A DNA stretch of 64,000 bases. It comes from Pseudoalteromonas tunicata. GTDB taxonomy: Bacteria; Pseudomonadota; Gammaproteobacteria; Enterobacterales; Alteromonadaceae. A program made the translations under genes and the position numbers. This document shows, piece by piece, positions 1 through 64,000 of this stretch (position 1 is its first letter; each line of letters begins with the position of its first letter). The notes under the pieces were generated by a model that saw nothing but the letters and a program-made list of their open reading frames with translations, was not told where the DNA came from and ran no database searches. The stretch is from the NCBI RefSeq assembly GCF_002310815.1, contig NZ_CP011033.1, positions 916,476-980,475 of the forward strand, in the 5' to 3' direction.

Positions 1-1
1 T

Positions 2-322
2 TCGGGTGCCTTAATTGGTTATGCTTATGCTACCAAATGGAGAGAGCGTTTTGCTTATCGTTTTTCAGTCGAGGTTACTGTTTATTTATCGCCAAAATGT
101 ATCGGTAACGGCGTAGGTTCACAACTCTATGATGCTTTATTCTCAGAGTTAAAATCTCGTTCTATCCATTCTGTGATTGGTGGCATTACATTGCCTAATC
201 CAGCTAGCGTCGCTCTCCATGAGAAATTTGGCTTAGAAAAAGTTGCACATTTTAAACAGGTTGGTTTTAAATTTGAGCAATGGAAAGATGTTGGTTACTG
301 GCAAGGTGTATTAAAAGCCTAA
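2..322 (+). CDS. GNAT acetyltransferase, phosphinothricin/arsinothricin N-acetyltransferase-like (5' end outside window)
   Basis: The frame is open from base 2 to a TAA at 320-322 and gives the last 106 residues of a GNAT enzyme; the start lies before the window. It reads GYAYATKWRERFAYRFSVEV, then an acetyl-CoA loop (GNGVGSQLYDAL), then GGITLPNPASVALHEKFG and a VGFKFEQWKDVGYWQ tail. This order is typical of the PAT/Bar/ArsN1 branch, which acetylates the amino group of phosphinothricin-like amino acids. The exact substrate cannot be read from the fragment. The stop codon overlaps the left core of the following attC, as in integron cassettes. Confidence 0.8.
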   Translation, partial: SGALIGYAYATKWRERFAYRFSVEVTVYLSPKCIGNGVGSQLYDALFSELKSRSIHSVIGGITLPNPASVALHEKFGLEKVAHFKQVGFKFEQWKDVGYWQGVLKA

Positions 323-412
323 CAAGAAATTAAACAAGGACAAAAAACAGTTGGTTTTTGCTCCTTCGTCGCTTATTTTAACCAACTATTTTTTGCCTGT
401 TAATTAGGCGTT
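317..412 (+). repeat. attC site of cassette 1
   Basis: It begins with the core GCCTAAC (317-323) and ends with GCGTT (408-412). Internal arms AACAGTTGGTT and AACCAACTATT can pair, giving the extrahairpin-type fold of an attC. The right core is interrupted after GTT by an IS1182-like element starting at 413. Confidence 0.8.
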
Positions 413-2288
413 GAGGCTGTAGAATTACTTATATTAGGAACTAATTCTACACTTCTTTAATTGCTCAAATTTTAACCTTGAACCCACTGGGTGTCTGTGA
501 TCTAATAGATATTATTCACCCACGGTAACCTGTTATGGCCAACTACAAGCCTGACTTATCCTGCCAAAATAAATTCATTCCAATCAATTTCGCTGAGCAA
601 ATTTTGCCTGGCACATTTGAATATGCCCTTTGTTATATTGTCGAAAATAAACTCGATTTGTCGGGGTTTGATGCGTGGTATCACAATGATAAAACGGGTG
701 CTGCGGCGTATTCACCTGCAGTGATGCTCAAAATTATTTTACTCGGTTATGCACATGGTTTTATTAGCAGTCGGCGTATGAAAACAATATTTTGTTCATG
801 AGACTCTTTTGCAAGAAATAGCGGGCGATGTTCAGCCACATTACACCTCGATAGCTGCTTTCGTGGCTAAAATGCACCAGCAAATTGAACCGCTGTTTAC
901 CCAAGTGCTGATGATTTGTGATGAAGAAGGGTTAATTGACCGTAATATGTTTGCTATTGATGGCTGTAAATTAAAATCGAATGCGAGTAAGGAGTGGAGT
1001 GGTACATTCGATGAATTAAGCCGCAAAAAAGCAAAGCTAGAACGGGCAAGCAAACGCATTATTGAGCGTCATCAAGCGCAAGATGGCCTAAGTGAAGAAC
1101 TGATAACTCAGGACTTAAAGCAAAAAGAAAAACTCGATAAAAGTGCCGCTAAAATCACTGAATTTCTCGCCACTCATCAAGAAAAAACAGGCAGTAAAGG
1201 TAAGCCGGTTAAAAGTAATATCACAGACCCAGACAGCGCTAAAATGACCACCTCAAAAGGCACCATCCAAGGCTACAACGGCATTGCGATTAATGATGAT
1301 AAACATCAGATTATCCTGCAAGCACAAGCGTGGGGTTCGGTGGGCGAGCAACAAACACTGCAACCCGCTGTTAAGCAATTAAAGCAGCAGCTCGATAAAC
1401 TCCAAACTGAAAAACAAACAGACAAACACGCCATCAAATTCACCGCAGACAGTGGCTTTAATAGCGAAGCGAACCTCGAATTTATGGCGAAAAGTGGCTT
1501 TGATACTTACATAGCCGATAACCAATTTAGAAAACGCAACCCACTGTTTAAAGAGAGCGAAACCTACGAAACAGAGCAAGAAAAGCGCCGATTAAAACGC
1601 AGTAAAGGTAAGCCGCGGTTATTTACCTCGGATGACTTCCACTATGATGAAGTAACCCAAACCTGCCGCTGCCCCGCAGGCAATGAGATGTGGCGAAGTG
1701 GTATCAATGTCAACAGCCATCATCAACAATACACCCGATTCTGCGGTTACTTAAAAGACTGTAAAATCTGCCCACTGCAACAACAATGTATGCGAAAGCC
1801 ACCGATAAAAACAGGACGGCAAGTGCAGTTTAAGAATGATGAATCCCGCAAAAAAGTCAGTTACATCGACAAAATGAAAGTAAAAATAGACAGCCCAATG
1901 GGACGACGACATCTTTTTATTCATGGAATAGCAAACGACTCGGCTGTATCGAACCTGCTTTCCTTTAAATAAAAGGCGGAATATCACCGTCAATAAAGGC
2001 ATGAATAAATTGACCTTGCGTGGTCAAACGAAAGTGAATGCCCAGTGGCAACTGTATTGCTTGGTTCATAATATAGAAAAGCTGCAAAACAGGATGCATT
2101 AAGCAGGGGAAACCCTTTTTACACTTAAAAAGCCTTAAAACCCCCACATAAACCGCAAGAAAACCCATCTAAAACCCCGATTTAAAATCTCACCTCAAAA
2201 CAGCCTAAACGATTGAATCAAAATAGGAACTAAGTTATGGTTTGCTGATTAATAAAAACAAATTAAAAACGAGTAAATCTACAGGCTC
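413..2288 (+). mobile_element. IS1182-family element, copy 1 (defective)
   Basis: The left end GAGGCTGTAGAATTACT and the reverse complement of the right end, GAGCCTGTAGATTTACT, match at 15 of 17 positions. GTT is present on both sides (410-412 and 2289-2291), consistent with a 3-bp target duplication. The element lies inside the right core of attC 1, so attC 1 continues as GTTAG after it. The single transposase gene is disrupted. A second copy lies at 4146-6007. Confidence 0.85.
535..2101 (+). pseudogene. IS1182-family transposase, frameshifted and scrambled at the 3' end
   Basis: The product is similar throughout to the transposase of copy 2 (4268-5820). Reading frame is lost near 776-809: the first 88 codons end at 801 and homology resumes in another frame at 809. 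A second lesion near 1900-1975 replaces the segment that carries the EPVFGN glutamate in copy 2, so the DDE catalytic acid is missing. The first two catalytic aspartates (AIDGCKLK and TADSGFNS contexts) remain. Homology after the lesion continues out of frame to the TAA at 2099-2101. It cannot make active transposase. Confidence 0.85.
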
Positions 2289-2309
2289 GTTAGCCCTCAA
2301 GGAGGATGT

Positions 2310-2831
2310 ATGAAATCAGCACTTTTAGTTGTAGATGTACAGAATGGAATTTTTGGTTCAAGTAATCCACCGTACCTCTCTGAAGACGTGGTTGGAAATA
2401 TCAATAAACTCGTAAGTTATGCGGACATAAGCAAACTTAAAACGGTTTTCATACAGCATGAAATACCTGGAATGCTTGAAGCTGGAAGTGATTCTTGGCA
2501 ACTATTTTCCGGTTTGACACTTGTAGAGTCTGGTATCAAAATTCGAAAAAAGTCTCCAGATTCGTTTCAAGGTACTAGTCTGGGTGAGTATTTAGAAGGC
2601 AGTGAAGTTGAACATGTCATTATTTGTGGATATTCGACGGATTTCTGTATTGATAGAACAGCATTTAGTGCAGCTAGTCGAGGCTATAAAGTTACCTTAG
2701 TAGATGATGCCCATACAACACATAGCAAACCTCATTTGGATGCATCTTCAATTATTGCTCACCATAGCTTTACGTTATCAAAGCATCCCAGTATATCTTT
2801 AGTATCCACGGAAACATTGACCACGGGCTAA
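2310..2831 (+). CDS. Isochorismatase-family cysteine hydrolase (cassette 2)
   Basis: A 173-residue cytosolic hydrolase of the isochorismatase-like fold. The expected triad is visible: D9 in LLVVDVQNG, K81 in the IRKKSPDSF segment, and C113 in YSTDFCIDRTA. Family members hydrolyse amides or vinyl ethers (nicotinamidase, isochorismatase, biuret-type hydrolases); the substrate here cannot be told. The ATG has a strong AAGGAGG eight bases upstream. It lies 19 bases after the right end of IS copy 1, and its stop overlaps the core of the next attC. Confidence 0.88.
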   Translation: MKSALLVVDVQNGIFGSSNPPYLSEDVVGNINKLVSYADISKLKTVFIQHEIPGMLEAGSDSWQLFSGLTLVESGIKIRKKSPDSFQGTSLGEYLEGSEVEHVIICGYSTDFCIDRTAFSAASRGYKVTLVDDAHTTHSKPHLDASSIIAHHSFTLSKHPSISLVSTETLTTG

Positions 2832-2925
2832 CAAGTGCTTGCATAGGACAAAGTACAGTAGTCACTTTTTGTGCAAAAAGACGCACAAAAGCCGCCAACT
2901 GCACTTTGCCCATGAGGCAGGCGTT
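2826..2925 (+). repeat. attC site of cassette 2
   Basis: It begins GGCTAAC (2826-2832) and ends GGCGTT (2920-2925). Inner arms CAAAGTaCAGT and ACTGcACTTTG can pair. A MITE interrupts the right core directly after GTT. Confidence 0.75.
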
Positions 2926-3071
2926 GAGGATGTAGAATTTCTCTTTTTTAAGAAAAACAGGCTGTTTTCTGGGTTCCAAATGCATTACCTAATGCCTTAA
3001 AAGCGCTTAGGATTGGTTACAGGAACTCGTTTTTTAATTGAATTTGGCTGTAGGAGTTATTCTACAGCCTC
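2926..3071 (+). mobile_element. attC-inserted MITE, subfamily A (146 bp)
   Basis: The left end reads GAGGATGTAGAATT and the right end AT TCTACAGCCTC, the same terminal inverted repeat as the IS1182-like elements. GTT lies on both sides (2923-2925 and 3072-3074). The interior shares CAAATGCATT with the other three MITEs in the window but is otherwise diverged, so it is treated as a separate subfamily. It has no transposase and is presumably moved in trans by an IS1182-family enzyme. Confidence 0.75.
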
Positions 3072-3122
3072 GTTAGCATACTTATTGTAGTTTCGGGCTG
3101 TAATACTATATGGAAATAATAA

Positions 3123-4082
3123 ATGAGATTTTTTAAGTTAAGTTTTCTTGGGGTATTTTTGACTGTGCTGTTAGCTTGTACCGATAGCCCTCAACAAGCT
3201 GATCCAAACTTTATACCTAAAAATACCCACAAAACTTTTTCTCAAAACAATAGCCCTGTTGTAGTTGTAGATGAAGCACACAATAATTTCCTAACAGCAA
3301 GTGGACGATATAGCCCATTTGTGCAGGTTCTTGAAAGCGATGGTTATACCGTTCGGCCGAATAGCAGCCGCTTTTCATTAGCCACACTACATGATGCTGA
3401 TTTATTGGTTATTGCCAATGCGTTAGATAGAAATAGAAAAGACTGGAATCCACCTTTTACTGAAGCATTAAACAATGAAGAAGTTTTAAGTATTAAAAAG
3501 TGGGTCTTGGAAGGTGGAGCGCTTTTATTAATCGCAGACCATGCACCTTTTCCCCGTGTTATTGAAAATTTAGCGCGTGAATTTGGCTTTGAATTTAGTA
3601 ACGGTCATGTCGGTAATGCGATGTTTCGCGCTAGGGACAAGACGCTCGCTGAACATCCCATTACGTCTAAAACCCGGCAGCTAGAGCAAAATTTTTATCC
3701 AGCTACCGCTGCACCTGAAATGCCAGAAATAACTATGCAACCTAATCGTATAGAGCAGGTTAAAACCTTTGGCGGCTCAGCTTTCAAAACTCCGCCTGAG
3801 GCTACTTCACTTTTAAATCTTGGTGAAGGGGCTGTTTCTATAGTTCCTGATGTGCCTTTTCAAGTGAATGCTGATACTGCAAGGGTGCCTGTGCAAGGTT
3901 GGAGTCAAGGTGCTGTACTGGAGGTCGGTAAAGGTCGAATAGCTGTATTTGCTGAGGGTATGATGTTTTCATCTCAACTAGATACTAAAACAGGGAAAAC
4001 ATTTGGATTAGCGTCTAAAGGTGCTGAACAAAATGAAGAGTTTCTATTAAATGTTATGGGTTGGCTTGCAGGTGCCATTTAA
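3123..4082 (+). CDS. DUF4350-type lipoprotein (cassette 3)
   Basis: A 319-residue protein with a lipoprotein signal peptide whose lipobox LLAC puts the acylated cysteine at residue 19. The mature part resembles DUF4350/glutamine-amidotransferase-like alpha/beta proteins: VVVVDEAHNNF, then ADLLVIANAL, then a GGALLLIADHAPFP segment, and a late GKGRIAVFAEG strand followed by NEEFLLNVMGWL. It is probably anchored in the outer membrane or periplasm. Function is unknown. The start ATG follows MITE A by about 50 bases and no strong Shine-Dalgarno sequence is seen. Confidence 0.8.
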   Translation: MRFFKLSFLGVFLTVLLACTDSPQQADPNFIPKNTHKTFSQNNSPVVVVDEAHNNFLTASGRYSPFVQVLESDGYTVRPNSSRFSLATLHDADLLVIANALDRNRKDWNPPFTEALNNEEVLSIKKWVLEGGALLLIADHAPFPRVIENLAREFGFEFSNGHVGNAMFRARDKTLAEHPITSKTRQLEQNFYPATAAPEMPEITMQPNRIEQVKTFGGSAFKTPPEATSLLNLGEGAVSIVPDVPFQVNADTARVPVQGWSQGAVLEVGKGRIAVFAEGMMFSSQLDTKTGKTFGLASKGAEQNEEFLLNVMGWLAGAI

Positions 4083-4101
4083 CAGTGCGAGTCGAAAAGT
4101 A

Positions 4102-4145
4102 TACTAACAAAGCATTGCACCGGACAAGCCGGTGAATGCGGCGTT
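4102..4145 (+). repeat. Short attC site of cassette 3
   Basis: A compact site starting at ACTAAC (4103-4108). Arms GCATTGCACCGG and CCGGTGAATGC form a strong hairpin and the site ends GCGTT (4141-4145). IS1182-like copy 2 is inserted directly after GTT. Confidence 0.75.
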
Positions 4146-6007
4146 GAGGCTGTAGAATTACTTATATTAGGAACTGATTCTACACTTCTTTCTTTGCTCG
4201 ATTTTTAACCTTGAACCCACCGAGTAACTGTGATCTAATAGATATTATTCACCCATGGTAACGTGTTATGGCCAACTATAAGCCTGACTTATCCTGCCAA
4301 AATAAATTCATTCCTATCAATTTTTCAGAGCAAATTCTGCCAGGCACCTTTGAGTATGCCCTTTGTTATATTGTTGAAAATAAACTCGATTTAACGGGGT
4401 TTGATGCATGGTATAACAACGATAAAACAGGTGCGGCTGCGTATCCGCCTTCAGTAATGCTAAAGATAATTTTACTTGGCTATGCACATGGTTTAATCAG
4501 TAGCCGCCGGATTGCTAAGGCGTGTGAGAACAATATCTTGTTCATGAGTGTGTCGGGCGATATTCAGCCGCATTACACATCAATAGCGAGTTTTGTGGCT
4601 AAAATGCACGAACAGATTGAACCACTGTTTACTCAAGTGCTGATGATATGTGATGAAGAAGGCTTAATTGGCCGTAATATGTTTGCTATTGATGGCTGTA
4701 AATTAAAATCAAATGCGAGCAAAGAATGGAGCGGTACGTTCGATGAACTCGGCCGTAAAAAAGCAAAACTAGAACGCGCAAGTAAACGCATCATTGAACG
4801 CCATCAAGCCCAAGATGGCCTAAGTGAAGAGCTGGTCACACAGGACTTAAATCAAAAAGAAAAACTGGATAAAAGCGCAGAGAAAATCACTGATTTTTTA
4901 GCGACACATGAGGAAAAAATAGGCAGTAAAGGGAAGCCTGTTAAAAGTAATATTACCGACCCTGATAGCGCGAAAATGACCACCTCAAAAGGCACAATCC
5001 AAGGTTATAACGGCATAGCAATAAATGACGACAAGCACCAAATACGTTCTTTGGGTAAAGAGGGCAAGCACAAACGTGTGGCTCAGTGGGAGAGCAACAA
5101 ACCTTACAGCCAGCCGTTGAGCAATTAAAACAACAGCTTAATAAACTCAACGCAAACCGAACGTCAAAGGAGCAGGCCATCAAATTCACCGCAGACAGTG
5201 GGTTTAACAGTGAAGTGAATCTTGAATTTATGGCGCAAAGTGGCTTTGATACTTACATTGCCGATAACCAATTTAGAAAACGAAACCCGCTGTTTAAAGA
5301 CAGTGAAACGTATGAAACAGAGCAAGAAAAACGCCGACTAAAAAGGCGTAATGGCAAGCCTCGCTTATTTACCTCAGAGGACTTTCATTATGATGAAACG
5401 ACACAAACCTGCCTCTGCCCTGCAGGCAATGACATGTGGCGAAGCGGCATCAATGTCAACAGCCATCATCAACAATACACCCGATTCTGCGGTTACTTAA
5501 AAGACTGTAAAATTTGCCCACTGCAACAACAATGTATGCGAAAGCCACCGATAAAAACAGGACGGCAAGTGCAGTTTAAGAATGATGAATCCCGCAAAAA
5601 AGTCAGTTACATCGACAAAATGAAAGTAAAAATAGACAGCCCAAAGGGGCGACGGCAGTACAGTAAAAGGCTTGGTTCTATTGAGCCTGTATTCGGGAAT
5701 ATCACCGTCAATAAAGGCATGAATAAACTGACCTTACGGGGTCAAACGAAAGTGAATACCCAGTGGCAACTGTATTGCTTGGTTCATAATATAGAAAAGC
5801 TGCAAAACAGAGTGCATTAAGCAGGGGAACCCCTTTTTACCCTTAAAAACACCTCTAAAACCTCACAGATACCGCAAAAAAAACCACCTAAAACATAGGT
5901 TTAAAATATCCACTCGAAACTGACGAAACGATTGAATCAGAATAGGAACTAAGTTATGGTTTGCTGATTAATAAAAACAAATTTAAAACGAGTAAATCTA
6001 CAGGCTC
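4146..6007 (+). mobile_element. IS1182-family element, copy 2 (defective)
   Basis: It has the same terminal repeats as copy 1 and GTT on both sides (4143-4145 and 6008-6010). It is inserted at the same base of an attC right core. The two copies share very long near-identical tracts in the transposase 3' half but differ elsewhere, so they are related but not recent duplicates throughout. Confidence 0.85.
4268..5820 (+). pseudogene. IS1182-family transposase with internal frameshift
   Basis: Residues 1 to about 258 are read from 4268, but bases 5043-5090 are altered relative to copy 1 and the frame is lost; the remainder resumes in another frame at 5086 and runs to 5820. The C-terminal half keeps the second catalytic aspartate (TADSGFNS) and the glutamate (EPVFGNIT), plus a cysteine cluster (CICPLQQQC). 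Together with copy 1, an intact transposase of about 500 residues can be reconstructed, but neither copy is intact. Confidence 0.85.
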
Positions 6008-6018
6008 GTTAGGCATCA

Positions 6019-6518
6019 ATGAAGATTCTTTTATTACTAGCAACATTTTTTATGAGCCAAAAGGTGTTTGCCTCTATCACTTATTGTGAGATTGCCTTTT
6101 CCAATGGAACAGAGGCAAGCTATGTATCTGGTCTCTACAAGGATGCTGAAATAGTTATAGAGCTGGGGCCTGAAATCGAAAAGTCGCTGAAAATATAAGT
6201 AAGTACAGCGTGTTAGGCGTCTGGAAAGGTGAAGTTGGTGAGTATGTTTATTTGTCAACAAATGAGGCGGTTCCAGTGTTCTTCGGAAAACCGATAGAGC
6301 CTAACTTGTTGGAGTCGACTTATCGTTATCAATTTCATCGATGCCCTTTTATGAAGGATGTGCTGATTTCAAAATTTGGTCCTGCTCAAAAACCATCATC
6401 CACTTTTTTTGATAGAAATCATGCATCAAGCTTGCTGGTGTGGGTTGCGTTGTTTGGTTTGTTAGCAGCGGCTGGTTTAAATGTTTTGCTGTATCGTTGG
6501 CTAAAGCCTAACAAGTAA
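6019..6518 (+). pseudogene. Secreted/membrane protein of unknown function, probably frameshifted (cassette 4)
   Basis: A short frame at 6019-6198 starts ATG and encodes a signal peptide (MKILLLLATFFMSQKVFA). A second frame, open before and through 6210-6518, encodes VLGVWKGEVGEYVY and ends in one membrane helix (LLVWVALFGLLAAAGLNVLL) with a basic tail. A single frameshift between about 6170 and 6198 would join them into one protein of about 165 residues with an N-terminal signal and C-terminal anchor. The join is an inference. No family was recognised. The end of the gene overlaps the next attC. Confidence 0.55.
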
Positions 6519-6596
6519 ATTTTATCGCCAGCAAAAATCGCTGGCTGCGACGTCAACCCGCTGCGCGGCTTTCCGCGCTAAATTTCGAAGTTATAC
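6506..6596 (+). repeat. attC site of cassette 4 (uninterrupted)
   Basis: It starts GCCTAAC (6506-6512) and ends GTTATAC (6590-6596). The outer segments TAAATTT and AAATTT and the inner CGCCAGC/GCTGGC repeat give pairing potential. This is one of two sites in the array without an inserted element. Confidence 0.65.
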
Positions 6597-6609
6597 ACAA
6601 AGGAAAGTT

Positions 6610-7062
6610 ATGAGAATTATTCTTGCTCTGTGCTTTTTATGGGCTAATTCATTGTTAGCTTGTGGAGAAGATGAAACAGTTGAAATAGAACCATTCGCTA
6701 AAATGGAGCAAGATTATAATTTCGAAAACCTAATAGGTTATCAGGTATTTGTTCCTGAAATGTTTAAAGGGTACTATTTGACGTCATTCTATTTAGGAGT
6801 TAAAGACTCTATAGCTGCAAGTTTAGATTTCTCAGAAGCTTTTGGGTACAAAGGATACTACTCAGTTATTTTGCAAGTTAAACCTGAAAAACTAGATGCT
6901 CTAAGCATAACCCTTAGTTACTCCACGACAAAAGACAAAAAAGGTATGGTCATGTGTGGAGAGCGGGTACCGTTGAATTTAAGAGAGTTGTTGGATGCAA
7001 AACAACCAAAAATGGTTATACCTCCACCGCCACCACCTAGAGAAGTTAACAACGGAGTGTAA
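6610..7062 (+). CDS. Small lipoprotein of unknown function (cassette 5)
   Basis: A 150-residue protein with a lipoprotein signal (LLAC, cysteine 18), a mixed alpha/beta middle and a proline-rich C-terminus (IPPPPPPRE). AAGGAAAG lies just before the ATG. I recognise no family. The two further-spaced features, lipid anchor and polyproline tail, suggest a cell-envelope protein. Its position between two complete attC sites makes it a typical cassette gene. Confidence 0.75.
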   Translation: MRIILALCFLWANSLLACGEDETVEIEPFAKMEQDYNFENLIGYQVFVPEMFKGYYLTSFYLGVKDSIAASLDFSEAFGYKGYYSVILQVKPEKLDALSITLSYSTTKDKKGMVMCGERVPLNLRELLDAKQPKMVIPPPPPPREVNNGV

Positions 7063-7067
7063 TTTGT

Positions 7068-7168
7068 GTATAACAAGCGCCTAAACCAAGGACTCAAAAT
7101 GCTTGGCTTGAGCTCCTTCGTCGCTAATTTTAGCCAAGTATTTTTCGCCGGTTAGGCGAGCGTTAGCT
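7068..7168 (+). repeat. attC site of cassette 5 (uninterrupted)
   Basis: A complete site of about 101 bp: GTATAAC at 7068-7074, arms around CTTGGCTTGAG / TTTAGCCAAG, and GTTAGCT at 7162-7168. It resembles the long Vibrio-type repeats, including TAACAAGCGCC at the left and GGCGAGCGTTAGC at the right. Confidence 0.85.
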
Positions 7169-7180
7169 TCAGGAAGAAGT

Positions 7181-7801
7181 ATGAATTCTAATTACAAACC
7201 ATTTTTTACTATTGCTATATGTATTTTAACGGTGTGCGTTTCTTTCTTTGTGGCTTACCAAATATCAGGCTCAATACTCGGTAAATCCCGAATTATTTAT
7301 CTTGCTGATTATGGCGGTCTAACAGTTGAAAGCATCAAAGAGTTTGAGATATGGCGATTTATAACTTCGCAGTTTGTTCATGTCCATCAGAAGCATATGA
7401 TGTATAACGTTTTATCTATATTGTTCTTAGGCGTTCTTCTGGAACGTAAAATTGGATTCAGATATACGCTATCCATTTGGTTATTTGCGGGAGCTATAGG
7501 AACTCTATTTACAACACAATTTGGATCGCCTCCTTGGAATACCGGCACAGGTGCTTCGCAAGCCGCATTAGGCTTTGCCGGTTTTGCGCTAGTTTTTTAT
7601 ACAGTTAAGTTTAGGCGGGAATACATACTTTTAGCTGCTATCCTCTTTGCTGTTTTGCCAGCACTGTATTTAGATCTCAAAACCGCAGGATACCCTAAAC
7701 CCGGACATTCATTAAGTTTCATTATTGGTTCTGTTATAGCAGTTTGGTATTTATATAAATCGGAAAAGAAAGAAGCGGTTACAAAGTATGAACAAAGCTA
7801 A
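7181..7801 (+). CDS. Rhomboid-family intramembrane serine protease (cassette 6)
   Basis: A 206-residue polytopic inner-membrane protein. The rhomboid catalytic serine is S126 in TGTGASQAALG and the partner histidine is H176 in KPGHSLSF; N77 in HMMYNVLS corresponds to the oxyanion-side asparagine. About six membrane segments fit the minimal bacterial rhomboid core. Its size and motifs are also close to rhombosortases, but no GlyGly-CTERM substrate is visible nearby, so the substrate is unknown. GAAGAAG lies upstream of the ATG. Confidence 0.85.
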   Translation: MNSNYKPFFTIAICILTVCVSFFVAYQISGSILGKSRIIYLADYGGLTVESIKEFEIWRFITSQFVHVHQKHMMYNVLSILFLGVLLERKIGFRYTLSIWLFAGAIGTLFTTQFGSPPWNTGTGASQAALGFAGFALVFYTVKFRREYILLAAILFAVLPALYLDLKTAGYPKPGHSLSFIIGSVIAVWYLYKSEKKEAVTKYEQS

Positions 7802-7890
7802 CAAGTTACTAAATTTCGTTCCGGCCACAAACAGCGTGGCCTCCACGGGACTGCCTACGCTGCGCTGCGGCAGCCCATTAGTAATGCGTT
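7796..7890 (+). repeat. attC site of cassette 6
   Basis: It begins AGCTAAC (7796-7802), which overlaps the stop codon of the rhomboid gene, and ends GCGTT (7886-7890). GC-rich inner arms (GGCCAC/GTGGCC and GGACTGCC/GGCAGCCC) are visible. A MITE interrupts the right core after GTT. Confidence 0.75.
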
Positions 7891-8037
7891 GAGGCTGTAG
7901 AATTACTCATTTGGTCAAGTTTTTAGGTGCTTTAAGGGGTCTCAAATGCATTGCTTAGTACGAGATTGTCGCTTAGAAAGCGATAAAGGAGGTCAAAAAA
8001 ATGGCCAAATTTATAAAAATAGAAATTCTACAGCCTC
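7891..8037 (+). mobile_element. attC-inserted MITE, subfamily B copy 1 (147 bp)
   Basis: Perfect terminal repeats (GAGGCTGTAGAATT and its complement) and GTT on both sides. The interior has a small hairpin TCGCTT-aga-AAGCGA directly before an AGGAGG and a 13-codon reading frame (see 8001-8042). Copies 2 and 3 lie at 10667 and 17087. Confidence 0.85.
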
Positions 8038-8042
8038 GTTAG
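8001..8042 (+). CDS. 13-residue micro-ORF of MITE B copy 1
   Basis: ATG with AGGAGG eight bases upstream, encoding MAKFIKIEILQPR, then TAG. The TAG is formed partly by flanking DNA (GTT-AG junction). The same peptide length and almost the same sequence occur in the two other subfamily B copies. Translation is not proven. Confidence 0.45.
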   Translation: MAKFIKIEILQPR

Positions 8043-9976
8043 TGCGTCAAGCGAAGCTTGATGCATCTTGCAGGGTGCAAGTCCCTGTCGGGTAAGGTTT
8101 AACTCACCACCCGTATCGAGTGTTGCGCCTATGGCGGAGCTGTTTTTTTTTTCAGCGAACAAGATAGGTGAAGCGTACACAGAGAATTAAGTAGGCCACA
8201 GGGGATCCGTGTCCCTGAAGTGCTGAGATCGCTCCGATAAATACAGTCTGACTGACGAGGTTTGTAACGCCACTGAAGTCCAAGCAAAGCAACCGTAATG
8301 AGTGAGGTTGTGGCGAGTCAGCGGAGTTATTAAGCCGTGGCATGTTTAAAGAGATGCATCAGGAACTTGAGAGAGCCAAAGGTGTTCCGCAAGGACGCGG
8401 TAGGGAAGCTAAGTCAAAAGCAAGGCCAACGATGACCCTTTGGCAGTCAGACCAGTTCGTAGTAGTTTGAGACGGGAAAGCCGATCACATGGCGAAGGGG
8501 CTGGCAGTTATATCACGTGTTTAGCAGACACATAGGCCGGACAATGTAGGGCTGGACTCACTATGATAACCGAACTAAACGCGATCACATTTAAATCACA
8601 GCGCCACCCCAAACACAGGTTTCAGAACTTATACGGATTACTAAGGGAAGATTTCCTGTATCAAAGTTGGGGTCAGCTCAATAAACAAGCAGCCGCTGGT
8701 ATTGATGGCATCACCATGCCTGCTTATCAGCAGCAACTTGTTGGCAACATTACTCGACTGAGCGATGCCCTGAAGCATAAGCGCTTTCGAGCCAATGACA
8801 TCAAACGTGTCTTTATTCCCAAAGCAAATGGCAAACAGAGACCGCTGGGCTTGCCCACGGTGGATGATAAATTGGTGCAACAAGGCGTGAGCCAGATATT
8901 GCAAAGTATCTGGGAAGCGGATTTTCTGCCCAATAGCTATGGCTACCGACCGAATAAAAGCGCCCATCAAGCGGTGCACAGTTTAGCGTTGAATCTTCAG
9001 TTTAAAGGATACGGTTACATTGTGGAGGCTGACATTAAAGGCTTCTTCAACAACCTTGATCACAACTGGCTGATGAAGATGCTCAAACAACGCATTGATG
9101 ACAAAGCCATGCTGAGTTTAATCAGCCAATGGCTTAAAGCCCGCATAAAATCACCTGAAGGGGTATTTGAATACCCGAAAAGCGGTACGCCGCAAGGGGG
9201 GATCATTAGCCCGGTACTGGCGAACATCTACCTGCATTACGCACTCGACTTATGGTTTGAAAAGAAAGTAAAACCCCGAATGCGTGGCCGCGCGATGCTC
9301 ATCCGGTACGCCGATGATTTTGTGTGTGCGTTCCAGTACGCCAACGATGCTGAGCGATTTTACGAGGTGCTGCCAAAACGACTGAAGACTTTTATTTAAA
9401 CATAAGCAATTTAGAAGTGGCAGAGGAGAAAAGCTCACTGCTACGATTTAGTCGATTTCACCCGAGTCGAAAACGGCAATTTGTGTTTCTTGGTTTTGCC
9501 TTTTACTGGGCAAAAGATGCACAGGGAAAACCTCGACTCAGGCGGCGAACAGGGGCGGAAAAGCACCGCGCCAGCATGAGCGAGTTTTACCAATACATCA
9601 AAGCCAAGCGGTCAAACAAGCTCAACACTTGGATGCCGCAACTGAAACGCAAACTGATGGGATACCGAAATTACTTTGGCCTGCCAGACAACAGCTGCAG
9701 CCTTGATAGATTGTACAGTTATGTGTTGCACAGTTTATACAAATGGCTGAATAGGCGCAGTGGCAGACGCAGTTACAATTGGAGTAATTTCAAGAAGATG
9801 CTAATGTATTATGCAATTGAGCGACCAAGAGTGAGTAAGCGATTTATTCACGTAGATTGGTACTAGGAGCGTGTTGATTTACACGCGTGAATATATAACT
9901 GAAGAGCCGGATGCGGTAATTCCGCACGTCCGGATCTGTGTGGGGTCGGCCCAGTAATGGGTCGCTCTACCACGAT
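8042..9976 (+). mobile_element. Group II intron 1, with defective maturase gene
   Basis: The 5' end reads GTGCGTC followed by the conserved domain I pattern GGGTGCAAGTCCCTGTC. Domain V is visible at about 9904-9938 (GAGCCGGATGCGG, TAAT, TCCGCACGTCCGG) and domain VI at about 9940-9970, where GTGGGG can pair with CTCTAC around a GGCCCAGTAATGGGTC stem. The 3' end is placed at CGAT, 9976. It sits four bases into the GTTA right core left by MITE B copy 1, so splicing would join GTTA to TGTGCAAGG. Exact ends are uncertain by a few bases. Confidence 0.85.
8563..9866 (+). pseudogene. ltrA: Group II intron reverse transcriptase/maturase, frameshifted
   Basis: The first part (8563-9399) contains the reverse-transcriptase fingers and palm: KRVFIPKANGKQRPLG, EADIKGFFNNLDH, SGTPQGGIISPVLANIYL and the catalytic YADD. 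Near 9388-9420 the frame is disrupted by an insertion-like lesion with a TAA at 9397-9399; homology resumes in another frame as SLLRFSRFHPSRKRQFVFLGF and continues through the maturase (X) domain to 9866. The intron therefore lacks an intact protein of its own and would need one in trans. Confidence 0.85.
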
Positions 9977-9997
9977 TGTGCAAGGAGTGTACGAAAT

Positions 9998-10576
9998 ATG
10001 AATATTGGAATATATATATACGATAATGCAGAGGTTCTTGATTTTTCAGGACCATTTGAAGTATTAAGTACTGCAAAGCGATTGGAAGATAATAACTGGA
10101 ATATATTCTTGGTTGCAGAAGAATGTCGTATTATCCAAGCACGAGGAGGGTTTCCAGTTCAACCTCATTTTACTTTTGATTCACATCCTGACATTGATAT
10201 TCTAATTGTGGTTGGTGGCGTTCATACAGAAGAAGTGAAAAATTCAAATGTAGTATCTTGGGTTTCACAGGTTGCAAGTAAATCTCAAAGGGTGCTATCA
10301 GTTTGCACTGGTGCTTTTATTTTAGCGGAAGCTAATTTGTTAAATGGTTTAACGGTAACTACTCACTGGGAAGATATTGCGGATCTTAAAGCAGACTATC
10401 CAGCACTAAACGTTGTTACTGACCGTCGTTGGGTTTCGGATGGAAAATATATCACCTCAGGTGGAATCTCAGCTGGAATAGACATGAGTCTGCATTTGGT
10501 AACAGAGCTTGCTAACCTAGATTTAGCTGAGAGTACTGCAAACCAAATGGAATATCAGTGGCAAAAATGCACATAA
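9998..10576 (+). CDS. DJ-1/PfpI (GATase1-like) family protein (cassette 7)
   Basis: A 192-residue protein of the DJ-1/PfpI superfamily: IYDNAEVLDFSGPFEVLSTA at the N-terminus, a nucleophile-elbow cysteine C103 in VLSVCTGAFIL, and a following TTHWEDIADL histidine. It matches the sensory half of AraC-type GATase1 regulators but has no DNA-binding domain. The activity is unknown (isonitrile hydratase-like or amidase-like are options). The ATG at 9998 was chosen because AAGGAG lies eleven bases upstream; an earlier in-frame start would fall inside the intron's domain V/VI. Confidence 0.85.
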   Translation: MNIGIYIYDNAEVLDFSGPFEVLSTAKRLEDNNWNIFLVAEECRIIQARGGFPVQPHFTFDSHPDIDILIVVGGVHTEEVKNSNVVSWVSQVASKSQRVLSVCTGAFILAEANLLNGLTVTTHWEDIADLKADYPALNVVTDRRWVSDGKYITSGGISAGIDMSLHLVTELANLDLAESTANQMEYQWQKCT

Positions 10577-10666
10577 CAAGCACTTTAAACGGAACTAAAA
10601 CAGTTGGCTACGTTCCGCTTCGCTTCACATTTTAGCAAATTTTTATCAGCCCATTATTGGGGCGTT
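10571..10666 (+). repeat. attC site of cassette 7
   Basis: It begins ACATAAC, overlapping the stop of the DJ-1-like gene, and ends GGCGTT (10661-10666). Inner segments AAAACAGTTGGCTACG and TTTTAGCAAATTTTT give partial pairing as in the neighbouring sites. MITE B copy 2 follows GTT. Confidence 0.7.
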
Positions 10667-10812
10667 GAGGTTGTAGAATTACTCATTTTGTCAAGTTTTT
10701 AGGTGATTTAAGGGTTCTCAAATGCATTGCTTAGTACGTGATAGTCGCTTAGAAAGCGATACGGGAGGTCAAAAAATGGCTAAATTTATAAAAATAGAAA
10801 TTCTACAGCCTC
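10667..10812 (+). mobile_element. attC-inserted MITE, subfamily B copy 2 (146 bp)
   Basis: Terminal repeats GAGGTTGTAGAATT and AATTCTACAGCCTC, with GTT at 10664-10666 and 10813-10815. The interior is about 90 per cent like copy 1 by eye, including the hairpin, GGGAGG and micro-ORF (10776-10817). Confidence 0.85.
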
Positions 10813-10817
10813 GTTAG
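10776..10817 (+). CDS. 13-residue micro-ORF of MITE B copy 2
   Basis: ATG seven bases after GGGAGG; it encodes the same MAKFIKIEILQPR peptide as copy 1, with one synonymous change (GCC to GCT). The stop TAG is completed by the target GTTAG. The GNAT cassette gene starts 24 bases downstream. Confidence 0.45.
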   Translation: MAKFIKIEILQPR

Positions 10818-10841
10818 GCCAAGAGTATTTAAGAGCAGAGT

Positions 10842-11318
10842 ATGTCGATAGAAATAATCAAGGAAGCAGCATGGCCTGAAATACTAAAACTACAATCAGA
10901 GGTCTATCAGCTTGTCGACCCCGAAAGTCTTGAGGTGTTAAAGGACAAATGGAGCAGAACCCCCAAATGCTGCTTTATCTATCGAGACTGTGAAGAACTA
11001 AAGGGTTATTTGTTAGCGCACTCTTGGAATAAAGAGCAGCCTCCGAAGTTGTTTAACGCCTTACCTAAAAATACTGAAGGGGACATCTTGTTTCTTCATG
11101 ACTTGGCAATTGCAAGCTCATCATTTTGCCAAGGTATTGGTTCCAAACTGATGAAGCATCTGGTTGGGATTGCAACTGGTTTGGGTTTCAAAGAAATTAG
11201 GTTGGTTTCAGTCCAGAACTCAGAGATGTTTTGGCAAAGGCAAGGTTTTAAACCGTTGCCAGAAAAAGTGTGCAAAAGTTATGGTGCTGATGCGCAATTG
11301 ATGTGGCGAAAACTCTAG
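10842..11318 (+). CDS. GNAT-family N-acetyltransferase (cassette 8)
   Basis: A 158-residue GNAT protein. It shows FLHDLAIASSSFCQGIGSKLM, which combines GNAT motif D/A with the acetyl-CoA pyrophosphate loop (QGIGSK), then a LVSVQNSEMFWQRQGFKPL motif B region. The substrate is not recognisable. The gene follows MITE B copy 2 with an AAGAGCAGAG sequence before the ATG. Its stop lies just before the left core of a truncated attC. Confidence 0.82.
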   Translation: MSIEIIKEAAWPEILKLQSEVYQLVDPESLEVLKDKWSRTPKCCFIYRDCEELKGYLLAHSWNKEQPPKLFNALPKNTEGDILFLHDLAIASSSFCQGIGSKLMKHLVGIATGLGFKEIRLVSVQNSEMFWQRQGFKPLPEKVCKSYGADAQLMWRKL

Positions 11319-11350
11319 GCCTAACAAGAAACTATGGCGTCAATAGCTAA
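11319..11350 (+). repeat. Truncated attC site of cassette 8
   Basis: GCCTAAC at 11319-11325 and the adjoining ACAAG are normal, but the remainder of the site is replaced by an IS110-family fragment whose gene ends at 11353. Confidence 0.55.
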
Positions 11351-11352
11351 TT

Positions 11353-12030
<678 letters not shown>

Positions 12031-12113
12031 CTAAAATTTAGTTTTTACTGCTCATTTTATGAAGTAATTGGATTATTAATAGTGGTTATAATGCGTTTAA
12101 CCTTGGTGCTCTG

Positions 12114-12281
12114 TGTGGTGAAAAGTTGCTTTTTATACTACAGAAAAGCCGCAAAACCCACATTAGATCTCTATTTTAAATATCTATATCAACCCGACTA
12201 AATGATTGAATCACAATAGGAACTCAGTTATCGTTTATAGACTAATAAAAATAACTTTAAAATGAGTAAATCTACAGGCTC
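12114..12281 (+). mobile_element. Right-end relic 1 of the IS1182-like family
   Basis: The last 110 bases match the right ends of the two IS1182-like copies (GATTGAATCACAATAGGAACT, then GAGTAAATCTACAGGCTC) and are followed by GTTAGG. No transposase or left end remains; the left boundary is approximate and borders the IS110 fragment. Confidence 0.65.
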
Positions 12282-12311
12282 GTTAGGTATTTTTAAAGCA
12301 ATGGAGTTGTA

Positions 12312-12773
12312 ATGAAGTTTATTTTAAAAATTGGATTATTATTAGCGTTCTTAATTCTTTCAAAGACAACGTTTGCTGCAAGTTGTGATTCAACCTGCCA
12401 GTTAAACCAGATTAACTCATATTTTACAGCTTTAGATAAAATTAACCGTAAAGGTTCAACCCTCAATGATATCGATTCATTGTTGGATTTAACTCATGAT
12501 GACGTCAAATATATTCATGTAGAATATGAGGCTAACTTTACTAAAGAATCATGGCGCAAGGCATTTTTAAGGAACCTTGAGCGTGGAGCGTACCAAAACA
12601 GTGCTAATAATGAGATGCGTATTATAAATACTATCTTTGGAAAAAATCATACAGCAATTGAATATTCTAATGGTGTTATTCAACAGGATGGTACTTGGCA
12701 GCAAACAGAGTCTTTACTTGTTTTATTTGGCTTTAAAGATGGCAAGATATCATTAATCAAAGAGTTGTGGTGA
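12312..12773 (+). CDS. Secreted NTF2/SnoaL-like protein (cassette 9)
   Basis: A 153-residue protein with a clear signal peptide (cleavage probably after TTFA, residue 22). The mature part (QLNQINSYFTALDKINRKG, DLTHDDVKYIHVEYEA, TESLLVLFGFKDGKISLIKELW) has the length and strand pattern of a SnoaL-like NTF2 domain. Two cysteines near the mature N-terminus may form a disulphide. Periplasmic location is likely; function is unknown. GGAG lies ahead of the ATG. Confidence 0.72.
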   Translation: MKFILKIGLLLAFLILSKTTFAASCDSTCQLNQINSYFTALDKINRKGSTLNDIDSLLDLTHDDVKYIHVEYEANFTKESWRKAFLRNLERGAYQNSANNEMRIINTIFGKNHTAIEYSNGVIQQDGTWQQTESLLVLFGFKDGKISLIKELW

Positions 12774-12777
12774 AAAT

Positions 12778-12845
12778 GCCAAACAAACAATTTAAGAGTG
12801 GATCGTAACGCGTGGCAATTTTGCTGTGCGTTTCGCAAAGCTGTT
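12778..12845 (+). repeat. Partial attC site of cassette 9
   Basis: It begins GCCAAAC (12778-12784) and continues AACAATTTAAGAGTGGA with AACGCGTGGC, close to the left half of Vibrio-type repeats. The right half is not recognisable before a relic of the IS1182-like family. Confidence 0.5.
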
Positions 12846-12949
12846 TACGAGTGTGATGTATTCTTTGTTATCGGTGACCTCGGTGATGATAAATCGGTTT
12901 TTCATAAAAAAGGTCGAAATCAGGATGTACTTTTTAAGCTTATAAACTC

Positions 12950-13082
12950 CGCTAAACCCCCATAAGTTCATAATTTTAAATACTAAAGTAATACCGACTA
13001 AATGATTGAATCATAATAGGAACTCAGTTATCGTTTATAGACTAATAAAAATAAGTTTAAAAACGAGTAAATCTACAGGCTC
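12950..13082 (+). mobile_element. Right-end relic 2 of the IS1182-like family
   Basis: It contains ACTAAATGATTGAATCATAA, TAGGAACTCAGTTATCG and the terminal GAGTAAATCTACAGGCTC, then GTTAAT. It is closer to relic 1 than to the full copies. The left boundary is approximate. Confidence 0.65.
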
Positions 13083-13108
13083 GTTAATATACAAAAAGGA
13101 TTTTGCTA

Positions 13109-13714
13109 GTGTTTGAAAGTATTGCGATCTATTCTGGGTTAATTGCAACAATCTGGATCTTTATTGGTGTTTATGTTGCGAGTCGATTTTATAATGGTTA
13201 CAGCCATTCTAAACAATTTTGTAGTGAATTAGGTGCAACAGGCAGCCCGACAGAAAAATTGTCACCCTTAATTAATAATTACCCGCTAGGCTTTCTCTTT
13301 TGCTTTTTCGGTTGGTATTTGGCGCAGTTATCAAGTGTTTCAATTTTAGTAAATATTGCGGGTTGGTTGGTTATAGCTCATGGCATCGGTACATGGGTAG
13401 CTGGTTATTTTCCTATGGACGCTGATCCATTTACTAAGAATCCTACTTTTAATTGTAAGATACATTCTTGGGCTGGATTTATTATGTTACTTTCGCTAGT
13501 TGTAGCGCCAATATTAGTATCCATAAGTCCAACAACAGAAGCTATCCCTCTATATTTCCGTATTTTTTCAGTTGTTTCTGTTATCGCTGCTGTTTATTAT
13601 CTATTTGCTATGGTTAAAGCCGTAAAATCTCAAAGTAACCCGGGTATTCAACAACGTATTTCTTATGGCATTCAGCTAATTTGGTTAAGTGCCTTTTCAT
13701 TAGTGTTAGCGTAG
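13109..13714 (+). CDS. DUF998-family membrane protein (cassette 10)
   Basis: A membrane protein of about 201 residues with six hydrophobic segments (for example SIAIYSGLIATIWIFIGVYV, LGFLFCFFGWYLAQL, WAGFIMLLSLVVAPILV). The conserved pattern GWLVIAHGIGTWVAGYFPMD and the following IHSWAGF histidine are typical of DUF998. Function is unknown. GTG 13109 is preferred because AAAAGGA ends eight bases before it; an upstream TTG at 13103 is too close to that site. Confidence 0.78.
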   Translation: MFESIAIYSGLIATIWIFIGVYVASRFYNGYSHSKQFCSELGATGSPTEKLSPLINNYPLGFLFCFFGWYLAQLSSVSILVNIAGWLVIAHGIGTWVAGYFPMDADPFTKNPTFNCKIHSWAGFIMLLSLVVAPILVSISPTTEAIPLYFRIFSVVSVIAAVYYLFAMVKAVKSQSNPGIQQRISYGIQLIWLSAFSLVLA

Positions 13715-13719
13715 TTGTA

Positions 13720-13841
13720 AACTAACACATATGAGCCGATTTCCCGTCAATAGGCATTACTTATCTTTCTGACCGCGCAAGCGGTCAAAGCCAAATCAAT
13801 CAACAAACTCATCTACTTCGTCTGTCGGTTAGCTGTTAAAT
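13720..13841 (+). repeat. Possible attC site of cassette 10
   Basis: A segment bounded by ACTAAC (13721-13726) and GTTAAAT (13835-13841), with ATGAG/CTCAT and GACCGC/GCGGTC internal pairs. It follows the stop codon as cassette sites do, but is longer than the others. Confidence 0.45.
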
Positions 13842-14289
13842 CGTCGTGCTGTTAATAAAAGTATGCAAACACATATAGTGGCTTTGTGAGTGCGAAATCT
13901 TTAACAAAAAAAATGCTGCCTAACGTTTTTTAATCCATTGAAATGTTAGGGCACTACGACTTAATGGATTTAGGAGGTAGAGCGACGCAGGAAGCCAAAG
14001 CCGAGACATTTATCGGTTAACCCTAAGATGGCACTATTCAAGTCATAGGTGCTTTTTGCACAATTAGTTTCGGGCTCATTTTTACTGGAAACGGCTTTGT
14101 TGATTATATTAATGTGTGCTAGGTATCACTTTTGAAAATCAAGAATGGGTAATCTAACTTAAATAGCATTTGGCATAGTACAGCCAACAGGGACTGGTAT
14201 CTTGCCTGTGTTGATAATTCCCCCTATAAACAAGCTTCTCATCCTCGGTGAAGCGCAGTGCCTCTGTAACTTTGTGGTGGAAATAGCCT
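13842..14289 (+). other. Gene-free segment of the cassette array
   Basis: No credible ORF is present on either strand. It holds an inverted pair AATCCATT (13931 region) and AATGGATT about 30 bases apart, next to CCTAAC and GTTAGG, which may be another attC or an ORF-less cassette. The rest shows no recognisable homology. Confidence 0.4.
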
Positions 14290-14395
14290 TTAAATCTCAA
14301 AGCAAAACCGACTAAATGATTGAGTCAAAATAGGAACTCAGTTATGGTTCGTTGATTAATAAAAACAAATTAAAAACGAGTAAATCTACAGGCTC
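14290..14395 (+). mobile_element. Right-end relic 3 of the IS1182-like family
   Basis: It has ACTAAATGATTGAGTCAAAA, TAGGAACTCAGTTATGG and the terminal GAGTAAATCTACAGGCTC followed by GTTAGC. No transposase is left upstream. Confidence 0.65.
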
Positions 14396-14458
14396 GTTAG
14401 CTGCAGCGAATATGCTAGTTTTCTCTACGTGATAAAATAATAAAAGGAAGTTTCTCTC

Positions 14459-15658
14459 TTGAAAAAATTATCTATTTACCTCTTTAATTTATTGTTGCTA
14501 ACTATATTATCTTTATGCTTTTTGAGTTGGTACACAGGCTCGGGAATTAGAATTTCAGATGGAAGATATTTAGGCTATTCTGCAAAAACTAATGAATGGC
14601 TTATGTTTGAATACCAAAACATCCCCGTTTTTCATGATGGCCCATACGTATTTCGAAACAATGGCAAACGATTTGCCAACTACATTACTGGAGATAACAA
14701 CTCATCTGCCAAACTCTCTCGTGTTGATATTAAAAATACCGTTTCGGTGACTGTAGATAATCAGTTCAATACTAACTTCACTGTTAATCTCAGAAATAGC
14801 TATCCTCGCTCAGAATTAGACATTCCAAGCCCTGCTAGATATTTAGCAATTTCGGATATGGAAGGTAATTTTGATGCAATGATAAACCTTCTAAAATCAA
14901 ACGGTGTTATAAATGATTCGTTAGAGTGGAGCTTTGGTTCAAGCCATTTAGTGCTTATTGGTGATATGGTCGACCGAGGAAAAAACGTAGTTCCTTTATT
15001 ATGGTTAATTTACAAGCTGGAAGCAGAAGCTAAGTCAGCCGGAGGCTATGTTCATTACATTTTGGGAAATCATGAGCGTTATTTATTAGATGGTAGAGTT
15101 AAATCAGCAGCTAAAAAATATTATGGAACATTTCGAACTACAGGAATGTCTCCTCGGGAATTGTGGTCTGAAGATTCCGAGCTAGGGAAATGGCTGCGGA
15201 GTAAGCCTGTTATGTTAAAGGTGGGTAGTACATTATTTGTACACGGTGGTGTTTCGCCAAGAGCTTTGACCTACAACTTGTCGTTGGAAGATATAGATGC
15301 AGAGGCGGAGCGTAACTTTGTCATTGGCGATACAGTTAGGCGAAATATTGATAACAGTATTATTCATGGCTCTGATGGCCTTTTGTTCTATCGAAACTTA
15401 GCAAAAGACATGAGTAAATATGAACTCGGCGATAAAGTTGGTGTTGATCATGTAGATAAAGTACTTTCAGAATTTAAAGTCAATAGATTAGCGATTGGAC
15501 ATACTTTAGTACGTAATATTGGCTACGATTATGGTGGTAAAGTTATACGTGTTGATGTACCTCACTCAGAGGGTACAAGTGAAGCTTTGTTAATGGAAAA
15601 CTCTTCATTTTGGGTGGTAAATAACAAAGGAAAAAAATCACCTTTAGGCAAGTTATAA
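14459..15658 (+). CDS. PPP-type metallophosphoesterase with N-terminal membrane anchor (cassette 11)
   Basis: A 399-residue calcineurin-like phosphoesterase. Residues 5-25 are an uncleaved signal or membrane anchor, so the enzyme probably faces the periplasm. Metal-binding motifs are complete: D133 in ISDMEGN, GDMVDRG (168-174), GNHE (203-206), VHGG and AIGHT later. The GDXVDRG/GNHE pair puts it with PPP protein phosphatases and the bacterial Shelph/ALPH-like group rather than with cAMP phosphodiesterases. The start is TTG with AAAAGGAAG eight bases upstream. The substrate is unknown. Confidence 0.85.
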   Translation: MKKLSIYLFNLLLLTILSLCFLSWYTGSGIRISDGRYLGYSAKTNEWLMFEYQNIPVFHDGPYVFRNNGKRFANYITGDNNSSAKLSRVDIKNTVSVTVDNQFNTNFTVNLRNSYPRSELDIPSPARYLAISDMEGNFDAMINLLKSNGVINDSLEWSFGSSHLVLIGDMVDRGKNVVPLLWLIYKLEAEAKSAGGYVHYILGNHERYLLDGRVKSAAKKYYGTFRTTGMSPRELWSEDSELGKWLRSKPVMLKVGSTLFVHGGVSPRALTYNLSLEDIDAEAERNFVIGDTVRRNIDNSIIHGSDGLLFYRNLAKDMSKYELGDKVGVDHVDKVLSEFKVNRLAIGHTLVRNIGYDYGGKVIRVDVPHSEGTSEALLMENSSFWVVNNKGKKSPLGKL

Positions 15659-15659
15659 A

Positions 15660-15666
15660 GCAGCTA
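15660..15666 (+). repeat. Left core of attC 11, split by group II intron 2
   Basis: GCAGCTA at 15660-15666 would join ACAAGGCG at 16998 to give the usual AGCTAACAAGGCG core if the intron were removed. Confidence 0.7.
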
Positions 15667-16997
15667 ATCGGGTAGCCGGAGGTCTCTAACCTCCAGCCCC
15701 CACACCACCCATCATGCGGGTCCGCAATGGGCGGTTCATCTCCTGTAATGAATATTGATCCAACTATCTCTCAATGACACTAATCCTTGTGAAGCCAAGT
15801 AGTCATTGCTTAGCGCAATATTAATTCCTTTTGTTTTTGAGCTTCTACAAGGGCCTTTACTGGTGATACCACATGCTATGGCAAGTCGATCACTGACCCC
15901 CAATTTCATTAAACTGCGTACTTTGGTGCGTGCTATTCCTTATAAATGGCGCCACTGTCGCCAATAACACATCCTTATCCTACGGCGGATCCAGTGATCT
16001 AAATCTACAGTTAGCTGATAAGCGTTGGCGATGAGGTAGTAGTGTCCCCAGCCGCGTAAATACTGTGTGAGCTTATGAATTTGTAAGGTCATTGCGATCC
16101 CCCAATTACGGTTTGTGAGTTCTCTGACGTTTGCCTTAAATTTCTTTAGCGCCTGTTCGTGGATCTGCACTTGGCCGTAACGGAAGGTAAACCCGAGGAA
16201 TTTCGAGCCAGATACCGAACCGACTCGGCTTTTCGATTCATTCACTTTAAGCTTTAATCGCTTAGTGATGAATTCGGTCATTTCCTGTTGGACTAGGAGT
16301 CCTTCGCTTTTCGTTTTTACTAAAATGATTATGTCTTAGTACCCTTGCCATCAGGTCATGTTCTGTTTGGTTATATTCATTCGAGGTATTATTCACAGCA
16401 GAACGCTGTTCATCACTATCACAACACGGTGATCTATGTGAATTCAAGTTCATTTGTAGTATCTCCTCTGGTTAAGATGTTCACGCCTTCACCGTGTCCC
16501 CTCCATTACGATGGGCGTTTGGCTACTATGCCGTCTGCTGACTTCTGATAAATCACTTTATCGATTACTCGGTAAAGCGCGTCTAAACTAATGCTTGTTT
16601 ACTGCTATTTCGCTCGCTATAGGTCGCAGTAACCAAAGCGCCAAGGGTTGATCAACCAGCCCCTAACTGGTAATCTCCAAGCGTTAGCGCGGATGCGTGT
16701 TTATCAGATCTCCCCGAATAAGGTGCATTGACTTTCTCTGCACAACTGCATCATTTACGGTGGCCGTTAGATCACATGACTTCGCTATCTTGTGCTAGCT
16801 CGTCTCCAGCCTACGCCTCATATGATGTTTTTGTTCATCAGCTCGCAGATTTGCTAGCGGCTTCCTCCAGACTATCTCTCGCGATTTAGCCCTTGCCATT
16901 CACTAGTAGTTATCTTTTAATAACAGTATGTTACTTGAACGGTGGTCTTCCTACAGAGGACTTTCACCTCATTAGTTCATGCCCATGCTGGGCGTAC
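15667..16997 (-). mobile_element. Group II intron 2, internally deleted, inserted in the bottom strand of attC 11
   Basis: Read on the minus strand, it starts GTACGCCCAGCATGGGC and includes a GGTGAAAGTCC domain I segment. It ends with a domain V (GAACCGCCCATTGCGG, ACCCGCATGATGGG) and domain VI (GGCTGGAGG, TTAGAGA, CCTCCGG) closing at CTACCCGAT. At about 1.33 kb it is short because most of the reverse-transcriptase gene is gone. Flanks join as CCTTGT and TAGCTG on the minus strand, the TTGT/T site used by attC-specific (IIC-attC) introns. Confidence 0.82.
15736..16453 (-). pseudogene. Group II intron maturase, core deleted and with an in-frame stop
   Basis: The N-terminus runs MNLNSHRSPCCDSDEQ to DLMARVLRHNH (from 16453). 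The reverse-transcriptase fingers and palm, including YADD, are absent. The frame then picks up at EMTEFITKRLKLKVNESKS (about 16281) with the maturase part FLGFTFRYGQ and LTQYLRGWGHYY. A TAA follows WRHL at 15940-15942, and homology continues past it (RTKVRSLMKLGV to WINIHYRR) to 15736. It is clearly inactive. Confidence 0.85.
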
Positions 16998-17086
16998 ACA
17001 AGGCGTTCAAACGGACAAAAAACAGTTGGCTGTTTCACTCCGTTCACTATTTTAGCCAACAATTTTTTGCCGCTTAACGTGGAGTT
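16998..17086 (+). repeat. Right part of attC 11
   Basis: It continues from the intron junction with ACAAGGCG. Arms AACAGTTGGCTG and TAGCCAACAATT pair well, and the site ends GGAGTT (17081-17086). MITE B copy 3 follows. Confidence 0.75.
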
Positions 17087-17234
17087 GAGGCTGTAGAATT
17101 ACTAATTTGGTCAAGTTTTTAGGTGATTTAAGGGGTCTCAAATGCATTGCTTAGTGCGAGATAATAGCTTAGTAAGCGATACAGGAGGCCATAAAAAATG
17201 GCCAAATTTATAAAAATAGAAATTCTACAGTCTC
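17087..17234 (+). mobile_element. attC-inserted MITE, subfamily B copy 3 (148 bp)
   Basis: Terminal repeats GAGGCTGTAGAATT and AATTCTACAGTCTC with GTT at 17084-17086 and 17235-17237. It keeps the hairpin (GCTT-agt-AAGC), AGGAGG and micro-ORF (17198-17239). Confidence 0.85.
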
Positions 17235-17239
17235 GTTAG
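17198..17239 (+). CDS. 13-residue micro-ORF of MITE B copy 3
   Basis: ATG nine bases after AGGAGG; it encodes MAKFIKIEILQSR and stops at the TAG completed by flanking GTTAG. It differs from copies 1 and 2 by one residue (P to S). Confidence 0.4.
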   Translation: MAKFIKIEILQSR

Positions 17240-17268
17240 CTGCTTACAAGTTCGCATGTTCCATTAGC

Positions 17269-17315
17269 TGTACAAGTTGGTTTTTTAGTCATATACTTGT
17301 CTCATTAAATGTACA
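17269..17315 (+). promoter_or_regulatory. Probable YefM operator pair (TGTACA boxes)
   Basis: TGTACA occurs at 17269-17274 and 17310-17315, just before the antitoxin gene. The YefM-YoeB complex is known to bind TGTACA palindromes and repress its own promoter. The second box is flanked as AATGTACATG. Confidence 0.6.
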
Positions 17316-17327
17316 TGTGGAGGTTTT

Positions 17328-17582
17328 ATGAGAATTGTATCTTTTACCGAAGCTAGAAATAGCTTGAAGAGCGTTTTGGATGCTGTTGTTAATGACGCAG
17401 ATACAACCGTGATCACACGTCGTGATTCTGAAGATGCCGTTGTTATGTCACTGGATTATTACAATAGCTTAATGGAAACGGTTCATTTACTTCGTTCTCC
17501 GGCAAATGCTGAGCACTTACATCGTTCAATTGCTCAATTTAAAGCGGGTAAGGTGAGCCAAAGAGATTTAATCGATGAGTAG
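17328..17582 (+). CDS. yefM: YefM-type antitoxin (cassette 12)
   Basis: An 84-residue Phd/YefM antitoxin. The N-terminal MRIVSFTEARNSLKSVLDAV and the strand VVMSLDYYNSLMETVHLL form the DNA-binding dimer fold; the acidic C-terminus (QRDLIDE) wraps the toxin. The ATG is preceded by GGAGG. It overlaps the toxin gene by eight bases, typical of coupled translation in these pairs. TGTACA operators lie upstream. Confidence 0.92.
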   Translation: MRIVSFTEARNSLKSVLDAVVNDADTTVITRRDSEDAVVMSLDYYNSLMETVHLLRSPANAEHLHRSIAQFKAGKVSQRDLIDE

Positions 17583-17838
17583 TCGTTTATTATCTTGGAC
17601 TGATGAATCTTGGAATGATTATGTTTATTGGCAGACGCAAGACAAGAAAACACTTAAACGTATAAATAAACTCATCACGGATGCTAAGCGTTCTCCTTTC
17701 GAGGGCATAGGTAAACCTGAGCCACTAAAAGAAAACTTATCTGGTTTTTGGTCGCGACGAATAGACGATGCGAATAGGTTAGTTTATGCGGTTGATGATA
17801 GTGCTATCACGATTATTTCTTGCCGTTATCACTATTAA
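17575..17838 (+). CDS. yoeB: YoeB-type ribosome-dependent mRNA endonuclease toxin
   Basis: An 87-residue RelE/YoeB toxin that cleaves mRNA in the ribosomal A site. It has the YoeB hallmarks WTDESWNDYVYWQTQDKK, the basic helix RINKLITDAKRSPFEGIGKPEPLK, and the C-terminal SRRIDDANRLVYAV and SCRYHY with the catalytic histidine and terminal tyrosine. E46-equivalent (in PFEGIGKPE), R65-equivalent (SRRI) and H83-equivalent residues appear present. With yefM it is probably the last intact cassette of the array, and such pairs are known to stabilise cassette arrays. Confidence 0.93.
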   Translation: MSSRLLSWTDESWNDYVYWQTQDKKTLKRINKLITDAKRSPFEGIGKPEPLKENLSGFWSRRIDDANRLVYAVDDSAITIISCRYHY

Positions 17839-17876
17839 TTTAGGATTTATCGTCAGGCAGCATACAAATAAAAATA

Positions 17877-17896
17877 GGTGTCGCGAAGCCGACACC
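17877..17896. terminator. Hairpin after the yefM-yoeB pair
   Basis: GGTGTCG and CGACACC (arms 17877-17883 and 17890-17896) form a perfect seven-base stem about 40 bases after yoeB. There is no clear U-tract, so its role as terminator is tentative. No convincing attC was found here. Confidence 0.4.
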
Positions 17897-17949
17897 CTAT
17901 ATTCGGGTGTTGGACAAGCCCGGAGCCTCGATGAGCTCGATTTCCTGCC

Positions 17950-18510
17950 TTATTAAGTAAATTACGCTGTAGTGCCTTGGCCGCGCTGAGCCTGAGAGCC
18001 TTTCTCAAGGCGAGCGGGGTGGATGCAAGGGGCGATCATGTTATTAACGCCAGCCTTATCAGTTTGTTACGACTTGCCTGTGTGTTGTTTCTTTATTCGT
18101 ATTCCTCTTGTTGTCGCCTTTGGCGTGGTGAAGGTCATTATCCTTATTGCGTCCTTGCGGGTTTATCTCGGTCGGCTGATACCAATGCAGTGCATGCTGT
18201 GGTGGCAACACGGGCAAGTGCGCGTCGATTGGCTCGGTGGCTCAATCCCCAGCAGTAATTGCAGCAGTGGCAGTAATAAGCACTGAATTTGATGCAGTAA
18301 TCCTTTGGCATTACCGCGTAAAAAACCATAGTTGCGGGCCCGTTGTAATCCCTTGGGCAGTACGTGTTGCAACATCAGCATCAAGAACTTCAGTGTTGGC
18401 AGCGTGCGCTGCTTCCAGTGTTGGGTTTGCCCGTCGCGATAACGGAAGGTAACGTTATCCTTGGTGATGTTAATGATGTCTTTGTCGGGCAGCACGCCGC
18501 CATAGGTAGG
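17950..18510 (-). mobile_element. IS91-family remnant at the array/backbone border
   Basis: A GC-richer segment on the minus strand with the 3' end of an IS91 transposase gene (18163-18495) followed by about 210 bases of non-coding DNA that may be one element end. The 5' part of the transposase is missing. Boundaries are approximate. Confidence 0.65.
18163..18495 (-). pseudogene. IS91-family (HUH) transposase, C-terminal fragment
   Basis: The 110-residue frame has the conserved IS91 C-terminal pattern: NVTFRYRDGQTQHWKQRTLP, LPKGLQRARNYGFLRGNAKG, and a CPCC zinc-finger-like end. The HUH/Y catalytic part is missing, so this is a remnant. Confidence 0.8.
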
Positions 18511-18540
18511 TGATAAGCCTTATCTGAATTCAAGCCGATA

Positions 18541-18568
18541 AACCAAACTCAAAACCCTGAGTTTGGTT
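18541..18568 (-). terminator. Hairpin overlapping the 3' end of the DUF924 gene
   Basis: Perfect 11-base arms AACCAAACTCA and TGAGTTTGGTT with a six-base loop include the TGA stop of the gene (18549-18551). Only a short T-rich stretch follows, so termination is plausible rather than sure. Confidence 0.45.
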
Positions 18569-19097
18569 GCTGTAAAAACGCTATTTCTTCAGCAGTCGAT
18601 TGACGCCCTAAAATGTGATTACGATGTGGGTAACGGCCAAACTTATCAATAATAGCTTTATGTTGAAACTCAAAATCTAAGTTACTTTGAATACCAACAG
18701 ACCGAAATAGTGTTACGGCATGAGTATGAATAAGCTTTGATTCACTGTGCATAAATGGAATATAAAGAAATACCCGCTGTACAGGGGTTAAATCGTTGTC
18801 GAATTTTTTTGCTATTGCAGATTGCGAAAGCGCTAATGCCATAGCGTCATAAGCAAATGATTGGGGTGTATCGCGATAAATATTCCGTGAAAATTGATCA
18901 AGCAAAATAATTTCAGCAAGGCTTCCTAACGCAGTGTCACGCCAATTGAATAACTCACCAGCGGTTGCCTGAGTATGAAGTTCACCAAAGCGTGTTTGGA
19001 TCATTAAATCCAACGCGCTGTCTTTTTGCCACCACTTTTCAGGTTCAAGCTCTGTAAACCAAAAGTCGATGATTTCTTGATAGAGGAAAGTGCTCAT
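18549..19097 (-). CDS. DUF924 family protein
   Basis: A 182-residue soluble alpha-helical protein of the DUF924 (TPR-like) family. Signature segments are IIDFWF near the start, EPEKWWQKDSALD, the strongly conserved ILLDQFSRNIYRDTP and the VFLYIPFMHSESKL motif. The molecular function is not established. It is the first backbone gene after the cassette array and is transcribed toward it. Confidence 0.88.
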   Translation of the reverse strand: MSTFLYQEIIDFWFTELEPEKWWQKDSALDLMIQTRFGELHTQATAGELFNWRDTALGSLAEIILLDQFSRNIYRDTPQSFAYDAMALALSQSAIAKKFDNDLTPVQRVFLYIPFMHSESKLIHTHAVTLFRSVGIQSNLDFEFQHKAIIDKFGRYPHRNHILGRQSTAEEIAFLQQPNSGF

Positions 19098-19191
19098 GTT
19101 TGACCCTAAACGCTATGAAATATAACGAGTTTATAGGATTACTCGTTTGTTATTTTGATAATACAGAATGTTTAGTGTATGCAACAGCCAC

Positions 19192-19222
19192 AAAAAAGCC
19201 GAGAAAAAACTCGGCTTTTTAT
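19192..19222 (-). terminator. Rho-independent terminator after speB
   Basis: AAAGCCGAG and CTCGGCTTT arms with A- and T-tracts on both sides; it can serve the minus-strand speB and, as mirror image, the short + strand side. Confidence 0.85.
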
Positions 19223-19250
19223 TCAACTCAATTAATGTTTAAATTAAACA

Positions 19251-20180
19251 CTAACCAATTTTTTTGTTGTGCTTGGTCCACATGTACATCATTTCAAGTG
19301 CAATTGATGCACCTGCAAGGGCTGTTAATTCAGCATGATCGTACGCAGGAGCTACTTCAACAACATCCATACCAACAATATTAATACCATCTAATAAACG
19401 AATGATTTTTAATACTTTATCAGTTGTTAAACCACCACACACTGGCGTGCCAGTACCTGGAGCAAATGCCGGGTCAATTGCATCGATATCGAACGTGAAA
19501 TACACAGGTAAATCACCGATAGTTGCTTTGATTTGTTCAACAATTTGCTCTGGTGTTAAGTCATTTGCTTGCATGGCATTAATAACATTAAAACCATGAT
19601 TGTCTTGTGTATATTCAGTACGAATACCAATTTGCACCGACTTATGTTTATCTATGATGCCTTCATTAGGCGCATGGAAAAACATAGTGCCGTGGTCATA
19701 ACGACTACCATTACTGTATGTATCGGTATGGGCATCAAAGTGAATTAGCGCCATTTTGCCATGCTTTTTAGCATGAGCACGTAATAGCGGTAATGTTACA
19801 AAGTGATCGCCACCTAAGCTAAGTAAGGTTTTACCTTGATTAATCAACTGAGTTGCCGCTTCTTCAACGATAGCAGTAAAACCTTCGGCATCACCTGGTG
19901 GGTAAATTAAATCACCCGCGTCAATGATTTTTGTATGATCAGTTAAGGCAAAATTCCACGGGAAACGTTTATGTTCCCACGCTAAATTTACTGATGCACG
20001 ACGAATGGCGTCAGGGCCCATACGCGCACCTGAACGGCCTGATGTCGCCATATCAAACGGCAAGCCTAAAACGACAATGTCAGCGTCAACAGCCAGCGGG
20101 TTTTGCTGTAATGGTTGACGTAAAAACGTCATTGGATTACTGAATAATGACGTTTCTTCACGTTGAAATATGTTACTCAT
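19251..20180 (-). CDS. speB: Agmatinase (agmatine ureohydrolase)
   Basis: A 309-residue ureohydrolase that converts agmatine to putrescine and urea. The binuclear manganese ligands are all present: H126 (GGDHF), D149, H151 and D153 (HFDAHTD), and D231 and D233 (FDIDAIDP). The substrate-side motif [14 protein letters not shown] is agmatinase-like. It lies 22 bases after speA on the same strand, so the two genes form the arginine-to-putrescine route as one operon. Confidence 0.95.
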
Positions 20181-20202
20181 TTAACATCACGCTCCTAAGC
20201 GT

Positions 20203-22116
20203 TTATACATCTTCTAAGTAAGTGTAGCCTGTTAGGCCTAAATCTAGTTCTTCTAAAATTGAAGCGCGTTCGTGCTCTGGTAACTTGCTTTGCGCCAGTT
20301 CTGCGTATGCTGCACGGAATGAATCTGGATCTAAGTGAACATAACGTAGCATGTCTTCAACAGTATCACCTTCGTTGATTTCATCGATATGTACTTTGCC
20401 GTTTTCATCCATGTTGATAACCGCGCTGTGCGTATCACCAAATAGATTGTGCATGTCACCTAGAATTTCTTGGTAAGCACCGACTAAGAAAAAGCCAAGT
20501 AAATATGGCGAATCGGCAGACCACTCAGGTACTGGTAACGTTGTTTCAATACCTTGGCCGTCTACGTATTGATCAACCGTACCATCTGAGTCACAGGTAA
20601 TATCAAGTAAAACCGCACGACGTTGTGGCATTTCTGTTAAACCGGTTAATGGTAAAACAGGGAAAACTTGGTCAATACCCCATGCATCTGGTAACGATTG
20701 GAATAATGAGAAGTTAACAAAGAATTTGTCTGCTAGCTTTTCATTTAATTCATCAATAATTGGGCGATGGAAGCGGTTTTTGCTATCCATTAATTTGCTC
20801 AATTCATAGCTCACACGTAAGCTGATTTGCTCAGCCCATGCACGTTGTTCTAGGTTTAATAAACCCATACCAAATTGGCTATGTACTTCGGCTAAATCGC
20901 TTAAACAGTCGTGGAAGATTTCAATTAATGCACGATCATCAATACGTTTATTTAATTGCACCCAAGAATGCCACATATTTTTTAATAAAATAGGTGCATC
21001 TTCAGCAAGTGCTGGCACTTCTTCTGGGTTGTATGATTCTGTACCAATTACATTTGAGATTAATACAGCGTGGTGTGCAGTAAGAGCACGGCCAGACTCT
21101 GAAATGATGGTTGGCATTGGCTGATTGTACTGCTTACAAATATCACCAATGGTATAAACGATGTTATTGGCGTACTCAGCAAGGCTGTAGTTCATTGAGT
21201 TGTGCGATTGGCTGCGTGTACCGTCGTAATCGATAGCCAAACCACCACCTACGTCCATACATACAAGCTCGGCACCTAAACGACGTAATTCACAGTAAAA
21301 ACGTGCAGCTTCGCTTACACCTGTTCTTACGTCACGAATGTTGGCCATTTGTGAGCCTAAGTGAAAGTGAACTAATTGAAGGGTATCACTTTTACCTAAA
21401 TCTTTTAGTTTCTTAAGTACGGTAAGTACTTGTGAAGCAGATAAACCAAACTTTGATTTTTCACCACCGCTTGCTTGCCATTTGCCTTTACCTTGTGAGG
21501 CCAAACGCACACGTAAACCCAAACGTGGAGAGACGTTTAATTTTTCAGCTTCTGCTAATACCATATCAAGCTCAGAAAGCTTCTCAAGTACGATATTAAC
21601 TTTGTGACCTAATTTTTCGCCAATTAACGCTAAACGGATGTATTCAACGTCTTTATAGCCATTACACACGATCACTGAACTTGCTTTTTGAGCCATAGCA
21701 AGAACAGCAAGTAGCTCAGCTTTACTACCCGCTTCTAAGCCAAGTTGCTTAACTTCATTGTTAGCTTGGCTTGCGACAATTTCTTCAACAACTTCACGTT
21801 GCTGATTTACTTTAATTGGGTAAACCAATAAGTATTTTTCTGGGTAGTTGTAATTCGCAATTGCTTCATTAAACGCAGCACATAAATTATGAACACGATT
21901 ATGTAGAATTTGAGGAAAACGGACCAATGCAGGTAAAGACAAACCTTGCTGTTGAATTTGTTCTGCAATTGATGACAACGATACTGTTTGTTCAGGTGCG
22001 TCAGCTTTTGGGGCTACATACACTTCACCTTCATCATTAATACCAAAGTAACCTTGACTCCAATGGCGTACATTGTAGCTTGCACGAACTTGTTCAATTT
22101 CAGTCGTTTTGTTCAT
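20203..22116 (-). CDS. speA: Biosynthetic arginine decarboxylase
   Basis: A 637-residue PLP enzyme that decarboxylates arginine to agmatine. The PLP lysine is K102 in [12 protein letters not shown]; further marks are [18 protein letters not shown] ([11 protein letters not shown]), [14 protein letters not shown] and DITCDSDG near the C-terminal domain. The start at 22116 ([10 protein letters not shown]) is preferred because AAGGAT precedes it and it gives the usual length; an upstream in-frame ATG would add 38 atypical residues. It is co-oriented with speB directly downstream. Confidence 0.95.
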
Positions 22117-22443
22117 TTCAATCCTTATCAATGTATTGCTAAACCCAAGAGCGTAGCAATAGTAATAAAACCAATATTGGCTGAGAAATTTTTGCGCATT
22201 AGAATCAATCGTACAAATCGAGTCCAACAAGATATATTCATACTTAAGATAAAAGTAATTAATCTTAGTTGCAAAAAAAGTAATGCTATATTAGTTATTT
22301 AAAATCAGATGGTTATTAATATAAAAACTGCTTTAATACTGAGCAATAATCAGTGTTAATGGAGAATTTATCTTTTCTAAGTTTTAGGTTAGTCTAACAT
22401 AAAAGCTTAGCTTGCAAAAAAATTTATAATAATTAGGGTGCCT

Positions 22444-24333
22444 ATGTTTCAACATTTAAAATTCACCACCAAAATCACTGCTGCCGCATCACTTGTCTTG
22501 ATGTTGATCCTAGGTTTATTCACCCTCAACAATTTTATTTCGATGCGAGCGCAAACCGAACAACAACTCGAAAAAGTGCTGCAAGAAATTTCCCAGTCTG
22601 TTACGAACAATATCGCCAGTTGGCTCAATGGTAAGTTACAAATAGTTGAATCTATTTCTAATGCGTATCAGCCCTCTGATGATTTAGCTTTAACTGTGTC
22701 ACAACTTAAGCAGGCAAATGTAGCGGGGGATTTTAAAAATAGTTATGTCGGTACCACGCAAGGCCAATTTATTTTAGATGATCCTTCAATTAAACTACCT
22801 GCGGATTTTGATGCAAGACAACGCCCGTGGTATCAATTAGTTGCTAATCAAAGAAACACCGCGTTTACTGCTCCTTATATAGATGTAACAACTAACGATT
22901 TAATTATTTCTGCCGTGGTACCTACATTTAAAAACAATCAGTTTGTTGGCGTCGCAGGCGGTGACATTGCACTCAATACGATCACTAAAATTGTCAATAA
23001 TGTCGATTTCTTAGGTTTCGGCTATGCCTTTTTAGTCAATGATCAAAACAATATTCTTATCCATCCTAATACTAAATTTAATAATAAAGCGTTGGCTGAC
23101 TTATTAGGTGAAAATATTCCTTTAAATAATCAGTTTGTAGAGCATGCAGTTGAAGATGCAGATAAGCTCATCTCGTTTGTCAAAATCAACGGTATCAATA
23201 ATGTAAATTGGTATTTAGGTGTCGTGATTGATAAAGATATCGCTTATTCATCGGTCGATTCATTTCGTAACATGGCGGCTGTTTACATGTTGGTAGGAGT
23301 CATCGCTATTGTCGTGATGTTGCAGTATTTATTACGCTACTTAATGCGCCCAATGAACAATGTTACTTTAGCAATTAAGGATATTGCAGAAGGTGAAGGG
23401 GACTTAACCCAGCGTTTGTTGGTCGAAAGTAATGATGAATTTGGTGAGTTGTCTCGTTATTTTAATTTGTTTATAGACAAAATACACACTTCGATTATTC
23501 AAGTACGCGATACGACGGTTGCACTTGAGCATTCTGTTGAGATGTTAATCGGCTCTACTGAGTCCACCCTTAATATGTATGGCGAGCAAACCAAATCGAC
23601 TGACAATGTCGCAACGGCAATTAATGAGTTATCGTCCAGTGCGATTGAAATTGCAGGGAGTGCCGACAACGCATCTAAATTGGCATCTAATGCTAATCAA
23701 GAAGCAATCGAAAGCTACGCCACCCTTGATGGTAACATTCAGGCTATCGAGCAACTCTCTACTAAAATGCAAAATGCCCAACAAGCGATTGATTCGCTCA
23801 ATACCCACACCGTAAATATTGGTCAAATCTTGGCTGTAATTAAAGGTGTCAGTGAGCAAACAAACTTATTAGCACTGAACGCTGCAATAGAAGCTGCGCG
23901 TGCCGGTGATGCGGGTCGTGGTTTTGCGGTGGTCGCCGATGAAGTAAGACAGTTGGCTCAACGCACGCAACAGTCAGCTCAAGAAATTGAAAATACCATT
24001 GTACAGTTACAACAGGGTTCAAAAGAGACCGTAGAAATTATGACTCAAAGCCAGGCCGATTCTCAGTCTAGTGTGGTTATGGCTCAGCAGGCTGGTAAAC
24101 AAGTACAAGGTGTCGGTGATTTAATTAAACAAATAGACGAGGCGAATCATTCAGTTGCCAATGCCACAGTTGAACAAAATCACGTTATTCAATCCTTAGA
24201 TAAAGACATTCATTATATTAGTGAGCTTAATTCTCAAGGGCAGAGTAATCTCAATAGTACTTTGCAAGAATGCACTAATTTAAAACACCAATTTGATCAA
24301 TTAGAGAAAATGGTGCTCAGGTTTAAGGTTTAG
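22444..24333 (+). CDS. Methyl-accepting chemotaxis protein with dCache sensor
   Basis: A chemoreceptor of about 629 residues. Order: transmembrane helix ([18 protein letters not shown]), periplasmic dCache_1 domain (about 35-275, with [11 protein letters not shown] and [14 protein letters not shown], the amine/amino-acid-type cache contacts), second transmembrane helix ([16 protein letters not shown]), HAMP, and a signalling hairpin whose tip reads [21 protein letters not shown]. It senses an extracellular ligand and controls CheA. ATG 22444 is preferred to the GTG two codons earlier because AGGG lies at a fitting distance. Confidence 0.93.
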
Positions 24334-24342
24334 CTTTTACCT

Positions 24343-24383
24343 TTTAAATCAAATGCCAACATTAGGTTGGCATTTGATTTAAA
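24343..24383 (+). terminator. Long-stem terminator after the chemoreceptor gene
   Basis: An 18-base perfect stem (TTTAAATCAAATGCCAAC and its complement) with loop ATTAG. It is strong and symmetrical; the T-tract is short. Confidence 0.7.
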
Positions 24384-24629
24384 GCCCATTAACTACACCA
24401 CTGGCTAATTAATCTATCAAATCCAGCTATTTCAATGCTCACTTCGCGCGATTAGCTTGCAATAGACCTTCGATTGATACCTTAACCCGCGCCTTGTTAC
24501 CGTTAAAAATCCATCGCTAGAAATGAAAAACTAAATAGTTACTTTTAATTTAAGATGCTGGTAAATCTCTTAACCAGAGCACAGGTGAATGTTCAAAAGG
24601 CCATTATTTGGTTGTAATTAAAGCCAATA
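24384..24629. other. Gene-free interval
   Basis: I see no ORF, RNA gene or repeat here. Confidence 0.4.
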
Positions 24630-24872
24630 CTACATATCACACTTTAGCATTTTTATGGGTTTATCGGCAGCCATCACACAGCCCCTTGCTTCATCACTGG
24701 CAGCTTTACATTGTTCGAGCATTTTAGCCGTTGCGGGTGCTTTGTCCCCTAAGATACTTTTGGCATGACTCACTACTTTATCGCAACTACTTACAGGAAC
24801 AGATTGAGCTTTTGAACAAGCTGTTAAAATTAAAACAAATAACACAGCGCCACACTTTAGCGGTTTTATCAT
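24630..24872 (-). CDS. Small lipoprotein of unknown function
   Basis: An 80-residue protein with a lipoprotein signal (LILTAC). The mature part has four cysteines (SSCDKVVSHAKSI, LEQCKAAS, ARGCVMAA, LKCDM) spaced as for two disulphides, pointing to a periplasmic, oxidised domain. The ATG with GGAG upstream was chosen; a GTG four codons earlier is less likely. No family is recognised. Confidence 0.7.
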   Translation of the reverse strand: MIKPLKCGAVLFVLILTACSKAQSVPVSSCDKVVSHAKSILGDKAPATAKMLEQCKAASDEARGCVMAADKPIKMLKCDM

Positions 24873-25086
24873 TTTTTTCTCCACCTAAACTGATCAAAAC
24901 AAATCTCAGTGTAGACTTTATTTTTTCGTCTGGTTTACAGTTTGATGAAGAATTACAGTCTGCTTTTTGTTTTTATTGTAAATATGGAGTGAAGTTTGTT
25001 TTATTTTTGTTTCTTTTGAGTCTGTTAAATGAAATTTGGCAATTTAGTGGCACTTTAGTGACCAACTCATGGCTTAAATATGACAG

Positions 25087-25127
25087 CTGTAATTAAACTG
25101 TAGCTTTACCGCAACATCAATGTAATT
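25087..25127 (+). promoter_or_regulatory. PHO-box-like repeats upstream of the TonB energising operon
   Basis: CTGTAAT (25087-25093), spacer TAAA, CTGTAGC (25098-25104) match the two-repeat PHO box (CTGTCAT, four A/T bases, CTGTCAY) with the correct 11-base period. A further TGTAATT starts at 25121, in phase (33 bases after TGTAAT at 25088). The box is about 95 bases before the first gene. Confidence 0.5.
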
Positions 25128-25196
25128 AAATCACTTTAATATCCGCACCAGAAATTATTTTTTGCAAACTCGTTGCTAAATTATAGGGTAGATATT

Positions 25197-25949
25197 ATGA
25201 AGTGCGTAAAGCCACTCCTTCTCGCTAGTGCCATCGCTGCATGTGTATGTGTTCAAGCTGACGAATTAAACAAAGTGATCCAGTCGAGTGACAAAATCAA
25301 TCAACTTGCAACTGGCTCACAAAAAAAAATCGATGGCATGGTTGATTCTATGCAAACCCGATTACAGCAATACAAAACGCTCAATAAAGAAATCGACGGT
25401 TTAGAGATTTATAATTCTCAGCTAAACAAACAAGTCAATAATCAATTAGCTGAACTTGATTCACTTGCTCAATCAATGGATCAAGTAGCCGTTATCGAAC
25501 GTCAAATTACCCCTCTTATGCTGCGAATGATCAACGGCCTTGAGCAGTTTGTGCAATTAGATGTGCCTTTTTTAGCTAAAGAGCGAAGTGATAGAGTTGC
25601 CTCATTAAAAAGCATGATGGATCGTGCTGATATCGCATCAAGTGAAAAGTTCCGTCGTGTACTTGAAGCTTACCAAGTTGAAGTAGATTACGGCCGTACC
25701 ATTGAAGCCTACACTAGTTTGCTTGATGTCAACGGTGTTGAGCGTGAAGTAGATTTCCTTCGTGTTGGTCGCTTAGACCTTATTTATTTAACACGTGATG
25801 GCAAATTAGCGGGTATTTGGAATAACCAAACAAAAGCGTTTGACCCACTTCCTGATTCAAACATTAGCCAAATCAATAAAGCGCTGCGCATTGCTCGCAA
25901 ACAACTTGCCCCTGATATGTTAACTCTTCCAGTTCAAGCTGCAGAATAA
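25197..25949 (+). CDS. DUF3450 periplasmic coiled-coil protein of the TonB2-type cluster
   Basis: A 250-residue protein with a cleaved signal peptide (ASAIAACVCVQA) and a long coiled coil (about residues 20-100, rich in LN/IDGL/QLNKQ heptads). It belongs to DUF3450, whose genes usually precede ttpC-exbB-exbD-tonB in marine gammaproteobacteria. It probably acts in the periplasm with the TonB energy-transducing complex. The ATG at 25197 follows AGGG; a TTG eight codons upstream is less likely. It begins an operon with nine- to 63-base gaps. Confidence 0.85.
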   Translation: MKCVKPLLLASAIAACVCVQADELNKVIQSSDKINQLATGSQKKIDGMVDSMQTRLQQYKTLNKEIDGLEIYNSQLNKQVNNQLAELDSLAQSMDQVAVIERQITPLMLRMINGLEQFVQLDVPFLAKERSDRVASLKSMMDRADIASSEKFRRVLEAYQVEVDYGRTIEAYTSLLDVNGVEREVDFLRVGRLDLIYLTRDGKLAGIWNNQTKAFDPLPDSNISQINKALRIARKQLAPDMLTLPVQAAE

Positions 25950-25958
25950 GGAATTAAA

Positions 25959-27326
25959 ATGTTTATTAAAAAAGTATTAGCAACCGCTTTAGCTTCTGTC
26001 GCGTTAACAACTTCGGTTTCTGTTTTTAGTGCCGAGCAAGCACTTGATTTAGACGCATTACTGAAAACACTTGCTAACGGTCAAACAGTTCAAACAGCAC
26101 AAAATAAGCAGCGTGAAGCTGATTTTATCGCACGTCAAAATGAGCAAGCTGCCATGCTTTCACAGGCGAAAGCCAAACGTGACGGTATGATTGCACAATC
26201 ACAAAATTTAGAAGGCCAATTTGAGAAAAATGAAATCGAATTAGCCAACGCGACTGACTTGCTATCAAAACGCATGGGGTCACTTAAAGAGTTATTTGGT
26301 GTTCTGCAACAAGTCTCTGGTGATACAAAAAATAAATTCGCAACCTCAATTGTCTCTGCTGAGCTGCCAGGTCGTGGTGAGTTTATGGATCAGTTGGCAC
26401 AAAAAATGGGTTCAAGCTCTAAACTTGCATCAATTGAAGACATTGAAACAGTATGGTTCGAATTACAACGTGAAATGACTGAGCAAGGTAAAGTAAAACG
26501 TTTTGATACCGAAGTGATTGTTGCTGGTGGCAACAAAGTAAAACAAGAAGTGGTTCGTGTTGGCGCGTTTAACTTAATTTCAAATGGTAAATACCTAGAG
26601 TACAACTCATACACAGATACATTATCAGAATTATCACGCCAACCGGTTGACCGTTTTTTAAGTACAGCTGCTGAACTACAAGAGACTAAATCGGGTTTTG
26701 TTAACTTTGCACTAGACCCTACAGGTGGTTCAATTTTAGGTTTGTTAGTTCAAGCACCTGATACTACTGAGCAAGTACACCAAGGTGGAACAGTCGGTTA
26801 TGTGATTTTAGCGGTTGGTTTAGTGGGCTTACTGATTTCTATTGAGCGTTTTATTGCCCTATTTATCATTGGTGGCAAAATGCGTCGCCAGCTTAAATCG
26901 GATGTTGCCCGTGATGACAATCCGCTTGGCCGTGTGATGAAAGTCAAAGATCAATTCCCAAATGTTGCTTATGACACGTTAGAGCTGAAATTATCAGAAG
27001 CTATTTTACGTGAAATGCCAAAAATCACCCGTAACTTGACCTTTATCAAAATCATTTCAGTGGTTGCGCCTTTACTGGGCTTACTCGGTACGGTAACCGG
27101 TATGATTAATACTTTCCAAGCAATCACGCTCTTTGGTACTGGTGACCCAAAACTGATGGCAGGTGGTATCTCGCAAGCACTTGTTACAACAGTACTTGGT
27201 TTAGTTGTGGCCATTCCAACCGTGTTCGTTTACACCATTTTAAATACTCGCTCTAAAAACTTGTTATTAATTTTACAAGAGCAAAGCGCTGGTATTATCG
27301 CAGAACGCAGCGAAAAAGGAGCGTAA
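25959..27326 (+). CDS. ttpC: TtpC-type MotA/TolQ/ExbB proton-channel protein with periplasmic extension
   Basis: A 455-residue protein. A signal peptide and an approximately 250-residue periplasmic coiled-coil domain precede a MotA/TolQ/ExbB channel domain (from about residue 275) with three membrane helices and the motifs VAPLLGLLGTVTGMINTF and GISQALVTTVLGLVVAIP. TtpC proteins assist the TonB2 complex in vibrios. It lies ten bases after the DUF3450 gene and three bases before exbB. Confidence 0.92.
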   Translation: MFIKKVLATALASVALTTSVSVFSAEQALDLDALLKTLANGQTVQTAQNKQREADFIARQNEQAAMLSQAKAKRDGMIAQSQNLEGQFEKNEIELANATDLLSKRMGSLKELFGVLQQVSGDTKNKFATSIVSAELPGRGEFMDQLAQKMGSSSKLASIEDIETVWFELQREMTEQGKVKRFDTEVIVAGGNKVKQEVVRVGAFNLISNGKYLEYNSYTDTLSELSRQPVDRFLSTAAELQETKSGFVNFALDPTGGSILGLLVQAPDTTEQVHQGGTVGYVILAVGLVGLLISIERFIALFIIGGKMRRQLKSDVARDDNPLGRVMKVKDQFPNVAYDTLELKLSEAILREMPKITRNLTFIKIISVVAPLLGLLGTVTGMINTFQAITLFGTGDPKLMAGGISQALVTTVLGLVVAIPTVFVYTILNTRSKNLLLILQEQSAGIIAERSEKGA

Positions 27327-27328
27327 TC

Positions 27329-27856
27329 ATGGTGCTATTGATTGATGCAATCAATGCCATCCGTGAGTTCCTCGACACAGGTGGCCAAGTTTTATTGGTC
27401 ATCGGTGTCCTCATCTTCGCGATGTGGTTACTGATCTTAGAGCGCTTATTGTACATCTTTGGTGGATATCGTCAGTACAAGAAGCTCGTTAAAAAAACAT
27501 GGTTTGATCGTAAAGAACGTAATAGCTGGAATGCAGAGCAAATTCGCCAAGCTTTAGTATCAAGAGCAAAACAACGTTTAAGCCAAAACTTACCTTTTAT
27601 TAATGTGATGGTTGCAGTATGTCCGCTGCTCGGTCTACTTGGCACCGTAACTGGGATGATAGAAGTGTTTGATGTTATGGCCATTACAGGCACAGGCAGT
27701 GCGCGTTCGATGGCATCGGGAGTCAGTAAAGCGACTATCCCAACAATGGCTGGCATGGTTGGCGCGTTATCTGGCGTATTTGCATCAACGTATTTACAAC
27801 GCAAAACCAAACGTGAAGCTGAGTTACTAGAAGATCAAATGGTATTAGATCACTAA
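27329..27856 (+). CDS. exbB: ExbB2-type proton channel protein
   Basis: A 175-residue inner-membrane protein with the three ExbB helices; CPLLGLLGTVTGMIEVF and MASGVSKATIPTMAGMVGALSGVFAS are the pore-lining signature. With ExbD it uses the proton gradient to energise TonB. The gene starts two bases after ttpC. Confidence 0.93.
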   Translation: MVLLIDAINAIREFLDTGGQVLLVIGVLIFAMWLLILERLLYIFGGYRQYKKLVKKTWFDRKERNSWNAEQIRQALVSRAKQRLSQNLPFINVMVAVCPLLGLLGTVTGMIEVFDVMAITGTGSARSMASGVSKATIPTMAGMVGALSGVFASTYLQRKTKREAELLEDQMVLDH

Positions 27857-27919
27857 GACTGCGCTCGTCGCACATTATGATTGTTGAATGAATTGGGGCT
27901 TTACCCACAGGAGTTAGAA

Positions 27920-28330
27920 ATGAGAGCACCTTTAGCACAAATTTTTCAAGAAGAAGAAGCAGAAGAAATAAACATGACACCGATGCTTGATGTGGTATTC
28001 ATCATGTTGATTTTCTTCATTGTGACGGCCTCTTTTGTTAAAGAAGCCGGTATTGATGTAAACCGCCCAGAAGCTGCTACGGCAGTGAAAAAAGAGCGCG
28101 CTAACATTTTAGTGGCAATCTCGGATAAAGGTGAAATTTGGATCAATAAACGCCAGGTCGATGTCCGTGCAGTACAGGCAAATATTGAGCGTTTAAAAGC
28201 CGAAAATCCACAAGGTAGTGTTGTTATTCAAGCGGATAAAAAAGCGACTACCGATACCTTAATTAAGGTGATGGATGCGTCAAGAGCGGCAGGTGTCTTT
28301 GATGTGTCAATCGCGGCACAAGAAGGTTAG
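27920..28330 (+). CDS. exbD: ExbD2-type protein
   Basis: A 136-residue protein with the ExbD/TolR pattern: cytoplasmic N-terminus EEAEEINMTPMLDVVFIMLIFFIV, in which the aspartate of PMLDV is the proton-carrying residue in the membrane helix, then a periplasmic domain (ILVAISDKGEIWINKRQVD). The ATG at 27920 is preceded by AGGAG; an earlier in-frame start would add 13 residues of non-ExbD character. Confidence 0.93.
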   Translation: MRAPLAQIFQEEEAEEINMTPMLDVVFIMLIFFIVTASFVKEAGIDVNRPEAATAVKKERANILVAISDKGEIWINKRQVDVRAVQANIERLKAENPQGSVVIQADKKATTDTLIKVMDASRAAGVFDVSIAAQEG

Positions 28331-28341
28331 CGGAGAGTACG

Positions 28342-28947
28342 ATGCGATATTTAATTGCGTTACTGGTTGCTGCTGTTATTACCTTCGCGTTGTTTTTCAC
28401 AATGCAAGCGCTCATTCAAACGGGTGAAGGGGCAATGAGCGAGCCAATCAAAGGGAATGTGCTTGATTTTGTCCGCCTCAAGAAAGAAGAGTCTGTACAG
28501 AAAAAAGAACGTAAACCTGAAAAACCACCTGCGCCAAAAGAGCCACCACCGCCAATGGAGTCACCACAAATGGATAGCTCCCAGGCAAACAGTGATTCTG
28601 CTGGATTTGATTTTAGTGCCAATGTCGATGCAGATGTCTCTCTTGCTGGTGGCTTGTCTTTAGATTCCAGTGATGGCGAGTATTTACCGATTGTAAAAGT
28701 AGCGCCTGTGTATCCGCGAAGAGCCTTATCTCGCGGGATTGAAGGATATGTGATTGTTGAGTTCATCGTAACTAAAAGCGGCACCGTGCGAGAGCCTGTT
28801 GTTGTAAAAGCGGAGCCAGAGAGTTTGTTCGATCAAGCTGCAAAAGATGCAGTCTTAAAGTTCAAATATAAACCTCGAGTTGTAAATGGCGAAGCGGTTG
28901 AAGTAGCCGGTGTACAAAACAAAATAACCTTTGAGATTAGTGGTTGA
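28342..28947 (+). CDS. tonB: TonB2-type energy transducer
   Basis: A 201-residue TonB. One N-terminal membrane helix is followed by a proline-rich spacer (KPEKPPAPKEPPPPMESP) and a C-terminal TonB domain with YPRRALSRGIEGYVIVEF and the conserved VFKYKPRVVNG-type end (LKFKYKPRVVNGEAVEV). It transmits energy to outer-membrane receptors. It lies 11 bases after exbD. Confidence 0.93.
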   Translation: MRYLIALLVAAVITFALFFTMQALIQTGEGAMSEPIKGNVLDFVRLKKEESVQKKERKPEKPPAPKEPPPPMESPQMDSSQANSDSAGFDFSANVDADVSLAGGLSLDSSDGEYLPIVKVAPVYPRRALSRGIEGYVIVEFIVTKSGTVREPVVVKAEPESLFDQAAKDAVLKFKYKPRVVNGEAVEVAGVQNKITFEISG

Positions 28948-28994
28948 TTGAATCAACCACTTTAATAAACGACGATTGAGTTAGGATTAAACAA

Positions 28995-30302
28995 ATGAAA
29001 GCATTTAAATTATCGGCATTTTATTGCGCAGCAGTTCTCAGTGCTGTCACGTTACCAAGCCTGCTTAGTATGGTGCCTGGCATTAATATCTCAGTGGCTC
29101 AAGCTGAAGAAGTGGCCACTAAACGCGTGCCAGCATTGCGTGAAAAAGTATATAGTCAACTTGCGCGCGCTCAAAAACTTGCAGATGATGGCGATACAGT
29201 TGCAGGACTTGCAGCCCTTGATGCCATCAAAGAGCGCAGTTCGAGTATGAACGATTACGAAATTGCCATGATGTATAATTTTTATGGTTTCATTTATTAC
29301 AACAAAAATGATTTACCACAAGCGATCAGCGCCTTCGAAAATGTTGTTAAGCAAACTGCCATCCCAGAGTCATTAAAGTTAAATACTTTGTTTAGCTTAG
29401 CGCAACTTGCCATGGCAAATGGTGATTATGCTCAGGTCATTACCTATCTTGATCGTTGGGATGGTCTAAATACTGCGCCAAGAAAAGACAGTTATTATGT
29501 TTTAAAATCACAAGCGCTTTATCAGGATAAACAGTACCAAGGTGCACTTGAAAACATCAATGTTGCGATTGCTCTAGCCGAAAAAGACAACCAAATTCCA
29601 AAAGAGAACTGGTTAGTATTACAACGTGCGCTTTATTATTCGCTTAACCAACCGATTGAAGTGGTTAAAGTACTTGAGAAAATGATCACTTACTTTGATA
29701 AACCAAGTTACTGGGTGCAATTAGGCGGTATGTATGGCGAAGTGGGCGAAGAGAAAAAGCAACTGGCCGTATTAGAAACAGCCTATCAACGTGGTTTTAT
29801 TACATCAAAAAATGATATTCGTAATTTTGCACAAGTTTATTTACTTAATGGTTTAGCGTTTAAAGCCGCAGAGCTCATGAATAAAGGGTTGAGTAAACAA
29901 GTGATTGATGATACAGCCGCCAATCGTGCGTTTATTGCTGAATCCTATTTACAAGCAAAAGAAGACCGTAAAGCTATCCCTCATTTTATTGCTGCAGCGA
30001 AAATGGAACGCCACGGAAAATATGAGCAACGCCTTGCAGAGCTTTACATTAACATTGAAATGTTTGATGAAGCCGCTGATGCTGCCCGTGCTGCACTCAA
30101 TAAAGGTGGACTCGACTTTGAATCCAATGCCTATATTGCTTTAGGCATGGCGCAATATAATTTAACTAATTTTGATGCCTCTATTTTGGCTTTTGAACGA
30201 GCTGAAAAATATAAAAAGTCAGAAAGCTTGGCTAAGCAGTGGATCAAATACGTTAAACGTGAAAAACAAAATTCTGAACTATTAAAAACCGCTTATCTAT
30301 AA
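28995..30302 (+). CDS. TPR-repeat periplasmic protein of the TonB2 cluster
   Basis: A 435-residue protein with a signal peptide (cleavage near SVAQAEE, residue 37) and TPR repeats along its length: AMMYNFYGFIYYNKNDLPQAI, LNTLFSLAQLAMANGDYAQV, YYVLKSQALYQDKQYQGAL and others up to ALGMAQYNLTNFDASI. It is the usual last gene of this cluster and may scaffold the periplasmic part of the TonB system. It ends 42 bases before a terminator. Confidence 0.88.
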   Translation: MKAFKLSAFYCAAVLSAVTLPSLLSMVPGINISVAQAEEVATKRVPALREKVYSQLARAQKLADDGDTVAGLAALDAIKERSSSMNDYEIAMMYNFYGFIYYNKNDLPQAISAFENVVKQTAIPESLKLNTLFSLAQLAMANGDYAQVITYLDRWDGLNTAPRKDSYYVLKSQALYQDKQYQGALENINVAIALAEKDNQIPKENWLVLQRALYYSLNQPIEVVKVLEKMITYFDKPSYWVQLGGMYGEVGEEKKQLAVLETAYQRGFITSKNDIRNFAQVYLLNGLAFKAAELMNKGLSKQVIDDTAANRAFIAESYLQAKEDRKAIPHFIAAAKMERHGKYEQRLAELYINIEMFDEAADAARAALNKGGLDFESNAYIALGMAQYNLTNFDASILAFERAEKYKKSESLAKQWIKYVKREKQNSELLKTAYL

Positions 30303-30343
30303 GTTTTTTTAATGGATCAAACCAGCTTACAACAATCGTAACC

Positions 30344-30371
30344 AAAAGCCACCTTCGGGTGGTTTTTTTTA
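30344..30371 (+). terminator. Terminator of the TonB energising operon
   Basis: AAAGCCACC, loop TTCG, GGTGG and a run of eight T: a classic Rho-independent terminator. Confidence 0.92.
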
Positions 30372-30422
30372 TTTACTCTTTTATTAAAATAATTTAACCC
30401 ATTGTTTTTTAATAAATTGAAT

Positions 30423-30477
30423 TGTCATTTTATGTTTATGAAAGTGTAACTTATTTGTCATACGTCTCCCGTATTGT
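30423..30477 (+). promoter_or_regulatory. PHO-box-like repeats and -10 upstream of the lipoprotein/receptor pair
   Basis: TGTAACT (30445-30451), TATT, TGTCATA (30456-30462) form a two-repeat PHO box of 11-base period. Another TGTCATT starts at 30423, exactly 22 bases earlier. TATTGT (30472-30477) lies about ten bases after the last repeat, the position expected for a -10 element in PhoB-activated promoters. Confidence 0.55.
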
Positions 30478-30494
30478 AGTGCTCGTTCTAAAGC

Positions 30495-30541
30495 TCAAGT
30501 GACATTAAAGCATGGCTTTCGTGTTTTAAAGTGACTTGAGT
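30495..30541 (+). other. Imperfect stem-loop in the leader of the lipoprotein gene
   Basis: CTCAAGTGACATTAAAGCATG and a near-complement (CGTGTTTTAAAGTGACTTGAG) form a 21-base stem with four mismatches, followed by GTTTTTAC. It may be a leader structure or partial terminator. Confidence 0.45.
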
Positions 30542-30591
30542 TTTTACTTAATGCGCTAACAAAATAATTAAATACTTTAACGGAGTGAACA

Positions 30592-32196
30592 ATGAAATTA
30601 TCTGGTTTATTTAGAGTCAGCCTAGTGGCTACAGCAATTACGCTCGCTGGTTGTGGTGGTGGTGATATTAATGTTACACCAACAACAATAGATAACAGTG
30701 TAGACAATTCAGTGACTAACCCAGGTGGTGATAATGGTGACAAATTTAGTTGCGCTACATACACATTAGATGGAGCTACATTTACAGGTGAAGCTAAAGG
30801 CGCTAACTGTGTTTATAGCCAAGCATTTGCAAGTAATGCTAAAGAAATTACTAGCTCTTTTGTTATCTCTGCTTTGGCCAATGGCGGTGCACATGTATTT
30901 GAAGGTGCCTTATTTATTGGTGATGATGTAGATACATCGACAGGCGCTACAATTGATGGCAATGGTCCTACATTGTCTATTGAAGCTGGCGTGACAATTG
31001 CTTTTACTAAGCCTGAGAGTTTTATTCGTATTGCACGTGGTGCAAATATTGAAGCAATTGGTGAAGTTGATAAACCAATTATTTTCACAAGTATCAAAGA
31101 AGTTGATGGTGATGCATCAACAACAGCACAAATTGGTGATTGGGGTGGCGTTCAGATAAATGGTCGTGGCCATTCTATCCGTTGTACAAAAGCAGCTGCT
31201 GAACAAGATATGTGTAACCACGCAGCCGAAGGTATTGTCTCGTATTATGGCGGTAATGATCCGCAAGACAGCAGCGGTATCCTGAAGCATGTTGTTATTA
31301 AATATGCCGGTTTTGGTGTTGAAGGTGATGAGCTAAATGGTTTAACACTTAATGCTGTTGGTTCTGGTACTACCATTGATTATGTACATGTTCATAATGG
31401 TTTTGATGATGGTATTGAGCTTTTTGGTGGTAGCGTTAATCTGAAACATATAGTTGTTACAGATACAGGTGATGACGGTATTGACTGGGATGAGGGCTGG
31501 AAAGGTAATGGACAATTTATTCTTGTGCGTTCAAATGAGTATGGTAACCACGGCTTTGAAACAGATGGCGCAAAGGTAGATCCATTATCAGCAGATGCAC
31601 AAGATTTAGTAACAACTGTGTCTAACCCAATAATTGCAAATGCAACGGTTGTAACGACTGGCGACCAAGGTGCTGAAGGGCGTCGTACGGGTGCTGGTAT
31701 GGAAATGAAAGAATGGGGTAAAGCAAAATTAGCTAATATCCTGTTTGTAAACTCATCATCTGTTGATGGTGCTGGTTGTCTTGATTTATACAATGAAAAA
31801 GATAAATCAGGTGATGCAGGTGTTCATGCTAATGCAAAAAATGGTGATATCGCATTTATGAGCTCAATATTTGCGTGTGGTAAGAATTTTGAAGATGTAA
31901 ATACACCTTTAACTGGTGCGTTAGCCAATTTTGATATAACTACTTGGTTTACTGGTGGTGAGAACAACCAGATAATTGGCTTTGCTGATTTTTCAAATGT
32001 ACTTGCTGCTGATGGTGTTTCAACAGCTTCAACTATCACTGATTCTCAAGGTACTGCTGTAGCTACAACAGCGAAAGACATGAGTGCAGTTAACTCTTTC
32101 TTTACTAACCCAGGCTATATTGGTGCACTTAAAGAGGGTGAATCAAGTGAGTGGGCTGCTTTTGTAGCCGCATCTTTACAACGCGCTAGTAATTAA
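30592..32196 (+). CDS. Surface or periplasmic lipoprotein with predicted right-handed beta-helix
   Basis: A 534-residue lipoprotein (signal ending TLAGC, cysteine at about residue 21, followed by GGGD). The mature part is rich in beta-strand repeats with N/G/D turns (SFIRIARGANIEAIGEVDKPIIFTS, HVVIKYAGFGVEGD, VHNGFDDGIELFGGSVNLKH, VTDTGDDGIDWDEG) typical of parallel beta-helix proteins. It directly precedes a TonB-dependent receptor, so it probably captures the receptor's ligand. A PHO-box-like site lies upstream. GGAG precedes the ATG. Confidence 0.82.
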   Translation: MKLSGLFRVSLVATAITLAGCGGGDINVTPTTIDNSVDNSVTNPGGDNGDKFSCATYTLDGATFTGEAKGANCVYSQAFASNAKEITSSFVISALANGGAHVFEGALFIGDDVDTSTGATIDGNGPTLSIEAGVTIAFTKPESFIRIARGANIEAIGEVDKPIIFTSIKEVDGDASTTAQIGDWGGVQINGRGHSIRCTKAAAEQDMCNHAAEGIVSYYGGNDPQDSSGILKHVVIKYAGFGVEGDELNGLTLNAVGSGTTIDYVHVHNGFDDGIELFGGSVNLKHIVVTDTGDDGIDWDEGWKGNGQFILVRSNEYGNHGFETDGAKVDPLSADAQDLVTTVSNPIIANATVVTTGDQGAEGRRTGAGMEMKEWGKAKLANILFVNSSSVDGAGCLDLYNEKDKSGDAGVHANAKNGDIAFMSSIFACGKNFEDVNTPLTGALANFDITTWFTGGENNQIIGFADFSNVLAADGVSTASTITDSQGTAVATTAKDMSAVNSFFTNPGYIGALKEGESSEWAAFVAASLQRASN

Positions 32197-32216
32197 TCTA
32201 GACCGGCTCTAATTAT

Positions 32217-32238
32217 AAGGCGCTATGGCGCCTTTTTT
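32217..32238 (+). terminator. Terminator or attenuator between lipoprotein and receptor genes
   Basis: AAGGCGC, tatg, GCGCCTTTTTT between the two genes of the pair; partial read-through would make less receptor than lipoprotein. Confidence 0.75.
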
Positions 32239-32268
32239 AAGGGAATTTTAGGTTTAGAGGACATAAAT

Positions 32269-34992
32269 ATGAAACATCAAAAGCAGTTTAAAACCAACCT
32301 AATAACTTTATCTCTGCTCTCCCTTTTTTCTTCATTTAATTCTTTCGCTGATCAAGCACAAGAAATAGTAAATGAAGAAGCGATTGAAGAAGTTGTCGCA
32401 ACAGGTACTCGTCTTAAAGGCAGTGCTAGTGCGGTAATTGATGAACGTAAAAATCAAGCTTTCGTTGCTGATATTATGGGTTCAGAGCAAATATCGAGAA
32501 CGGGTGATAGCGATGCAGCTTCGGCACTTCGCCGTGTCACGGGCCTATCTTTAGTAAATGATAAGTTTATCTATGTACGCGGATTAGGTGAGCGTTACTC
32601 AAGCGTTCGTTTAAATGGCGCGATAGTTCCAAGCCCGGATCTTACACGAAATGTAATTCCACTTGATATCTTCCCATCAAGTATCATCGAATCCTTGGCT
32701 GTGCAAAAAGCCTACTCACCTAACATGCCAGCAGCTTTTGGTGGGGGTGACGTTAATATCAGAACCAAGAGCATTCCAAATGAAACTTTATTTAAAGTAG
32801 AAATTGGGGCTAGTTATAAAGATACAAACGACGAAGGCTATACCTATAATGGTGGCGGTGATGATTGGCTAGGCAAAGATGATGGCACTCGTGCATTATC
32901 TGGTTCAGTTAAGACAGCACTCAATACCTATATCAATGGCTTATCAGATATTTCATATAGAAATATTAGAGATGTAGAGTCAAAACGTCAGGGTGTTGAT
33001 ATTGGTCAAGCAGCAGCGATAGACTTAAATAAAAGTTTAGCCAAAGCATTACCAAGAGATTTTGGTTTAGAAAAAGAAAGTTTGAATCCTGATGCTGGTA
33101 TTAAAGTTGTCTATGGCGACCGTTTTGATAACTTATTCGGCTTAGACGGATCTTTTGGTTTCTTAGCGTCAGTTGCCTATGAAAATGAATGGTCTAATGC
33201 TGAGAAGTTTAGTGCAGTACTGTCTTCTGTAGACGCTTCTGAGTCGGCATGTTCAAAAGATGACTTTACTTGCTACTCTGCAACAGAGAAAGAAGTGTCA
33301 ACAACACATAATATAAAGTTAAATAGCTCTCTAAATTTAGGTTATAAAATTGGCGGTCATGATTTAACAGCAACCTATATGATGTTACGAGATACTGAAG
33401 ATGAGGCCTCTGTTGCGCTTTACCAAGAGCCGTCAAAATCGTTAAGTATTGATGCTGGGCAATTACAACGCAGTCACTTAACCTCTTTTGAGCAACGTGA
33501 ACTTGAAATACTTCAACTTCGTGGAATGCACAATTTAGATTGGGGTTTTCTTGAAGGTGTTGGCGTTGATTGGCAATATACAGACTCAACGGCGACAACA
33601 AGTATCCCAGGTGAGCTTAAAGTAACGGTTCGTGATGAGTACTTAGATGGTAAATATCAACGTACTTTTTACAATGGTAGCTTAGGTGGTAACCCCTATT
33701 TATATCGATTTGTCGACCTAGAAGATGATGTCGAAAACTGGGGCGTTAATGTAAACAAAGTTTTTTACTTTGATAACGCCGAAGTTGAAATTGCTGGTGG
33801 TGGTTATTTTGTTGAAAAAACACGTGATTACCGTACAGACTTTTTTAACTATCGCTTTAGCCAAACTCAATCTTTAGAATTGGCCCAAAGTGAAGACGAT
33901 GCACTTTCAATCGGCAGTTATTTTGCTAACGATGCTGTGATTGATTCAACGGATGTCGAGTTATTGTTCCAAGAGCCGACAGCCGATGATTACTTAGCAG
34001 CGCAAATGATTGACGCATATTACGGCTCTTTTGACGTAACGTTTGCTCAAGATTGGCGTTTAAGTGGTGGTGTGCGTTACGAGGACTTCCGCCAAGTTGC
34101 GCTTGCTTTTTCTCGCTCAGCATTTGATCCTGCTTTACTGGCTGATAAATTAAGTGCCGATGCGATAGAACAAGCGAGTGTGATGGAAGATGAGTATTTT
34201 ACTTCGCTATCTATGACATATAATCAGAAATCGTACCAGGTTCGTTTTGGTTATGGCAACACGGTTGTACGCCCTGATTTACGAGAACTAAGCCCTGTAC
34301 AATTCCAAGATCCGCTTACTGGTTATCGAACTCTTGGTAATCCATTCTTAGAATCTAGTTACCTAGATAACTTTGATGCGCGCATCGAATTTTACATGGA
34401 AAATGGCGATAATTACTCAGTGGGTGCTTTCTATAAAGATATTGATAAGCCAATCGAAGCTTTATTAACAGAAAGTGATGGTCGTTTTACCTTACAGTTT
34501 GATAATGCTGATACAGCTTATGTTTACGGTATTGAGGCTGAATGGTTAACTGAGTTACACAGTGATTTATTAGGAGGTGCTTTTTTTACTTCTGGTAATT
34601 TAACTATCAGTGATTCAGAAGTTGAAATTGCTGAAGAACAACGCGGCGATCTCACTAACCTTAAGCGACGTATGACGGGGCATTCAAAGTATGTTGCAAA
34701 CTTACAATTGAATTACGATTCACATGATGGCATGCATCAAGCATCTGTTATCTATAATGTATTTGGTGATCGTATTTTAGCTGCGGGTGTTAATAACTTT
34801 GATGATGCTTACGAACAACCTTTAAACTCGTTAGACATGGTTTATAGTTATTACCCAACGTTTAATACTACATTAACACTTAAAGTGAAAAATATGTTGG
34901 GACAAAACTTTGAAGTAGAGCAAAACGATGTGCTAATTCGTTCTCAAGAAACACCTAGTGAAGTCAGTCTTAGCTTTAGTTATGGGTTTTAA
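32269..34992 (+). CDS. TonB-dependent outer-membrane receptor
   Basis: A 907-residue receptor. A signal peptide (ending FNSFADQ) is followed by a TonB-box-like EEAIEEVVATGTR, a plug domain (DAASALRRVTGLSLVNDKFIYVRGLGERYSSVRLNGA; AAFGGGDVNIRTKS) and a 22-strand barrel ending SLSFSYGF with the terminal phenylalanine needed for assembly. The ligand is not evident; the upstream lipoprotein, the adjacent energising operon and PHO-box-like sites suggest a phosphate-related or phosphorylated nutrient. GAGG lies before the ATG. Confidence 0.92.
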   Translation: MKHQKQFKTNLITLSLLSLFSSFNSFADQAQEIVNEEAIEEVVATGTRLKGSASAVIDERKNQAFVADIMGSEQISRTGDSDAASALRRVTGLSLVNDKFIYVRGLGERYSSVRLNGAIVPSPDLTRNVIPLDIFPSSIIESLAVQKAYSPNMPAAFGGGDVNIRTKSIPNETLFKVEIGASYKDTNDEGYTYNGGGDDWLGKDDGTRALSGSVKTALNTYINGLSDISYRNIRDVESKRQGVDIGQAAAIDLNKSLAKALPRDFGLEKESLNPDAGIKVVYGDRFDNLFGLDGSFGFLASVAYENEWSNAEKFSAVLSSVDASESACSKDDFTCYSATEKEVSTTHNIKLNSSLNLGYKIGGHDLTATYMMLRDTEDEASVALYQEPSKSLSIDAGQLQRSHLTSFEQRELEILQLRGMHNLDWGFLEGVGVDWQYTDSTATTSIPGELKVTVRDEYLDGKYQRTFYNGSLGGNPYLYRFVDLEDDVENWGVNVNKVFYFDNAEVEIAGGGYFVEKTRDYRTDFFNYRFSQTQSLELAQSEDDALSIGSYFANDAVIDSTDVELLFQEPTADDYLAAQMIDAYYGSFDVTFAQDWRLSGGVRYEDFRQVALAFSRSAFDPALLADKLSADAIEQASVMEDEYFTSLSMTYNQKSYQVRFGYGNTVVRPDLRELSPVQFQDPLTGYRTLGNPFLESSYLDNFDARIEFYMENGDNYSVGAFYKDIDKPIEALLTESDGRFTLQFDNADTAYVYGIEAEWLTELHSDLLGGAFFTSGNLTISDSEVEIAEEQRGDLTNLKRRMTGHSKYVANLQLNYDSHDGMHQASVIYNVFGDRILAAGVNNFDDAYEQPLNSLDMVYSYYPTFNTTLTLKVKNMLGQNFEVEQNDVLIRSQETPSEVSLSFSYGF

Positions 34993-35033
34993 AGTTATCT
35001 AATAAAGGCTGTTATCATTAACCTTTATTATCC

Positions 35034-35062
35034 TAGCCCTACGAAGTGTAGGGCTTTTTATT
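35034..35062 (+). terminator. Terminator after the TonB-dependent receptor gene
   Basis: AGCCCTAC, gaagt, GTAGGGCT then TTTTATT. Confidence 0.88.
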
Positions 35063-35184
35063 ATGTTTTTTAACACCAATTAAAAACCAATAATTTAATG
35101 ATAAATTGGTATCAAGCATCAGTATTAATTTTTAAAGCAGATTATTGCTGAGTAGAGTTATGACTGATAGCAATGTCGGGAGTT

Positions 35185-35370
35185 TTACAATGAAGTAAGA
35201 GTCCATTCTTTACTGAGCTCATTGTTTACTTTAGTGACCGCACTTAATGTTTGCACATAACAGATAACATTGATTTCGCTACCAGTACCTTTTGAAACCC
35301 ATGAGCTACCATCATATTTAGTATATTAATCCTCATCCACATCACATTTTTTCAATACTCCCTGTTAGTT
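35185..35370 (-). pseudogene. Decayed 3' end of an unknown gene
   Basis: On the minus strand the frame ending at the TAA at 35185-35187 reads KKCDVDED, stop, YTKYDGSSWVSKGTGSEINV and NNELSKEWTLTSL. The protein-like composition and one internal stop suggest a gene remnant. No family is recognised and the start is lost. Confidence 0.35.
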
Positions 35371-35790
35371 CTTCCTTATGACCTCGCTGTTTGTAAAGTT
35401 GATTTAAAGATAAGAAGTTGATAAAAGCGTCTTTTTTTAAATGGCTTGAATCACTTTAAAGTATAAAGAAATACGCAATATATTCCTCAATAAAGTTCCA
35501 GACTATCATAAGTGCTTATTGCATTTGCATTGACCAGTTTAGTTACAAACAATTGGTTGTTACATTCTAATAAAGGCTAAATTAGGAGATAGTTAGTCGT
35601 TAAAAATACCTGCGTTTTCGATGACGTTCAATAATCTAGCTACCAAAAATATGCCTATTGATTGAATATGAAAAAATTTTATGTTCTATGAGTAATACTG
35701 GTGTTGCCTCAATCACAGTGCTAGATTAATCCGTCTAAAAATTAAATCTCACGCAATGAATTTTAATTTTTAATGAATTAGGTATTTCTT

Positions 35791-36930
35791 ATGACTCAAA
35801 CAGTGGAACAAACAATGAAAAAAGTAGGATTAGTCGGATGGCGGGGTATGGTTGGCTCTGTATTATTGGAGCGTATGCAACAAGAAAATGATTTTGCTCA
35901 TATCGACACTACTTTTTTTACCACCTCGCAAGCAGGCCAACTTGGCCCTGATTTAGCTGGCCCTGCCAAGCCATTACTTGATGCTAATGACTGCCAAGCA
36001 TTGGCAAAAATGGACATCATCATTTCTTGCCAAGGTGGTGATTATACCAATGATGTGTATCCAGCGCTTCGTGCATCGGGTTGGGATGGTTACTGGATTG
36101 ATGCTGCATCGGCACTTCGCATGAAAGATGACAGCATTATAGTGCTCGACCCGGTTAATCTTGATGTGATCAAACACGGTTTAGCATCTGGAGTTAAAAC
36201 CTTTGTTGGTGGAAACTGTACTGTATCGCTGATGTTATTAGCGCTCGGTGGTTTATTTGAGCGTGATTTAATTGAATGGGTCAGCCCTATGACGTATCAA
36301 GCTGCATCAGGCGCTGGGGCTCGTAATATGAAAGAGCTTATTGCTCAGATGGGCACCATACATCAGTCTGTTGCAGGGCTTGTTGATGACGAACGTGCTG
36401 CCATTTTGGAAATTGATAAAATTGTTAGCGAAAAAATCGCAAGCGATGACTTACCCACTGCACAGTTTGGTGTTGCTCTAGCAGGTAGTTTAATTCCATG
36501 GATTGATGTGCCAATGCCTTCAGGTCAATCTAAGGAAGAATGGAAAGCTCAGGTTGAGGCAAATAAAATATTAGGCACCCAAGCGGCACCTATTCCAGTT
36601 GATGGTTTATGCGTCCGTATTGGCGCAATGCGCTGCCATTCACAAGCAATGACAATTAAGTTACGTAAAGATATTTCGGTCGCAGAAATTGAAGCTATTT
36701 TGGCTAGTCACAATGAATGGGTTAAGGTTATTCCAAATGACCGAGCATTGACTACCCAAGACCTAACACCAGTAAAAGTAACCGGTACACTCACTATTCC
36801 TGTAGGCCGTATTCGTAAATTAAATATGGGTCCAGAATATATCAGTGCATTTACGGTAGGCGATCAATTATTATGGGGTGCAGCAGAACCACTTCGTCGT
36901 ATGCTTAAAATAATTGAACAATACGCTTAA
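35791..36930 (+). CDS. asd: Aspartate-semialdehyde dehydrogenase
   Basis: A 379-residue enzyme of the lysine/threonine/methionine/diaminopimelate pathway, reducing aspartyl phosphate to the semialdehyde. [17 protein letters not shown] is the NADP-binding start of the Gram-negative Asd type, the nucleophile is the cysteine in [11 protein letters not shown], and [15 protein letters not shown] supplies the substrate-binding arginine and histidine. Homologues start near MKKVGLVGW, so ATG 35815 is an alternative start. It is transcribed alone. Confidence 0.95.
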
Positions 36931-36950
36931 TTCATTACTACTTATTTCTA

Positions 36951-36976
36951 AACCCTGATTTTGTTCAGGGTTTTTT
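36951..36976 (+). terminator. Terminator of asd
   Basis: AACCCTGA, ttttg, TTCAGGG and a run of six T. Confidence 0.9.
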
Positions 36977-37063
36977 ATCGCTTAAAATAAACCAAAGCAA
37001 CCAGTGACTATTACATAATTTTACGTAAACTAAAAAATATCTGTTCGCTAAAAGTGATCGTGA

Positions 37064-37756
37064 GTGACAAAATTACAATTAAAACATCTACTGCAAAGTG
37101 ATGCTTGGTTTAGTCAGTTACCAATAAATTTACAAGATTTTTTAGTTAACGAAGGACAGGTGATTGCCTTTGGTGAACAGCAGGCTATTTTTTATCGTGA
37201 CGATGAGCCAAATGGTTTTTATGCAATATTGTCTGGCTCTGTCAATATCTTAGGGCTTGATCAATTTGGCAACCAGGCAATGCTTGCTTTGTTAACTTCC
37301 ATTAGTTGGTTTGGTGAAATATCGCTAATTGATGCTGCACCTCGCACTCATGATGCAATGACACTTGAACAGACACAATTATTTTTCATAAAACAACAAA
37401 AAATCACTTCCTTTTTAGCTTTAAATCCAACGTGTTGGCGCTACTTTGCCAAGTTAATGAGTCATAAATTACGCATGATGTTTGTTGCTTATGAGGATTT
37501 ACGGTTATTAAGTGCAAAAAAAAGGATCATCAAACAGCTGTGTTTATTGGCTGAAAATTATACGTTTAGTGAACAGCCAAACTTAACTTTTTCGCTTAAT
37601 CAATCTCACTTGTCTGCTTTAGCAGCAACTTCAAGACAAACATGTAACCAAGTACTAAACGAATTAGTAGCGGATGATATTTTAAAACTGAGTACCTTAA
37701 AGATTGAAATTATTAATTTAACTAAATTGAAGTTACAGCTGATGATTGAACAATAA
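37064..37756 (+). CDS. Crp/Fnr-family transcriptional regulator
   Basis: A 230-residue regulator. Residues 15-130 are a cyclic-nucleotide-binding-like beta-roll (FYRDDEPNGFYAILSGSVNIL, SWFGEISLIDAAPRTHDAMT) and the C-terminus is a winged helix (NQSHLSALAATSRQTCNQVLNELVADD) for DNA binding. No cysteine cluster for an Fe-S centre is present, and the arginine/serine pair of true CRP is not clear, so the effector is unknown. It starts with GTG; no strong ribosome site is visible. Confidence 0.85.
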   Translation: MTKLQLKHLLQSDAWFSQLPINLQDFLVNEGQVIAFGEQQAIFYRDDEPNGFYAILSGSVNILGLDQFGNQAMLALLTSISWFGEISLIDAAPRTHDAMTLEQTQLFFIKQQKITSFLALNPTCWRYFAKLMSHKLRMMFVAYEDLRLLSAKKRIIKQLCLLAENYTFSEQPNLTFSLNQSHLSALAATSRQTCNQVLNELVADDILKLSTLKIEIINLTKLKLQLMIEQ

Positions 37757-37830
37757 GATGTCGGCTAGCTGACATCATAGCAATAATAAAACTGCTAACA
37801 TCAATTTACTAATTTAATGTAGGTAACCTT

Positions 37831-38334
37831 ATGAAAAAAATTGAACAATATTTAACAAGTTATGCCGCTTATCATCGTGATCCACGAAATTTAACGACCC
37901 ACTTTTTTGGTATTCCGCTCATTGTTCTGAGTATTTTAGTGCTAATGGCGCAAACAAGTTGGCAGATTGCTGAAGTTACAATCAATTTATCGCTAATTGT
38001 TGTGCTTTTCTTGTCTGCTTTTTATCTCAGCTTAAATAGAATAATTGGCCTGATTATGCTTGTTTTGTTGCTGCCATTGTTGGTTGTTGCTGATATTTTG
38101 GCCGCTCATTACTCTTGGCTGCTAGGCGTTCCTTTATTTGTAGTTGGCTGGGTTTTACAGTTTATTGGCCATTATTATGAGGGTAAAAAACCAGCCTTTG
38201 TTGATGATATAAGTGGTTTAATTATTGGACCCTTGTTTGTAGTGGTTGAATGGTTATTTCATTTTGGTTTCTTTGCTGCTTTAAAGGCCACGATAGAAGC
38301 CGAGGTGGGCCCACTTAAACGCCATACAAACTAA
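37831..38334 (+). CDS. DUF962/Mpo1-like membrane protein
   Basis: A 167-residue membrane protein of the Mpo1/DUF962 family. The conserved histidines are in AYHRDPRNLTTHFFGIPL and in FIGHYYEGKKPAFVDD; in yeast Mpo1 they bind ferrous iron for alpha-oxidation of 2-hydroxy fatty acids. Four to five hydrophobic segments are present. The bacterial role is inferred from the family only. It converges with a second DUF962 gene. Confidence 0.85.
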   Translation: MKKIEQYLTSYAAYHRDPRNLTTHFFGIPLIVLSILVLMAQTSWQIAEVTINLSLIVVLFLSAFYLSLNRIIGLIMLVLLLPLLVVADILAAHYSWLLGVPLFVVGWVLQFIGHYYEGKKPAFVDDISGLIIGPLFVVVEWLFHFGFFAALKATIEAEVGPLKRHTN

Positions 38335-38335
38335 C

Positions 38336-38653
38336 TTAGTGATATTTACCCATTAACATATCAGCAAATAAACGAAAGTCGGCTAATAGACTATAAAAGG
38401 GAGCTTTAAATGTCGCAGGCCGATTTTTTTCAAATATAAAATGCCCAATCCAAGCAAAGCCATAACCGACCACAGGTACAAATAATAATATTTTTGGCTC
38501 TGACCAATACACAGTGAGTAAACTCAGCATAATCACTAAGAAAGTACCGATAAAATGTAACCATCGGCAGGTACGATTTTTATGTTCGTTGAGATAATAA
38601 GGGTAAAATGCACTAAAACATGAAAACTGTTGTGGTGTTGGCGATTGCTTCAT
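38336..38653 (-). CDS. Short DUF962-family membrane protein
   Basis: A 105-residue protein of the short bacterial DUF962 type. It has YYLNEHKNRTCRWLHFIGTF and GYGFAWIGHFIFEKNRPATFK, both with the conserved histidines, plus a C-terminal SLLADFRLFADML. Two membrane helices are predicted. Its stop is one base from that of the larger DUF962 gene on the other strand, so the two genes overlap in their transcripts. Confidence 0.85.
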   Translation of the reverse strand: MKQSPTPQQFSCFSAFYPYYLNEHKNRTCRWLHFIGTFLVIMLSLLTVYWSEPKILLFVPVVGYGFAWIGHFIFEKNRPATFKAPFYSLLADFRLFADMLMGKYH

Positions 38654-39002
38654 AATTTATCCTTATATTAACTTCAGTAATATATGCCATAAGTACAACT
38701 AAAACAAAATAGTATGATCTTGTTTATTAACATCAATATTGAATAAGAGTTTTACTAACATACTGAAATAAATATAAATATCGCTGTTAATTAACTCTAG
38801 CCATTGATTTTTAAAGCTTACAAGGCCGATTTAAACGTTAATAACAAGCCTATTCCCCTCTTAATCCAACGATTTAGCATTGAAACTAGCCGCTTGTGAT
38901 AGATTTATTGTTCAGTATTGAGCTTAATTAAATTGGCATAACTTGCGCTTGCATACCAAACTTGCTGTGGCGATATTGACGCTACTTAATGGGTGGATAT
39001 AG
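38654..39002. other. Gene-free promoter region
   Basis: A 349-base AT-rich divergent interval that should hold promoters of both flanking genes. No RNA gene or repeat is seen. Confidence 0.4.
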
Positions 39003-39671
39003 ATGAGTCTCGAATTATTTTTAGATAACTGGCCGAACTACCTTATTTATTTTATTGCCTACGTATCAGCACTCTCTGCTTTTGGTTGTAATTCTATCTT
39101 TTGGCTTAGACTACTCACCATTATTTCATCCTCTTGTTTTGTTATCTATTATGCAACTATTGGGACTGAACCTCTTTGGCTTGATATTACCTCAGAGTCA
39201 CTTTTAGTATTAGTTAACGCTGTGATGTTGACATTACTGTGGTATCGACAAAAGTCGATTCAATTTACAGAAGAAGAAAAGGAATTATACGCGACTGTTT
39301 TTGCGCGCTTCAGTGCGTTTGAGTTTTATAAGTTAATCCATGTTGGGCATTGGCAAACATTTGAAGCGGGTGATGTATTAACTAAGCAAGGAAAAAAAGT
39401 ACCCGCGTTGTATTTTATTTATAACGGAGAGGTCGATATTATTGTCGATAATTGTAAAAAATTAAGTTTACGTGATGGTTATTTTATTGGGGAACTCAGT
39501 TTTACACTCGATCAAGCTGCCAATGCTGACGTAATAGTTAACCAACCGACACGTATTTTATATTGGCCACAAGCAGAATTACAGCAACTACTAAAACGAA
39601 ATCCTGCAATGAAAAATGCTTTAGAGGCAATGATCACGCAGGATTTAGCAAAAAAACTACGGCAAGATTAA
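39003..39671 (+). CDS. Membrane-anchored cyclic nucleotide-binding (Popeye-like) protein
   Basis: A 222-residue protein. The first 80 residues form three membrane helices (YLIYFIAYVSALSAF, RLLTIISSSCFVIYYATI, ESLLVLVNAVMLTLLWY) and the remainder a cNMP-binding roll (FEAGDVLTKQGKKVPALYFIYNGEVDIIV, GYFIGELSFTLDQAANADV). This arrangement resembles animal Popeye-domain proteins. There is no catalytic or DNA-binding part, so it may be a sensor or scaffold. Nothing nearby reveals its partner. Confidence 0.75.
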   Translation: MSLELFLDNWPNYLIYFIAYVSALSAFGCNSIFWLRLLTIISSSCFVIYYATIGTEPLWLDITSESLLVLVNAVMLTLLWYRQKSIQFTEEEKELYATVFARFSAFEFYKLIHVGHWQTFEAGDVLTKQGKKVPALYFIYNGEVDIIVDNCKKLSLRDGYFIGELSFTLDQAANADVIVNQPTRILYWPQAELQQLLKRNPAMKNALEAMITQDLAKKLRQD

Positions 39672-39685
39672 ACCGAACAATTTAC

Positions 39686-39934
39686 TTATTCGGTTTTCTC
39701 TTCGTATTTTTTCACGCGTAACACTGAACCACAGAGATTCTCACCATTTAGTGATTTAATTGCTAATTTGGCTTCGCCAACTTTAGGCATGTGAGCAATA
39801 GCAAAACCTTTAGATTGTTGAGTTACAGCATCAAGCACTATGGTACATGATTGCACGGTACCAAATTGTTCAAGTTTGTTGCGAAGCTCAACTTCGGTAA
39901 GTGTTTTGGCTAAATTACGAATTAATAGTTTCAT
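39686..39934 (-). CDS. Small RRM-domain RNA-binding protein
   Basis: An 82-residue protein that is a single RNA-recognition motif: RNP2 is KLLIRNLA and RNP1 is SKGFAIAHM. The strand order LYVGNLxx..E..L...F G.V....... is kept. Proteins of this size in aquatic bacteria are often cold-responsive RNA binders. It lies alone between oppositely oriented genes. Confidence 0.88.
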   Translation of the reverse strand: MKLLIRNLAKTLTEVELRNKLEQFGTVQSCTIVLDAVTQQSKGFAIAHMPKVGEAKLAIKSLNGENLCGSVLRVKKYEEKTE

Positions 39935-40033
39935 TTAAATCTTATCATTTAAGGACGTGCAGAGGCACTGACATGCCATGATATCAGTTATTGCTCGTCC
40001 ACTATATTAATAATTGACTGATAGCCTTTAAAT

Positions 40034-40507
40034 TTAGTAATCACGATCGACTCTGACGTTGCCATTGGCTAAATACACCATTCTTACTTTGTCTTTAGCG
40101 TTGAATTGCATTTTTGGATCATTATCTTGGATAACCATAAATTCACCATCGTGCTCGGTGCGGATCATCAACTCAACAAGCTGCTGCTGGTAGATGTGCT
40201 GTCGAGGTTGGCGATTTGATGATGCATTGGCGCCAATTAATGCCCCTAATATTGTTGCAGCTACCCGACCACTGCCATCGCCAAATTGATTACCAATGGC
40301 ACCACCAATTAACGCACCACCAAAATGGTTCCAACCATTGCGTCTATCAGTCACTATTTCAGTTTCAGTGATTTCACGTTTAGACGTAATTTGGCCAAAC
40401 AGTACTTTTTCAACCGGTACTGCTTTGTTGCGCTCATAATGGGCTTTGCTCGATGTTGAAAAAAAAGCTAAAAGTATAAGTGAAACATAAACTAAATATT
40501 TAGGCAT
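40034..40507 (-). CDS. Glycine-zipper 2TM (SlyB/Rick_17kDa-like) envelope protein
   Basis: A 157-residue protein with a signal peptide (ending SSKA) and one glycine-zipper segment (GGALIGGAIGNQFGDGSGRVAATILGALIGA) typical of Rick_17kDa_Anti/SlyB proteins. A short C-terminal beta domain follows (MVIQDNDPKMQFNAKDKVRMVY). It is the last gene of a minus-strand group with lpoB, a YcfL-like and a COG3014-like lipoprotein, 18 bases after lpoB, which suggests a role at the cell envelope. Confidence 0.82.
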   Translation of the reverse strand: MPKYLVYVSLILLAFFSTSSKAHYERNKAVPVEKVLFGQITSKREITETEIVTDRRNGWNHFGGALIGGAIGNQFGDGSGRVAATILGALIGANASSNRQPRQHIYQQQLVELMIRTEHDGEFMVIQDNDPKMQFNAKDKVRMVYLANGNVRVDRDY

Positions 40508-40525
40508 TTGATATCACTCCAGTTG

Positions 40526-41128
40526 TTACCAACCAATTTTAGCTTTTTGGCGGGTTTTACGAATTTCAGTTTCGTCTGCCCATTCAATAAGGCCACTTTC
40601 TAAATCAAGTAATTTCATGGTGAATTTATAATACACATCTGCGGTATCTTTATTCGATTTTACTATGCTTGATAAATTACCGTATAACATGTACTGAGCG
40701 CCTGTTTGTTTACCAAACGCTAGAGCCTTTTTCGGATCAACCACGCCAGCTTCATTTTGAAAAGTAAGTTGATCTTTAACTGCTTCAACACGAGTCATAT
40801 CAATAAATCGGAACTTGCCCGAGCGTAATAGCTGAGTCGAAATTGAGTCTGTCACTGATTCAGTATCAATATGCTCACTGGTTTTATTCTTTAAGCGTTC
40901 AACAAAAACAACAGGGCGATTATTTTGTGTCAAAGTACCCACGACAGGAGACAGTAATAAAGAGTTGGTCATTTCTGTAGCCACTTTTTGCAAATCAGTG
41001 GAGCCAAAATTAATATCGGTGGTTTCTACGGCTTGTGCGTCACCATAACTTACAACTGCGCGATTTGCACAACCCGAAACAGTCAATAAAGTACAGGTAA
41101 TGGCTGAGGTGATAAATAATTTTTTCAT
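40526..41128 (-). CDS. lpoB: LpoB-type activator lipoprotein of penicillin-binding protein 1B
   Basis: A 200-residue outer-membrane lipoprotein (signal ending LLTVSGC). The globular domain matches LpoB: RPVVFVERLKNKTSEHIDT, DSISTQLLRSGKFRFIDM, GKQTGAQYMLYGNLSSI, and YKFTMKLLDLESGLIEWADE near the C-terminus. LpoB contacts PBP1B through the peptidoglycan to stimulate glycan synthesis. In the same operon lie a YcfL-like and a COG3014 lipoprotein, the arrangement also seen around lpoB in enterobacteria. Confidence 0.9.
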   Translation of the reverse strand: MKKLFITSAITCTLLTVSGCANRAVVSYGDAQAVETTDINFGSTDLQKVATEMTNSLLLSPVVGTLTQNNRPVVFVERLKNKTSEHIDTESVTDSISTQLLRSGKFRFIDMTRVEAVKDQLTFQNEAGVVDPKKALAFGKQTGAQYMLYGNLSSIVKSNKDTADVYYKFTMKLLDLESGLIEWADETEIRKTRQKAKIGW

Positions 41129-41149
41129 AAGTTTTCCTGATTGGTTTAA

Positions 41150-41611
41150 TTAAAAACGTTGTAGCTGGGTTGCAACTTCACGAATATAAAATTTAAAGCT
41201 GTTGGCTTGCGTATTCTGAGCAAGACCAAGTAATTCTTTATTTTGCCCCCCATGTAGGTCGATGGGTTGCCAATTTTGGCTGTTTGGCTCTATTTCGAAC
41301 CCTTGTTGATCGAACCAGCTGATCCGGTACTGTAATTTCTGAGATTTGTGATAATCGCTTTTAATTTGCACTGCTACATTTAAATAATCATTTTGTTTAC
41401 GCGTTAATATCTGGCTTATGTGTAAACGGCCTGCCAGGCGACTATTATCAACCTCAATATAGTTTTGTAAGCTAGTCTCATCTAACATTTTTTGATTTAC
41501 AGAAATGGTTTTGGTACCAATGCCGGTCGTAATTGGGTTATGGACACAGCCACTTAACGCAATTGCAAATATGATTACACTGGATAATTTCACTAAGGTA
41601 AATTGTTTCAT
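41150..41611 (-). CDS. ycfL: YcfL-like (DUF1425) lipoprotein
   Basis: A 153-residue lipoprotein (signal ending ALSGC). The IgG-like beta domain has the DUF1425 pattern: VNVAVQIKSDYHKSQKLQYRISWFDQQGFEI, then a terminal FYIREV strand. It precedes lpoB on the same strand with a 21-base gap, as ycfL does in Escherichia coli. Function is not known. Confidence 0.87.
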   Translation of the reverse strand: MKQFTLVKLSSVIIFAIALSGCVHNPITTGIGTKTISVNQKMLDETSLQNYIEVDNSRLAGRLHISQILTRKQNDYLNVAVQIKSDYHKSQKLQYRISWFDQQGFEIEPNSQNWQPIDLHGGQNKELLGLAQNTQANSFKFYIREVATQLQRF

Positions 41612-41621
41612 CGTGACTCCT

Positions 41622-42995
41622 TTATAAATAATAAATGTTGTTTTGTACCATTTGGCCGTTTGATTTAACTAACAGTAACAAGGTGGAATTTGGTTTGATT
41701 TCAATACTGACAGGATGCTGATGTCCATCAATTAACAGTGCCAAATTAGCTGTACCAATAGGTTCAATGCTACTGACTATTTGCGCATTGTTAGGCAAAC
41801 TTAACCAACTGCGGGTATCAGCGCGTTCTGATGCTAAGTTATATAAAGCGGCGATTACATTTCCCACATCACCGCCTTCTTTTGCCATGGTACGTCTAAC
41901 TTGTTCTTTAGCGATTAATCTACCCAATTGCCTTGTGATGAGCAGGGAAATATTATCTTTTAAATTGGCTGCGGCTTGTGCGTTGAATTTTGCTATTTCA
42001 CTGCCTTGCAACATTTTATCTTTAAACTGAACTGACAGCGGGCGAGTAGGGGTAATATACTGATAAGTTGGTAGTGCAACACTGTAAAAACGCATATCAC
42101 CACTTGAGGTATAAATAGGTAAACGCAGCATTAACTCATCTTTAGGCGTAATTAAATCCTGCTCATAGAGGATCACTAATCGACCATGGGTATTGGAATT
42201 GTACGATGCTTTGCCTCCGGTTTGCCTTGCACTTAAACGCTCCACTTCAGTACGCAAATAGGGATTATTTGGATAAAGCACCAATGCCGCTTTTAAATCA
42301 ATCAATGCATCGTCTATTTGTCCTGCACTTTCATACATTAAAGCAGACAGTACTAGCATAAAACCATTTTGAACGCCGTTGAGTTTAGAACCTATCACAT
42401 TGTCCATTTTCGGATACGCTTGATTGACACTGTGCCAGTCAACACCAAAATTTTGTTCATCAGATAAAGCGCGTGCTGATAAATCTAGATTTTGCTGTTG
42501 TAGCAACTGACTTTGTACAATATGCGCTTGTCTTATTTCAACCATAGCCGCTTCATTATTTTTATCAGACAAATAATTGATAGCTTGATATGTATGCACT
42601 AAGACTTGTTCATGCAGTGGCAAATTGTAAGCGAGCGCATTATCGTTACTCAGCAAAGCACCTATTTGTTCGCCTGATTTACTGATTTGAATTTGTGCTT
42701 TTAATTGTTCACTTTTTTGCTTTTCAATCGCCAAATTAAAATATTCTAGACTTTGTTTATAGTTTTGCGCTAACTGGGCAATTTTACCTTTTTCAACTAA
42801 ATCAAGTTGATAGTTAGTATCTGAGGGCGTATTCAAATTAATTGACAGTTGTGCTGCTTCTAAATTATTTGAATTGAGAGCAATACGCGTTTGTTGATAC
42901 TGATCGCTATAGGTATTAAACATGTTTGATAGACTTAAGTTGGCACAGCCACTAAGCACTAATGAAAGCAAAACAATAAAAGGGCGTTTAAACAT
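41622..42995 (-). CDS. COG3014-type lipoprotein of the lpoB cluster
   Basis: A lipoprotein of about 457 residues (signal ending LVLSGC) with TPR-like helices in its N-terminal half (AQLAQNYKQSLEYFNLAIEKQ, DDALIDLKAALVLYPNNPYL) and a C-terminal beta/alpha domain (GRLVILYEQDLITPKDELML). COG3014 proteins commonly precede ycfL-lpoB in Alteromonadales and vibrios, but the role is unknown. ATG 42995 is preferred; a TTG seven codons earlier would place odd residues before the signal peptide. Confidence 0.82.
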   Translation of the reverse strand: MFKRPFIVLLSLVLSGCANLSLSNMFNTYSDQYQQTRIALNSNNLEAAQLSINLNTPSDTNYQLDLVEKGKIAQLAQNYKQSLEYFNLAIEKQKSEQLKAQIQISKSGEQIGALLSNDNALAYNLPLHEQVLVHTYQAINYLSDKNNEAAMVEIRQAHIVQSQLLQQQNLDLSARALSDEQNFGVDWHSVNQAYPKMDNVIGSKLNGVQNGFMLVLSALMYESAGQIDDALIDLKAALVLYPNNPYLRTEVERLSARQTGGKASYNSNTHGRLVILYEQDLITPKDELMLRLPIYTSSGDMRFYSVALPTYQYITPTRPLSVQFKDKMLQGSEIAKFNAQAAANLKDNISLLITRQLGRLIAKEQVRRTMAKEGGDVGNVIAALYNLASERADTRSWLSLPNNAQIVSSIEPIGTANLALLIDGHQHPVSIEIKPNSTLLLLVKSNGQMVQNNIYYL

Positions 42996-43207
42996 CTTAA
43001 CAATACAAAAAGACAAGTTAAGTTCATTCTAACCTATTCACTTTTTTTTACCGTCAGCAATTGTAGTTAAATTGTAAAAAAACGTAGTAGTAAAATAACG
43101 CTTATTACTTAAGCAATTCTAATGGTTAGATTGGCATACATTGTTGATTATTTCTGTGTTTTAAGCTTGTTTTGTGGTATTTTGTTGCACCAAATTTGGA
43201 GCACCCT

Positions 43208-43705
43208 ATGATCAATAATTTAGTCCTACGTCGTTTACGCTATGCCCTTAATCTTCGTGAAGAAAGTATGCAAGCAATTTTCTTACTTGCAGATCACAAA
43301 ATTAAACCTTTTTCTGTTAGCTGTTTACTCAAAAAAGAAGAAGAAGAGGGTTATATCGAATGTACTGATGTGGTACTTGAAAAGTTTCTAGATGGATTGA
43401 TTATTCAAAATCGTGGTGTCAAAGAAGAAACAGCCACAGATCCAGCAACATCAGTACCAAGTACTGAGCGAGTTCGTCTTAATAATAATATTATTTTGAA
43501 AAAAATCCGTGTTGCTTTAGAGCTTCGTGAAGAAGATTTACTTGATATTATGGTAAAAGCGGATTTCCGTGTTACTAAAGCTGAATTAGGTGCATTCTTT
43601 CGTAAACGTGGTACCCGTAATTTTAAACCATGTGGTGACCAATTTATGCGAAACTTTTTAACAGGCTTGTGTTTAAAATATCGTCCGAATGATAAAAAAG
43701 CTTAG
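43208..43705 (+). CDS. DUF1456 (YehS-type) protein
   Basis: A 165-residue cytosolic protein with two DUF1456 repeats: NLVLRRLRYALNLREESMQAIF and NNIILKKIRVALELREEDLLDI, each followed by a helical bundle (FSVSCLLKKEEEEGY, VTKAELGAFFRKRGTRNFKPC). Function is unknown. The ATG has GGAG six bases upstream; an earlier in-frame start is weaker. Confidence 0.87.
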   Translation: MINNLVLRRLRYALNLREESMQAIFLLADHKIKPFSVSCLLKKEEEEGYIECTDVVLEKFLDGLIIQNRGVKEETATDPATSVPSTERVRLNNNIILKKIRVALELREEDLLDIMVKADFRVTKAELGAFFRKRGTRNFKPCGDQFMRNFLTGLCLKYRPNDKKA

Positions 43706-43720
43706 TTATTACGTTAGATA

Positions 43721-43748
43721 AAAAAACCGGATAGTATCCGGTTTTTTT
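43721..43748 (+). terminator. Terminator of the DUF1456 gene
   Basis: AAAAAACCGGATA, GT, ATCCGGTTTTTTT. Confidence 0.9.
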
Positions 43749-43766
43749 GTATCGAAATTTAGGCAA

Positions 43767-43794
43767 TAAAAAAGGTAGCTAAGCTACCTTTTTT
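43767..43794 (-). terminator. Terminator of deaD
   Basis: AAAAAAGGTAGCT, AAGCTACCTTTTTT: near-perfect palindrome with A/T tracts on both sides, facing deaD. Confidence 0.88.
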
Positions 43795-43808
43795 ATATTT
43801 AGTTTTGA

Positions 43809-45683
43809 TTAACCTTCAAAACTTGGACGGCTACGACCTTCACCGCTAGCTTTAAAACTACGCACTGGCTTTTTATCGCCACGGTCATTATTACGCTCGT
43901 TACGACGACGAGGTTGGAACTCACGTGGTGCACGATCATTACGATCTGAACGTGGAGCACGTTCTTCACGCTGTGAATCAGCTGCAGCAGCTTGTTCAGC
44001 AGTAACCAAACTTGGTGAAATCTTATGTTTACGTATTAAAACTTGCTGTAATTTTTCAAATGCTGGTTTTGGCATGTTTTTAGGTAAATCAACATGTGTG
44101 AAACCATCAAATAAACGAATTTGACCGATATCATTTGAATCAATTTTGATTTCATTTGCAACAGCACCAACGATATCACCTGGACGCACACCATGCGTAC
44201 GGCCAACGTTAAAGCGATATGTATCAAACTCACCGTTATCACGACGTGGACGCTCTGAACGTTCGCGTGGAGCTCGCTCGCTACGATCATTACGGTCAAA
44301 ACGATCATTACGGTCACGACCACCGCGATCTGAACGAGCAGCAAACTCACGCTCTACCGGATCCGCCTTAGGGTGGAAAGGAAGTGCAATTTGACGATCA
44401 AATAATAATGCAGCAGCAAGCTCAAGTGGTGTCGTATTGCTTTGCTCAGCCATTTGACTAACGATTGCTTGGAAATTCGCTAAGTCGTTTACTTCCATTG
44501 CTTTTACTAAAGCAGCCTGAGTACGTTCAATACGTGCTTGACCTAGTTGCTCAGCTGTAGGCATATCAAATACTTCAATCTTACCTTCAGTAATACGCTC
44601 TAAACGGCTTAAGCTACGCACTTCACGGTGTGAAGCAAACAAAATAGCTTCGCCTTCACGACCAGCACGGCCTGTACGACCAATACGGTGAACATAAGAC
44701 TCAGAATCATGCGGTAAATCGTAGTTAATAACGTGTGTAATACGTGGTACATCTAATCCACGGGCTACAACGTCAGTTGCAATTAGAATATTGATGCGAC
44801 CATTTTTTAATTGCTCAACAATACGCTCGCGATCTTGTTGTTGCATGTCACCGTTTAATGCTGAAGCTTTAAAGCCCTTGCTTACTAAGTGCTCAGCAAG
44901 TACTAACGTATCGTTACGTGTACGAACGAAAACAATCATTGCATCGTAATCAACAACTTCAGCAATACGCTCTAAACCAACTGTTTTGCCTATACGGCCT
45001 ACAGTCCATGATTTTTGAGTTATTTTTGGCTTATCTGATTTTTGTACCGCAATTTTTACGTGTATAGGATCAGTTAAGAATTGATTAGTAATTTTCTTAA
45101 TTGGTGCTGGCATAGTTGCAGAGAAGAACGCCATTTGAGTTTGATCAGGAATTTGATTCAAGATCCACTCGATGTCTTCTAAGAAACCCATGTTTAACAT
45201 TTCATCAGCTTCATCAAGAACACATGCTTTAAGATTGTCTAATTTTAAACGACCTTTTTTGATGTGATCCATCATTCGACCTGGTGTACCAACAACAATT
45301 TGTGGGCCACGGGCTAAATCACGAAGTTGTGGTGTGTATGATTGGCCACCGTAAACGGTAGCAACAAATAAACCACGGATATGTTTTGCAAAATCAGTTA
45401 GGGCTTCAGCAACTTGAATTGCTAATTCACGAGTAGGGCACACAACCAGCATTTGTGGTTGTTTTAAATCGGCGTCTAAACGTGATAACAAAGGCAGACC
45501 AAAAGCCGCAGTTTTACCAGTACCAGTTTGCGCTTCACCCAATACATCTTTACCTGCTAATAATGAAGGAATAGCTTGTGATTGGATTGGAGTTGGGGTG
45601 ATATAACCCATTTCGTTTATAGCTTGAAGAACAGGCGCAAGAAGGTTTAATTGGTCAAAACGGACTTGTGTAGTATCTGTCAT
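43809..45683 (-). CDS. deaD: DEAD-box RNA helicase DeaD/CsdA
   Basis: A 624-residue ATP-dependent RNA helicase for ribosome assembly and mRNA decay at low temperature. Motifs in order: Q motif (TPIQSQAIP), AQTGTGKTA, PTRELAIQ, VLDEADEML, FFSATMP, and HRIGRTGRAGR. A DbpA-type RNA-binding domain (YRFNVGRTHGVRPGDIVGAV) follows, with RS/RGG-rich low-complexity stretches before and after it. Its long 5' leader (about 300 bases) is as expected for a cold-shock gene. Confidence 0.95.
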   Translation of the reverse strand: MTDTTQVRFDQLNLLAPVLQAINEMGYITPTPIQSQAIPSLLAGKDVLGEAQTGTGKTAAFGLPLLSRLDADLKQPQMLVVCPTRELAIQVAEALTDFAKHIRGLFVATVYGGQSYTPQLRDLARGPQIVVGTPGRMMDHIKKGRLKLDNLKACVLDEADEMLNMGFLEDIEWILNQIPDQTQMAFFSATMPAPIKKITNQFLTDPIHVKIAVQKSDKPKITQKSWTVGRIGKTVGLERIAEVVDYDAMIVFVRTRNDTLVLAEHLVSKGFKASALNGDMQQQDRERIVEQLKNGRINILIATDVVARGLDVPRITHVINYDLPHDSESYVHRIGRTGRAGREGEAILFASHREVRSLSRLERITEGKIEVFDMPTAEQLGQARIERTQAALVKAMEVNDLANFQAIVSQMAEQSNTTPLELAAALLFDRQIALPFHPKADPVEREFAARSDRGGRDRNDRFDRNDRSERAPRERSERPRRDNGEFDTYRFNVGRTHGVRPGDIVGAVANEIKIDSNDIGQIRLFDGFTHVDLPKNMPKPAFEKLQQVLIRKHKISPSLVTAEQAAAADSQREERAPRSDRNDRAPREFQPRRRNERNNDRGDKKPVRSFKASGEGRSRPSFEG

Positions 45684-45992
45684 GTATGTCTCTTATATAA
45701 AGTGAAAATCAAAATTGATTTTCAGTATTTTTGAACGAGGTCAAAAAACCTTAAAAGACATCCCCTTGACCTTTCAACAGTCGCATTTCTCACCATGAAT
45801 TTATTCAATAAAGAATAATTTCTATAAACGCGTAATCTCAGTCTTGATATTGCAACAAACTAGGTAGCTTGTGCACATGGGCTCTTTAAACCTCGGCTAA
45901 TATTTTTACTGTGAACCAAGTGATTCAGCGAGTAAAACCGACCTTGGCTTAAATGTGTTTAATAAATAAACAAGCACCTGTCGGAGTAGGTG
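45684..45992 (-). promoter_or_regulatory. Long 5' leader of deaD
   Basis: No gene lies between the predicted promoter and deaD. GCACCT and AGGTGC (45974-45979 and 45987-45992) can form a perfect stem near the predicted transcript start. E. coli csdA also has a long leader linked to cold regulation. Confidence 0.45.
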
Positions 45993-45995
45993 CGC

Positions 45996-46023
45996 ACTAT
46001 ACAGGTTTAAATTTTTAAAGCAA
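45996..46023 (-). promoter_or_regulatory. deaD: Predicted deaD promoter
   Basis: On the minus strand TTGCTT (46018-46023) and TATAGT (45996-46001) are separated by 16 bases. No better promoter is seen nearer the gene. Confidence 0.4.
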
Positions 46024-46234
46024 GTACTATCACATTGCAAATTGATTAAATAAAGCGGTGTAGTTCATTTATAGGATTAAAGCTTACAGTAAAACATTAA
46101 TAAAAGTGTAAAAACTAGATTAATATCGAAGGTGATAGAGATGTTTGGTTTGTAAGCAAATTGTTCATTTTGTATGTAAATTGAAAATGAATTTTTAATG
46201 CAATTATTTTTTAATCATTGGTTAATTTATTTAA

Positions 46235-46262
46235 TTGACGATTAAAAATTGCTCGTTATAAT
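46235..46262 (+). promoter_or_regulatory. Predicted strong sigma-70 promoter of the DUF3718 gene
   Basis: TTGACG (46235-46240), 16-base spacer, TATAAT (46257-46262), ending 43 bases before the start codon. Confidence 0.7.
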
Positions 46263-46305
46263 CTGCGCAAAATTCGTTCATCCGTTCAAAAAAAGGTTGT
46301 TATAA

Positions 46306-46755
46306 ATGTTAAAGTCTCTATTAGTTGTTGGTTTAGTTGCGGCATCTTCAAATGTATTAGCGCAAGCAAATACAGATAAATTTTATGCAGCAGATAGCTC
46401 TATCGATAGCCAAATTTGTTTAACTGCAGCAGAGCAAGGTTTTTCTGCAGCGCGTAAATTTGCTAATACAAATGGACTCTATATCAGCCGTTTTGATACA
46501 AATTTCTATTGTAATGGTCAACCAATCGACAAGTTTGCTGCAAAATTTGCTAAAGCAAAGTCGGTTGCTGTAGTTAATAATGCTAAAGTAGCATTTTATG
46601 CAGCTGATTCTAAAGTTGAATCTAATTTATGTGTTAAAGCATTACACGAAGGGATCAATAGTTTAAAAACAAATCGCCAGTTGAAGTCATTACAGTGTAA
46701 TGGTGTTAAGATTGAACAATTCATTAAGCGTAACAGCGACAAAGTTGCAATCTAA
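46306..46755 (+). CDS. Secreted DUF3718 protein with internal duplication
   Basis: A 149-residue protein with a signal peptide (cleavage near VLAQA, residue 19). Two copies of a DUF3718 unit follow: FYAADSSIDSQICLTAAEQG and FYAADSKVESNLCVKALHEG, each ending with a second cysteine (FYCNGQPIDKF and LQCNGVKIEQF). The paired cysteines suggest one disulphide per repeat in the periplasm. Function is unknown. The strong promoter suggests abundant expression. Confidence 0.85.
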   Translation: MLKSLLVVGLVAASSNVLAQANTDKFYAADSSIDSQICLTAAEQGFSAARKFANTNGLYISRFDTNFYCNGQPIDKFAAKFAKAKSVAVVNNAKVAFYAADSKVESNLCVKALHEGINSLKTNRQLKSLQCNGVKIEQFIKRNSDKVAI

Positions 46756-46774
46756 TTGCTATTTGTTTGAGATG

Positions 46775-46802
46775 AAAAAACCGACTTTCGTCGGTTTTTT
46801 TA
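46775..46802. terminator. Bidirectional terminator between the DUF3718 and rRNA methyltransferase genes
   Basis: AAAAAACCGAC, tttc, GTCGGTTTTTTT; it overlaps the very end of the facing methyltransferase gene. Confidence 0.9.
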
Positions 46803-48029
46803 TGCACTAATACGTTGTAAGGAAGCAAAATAAAACCCATCGAATCCACTTTGAGCAGGGCTGATAGTTGTTTCATTTATTAATTTATAATTTGGATTAG
46901 CTTTTAAAAAAGCACTCACCTGCAGTTCATTCTCGCTAGGCAAAATAGAGCAGGTTGCATAAACCATGATTCCGTCTACCTTTAGCATTTTACTATAACG
47001 GGTTAATATATCTTGCTGAAGATGACGCAAAGTAGGTAATGACTCACTCATATCAGAGTGCCATTTTGCATCGGGATTACGTTTTAACACCCCAAGACCA
47101 CTACAAGGTACATCAAGTAATAAACGATCGGCACTTTCTTTTAGACGTTTAATTGTTTTACTTGACGTAATTAAACGGGTTTCAATATTGTCAGCGCCAG
47201 CCCGTTTAGCCCGTTGCTTTAAAGCTGCTAATTTATGTTCTTCGATATCCATAGCAAGTAAGCGACCTTTACCTTTCATGTAAGCTGCCAGGCCTAAGGT
47301 TTTACCACCTGCACCAGAACATGCATCAATCACTCGCATACCTGGTTTTACATCTAGAGCTTCAATAATAAGCTGCGACCCCACATCTTGTTGCTCAAAT
47401 AATCCATTTTTAAAGGCTAAACTTTTGAATAATGAACTGTTTGAGGTGATTTCAAGCGCGGTTACACAATCGCTTATTAAGCGCGTTGTAATGTGTTCTT
47501 TTTCTAACGTTTTTTGTAATTCAACTGTGTTTGTTTTTAATAGATTTGCTCTAATAAAACGTTTTGCTGCAAGAGCGAGTGCGCTGCGTTCTTGTGGCCA
47601 TGAATCGGCAAGTTCATTTTCACCTAATGTATTGAGCCAAGCAGGGCAGCCATCCATAAGAGATTGATTATGTTTTGCCGTATCTATTAGTTGTTCAACA
47701 TTATCAATTTCTTGTTGTGTTAACTCGATAAAACTTGGGATAGTCTGTTGCTCTATCTTTGACCAAGCATAGAAGAGTACAGCTGGATTTGAAGTAATAT
47801 GCGTAATGGTATTGCCAGTAATGAAACTATAGAGGTTTAATTTGCGTACCATATCACCTGTGATCTGGGTGATAACAGCATGATCTTGACTGGCATAATC
47901 AAAATTAAAAAAATGCTGAGCATAGGCCTTATCTAATGGGCATTGCGCTTGGGCTACATTATTTAAGATAGTGAGCACTGCTTCATAAACTCGGGGTGTA
48001 ACAATTAGTTGTGACATAGGCTTTACCAT
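46800..48029 (-). CDS. RsmB/NOP2/Sun-type RNA cytosine-C5 methyltransferase
   Basis: A protein of about 409 residues. The N-terminal 200 residues are helical (NusB/RsmB-like), followed by a class I methyltransferase domain: DACSGAGGKTLGLAA (SAM binding), LAMDIEEHKLAALKQRAKRAG, DVPCSGLGVLKRNPD and YATCSILPSEN, the last two supplying the two catalytic cysteines of this family. It modifies a cytosine in rRNA or tRNA; the exact site cannot be told. Homologues start MSQLIVTP, so ATG 48017 may be the true start. Confidence 0.9.
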   Translation of the reverse strand: MVKPMSQLIVTPRVYEAVLTILNNVAQAQCPLDKAYAQHFFNFDYASQDHAVITQITGDMVRKLNLYSFITGNTITHITSNPAVLFYAWSKIEQQTIPSFIELTQQEIDNVEQLIDTAKHNQSLMDGCPAWLNTLGENELADSWPQERSALALAAKRFIRANLLKTNTVELQKTLEKEHITTRLISDCVTALEITSNSSLFKSLAFKNGLFEQQDVGSQLIIEALDVKPGMRVIDACSGAGGKTLGLAAYMKGKGRLLAMDIEEHKLAALKQRAKRAGADNIETRLITSSKTIKRLKESADRLLLDVPCSGLGVLKRNPDAKWHSDMSESLPTLRHLQQDILTRYSKMLKVDGIMVYATCSILPSENELQVSAFLKANPNYKLINETTISPAQSGFDGFYFASLQRISA

Positions 48030-48448
48030 TTTTTAAAATCGCCGAGATGATAGGAGTTCTGGCGCTTTTAGGCAAATTAATAATGCATTATTTTTAAAAT
48101 ATTTATAATAACATTGAAGCAGTAATCTTATTTATATCTATTTACAATAAAAAAATACGCATTAATAATTTAATTAAAAAAATACCTAATACAACTAAGT
48201 ACTTTACAATTTATGTTTTACCGCGTGCTTAATTAAGTACAAATACAAACCTAACAGCCAATAATTAAGATTATGTTAAATTGTATGTGTTTATCTTTTA
48301 TCATCACATGAGTTAAGATTAATAAAAATTAACTCACCTTATTTTGCTTGTTTATTAAGCGATTAACGGTGAAATAATTTAAGTCCAATACTAGACAGTA
48401 TCGGACTTAAGTTTATAATAACAAAAAATAAGAAAATGATTTTACTTT
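48030..48448. other. Intergenic region upstream of the tyrosine recombinase
   Basis: A 419-base AT-rich interval without ORFs. Its only clear structure is the palindrome at 48377-48412. Confidence 0.45.
48377..48412. repeat. Palindrome beside the tyrosine recombinase gene
   Basis: ATTTAAGTCCAATACT and AGTATCGGACTTAAGT are complementary at 14 of 16 positions around AGAC. Two inverted arms with a short centre look like a core site of a tyrosine recombinase or a regulator site. It is 37 bases before the recombinase gene. Confidence 0.5.
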
Positions 48449-49660
48449 ATGCTTGTTGCCTTAGTTGATACTTTAAAACAATTACGTTATCAAATTGCTC
48501 ATTTAGAAGATGATACGCTTGCTACTGAATATCCTGAATTAAATCAATTCATCAAAACCATATTCTTAGATGTTCCACAAGTTAAAACCGATCTGAAATT
48601 TCTTTACTTATTTCTATATGTTTATGGCCGCAAATCTGAAGCAACTTATAGTCGTTTTAGAAATGAAATAGAACGTTTCTATTTATGGTCTTGGTGTATT
48701 CAGCATAAATCAATTTTTGATCTAAGACGTGATGACATTGAAGCCTATGTTGAATTTGTTATGGAACCTTTAGGCTCTTGGTCAAGTGATTCTGTGCAAT
48801 GGCGTTATAAAGATAAAGAAGGACAGAGAATATTTAACAAAAATTGGCGCCCTTTTATGGTAAAAAAAAGCGCTATTAGTCAGCAAACAATCTCGTCTAT
48901 GTTTACCGCGCTTAATGTTTTTTATAAATTTGCAATTTTAGAAGAAAAAACGTTCGCTAATTATGTGCCTGTAGTTAAAAAAAATAGCCCTTTTTTGATT
49001 GTTCAATCTCAAATAAATCAACCAGATACTCTTAGTGATATTCAATGGGAGTATGTTTTTGGCGTGACAAAAGACGTATGCGCTACAGAGCCTGATTTTG
49101 AGCGTAATCTATTTACCTTGGCATGTTTAAAAGGTTTATATTTACGAATATCTGAATTGTCTGAACGTCCACAATGGTCACCTGTTATGTCTCATTTTTG
49201 GCAAGATAATGATGGCTTTTGGTTTTTACGTGTTATGGGAAAAGGCAATAAGTTACGTGATGTGACTTTATCCGATGATTTTACTCATTATCTTAAACGT
49301 TACCGTATATATCGAGGCCTTCCTAGTTTACCAACTGCTGATGAGCCCTTCCCGATTATTCATAAAATTCGAGGCCAAGGGGGTATGGAAGTGAGGCAAA
49401 TTCGGCGCTTAGTAAAACAAAGTTTTGATCTTGCAGAGCATTCTTTAAGAAAAGATGGATTTATTGATGATGCGGAGCAACTTAGTTGTGCAACTGCACA
49501 TTGGCTCAGACATACAGGTGCAACACATGATGCCCAAACGCGACCTTTAAAGCATTTATCAGAGGATTTAGGTCATGCAAAACTTGCTACAACGGACCAA
49601 ATTTATATTCAAACAAATGTAAAAGACCGCGCTAAGTCAGGCATTAATAGGAAAATTTAA
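48449..49660 (+). CDS. Tyrosine recombinase (site-specific integrase)
   Basis: A 403-residue recombinase. An N-terminal SAM-like core-binding domain (LFLYVYGRKSEATYSRFRNEIERF) is followed by the catalytic domain with all expected residues: arginine in LKGLYLRISEL, lysine in MGKGNKLRDV, H351 and R354 in AHWLRHTG, H376 in DLGHAKLATT and Y386 in TTDQIYIQT. It lacks the extra helix of integron integrases, so it is not IntI. No phage or island genes surround it, and an antiporter gene follows after one base. Confidence 0.9.
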   Translation: MLVALVDTLKQLRYQIAHLEDDTLATEYPELNQFIKTIFLDVPQVKTDLKFLYLFLYVYGRKSEATYSRFRNEIERFYLWSWCIQHKSIFDLRRDDIEAYVEFVMEPLGSWSSDSVQWRYKDKEGQRIFNKNWRPFMVKKSAISQQTISSMFTALNVFYKFAILEEKTFANYVPVVKKNSPFLIVQSQINQPDTLSDIQWEYVFGVTKDVCATEPDFERNLFTLACLKGLYLRISELSERPQWSPVMSHFWQDNDGFWFLRVMGKGNKLRDVTLSDDFTHYLKRYRIYRGLPSLPTADEPFPIIHKIRGQGGMEVRQIRRLVKQSFDLAEHSLRKDGFIDDAEQLSCATAHWLRHTGATHDAQTRPLKHLSEDLGHAKLATTDQIYIQTNVKDRAKSGINRKI

Positions 49661-49661
49661 C

Positions 49662-50855
49662 ATGGAATATCAGGTTTTATTTTTTGTTGCCTGCTCAGCC
49701 TTTATTTATTCTGTTGCTGTTAGGCAGTTTGCTCATGCAGAGATCACCGGGCCGATGTTCTTTGTTTTTGTTGGACTCGCTATCCATTATTTTGTTTTCG
49801 AAACATCTGTTGATTTAAGTAACGTGCAGCCGATATTTCAAATTTTTGTTGAATTGACTTTGGCATCCGTTATTTTTATTGATGCATCAAATTCAAACTT
49901 AAAAACATTACGAACTAATTGGCTCATACCCACATTATTATTGCTTGTTGCCCTACCCTTAACATTTTTACTCGCTGCGGTTATTGCCCAATTTATTTTT
50001 CCAAGTTTACCAATTATGTATGCTGCATTAATCGCGATAATAGTAACACCTACAGATGCGGCTTTATGCAAAGGCTTTATTGTGAATAAATTTGTTCCTG
50101 AGAAATTGCGAGAAGGAATTAATTTTGAAAGTGGGCTTAATGATGGTTTATGTGTGCCGATTTTTTTACTGATTATGTTAATGATTAACCAACCGCAGGA
50201 ATCTAAAAATATTGGTCTAGTCTTGCATTTATTTTTGCATCAAATTGGAATTGCTGTCAGCCTTGCAACCGTATCGATGTTCATAACGTTAAAAATAATT
50301 TCTTACTGTGAACAACGACACTTATTTGCTAAAACTACCAGTCCATTCCTAATGACGTCTTTAGCAATTTGTATTTATGCACTGACTCAATATTTTGGCG
50401 GTAGTGGATTTATTGCCGCATTTGTGGCTGGACTATTTTTTGATTGGTTTTATAAAGGCAATGTAAAACAAAAATTATTATCTGACTCTGAGCAATTATC
50501 AGATTTTATGTCGTCATTAATTTGGTGTGTGTTTGGCTTTTTAGCCGGTATTTTATTATTCACTCATTTGAATTTTAAAATCATTTTCTTCAGTGTGTTA
50601 GCTTTAACATTAGTTCGCATGTTACCTGTTTTTATTGTGCTAAATGTTACTGCGCTAAGTATTAAAGATCGAATTATTTTAGCGTGGTTTGGACCAAGAG
50701 GAATGGCATCTATAGTATTTACTTTAATGGTCTACCAAAGTGACATTCCATACAAAAATGAAATTGTTGAAGTGAGTTTCAGTGTCATTCTTTTGAGTGT
50801 GTTGTTACATGGTATTTCAACACGGCCATTAATCAATCTGTTTAAAAAGGCTTAG
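49662..50855 (+). CDS. CPA1-type cation:proton antiporter
   Basis: A 397-residue membrane protein with about 12 helices. The ion-binding pattern FESGLNDGLCVPIFLLI is that of NhaP-like sodium/hydrogen exchangers, with VTPTDAALCKGFIV on helix 4/5 and a late WFGPRGMASIVFTLMV. It moves sodium or potassium out against protons. It starts one base after the recombinase gene, which suggests translational coupling although no functional link is obvious. Confidence 0.9.
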   Translation: MEYQVLFFVACSAFIYSVAVRQFAHAEITGPMFFVFVGLAIHYFVFETSVDLSNVQPIFQIFVELTLASVIFIDASNSNLKTLRTNWLIPTLLLLVALPLTFLLAAVIAQFIFPSLPIMYAALIAIIVTPTDAALCKGFIVNKFVPEKLREGINFESGLNDGLCVPIFLLIMLMINQPQESKNIGLVLHLFLHQIGIAVSLATVSMFITLKIISYCEQRHLFAKTTSPFLMTSLAICIYALTQYFGGSGFIAAFVAGLFFDWFYKGNVKQKLLSDSEQLSDFMSSLIWCVFGFLAGILLFTHLNFKIIFFSVLALTLVRMLPVFIVLNVTALSIKDRIILAWFGPRGMASIVFTLMVYQSDIPYKNEIVEVSFSVILLSVLLHGISTRPLINLFKKA

Positions 50856-50876
50856 CTTTTAACTAAGCCTTTTTAT
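50844..50876. terminator. Bidirectional terminator between antiporter and ydiJ
   Basis: AAAAAGGCTTAG, cttttaa, CTAAGCCTTTTT; it includes the stop codon of the antiporter. Confidence 0.9.
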
Positions 50877-50880
50877 TAAA

Positions 50881-53800
50881 TTATAAGATGTTTGCTAAAA
50901 ACTCGATCGGATGTTTTGGTTTTTGTTTTTCAAAACGTTTCACTTGGCTTCGACAAGAAAAACCAGTTGCTAAAATTGTTTCAATTGGCGCTGCATCTAT
51001 TTCTGGTTTCCAGCTCATTTGATATAACTTTTTAGAGTTTTCTTGATTTTGAACTTCATGACCATAAGTCCCCGCCATACCACAGCAACCAGTTGCCGGC
51101 GTTTTTAATTGATAACCAAGTTGTTGAAAAATATTTTTCCATACATTAACTGATTGAGGCAGCGCAGTGGTTTCAGTGCAGTGACTTAATAAAGTTAATG
51201 GCAGTTCAACTTTATTATTTAGTTGAGGAAATTCTTGATCAGCTAACCATTCATGAGCAAGTAATACTGAAAAATCTCCCCGCTCATTTTTCAAAATTGA
51301 TTTATACTCATCGCGGTAACACATGACTAGTGATGCATCGAGTCCAACAAGTGGGATACCTAATTTAGTTATTTGATTTAAAAACTCAGCACTATTTTTA
51401 GCTGTACTTTGAAATTCATTTAGAAATCCTTTTACATGTTGAGCCTTACCATTTGGTTTAAATGGTAAAACAAAAACGCGTTTGTTTAATTTTTCAATTA
51501 GTTGCACAAAACTAGTTACTAATTCTGCTTCATAAAAACTGGTAAAAGGGTCTTGAACAATCAAAACCGTATTTTGTTTTTCTTGCTCTGATAATTTTGA
51601 AACAAAATCAAAATCAAATTTGTGATTTTGATTTTGATTTAATTGCTGGGCTAAAGTAGGTTGGCTTAAAATTGGAGTATCGACATACCCAACCGTCTTT
51701 TTAATTAAAGATTGTATCGCACTGTTTTTCAAAAATGGATTAATTAGCCATGCTGCTTTTGACATCAGAGGCGCAGTCATTTCTATATTGCTGACAATGT
51801 AATCTTTGAATGGGCGGTTATAAATACTGTGATAATAATTTAAAAATCGAGACCGAAAAGTGGGAACATCAACTTTGATTGGGCATGCAGTTGTGCATGC
51901 TTTACAAGCTAAACATTCATCCATAGATTGTTTTACTTCATGATTAAAATCATAGAGTTGTTTGGCTTTATTTTTATCATTTTCACGGCGAGTCAACCAG
52001 CTCGTTTTTTTACCTGCGATAAGTTGATTTTCAACTGCTAAGACATCAATGTTTTGTTCGTTTTGTAAACGTAACCATTCTCGCATCAAACTTGCGCGAC
52101 CTTTTGGTGAATATCTACGATCTCCCGTTACTTTGTAGGATGGACACATAGGTGATGCTTCATCATAATTAAAGCACAAACCATTGCCATTACAGTTCAT
52201 CGCATTTTCAAAACTTGTTTTAACTACTGTTGGAATCTCACGGTCGAACCATGCCCTTTTCTGTCCATTAACACTGACGAGTTGATCCTTTGAATCAAGA
52301 GGCGTACAAATTTTGCCAGGATTAAAACGATTCGTTGGATCGAACACCGTTTTTATTTTCCGAAGTTGTAAAAATAAGTCTTCACCAAAAAATTCTGGGC
52401 CGTATTCGCTTCGGTAACCCTTACCATGCTCGCCCCACATCAGGCCACCATATTTAGCCGTCAGTTTTACAACTTGATCTGAAACAGTTCGCAATAATTT
52501 TTCTTGAATGGGATCACACATGTCTAAGGCGGGTCGTACATGTAAAACACCAGCATCAACATGGCCAAACATACCATAGTGTAAATTATGGCTGTCGAGC
52601 AACGATCTAAATTCCACGATAAAATCAGCGAGGTTTTCAGGGGGTACGGCTGTATCTTCAGCAAACGCGAGCGGTTTTTGTTGACCTTTAGTATTGCCCA
52701 ATAGACCAACCGATTTTTTTCGCATGGTATAAATTTTAAGTATATCAGCTTTATTAGTAAGGACTTGGTAACCTATAATCCCTTCTTGTTGTTGGTTAAT
52801 CTTTTCATCTAACTGCAGACATAAAGATTTAACTTTTTCATCCATCTCAGTTTGTTGTTCAGCATTAAACTCAACCATATTGAGGCCAAGCATGGTTTTG
52901 TTTGGCACATCTTTTATTAAGTCCGATACTGAATGCCAAACGATATCTTCACGTGCAAGATTTAAAACTTTACTATCAACAGTTTCAACTGAAGTTGCGT
53001 TTGCTGCTACTAAAAATGGTGAGTTTCTTAAGGCGGAATCAAAGCTGTCATACTTTATATTGATCAGCGTTTTATAAGTAGCAATGGGTGTAATATTTAA
53101 TTTTGCTTCAGTAACAATTCCCAATGAACCTTCAGAACCAGTAATGATTCTTGATAAATCAAATTTAGTTAAGTCTTCATTAAAGATGTGTTCGAGGTCA
53201 TACCCAGTTAAAAACCGGTTTAGTCGCGGGAATTTAGATAAAATCGATTCTCTTTTCTCAAGGCCAATGTTAAGTACAGTTTTATAAATCAGCCCTTCTA
53301 AGTCATGTTTTTCTGCTATCTTTTTTGCAGTTTCAATAGCTATTTGTGAGGTAAGAATCTCAACACCGGAAATTAATGATGTTGTTAAACTTAAAACATG
53401 ATCACTGGTTTTACCGTAAACTAAAGAACCTTGGCCAGATGCATCCGTATTTATCATGCCACCTATTGTTGCTCGGTTACTCGTTGATAAGTCAGGTGCA
53501 AAGAAAAAGCCAAAAGGTTTTAGGTAATCGTTTAATTGATCTTTTATTACACCAGCCTCTACACGTACCCACTTTTCTTCAACATTAATTTCTATAATTT
53601 CACGCATGTAGCGAGATAAATCAACTACGATACCGGGGGTCAACGATTGGCCATTTGTGCCAGTCCCTCCGCCTCTAGGTCCAAAAGTCAAACTTGAAAA
53701 TTTATCTTGGCTCGCGACCTTGAGTGCTAAATTAATATCATCTTTATTTTTTGGGAAAATAACGGCTTGAGGAAGTTCTTGGTAAATACTGTTATCTGTC

Positions 53801-53925
53801 GATGAGATTAAGCGGGTGCTATAGCTAATATCACAATCACCAGAAAATCCATTGTTGGTTAAGTATTCGATATAATTATTGATTAAATCAGGTACGGTTT
53901 TTTGTTGATCGATTATTGCTATCAT
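50881..53925 (-). CDS. ydiJ: YdiJ-type FAD/Fe-S oxidoreductase (D-2-hydroxyglutarate dehydrogenase family)
   Basis: A 1014-residue flavo-iron-sulphur protein. An N-terminal FAD-binding PCMH domain (GPRGGGTGTNGQSLTPGIVVDLS; TIGGMINTDASGQGSLVYG) is followed by the FAD oxidase C domain (HVDAGVLHVRP), a ferredoxin-like cluster (ECLACKACTTACPIKV) and a C-terminal CCG region (LSHCTETTA, GCCGMAGTYGHE). Domain order and length match Escherichia coli YdiJ, which oxidises D-2-hydroxyglutarate. It is transcribed alone from a divergent promoter. Confidence 0.93.
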   Translation of the reverse strand: MIAIIDQQKTVPDLINNYIEYLTNNGFSGDCDISYSTRLISSTDNSIYQELPQAVIFPKNKDDINLALKVASQDKFSSLTFGPRGGGTGTNGQSLTPGIVVDLSRYMREIIEINVEEKWVRVEAGVIKDQLNDYLKPFGFFFAPDLSTSNRATIGGMINTDASGQGSLVYGKTSDHVLSLTTSLISGVEILTSQIAIETAKKIAEKHDLEGLIYKTVLNIGLEKRESILSKFPRLNRFLTGYDLEHIFNEDLTKFDLSRIITGSEGSLGIVTEAKLNITPIATYKTLINIKYDSFDSALRNSPFLVAANATSVETVDSKVLNLAREDIVWHSVSDLIKDVPNKTMLGLNMVEFNAEQQTEMDEKVKSLCLQLDEKINQQQEGIIGYQVLTNKADILKIYTMRKKSVGLLGNTKGQQKPLAFAEDTAVPPENLADFIVEFRSLLDSHNLHYGMFGHVDAGVLHVRPALDMCDPIQEKLLRTVSDQVVKLTAKYGGLMWGEHGKGYRSEYGPEFFGEDLFLQLRKIKTVFDPTNRFNPGKICTPLDSKDQLVSVNGQKRAWFDREIPTVVKTSFENAMNCNGNGLCFNYDEASPMCPSYKVTGDRRYSPKGRASLMREWLRLQNEQNIDVLAVENQLIAGKKTSWLTRRENDKNKAKQLYDFNHEVKQSMDECLACKACTTACPIKVDVPTFRSRFLNYYHSIYNRPFKDYIVSNIEMTAPLMSKAAWLINPFLKNSAIQSLIKKTVGYVDTPILSQPTLAQQLNQNQNHKFDFDFVSKLSEQEKQNTVLIVQDPFTSFYEAELVTSFVQLIEKLNKRVFVLPFKPNGKAQHVKGFLNEFQSTAKNSAEFLNQITKLGIPLVGLDASLVMCYRDEYKSILKNERGDFSVLLAHEWLADQEFPQLNNKVELPLTLLSHCTETTALPQSVNVWKNIFQQLGYQLKTPATGCCGMAGTYGHEVQNQENSKKLYQMSWKPEIDAAPIETILATGFSCRSQVKRFEKQKPKHPIEFLANIL

Positions 53926-54068
53926 GACGGCGAATTATAGTGACTGCTTGATTGGCATTATAACACGTGATTTTACTTTGAAAATTAAGCCATTGATGTT
54001 TTGTAACATCATTTAATACTTTGTAATTTATAACTGGTTATACTTAAGCGACTAAGGAGTGAATAATT

Positions 54069-54278
54069 ATGAAAAAAACTTTTTTTACATTTTTTGCGAT
54101 TTTGTTTTTTGTGCTTGGGGCTATTTTCTTTATTGTGCCTGGACCTTCTTTAATTTTTATAATGTTAGGTTTATTTTTGTTATCTTTTTACTATCCAAAA
54201 GCGCGTTATTATCTAAAACGTTGTCAATCCCTACTGCAAAAATCGTGCTATGCAATTGATAAAGCACTCAAAAAATAA
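54069..54278 (+). CDS. Small PGPGW-like membrane protein
   Basis: A 69-residue protein with two membrane helices around the IVPGPSLIFIMLGLFLL turn, characteristic of the short PGPGW-type transmembrane proteins, and a basic C-terminal tail. Function is unknown. AAGGAG lies before the ATG at a suitable distance. The gene sits between ydiJ and ppsA, divergent from ydiJ. Confidence 0.8.
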   Translation: MKKTFFTFFAILFFVLGAIFFIVPGPSLIFIMLGLFLLSFYYPKARYYLKRCQSLLQKSCYAIDKALKK

Positions 54279-54302
54279 AAGGGAGCAAAGCTCCCTTTTT
54301 AT
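54277..54302. terminator. Bidirectional terminator between the small membrane protein and ppsA
   Basis: AAAAGGGAGC, aaa, GCTCCCTTTTT. Confidence 0.9.
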
Positions 54303-54324
54303 CAATCTTTGATTAAAAAAATGA

Positions 54325-56724
54325 TTAGTGCTTAAGTTGTTTAGCTAGGTATAACCAAGTTTCTAAAACAGTATCAGGATTTAATGATACTGAATCAATA
54401 CCTTGTTCAACTAACCATGCCGCAAAATCTGCGTGATCAGATGGACCTTGGCCACAAATACCTACATATTTGCCTTTTGCTTTAGCACTTTGAATAGCCA
54501 TTGAAAGTAATTTTTTTATGGCTGGATTACGTTCATCAAATAAATGGGCGATTAAACCTGAATCTCGATCTAAGCCTAAGGTTAATTGGGTTAAATCGTT
54601 AGAACCGATTGAAAAACCATCGAAATATTCTAAAAACTCGTCTGCCAATAATGCATTTGATGGTAACTCACACATCATGATCACTTTTAAACCATTTTCG
54701 CCACGTTTTAGACCATGTTCTTCGAGTAACTCGATAACACGTTTACCTTCTTCCAATGTGCGAACAAATGGGATCATAATTTCAACATTTTGCATGTCCA
54801 TCTGGTTACGTACACGTTTAATTGCTTCGCATTCAAGTGCAAAACATTCGCGGAAATCATCCGAAATATAACGTGCAGCACCGCGAAAACCGATCATAGG
54901 GTTTTCTTCTTCTGGCTCGTATTGACGACCACCGACTAAATTTGCATATTCGTTAGATTTGAAATCAGACATACGGACAATAACGCGCTCTGGTGCAAAG
55001 GCGCAACCAAGAGTCGCAATACCTTCAACTAATTTAGCGATGTAAAATTCAACTGGTGATTCATAACCTGCAATCATGTCATTGATTTCAGCTTTAATAG
55101 CATCAGGTTGTTTATCAAAATTAATAAGTGCTTTTGGATGAACACCAATCATGCGATTAATAATGAATTCTAAGCGAGCCAAACCGACGCCAGCATGCGG
55201 TAAACGAGCGAAATCAAACGCGCGCTCTGGGTTTCCGACATTCATCATTATTTTCATAGGTAATTTAGGCATTTCATCAACACGAGATGTGATCACTTCG
55301 TGTTTAAGCTGGCCTTCATAAATGAAACCTGTATCACCTTCTGCGCAAGAAACTGTGACAAGTTGACCATTTTTGATTAAATCAGTTGCATTACCACAAC
55401 CAACTACCGCTGGGATCCCAAGTTCACGAGCAATGATAGCGGCATGACATGTACGACCGCCACGATTTGTAACGATAGCTGCGGCACGTTTCATGATTGG
55501 TTCCCAATCAGGATCAGTCATATCTGTAACAAGAACATCACCGACTTGTACTTTATCCATTTCACTAATTGAATTAAGTACTCGTACCACACCCGAACCA
55601 ATTTTGTGACCAATTGCACGGCCTTCAACGATTACATTTGATGTTTCGTTAAGTTGATAACGTTCCATCACATTAGTATCTTCGTTAGAGCGAACCGTTT
55701 CAGGTCTAGCTTGTACGATATATAATTTACCGTCGTTACCATCTTTGGCCCATTCTATATCCATTGGACGGCCATAATGTTTTTCGATAATGACAGCTTG
55801 TTTTGCAAGTTCCATTACTTCGGCATCAGTTATTGAGAACTTGTTGCTTCTTGCAGCTTCAATATTAACGATTTCAACTTGTTTGCCATGGCTTAAATCA
55901 GTTGAGTAAATCATTTCAATTGCTTTTGAACCAATGTTTCTACGAACAACTGCAGGTACATTTTTGGCTAAAGTTGGTTTATGAACATAAAATTCATCTG
56001 GATTAACAGCACCCTGCACCACCATTTCGCCTAAGCCATAGCTAGAGGTGATAAATACAACATCCTCAAAACCAGATTCAGTATCAATACTGAACATTAC
56101 GCCTGAGGCTGCTTTATCAGAACGAACCATGCGTTGAATACCCGCAGATAAAGCAACACCGCGGTGGTCATAACCTTGATGCACGCGATACGAAATAGCT
56201 CTGTCATTAAATAATGAGGCAAATACATGCTTGATAGCTATCATAACAGCATCTAAGCCACGGACATTTAAGAAGGTTTCTTGCTGTCCAGCGAACGAAG
56301 CATCTGGCATGTCTTCTGCTGTTGCCGATGAGCGAACTGCAAAAGAAACATCAGCGTGTGAATCACCATGTAACTGATTATAAGCTTGTTCAATTGCTTG
56401 ATTTAATTGAGGTTGAAACGGTGTGTCGATGATCCATTGACGAATATTTGAACCCACTTGTGCGAGCTTATTAACATCGTCTACATCTAATTGGTCTAAT
56501 ACATCATAGATCCGGGCATTTAAACCAGATTGCTCTAAAAAGTCATTAAATGCTACCGATGTTGTAGCAAAACCACCAGGGACTTGGACACCTGCGTTTG
56601 CTAAGTTAGAAATCATTTCACCTAGAGATGCATTTTTACCTCCTACGCGAGGAACATCATGCATGCCTAAATCTTGATACCAGAGAATGTATTCTTGAGA
56701 GAGTGTAGTACTATTTGAAATCAT
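54325..56724 (-). CDS. ppsA: Phosphoenolpyruvate synthase
   Basis: A 799-residue enzyme making phosphoenolpyruvate from pyruvate and ATP in gluconeogenesis. Domains in order: ATP-grasp/PPDK-N ([36 protein letters not shown]), phosphohistidine swivelling domain with the active histidine in [24 protein letters not shown], and a TIM barrel with [18 protein letters not shown] and GICGQGPSD. Its regulator ppsR is divergent just upstream, the usual layout. Confidence 0.97.
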
Positions 56725-56997
56725 TTAATATTTCACTATATAGTTAAAGGGTTAAAATAATTTACATTCTTGTATAACTATTTTAATCAATCCCTAGATT
56801 TGAACGGGGTTAATACAGCTTTAGCACTTCTAAGTTACAGAACAACAATATGTAACTTTAGTAAAGTTTAAATAAACCTTCCATAAAGCGCACCCTAATT
56901 CTACACTGTGCTGCATACATACGTAAACACACGTATTAAATTTAACTCATTGTTATTTAATATCCATGCGGCTTTTTTGCATGTTTAAGGAGAACTC

Positions 56998-57807
56998 GTG
57001 CGTACTGCTTTTTATATTTCTGATGGTACTGCAATAACAGCAGAAGTTTTTGGCCATGCTACTCTTTCTTTATTTCCGGTTGATTTTAAACATATTACCA
57101 TCCCTTTTGTTGAGACAATCGAAAAAGCACTTGAAGTGAAAGCGCAAATAAATGCGTGCTGCCGTGGTGCTGGTGAAAAACCATTGGTTTTTTTTACCTT
57201 CGTAAATCCAGAATTGTCCGATATCATAAATACCTCCGACGCAAAATGTTATGATTTTTTAAATACGATTAGCGGTCAAGTGCAAGCTGAATTAAATGTA
57301 TCACCGGTTCCTCGAACTCACCGTACTCATAGCATTCACGAAAAAAATTACGATTTTAGAATTGACGCAGTTAACTATGCATTAGCAAATGATGATGGGG
57401 CAAACTTAAAAGATTATGCTGAAGCTGACATCATTTTAATTGGTGTGAGTCGATGTGGTAAAACCCCAACAAGTTTATACCTTGCGTTGCAATATGGCAT
57501 TAAAGCAGCCAATTATCCTTTTACCGAAGATGATATGGATGAACTGAAATTACCACGAGCTCTAGTCCCCTATCGCAAAAAGCTCTTTGGATTAACGATT
57601 GATCCTGAACGCTTAGCGGCGATACGACATGAGCGGATGGCCAATTCTCGGTATGCTTCGCTTCGTCAGTGCAGGATTGAAATTAGAGAAGTTGAAATGT
57701 TGTATAAAAATCACAAAATCCCTTACTTAAGTTCAACCCATTATTCTGTTGAAGAAATATCAGCTAAAATTATTGCTGAGACAGGTTTAGAACGTCGAAA
57801 ATATTAA
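56998..57807 (+). CDS. ppsR: PEP synthase regulatory kinase/pyrophosphorylase
   Basis: A 269-residue DUF299 protein that phosphorylates (with ADP) and reactivates PEP synthase. The P-loop is [20 protein letters not shown] (about 147-162), with ANYPFTEDD and [20 protein letters not shown] downstream, all typical of the family. The start is GTG preceded by AAGGAG. It lies head-to-head with ppsA, 273 bases apart. Confidence 0.96.
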
Positions 57808-57809
57808 TA

Positions 57810-57837
57810 AAAAAGGCACTTTTAAAGTGCCTTCTTA
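57810..57837. terminator. Bidirectional terminator between ppsR and DAHP synthase
   Basis: AAAAGGCACT, tttaa, AGTGCCTTCTT. Confidence 0.85.
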
Positions 57838-57838
57838 A

Positions 57839-59209
57839 CTAGCGATTATTTCTTGCGTCTTTGAGTAAATCTGCGACTAAGAATCCAAGTTCAAGTACCT
57901 GATCGGCATTTAACCTTGGGTCACATTGCGTACGATAACGCTGTGCTAAATCATGCTCCGACAAGCCATAGGCTCCACCTGTGCATTCTGTGACATGCTG
58001 TCCTGTCATTTCAAGATGAATACCACCAGGGTACGATCCTTCGGATTTATGAACTGCAAAGAACTGGCTTATTTCACGTAAGATATTGTTAAAACTACGC
58101 GTTTTGTAACCATTATTCGCTTTTTCTGTATTACCGTGCATTGGATCTGAGCTCCACACAACCTTGCGGCCTTCTTCTTGTACTTTTCTTACAAGAGCTG
58201 GCAATTTTTCAGGTAATACATCGGCACCCATACGAGTGATTAAAGTTAAGCGACCTGGAATATTGTTAGGGTTCAAAGCGTCGATAAGCTTTATAAGTTC
58301 ATCAGGCTTCATACCTGGACCAATTTTTACGCCAATTGGATTTTGAATTCCTTTAAAGAATTCAATGTGCGCATGATCAAGTTGACGCGTACGTTCACCA
58401 ATCCAAACAAAGTGCGCTGAACAATCATACCAATCACCAGATAAATGGTCTCGTCGTGTTAATGCTTCTTCGTAACCAAGTAGTAGAGCTTCATGTGAAG
58501 TATATAAATCAGTTTCTTTAATGCATGGTGCATTGGTTGAGTTAATGCCGCATACTTCCATAAACTCAAGAGAATCTTGAATACGGTCTGCTAAACGTTG
58601 ATACTTTTCTTTCAGTGGATTTGCAGCCACAAAACTCATATTCCAGCGACTAACCTGATGTAAATCAGCCAAGCCACCTTGAGCAAATGCACGTAAAAGA
58701 TTTAGAGTTGCTGCACTATGATGATATGCCGTCATTAAACGTTGAGGATCTGGAATACGAGCCTCAGGCGTAAAGTCAAAGTTATTAACTATATCGCCAC
58801 GATAAGAAGGTAGGCTAATACCATCGATAGTTTCGTAGTCTGTAGAGCGAGGCTTAGCATATTGCCCAGCCATCCTTGCAATTTTAACTACTGGGCATTT
58901 ACCGCCATAAGTTAAAACTACAGCCATTTGCATGATTGTTTTAAAAGTGTCACGTATATTGGCAGCGTTAAAATCAGAAAAAGATTCTGCGCAATCACCA
59001 CCTTGCAATAAAAATGACTTTCCTTCACAAACGGCGGCAAGTTGTTTGTATAAACTACGCGTTTCTTCTGCGAACACTAAAGGAGGTGCACTATTTAGCT
59101 GTTTTTCGATTTCTGTTAATTTGGCAGCATCAGGGTATTCTGGCTGCTGTACAATTGGTTTTTGTCTCCAACTGTTGGGGTTCCAGTTTTCCACGTTATT
59201 TTTCCTCAT
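57839..59209 (-). CDS. Class II 3-deoxy-7-phosphoheptulonate synthase (DAHP synthase)
   Basis: A 456-residue class II DAHP synthase, first enzyme of the shikimate pathway, joining PEP and erythrose 4-phosphate. Signatures: [18 protein letters not shown], the metal-binding cysteine in [23 protein letters not shown] loop ([14 protein letters not shown]), [25 protein letters not shown] with the metal histidine, and [18 protein letters not shown]. It lies next to ppsA, which supplies its substrate PEP. Confidence 0.95.
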
Positions 59210-59269
59210 TCCTATAACCTAGGCCTTGAATTTACAGGTCTTGCGGTAAAATTCAAGGTAAAAAACACC

Positions 59270-60016
59270 TTAAATACCATTTATTTGTTTAAAGCCCTGA
59301 TTTTCTATAATTATTGCTTCTTGAGGTATACCAAAAACAGTCATTAATTCAGTAGCACTAATATCTGTCGCGTGTTGATAGAGCGCATGAAGCCGGCCTT
59401 TATTTAAAAGTATGCAAGCTTGTTTTGAACGTAAAGCAAAATTAATCTCATGATGACTGATTAAAATACAACAAAAACTTTGTATTGTTGTAAGAAATTT
59501 GTTTAACCAAAACCTATGTTTTATATCTAATCCTGTGTATGGTTCATCAAGTAAAATAATATACTTTTTATCAGAACTTAGGTTGATGAATACTCGTGCT
59601 AATTGTGCTCTTTGGACTTCTCCACCTGATAGCTGATTGACCGAGCGCTGCATTAGATTTTCTAAATCGAGTCCTTCGATTATTTCTTTATTAAGTGTTA
59701 GATCTAAGTTTAAAGTCGGATGTGCAATACCGAGCATTTCAAGTACGGTTAATGAAAAGTGCATATGTTGTTTTTGCATTAAATATCGTCGGATATCAAC
59801 CAATTGTTGAAAGTTAAATGGTGTAATTGGAATGTCTAACAAGGTTATTGCTTGATTAGTTGTTGTTGAAATACCACTTACTAAATCCAATAGTGTAGAT
59901 TTTCCAGCACCATTGGGGCCTATAAGATGATGGATTCCCGAATTAAGGTGTAACTGCTGGATTTGAACACTAAAATCATCACTTGTTTTTTTCACTAAAT
60001 TAGTAATTTTAAGCAT
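59270..60016 (-). CDS. btuD: ABC transporter ATPase, BtuD-like (vitamin B12 uptake)
   Basis: A 248-residue ABC ATPase. Walker A is GPNGAGKST, the signature is QLSGGEVQRAQLA, Walker B is YIILLDEPYTGLD, and the switch histidine is in ILISHHE. It overlaps the end of the btuC-like permease gene by one base. Size, order and partner resemble btuD, but iron-siderophore uptake cannot be excluded because no binding-protein gene is adjacent. Confidence 0.85.
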   Translation of the reverse strand: MLKITNLVKKTSDDFSVQIQQLHLNSGIHHLIGPNGAGKSTLLDLVSGISTTTNQAITLLDIPITPFNFQQLVDIRRYLMQKQHMHFSLTVLEMLGIAHPTLNLDLTLNKEIIEGLDLENLMQRSVNQLSGGEVQRAQLARVFINLSSDKKYIILLDEPYTGLDIKHRFWLNKFLTTIQSFCCILISHHEINFALRSKQACILLNKGRLHALYQHATDISATELMTVFGIPQEAIIIENQGFKQINGI

Positions 60017-60999
60017 TACAACCCTTGATCTTTAAAGTGTCGATATAGTACGAATAAGAACAAAGGCCCGCCTATGCTTGTTGTTACTAAACTCAATGGT
60101 AATTGTAAGGGTGTCATTGTACGGGATATCCATTCAACAAAAACCATACACAAAGCGCCGTTGATTATCAGGTTTGGCAGTAGTGTATTATTATTATGGC
60201 CAACTAAAAACCGTGTAGCATGTGGAATTAATAATCCTACAAAAGTTAAAATCCCGCCTAATGTTACCGCTGCTGCTGTTAATATACTTGCTGTAATAAG
60301 CATTTTTCTTCTCAAATCAATGACATTTACACCATAGAGTTGTGCATTTTTTTCACCAAGATATAAAAAGTTAAGCTGCTTCGTTTTTGAAAGTACATAA
60401 GCTATTAGAGGAATTACCAAGGCTGAAATAATAAGTAACTGTTGATATGTTACATGCTCAAAACTTCCTAACATCCATAAACTAAATCCTCTTAATTGAT
60501 CATTATTAGTGTAATAGATTAACCAGCTAGTGATAGCTGATGTGATGGTAGTCAGGCAAATTCCGGTTAATATTAATGATGCACTTGAATGGCTACCTAT
60601 TCTTTTGGCTAAAGTAAATACAATATAAATAGCAATACATGCACCCACAATACCGAAGCCAACAATGGAGAACACATCATACCTTATTGCGTAATATGAA
60701 TATATCGCAGCGCCTGAAACTATAAACAAAGAACAAAAGCCACTCACGCCTAATAGGCTAGGTTCGGCTAATGAGTTTGATAGCATCACTTGGTACAAAT
60801 GCCCTGCAATAGACAAAGATAAACCTACGACAATAGCCGTAATTATTTTTGGTAATCTTAGTTCTAAAGCGACAATTTTATCTATATGAGATAAATTAAA
60901 GATATTCAAACTTTCACTTTGCATGCCGCCGTAAGTTAATGATATCAATGAAGCTATAGCTAAAAATAAGATATTGATTATAACTTTCCTACTAACCAA
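60016..60999 (-). CDS. btuC: FecCD-type permease, BtuC-like
   Basis: A 327-residue inner-membrane permease with about ten helices. LRLPKIITAIVVGLSLSIAGHLYQ and NSLAEPSLLGVSG correspond closely to the BtuC segments LRLPRTLAV and NPLAEPGLLGVS; later LGGILTFVGLLIPHATR matches the conserved cytoplasmic loop. It starts with TTG, with GGAG seven bases upstream. No cobalamin riboswitch was found in the short leader, which runs into the Ter-like region. Confidence 0.87.
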   Translation of the reverse strand: MVSRKVIINILFLAIASLISLTYGGMQSESLNIFNLSHIDKIVALELRLPKIITAIVVGLSLSIAGHLYQVMLSNSLAEPSLLGVSGFCSLFIVSGAAIYSYYAIRYDVFSIVGFGIVGACIAIYIVFTLAKRIGSHSSASLILTGICLTTITSAITSWLIYYTNNDQLRGFSLWMLGSFEHVTYQQLLIISALVIPLIAYVLSKTKQLNFLYLGEKNAQLYGVNVIDLRRKMLITASILTAAAVTLGGILTFVGLLIPHATRFLVGHNNNTLLPNLIINGALCMVFVEWISRTMTPLQLPLSLVTTSIGGPLFLFVLYRHFKDQGL

Positions 61000-61063
61000 T
61001 TAAATTCTCCTTTAAAGAATCCACTATTGTATCAATAAAAATAGCAAAGGTAAGTTAGAATTA

Positions 61064-61078
61064 AAGAACACATCATAC
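61064..61078 (-). promoter_or_regulatory. Ter-like site 1
   Basis: On the minus strand GTATGATGTGTTCTT, preceded by A and followed by T. It is an exact inverted copy of the 15-mer at 61174-61188 and resembles the E. coli Ter core (GTATGTTGTAACTA) in GTATG and TGT. Confidence 0.6.
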
Positions 61079-61173
61079 TTACCAATATATTAAATTAATC
61101 TGATGAACAGAGTTAAATTTAAAAATTTAATTTACAAACAAAAGGCTTAAGTGTGATAATTAAGCTTCTTTTT

Positions 61174-61188
61174 GTATGATGTGTTCTT
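61174..61188 (+). promoter_or_regulatory. Ter-like site 2, abutting the tus start codon
   Basis: GTATGATGTGTTCTT directly precedes the ATG at 61189. In E. coli TerB also lies at the tus promoter and lets Tus repress its own gene. No Shine-Dalgarno sequence is present because the site occupies its place. Confidence 0.62.
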
Positions 61189-62064
61189 ATGAGTATTAAA
61201 TTATCTATTCGTAGTCAGTTTGATTTTATTCTTGAATTAACAAACTATTTGATTGAAGAAATTCAGCAACTTTCTATTAGCCATGCAAGTTATTTTCAAT
61301 TACCTCCGGTTTTAGCTCAAGATGAAAATGAATCTCGAAACTACATTCCGGTTATGGTATTTTCTGACGAGAATGCTATACCTTTTATACAAAAAGCTTA
61401 TTTAGATGTGTTTAAAAATCACGATATCAGCGGCCGTGTCCTAACACGTCATCCTGGGATTTTAGCGGTAAATACTGATAATCCCGATGCATTGATAGAA
61501 CGCATTAATCAAATTAATAAAGCCAAAGTTGATTTTAAAAATTTAATATTAGGTTTAGGTAATAACGACGCCCGCTTTAATGCTGTGCATGAAGCAATAC
61601 CTAATGTCATTACTTTAGCTGTCTATCGACAAATTCACTATGAGAAAAACTCCCCTTATTCCATCCGTTTTACATGGATGCATAAACATTCTGTAAAAAC
61701 TTTCTCCAAACAACAAGCGCTTGAACTATTAAATAATTCAGAACATTTTGGTTGTATTAATAAAATAAACGAAGATGCATGGCGGGCTTTAGTTAATCAA
61801 GAACAACTTAGGGTTGCTGCTTTACCTGACAAACAACTACTTCGAATTAGAAGACCGACTCCTGTAAGTCCGCAGGTAAATATCCGCTTTAGTGCGACTA
61901 ATCGTTATCATGTTAGTGCCGCATTGCCTTTTATTGTAATCAATCCAGACCCTGAACTTAAACTCGGCACCTTACCCGATTACAACAAACCTTTACAGCA
62001 CCCTAGAAAACTTGAAAAAGATTTTTTAGTAGAAAGGCTATACTTGGAGACTGTAAATCGCTAA
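61189..62064 (+). CDS. tus: Tus-family replication terminus binding protein
   Basis: A 291-residue protein similar over its whole length to E. coli Tus (309 residues). Corresponding segments: RVLTRHPGILAVNTDNPDALIERINQINK, EAIPNVITLAVYRQI, SIRFTWMHKHSVKTF, then RVAALPDKQLLRIRRPTPVSPQ (interdomain DNA-contact strands) and HVSAALPFIVINPDPELKLGTLPDYN. Tus binds Ter DNA and blocks forks from one side. Here it lies next to the replication initiator gene and faces two Ter-like 15-mers. Confidence 0.85.
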   Translation: MSIKLSIRSQFDFILELTNYLIEEIQQLSISHASYFQLPPVLAQDENESRNYIPVMVFSDENAIPFIQKAYLDVFKNHDISGRVLTRHPGILAVNTDNPDALIERINQINKAKVDFKNLILGLGNNDARFNAVHEAIPNVITLAVYRQIHYEKNSPYSIRFTWMHKHSVKTFSKQQALELLNNSEHFGCINKINEDAWRALVNQEQLRVAALPDKQLLRIRRPTPVSPQVNIRFSATNRYHVSAALPFIVINPDPELKLGTLPDYNKPLQHPRKLEKDFLVERLYLETVNR

Positions 62065-62102
62065 TAAAAAAGGGCTTAATTATGTTAAATTAAGCCCTTT
62101 CT
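62065..62102. terminator. Bidirectional terminator between tus and the initiator gene
   Basis: AAAAAAGGGCTTAAT, tatgtta, AATTAAGCCCTTTCT. Confidence 0.9.
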
Positions 62103-62123
62103 ATATTTTGTTGGATTATAAGT

Positions 62124-63338
62124 TTACTTTGATACTATTTCTTCGAGTTGATCACCATCAATCGTTAAAGCTTCTTCAACAATTCGTTTACCACTTTGAA
62201 TTTCTAATCTTTTATTTTGTTTATTCAAAGTAAGAATTTCTTCACAAAATTGTTCTGATGGGTGCATCTCATAAGTGTAATCAACAATATTTCCAGTTTT
62301 ATCATCTTTCACATTTACAATCGTATAATCTGAAATAACGGATTTATTAATTAAATCTTTCATTGTAGTCGTCATATCACGTCGTAATGCTTTTAATTTA
62401 TTTTCAGTAATGACATCATTAGCATAAATAGAACCGTATTTTTCCATAATTGATAACAATCTAAAATGGTGCGTTTTACCAGGTGCAGCATAACGCCATA
62501 AATGATAAAGCCTTAACATCATCCAGCGACTTAAACCACGCTTTAGTTCTTGAGCACGATTAAAGTAGTAACCTTTATAATCTAAATTATCAATCATGTT
62601 ATGGACAAATGCATTTAGGCATGCAACACACTTTACATTTCCACCCTGCCCTTTTTTTCCACTAAAATGTAATGAAGATAAAAAGTTCATATTTGACTCA
62701 TAAAATGAGTCATCAACATTGGTATTCTTTGTATCTATAGCTGTGTATTTAAAAGAAAGTTTTGATCCTTGTAACGCTTCAAGTGACTCTTTTATTTGCG
62801 GAAAAGGCATTGATTGACCAACACCTTTTAATTCTTGCGCTAATTCATTCATCGAAAAAACAACGGCATATTGAATACCAGACTTAAAATTGATTTTCAC
62901 AATTTTACCTTTTGATGCAAGTCTGATTAGAGCACGTTCTACTTTTTCTTCTCTATCTGAAGGCCAAACAAGATATTCCCTTTCTTCGCCTTCTTCACGA
63001 GAACTTACTACCGCAGGTGTGATCTTAATTTCTCCGTTGTATTGAATTCCATCAATTTTTTCAGAAATTCTTCGCGTCACTATTGTTCTTTTTGGGGCTT
63101 CTTCAACCGGCAACTTTTTGTGACCAGAACGAACAAAGCGACCCCATAAATCATAATGATTAAAGGTATTTGAATAAGCTCTTAATGCATGACTTGAGTT
63201 TTCAACAGGAACTCGAACATCTTTGTTATCGGTAAAAAGGGCTAAACTCTCATTATCATTAGCACTTTCGACTCCATGTATTTGGCCTCTCAGTGTATCT
63301 GGTAGGTTTTCAACAGAAATCTTTACCTTGCTCGACAT
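62124..63338 (-). CDS. Plasmid-type replication initiator (Rep_3/RepB-like winged-helix protein)
   Basis: A 404-residue protein with tandem winged-helix features of iteron-binding initiators: EERALIRLASKGKIVKINF-type helix-wing (REEKVERALIRLASKG), FSMNELAQELKGVG, and the C-terminal WMMLRLYHLWRYAAPGKTHHFRLLSIMEKYG recognition region. It has no ATPase motif. Iterons lie directly upstream (63408-63547), as expected for an autoregulated initiator. It resembles the initiator found beside the origin of Pseudoalteromonas second chromosomes, from memory of that genus. Confidence 0.82.
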   Translation of the reverse strand: MSSKVKISVENLPDTLRGQIHGVESANDNESLALFTDNKDVRVPVENSSHALRAYSNTFNHYDLWGRFVRSGHKKLPVEEAPKRTIVTRRISEKIDGIQYNGEIKITPAVVSSREEGEEREYLVWPSDREEKVERALIRLASKGKIVKINFKSGIQYAVVFSMNELAQELKGVGQSMPFPQIKESLEALQGSKLSFKYTAIDTKNTNVDDSFYESNMNFLSSLHFSGKKGQGGNVKCVACLNAFVHNMIDNLDYKGYYFNRAQELKRGLSRWMMLRLYHLWRYAAPGKTHHFRLLSIMEKYGSIYANDVITENKLKALRRDMTTTMKDLINKSVISDYTIVNVKDDKTGNIVDYTYEMHPSEQFCEEILTLNKQNKRLEIQSGKRIVEEALTIDGDQLEEIVSK

Positions 63339-63407
63339 TGTTTTTTCCGTATAGTTTTAGCTGACGTTGTATAACAACACATAATTCAAAAAAAGTTAAT
63401 TACTTAT

Positions 63408-63464
63408 GTTAGTAAAAAATTGATCCGTCATCAAATATCTCTAGCAGATCATTTTTTTACTAAC
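63408..63464. repeat. Inverted iteron pair at the initiator promoter
   Basis: GTTAGTAAAAAATTGATC (63408-63425) and GATCATTTTTTTACTAAC (63447-63464) are inverted copies of the iteron separated by 21 bases. Inverted iterons next to a Rep gene usually serve its autorepression. Confidence 0.7.
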
Positions 63465-63493
63465 GTATATTTTCTATGTAGTAAAAAAACAGC

Positions 63494-63550
63494 TTTTGAG
63501 ATCATATTTTAACTAACCAAGCGTTTTGAGATCACCTTTTTACTAACTAA
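63494..63550 (+). repeat. Direct iterons
   Basis: GATCATATTTTAACTAAC (63500-63517) and GATCACCTTTTTACTAAC (63530-63547) are direct repeats exactly 30 bases apart, both preceded by TTTTGA. They are likely initiator binding sites for replication. Confidence 0.72.
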
Positions 63551-63675
63551 ATCGCTCTTTTTGCCAAAAAAAATGTAATTTAAAGGTTTTAATCGGTACA
63601 AATCTCTAAAAAGCGCTTCTTACTTAGTATAAAAGCGATCCAAAAATCTATTTTTAACTCCAGGCAACCTGCATT

Positions 63676-63684
63676 TGTGTATAA
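63676..63684 (-). promoter_or_regulatory. DnaA box
   Basis: TTATACACA on the minus strand matches the TTATNCACA consensus. A weaker TTATCAACA is at 63858-63866. Confidence 0.6.
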
Positions 63685-63700
63685 GTACATAAATGCTTAG

Positions 63701-63739
63701 TAAAGATCTGATCTAAAGTAAGTTAAGATCAGATCTTTA
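63701..63739. repeat. Origin palindrome with 14-bp arms
   Basis: TAAAGATCTGATCT (63701-63714) and AGATCAGATCTTTA (63726-63739) are perfectly complementary around an 11-base centre and contain four GATC methylation sites. Confidence 0.8.
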
Positions 63740-64000
63740 GTAACTTAAATACATATAAAACGGCAATAACGAATCTTAATGTTACATCTGAGTTAGTAAT
63801 GGCATGATCTAACCGTATTTTTCTGTACATAACTATGTTAATTAACTGTGCTTATTCTGTTGATAAAAATACAAGTAGATATAATCGTGATCTGCAAGTA
63901 CTAATAAATCAGATCTTAACCAAGTAAAATAGTGATCTGTTATTTTTTAAAAACGTCATATATATTAATAAGTTAAGTTACATTTTACTCTCTCTATACT

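Follow-up and report, generated by a model that had tools for sequence, protein, structure and literature searches.

Where do the forks of a unidirectionally replicated chromid stop, and could the stop itself set the direction of replication? Studies have shown that Pseudoalteromonas chromids, as the initial annotation of the present locus mentioned for chromosome II of P. haloplanktis, can replicate unidirectionally: this was measured by Xie et al. (2021; PMC7858055), and PMC13342612 again gives a one-sided slope for P. translucida. In the accessible text of PMC7858055, the stop sites of the unidirectional chromids are left unknown, and an E. coli-consensus search of the region where one chromid was expected to terminate found no Ter. 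In this study, the window is the whole stretch of 64,000 bases that was analysed (C2:916476-980475), and it runs to the last base of the second contig of the genome (980,475 bases). It contains the following features.

48261..48281, plus strand: dif2-like sequence (C2:964736-964756), an unsure call because of its 2 mismatches to the pattern
60016..60999, minus strand: FecCD-type permease gene, which holds Ter site A2; third-position skew -0.044
60668..60682, minus strand: putative Ter site A2, oriented as A, within the permease gene; end base changed
61064..61078, minus strand: putative Ter site A, exact 15-mer GTATGATGTGTTCTT
61131..61160, plus strand: promoter-like site, TTTACA-18-GATAAT with TG before the second hexamer; consensus match only
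61174..61188, plus strand: putative Ter site B, exact 15-mer GTATGATGTGTTCTT, abutting the tus start codon
61189..62064, plus strand: tus, replication terminator protein of 291 amino acids (PF05472 and 1ecr matches)
62069..62100, plus strand: terminator-like hairpin between the convergent tus and repA; consensus match only
62124..63338, minus strand: repA-like replication initiator gene, 404 amino acids, with homologues across the genus
63405..63924, no strand: repeats of the GATC...TTTTTACTAAC type upstream of repA, the presumed ori2 iteron region

The two exact inverted 15-mers thus lie where the initial annotation had placed them, and the initiator-like gene and the repeats follow as it described; the third copy at 60668 had been missed. 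The pair, said to flank the tus promoter, does bracket a promoter-like site, which is a weak match because the region has fewer such matches than its shuffles. Terminator-like hairpins numbered 1 against 1.3 expected. The presumed ori2 may extend across the junction, because the record stops at 64000. The search for an NCBIfam or Pfam family for the initiator-like protein found none. Its gene is present in 32 of the 33 complete or near-complete genus genomes, and the identity to the window copy is 84-87% in the 31 other genomes. A chromid initiator has been shown experimentally for two Pseudoalteromonas chromids (PMC7858055), and the gene in the window is a putative initiator.

The product of 61189-62064 matched Pfam Ter (PF05472) at 5e-71 over residues 7-286, which bears out its description as Tus-like throughout. 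Its sequence matched the E. coli Tus-DNA structure 1ecr at 1.4e-21, and its AlphaFold2 model (mean pLDDT 85) aligned to 1ecr with a TM score of 0.77 and an E value of 1.1e-23; the NCBIfam equivalog models also matched, with scores of 258 and 95 bits that fall short of the cut-offs (323 and 178 bits). The identification as Tus is confirmed at the level of profile, sequence and predicted fold. The cytosine-pocket residues of E. coli Tus are F140, H144, I79, G149 and L150. In an alignment of 9 sequences, the columns of F140 and H144 were invariant (F130 and H134 in the window), the G149 column was Asn, at the L150 position the window has Val and the 7 relatives have Leu, and I79 fell at a gap. 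tus was found in 107 of the 108 genus genomes.

The 15-mers are exact, inverted and 95 bases apart. With up to 3 mismatches allowed, the window held 8 matches, compared with a mean of 2.5 and a maximum of 7 in 100 shuffles. From 189 distinct sites of the genus we obtained the consensus AAGTAWGATGTGTTCYT, in which the 13-base core is set by the search pattern and the flanks are free. The genus sites and E. coli TerB share AAGTATG-TGT, and the G of the lock pair GC(6) is among the shared bases; the literature bears out in part the dif pattern and the nomenclature (dif, TerB and GC(6)) used here. Outside the arrays described below, 239 of 247 sites carry the lock G when the first two bases are left free. 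The core AAGTATGNTGT also occurs in the Ter sequence at E. coli tus, and the site in front of E. coli tus, AAGTATGTTGT, has 10 of the first 11 bases the same and 10/17 overall. The 3' half is GTTCYT in Pseudoalteromonas and AACTAA in E. coli. This divergence of the second half may explain why the E. coli-consensus search in PMC7858055, as far as its accessible text describes it, failed.

The pattern GTAWGATGTGTTCY matched 107 of the 108 genus genomes, the drafts entering this survey through the per-genome table only, and the reversed-pattern control gave 1 hit over all 108. G055, the only one that lacked it, yielded five sites with a shorter pattern. In an order-wide sample of 295 genomes, 293 of them from other genera, GTAHGATGTGTTCY was found outside the genus in 10 of the 293, one hit each, and its reversed control gave 8 hits. 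The 33 complete or near-complete genomes held 174 strict sites, against 3 for the reversed control. The Pseudoalteromonas motif was not found at two divergent tus copies that lie on further contigs, G005:C3 and G103:C19; at the former there is an inverted pair of its own. Judged by sequence, the 15-mers look like Ter sites of a divergent, Pseudoalteromonas-specific type. The motif is short, and it could be asked whether the 15-mers are chance repeats or the sites of another, unrelated protein. The reversed-pattern and order-wide controls, the likeness to the E. coli tus site and the location at tus all speak against this, and we find it scarcely credible.

To follow the pair through the genus, 35 related Pseudoalteromonas loci and a second set of 71 genomes from the genus (40 drafts and 31 that are complete or almost complete) were compared; the two sets overlap (L030 = G028, L033 = G063, L034 = G097), and more overlaps are likely. 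With the window's own genome, the tus region was read in 72 of the 107 tus-bearing genomes. The pair that the initial annotation proposed to seek in related chromids was present in 33/35 loci as an inverted (-)/(+) pair before tus with similar spacing, the (-) site lying 115-151 bases ahead of the tus match; in 31 of these 33, a further (-) copy lay within 3 kb. In the genome set, a (-) site was found upstream of tus in 67/71, the remaining 4 being one clade, and a (+) site in the stretch examined at tus in 49/71. The (+) site was absent from that stretch in 18 of the 67 genomes outside this clade, some of whose contigs end there. In the 30 genomes with a Ter cluster at tus, all chromid sites lay from -14.3 kb to +1 kb of tus, and every one of the 30 had at least 2 (-) sites on the chromid. 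In a subset of the genomes whose tus region was read, the replicons with Ter at tus are 0.66-1.35 Mb in size. Site B agrees in strand and side with the Ter sequence at E. coli tus; the initial annotation had noted that one copy abuts the start codon, as TerB does at E. coli tus.

The main chromosome, taken as the replicon without tus in the 33 complete or near-complete genomes, carried 57 of the 174 strict sites. When a replicon had several dif-like hits, the one with the fewest mismatches was kept and the others were dropped (G003, G005, G016, G018, G037, G046, G061, G096, G099 and G102); some retained hits have 2 mismatches, including both in the window's own genome. All 57 sites were in trap orientation around dif1, (-) on its left and (+) on its right, with the GTATG end towards dif1. 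Sites were on both sides of dif1 in 25/33 genomes (23-144 kb apart), on one side in 5 and absent in 3. The GC skew of G005 and G041 changed sign at either dif1 or the (+) site; in the window's own genome it did so at dif1. This genome has one chromosomal Ter only, C1:1924779, and nothing convincing as its (+) partner was found at up to 3 mismatches in 1905-2045 kb; the same was true of a partner in G101 at 1730-1770 kb. The single contig of G003 has a chromosomal Ter pair, but neither tus nor repA; either the genome has lost its chromid or the assembly does not include it.

If forks are to arrive at dif1 from both arms unstopped, the GTATG end has to be the non-permissive face, and this end is non-permissive at E. 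coli Ter too. The initial annotation had held that the outcome would be the same whichever face is non-permissive. This fails: the main-chromosome layout fixes the polarity, and if it were reversed, neither fork would copy the 95 bases that separate the sites. The Ter pairs around dif1 also suggest that the chromid-encoded Tus probably serves both chromosomes.

From the observed sequences, positions, orientations, conservation and skew, we infer Tus binding, fork arrest, tus autorepression and a direction set by the trap, as follows. Tus, made from the gene between the Ter pair and ori2, would bind both 15-mers; once bound, it would stop a fork that meets the GTATG end and let pass a fork from the other side. 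The leftward fork from ori2 would pass site B and halt at A, 2-3 kb from the origin, where A2 would serve as a back-up. The rightward fork would copy nearly the whole 980 kb circle, pass A2 and A, and halt at B. With both stops at the Ter pair, termination would fall in approximately 100 bp beside the origin, and replication would be effectively unidirectional. Because site B lies within the tus leader, it is also a probable autorepression site, at which bound Tus would repress tus. The same Tus would act in trans on the Ter sites flanking dif1. We regard the Ter identity, the polarity and the traps as quite probable, and we favour, with some reserve, the trap as the cause of one-way chromid replication. 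The genus-wide comparison supports what had been claimed from the window, namely that the sites are Ter sites, that they are arranged as a trap and that this is linked to replication in one direction, the causal step being one that we infer.

The position of dif2 does not fit equally well everywhere. In the window, the dif2-like sequence lies approximately 13 kb from the chromid Ter pair. Among the 30 chromids of unidirectional type, a label that means a Ter cluster at tus and not a measured direction, the dif2-like hit was 12-17 kb from tus in 17 (including the window's own) and 21-24 kb in 4. In the other 9 it was far away, at 98-154 kb in eight chromids and at 410 kb in the ninth, and these 9 count against the trap explanation.

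The clade without a Ter site at tus (G044, G063, G097 and G100) shows a different arrangement. It is one clade in both the RepA and Tus trees (support 100/99 and 100/100). Its two complete chromids, those of G044 and G100, are 1.62 and 1.60 Mb, or 50.6 and 50.7% of the main chromosome, which fits the bidirectional strains of PMC7858055, whose chromids are 50.6-50.8% of the main chromosome according to its accessible text. In both, 5/5 skew stretches were positive on one arm and 5/5 negative on the other, one of them just -0.001. The Ter pairs lie around a dif2-like hit opposite ori2, at 825064(-)/926045(+) in G044 and 737390(-)/849851(+) in G100, that is, 101 kb and 112 kb apart; 3 of the 4 sites match all 15 positions and one has a single change. 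In this clade, then, the chromid pair would act around dif2, opposite ori2, on a chromid that is two-armed by GC skew. To the left of tus, third-position skew is positive in 4/4 clade genomes for the permease gene and likewise for the ABC gene, whereas in the window the values are slightly negative. G044 has a lone extra Ter site at C2:304188, which would be permissive to a normal fork. The regions near dif1 searched on the main chromosomes, 2275-2355 kb in G044 and 1510-1570 kb in G100, gave no Ter at 0-1 mismatch, only 3-mismatch hits plus one with 2. A move of the main-chromosome terminus to the two-armed chromid, considered from one shared neighbour gene, found no support, with 4 and 5 reciprocal best hits vs 40 and 44 for the main chromosomes.

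The layout of a fork trap, that is, sites around a terminus that admit forks and block their exit, was accordingly seen in three settings: at dif1, at dif2 in this clade and at the chromid pair by tus. This bears on the idea that the inverted pair is a mere operator for tus autoregulation. Site B in the tus leader and the bracketing of a promoter-like site are what one would expect of an operator, but the same motif flanks dif1 in 25/33 genomes and, in the clade that lacks it at tus, flanks dif2, always in trap orientation, and it is found up to 14 kb from tus. We consider a purely regulatory role very improbable.

GC skew was sampled in three chromids with Ter at tus. In the window's own chromid it was positive in 19/19 sampled stretches and in 5/7 window blocks; the last two blocks, next to ori2, were negative. 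It was positive in 10/10 stretches of the G041 chromid and in 8/10 of that of G005. A leftward fork reaching dif2 was considered from the negative raw skew of the last 12 kb and rejected: the third-position skew of minus-strand genes from dif2 to the pair was -0.128 (5 genes), compared with -0.138 elsewhere (103 genes). Because the third codon positions there are lagging-like, gene direction is the likelier cause of the negative raw skew. The FecCD-type permease gene, slightly negative as listed above, is on the lagging side. Beyond the pair, the third-position skew in the window's own genome was -0.183 for tus, +0.172 for repA and -0.28 and -0.32 for parA and its neighbour, all opposite in sign to same-strand genes elsewhere; among plus-strand genes tus ranked under the 5th percentile, and among minus-strand genes repA ranked over the 95th. 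In this genome, third-position skew switches between the permease gene and tus, at the Ter pair, the point at which the initial annotation had proposed to look for a single switch of GC skew. The switch does not hold as a general rule of the genus, where the tus/repA pool was near zero with mixed signs (33 + 29 loci). Of the genes left of the Ter pair, aroG was negative in 32/32 and ppsA in 31/31 related loci, and in 22/28 and 10/10 of the genome set. parA was negative in 32/32 related loci and 17/18 of the genome set. Third-position skew of a single gene rests on few bases, and codon preference can mimic the signal. Because parA and its neighbour look leftward-replicated, the true start may be near C2:2.5 kb and not at the iterons.

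These values matter for a rival explanation, in which the Ter sites are real, RepA sets the direction by one-way replisome loading at ori2, and the trap ends the round and prevents over-replication. The genus-wide tus/repA skew, without a clear leftward-replicated segment, agrees with it. On the other hand, tus, repA, parA and the parA neighbour of the window's own genome have leftward-type third-position skew, and the at least 2 sites that face the leftward fork in 30/30 genomes with Ter at tus are sensible only if such forks arrive. Moreover, in the two-armed clade the RepA is 86-87% identical to that of the window and the tus-repA order is the same, yet replication covers both arms; the difference lies in where the Ter sites are. 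We consider direction-setting by RepA unlikely while still giving it real weight. It differs from the trap explanation, which we prefer, only in the causal step, and the two assessments are not exclusive.

A second clade in the trees is formed by the 9/71 genomes that have 9-18 Ter-like sites between tus and repA, all but one of them (-). The spacing is mostly 110-215 bases, with 182-base units in G007. The lock G was present in 0/123 (-) array sites, in contrast to the 239/247 elsewhere (first two bases free in both), and the (+) site at the tus start was found in 0/9 of these genomes. Our guesses are that the array sites titrate Tus or act as weak brakes. We also propose, as a reading that could equally well prove right or wrong, that the chromid Tus ends replication on both chromosomes, that the position of the Ter pair is a switch of mode (unidirectional by ori2, bidirectional when moved to dif2), and that the lock-base-less arrays are a new kind of Tus site, binding without stopping forks.

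Searches of the open-access literature found no Pseudoalteromonas Ter sequences, and the accessible text of Xie et al. (PMC7858055) does not report a Ter on the main chromosome. In the parts available, a 2023 review (PMC10331603) draws the ter site with a question mark, and PMC8347550 calls it 'tempting' to put one in the tus promoter here. The kind of trap is itself known; the Ter type, the probable use on two chromosomes and the shift with replication mode are new. The motif makes it testable what causes unidirectionality, and what causes the bidirectional mode of one clade.

The chromids of Xie et al. (PMC7858055) share with the window, in the accessible description, the genus and the tus-repA-ori2 cluster; unidirectional replication was measured in them, and a bidirectional minority is described. 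The E. coli trap is type II in the scheme of PMC8707476, as far as its available text goes. It has in common with the present system the Tus fold, the residues at the F140 and H144 positions, a Ter core (AAGTATGNTGT) that includes the GC(6) G, and a Ter site of equal orientation within the tus leader. It differs in the 3' half of Ter; moreover, the Pseudoalteromonas trap is 2-3 kb away from an origin of plasmid type, and one chromid-encoded Tus would serve two chromosomes. Plasmid R1 depends on the Tus of its host. In plasmid R1, terRL and terRR, as described in the accessible parts of PMC10331603 and PMC8347550, halt one fork almost immediately near the origin and the other after a full round, with unidirectional replication, as is proposed here, whereas in Pseudoalteromonas tus is within the same locus and the replicons are 0.66-1.35 Mb. 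In the type I traps of Edwardsiella and Dickeya (available text of PMC8707476 and PMC10331603), the innermost Ter is also beside tus. Those traps sit in the terminus of the main chromosome; unlike them, the main-chromosome trap of Pseudoalteromonas and tus are on different replicons. The Ter motif also suggests that the main chromosome adopted a plasmid-derived fork trap from the same cell, comparable to the domestication discussed for E. coli in the accessible part of PMC10331603.

Immediately beyond the end of the window, on the chromid contig (C2), three genes follow one another.

L064:161-5779 (C2), ParA-type ATPase gene, its neighbour and an SNF2 helicase gene

The neighbour of the ATPase gene was called parB from its position alone. 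The ATPase gene and this putative parB both carry the third-position GC skew of leftward replication, and the SNF2 helicase gene that comes next (2585-5779) has no such leftward skew. We believe that both chromid forks may start near C2:2.5 kb.

At nine loci (L045, which is G007:C2:740500-750500, and L056, L060, L092, L158, L159, L160, L163 and L164), the interval between tus and repA contains an array of 9-18 Ter-like sites. The lock G was found in none of the 123 (-) sites of these arrays, and the sole G-type site in any array region, in genome G051, lies in the opposite orientation to them.

The main chromosome of the window's own genome carries one exact copy of the 15-mer, 15.8 kb from a dif-like sequence.

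G000:C1:1924779-1924793 (L094), exact 15-mer copy

The partner expected across the dif-like sequence was not found, and the gene pair whose gap carries the partner site in G005 is separated by just 50 bases here. In G003 (one contig), the Ter pair around dif1 was kept, while tus and repA are absent.

Divergent second copies of tus, on contigs apart from that of the main tus, were found in G007:C3, G013:C3 (with a second repA too, at 53%), G037:C3, G020:C30, G030:C85, G038:C10, G063:C49, G070:C6, G074:C49, G088:C188 and G103:C19, and also on the third contig (97 kb) of G005. The closer analysis covered two of these copies, G005:C3 and G103:C19, and both lack the Pseudoalteromonas Ter motif.

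L142 (G005:C3:14000-22000), divergent tus copy with inverted pair

Upstream of this G005 copy lies an exact 15-base inverted pair, TGCATGATGGTCTAG, whose two members sit at -267 and -81 relative to the family match; the pair is perhaps the Ter pair of that divergent Tus. Compared with the Ter pair at the main tus, the (-)/(+) layout is the same, but the sequence is different.
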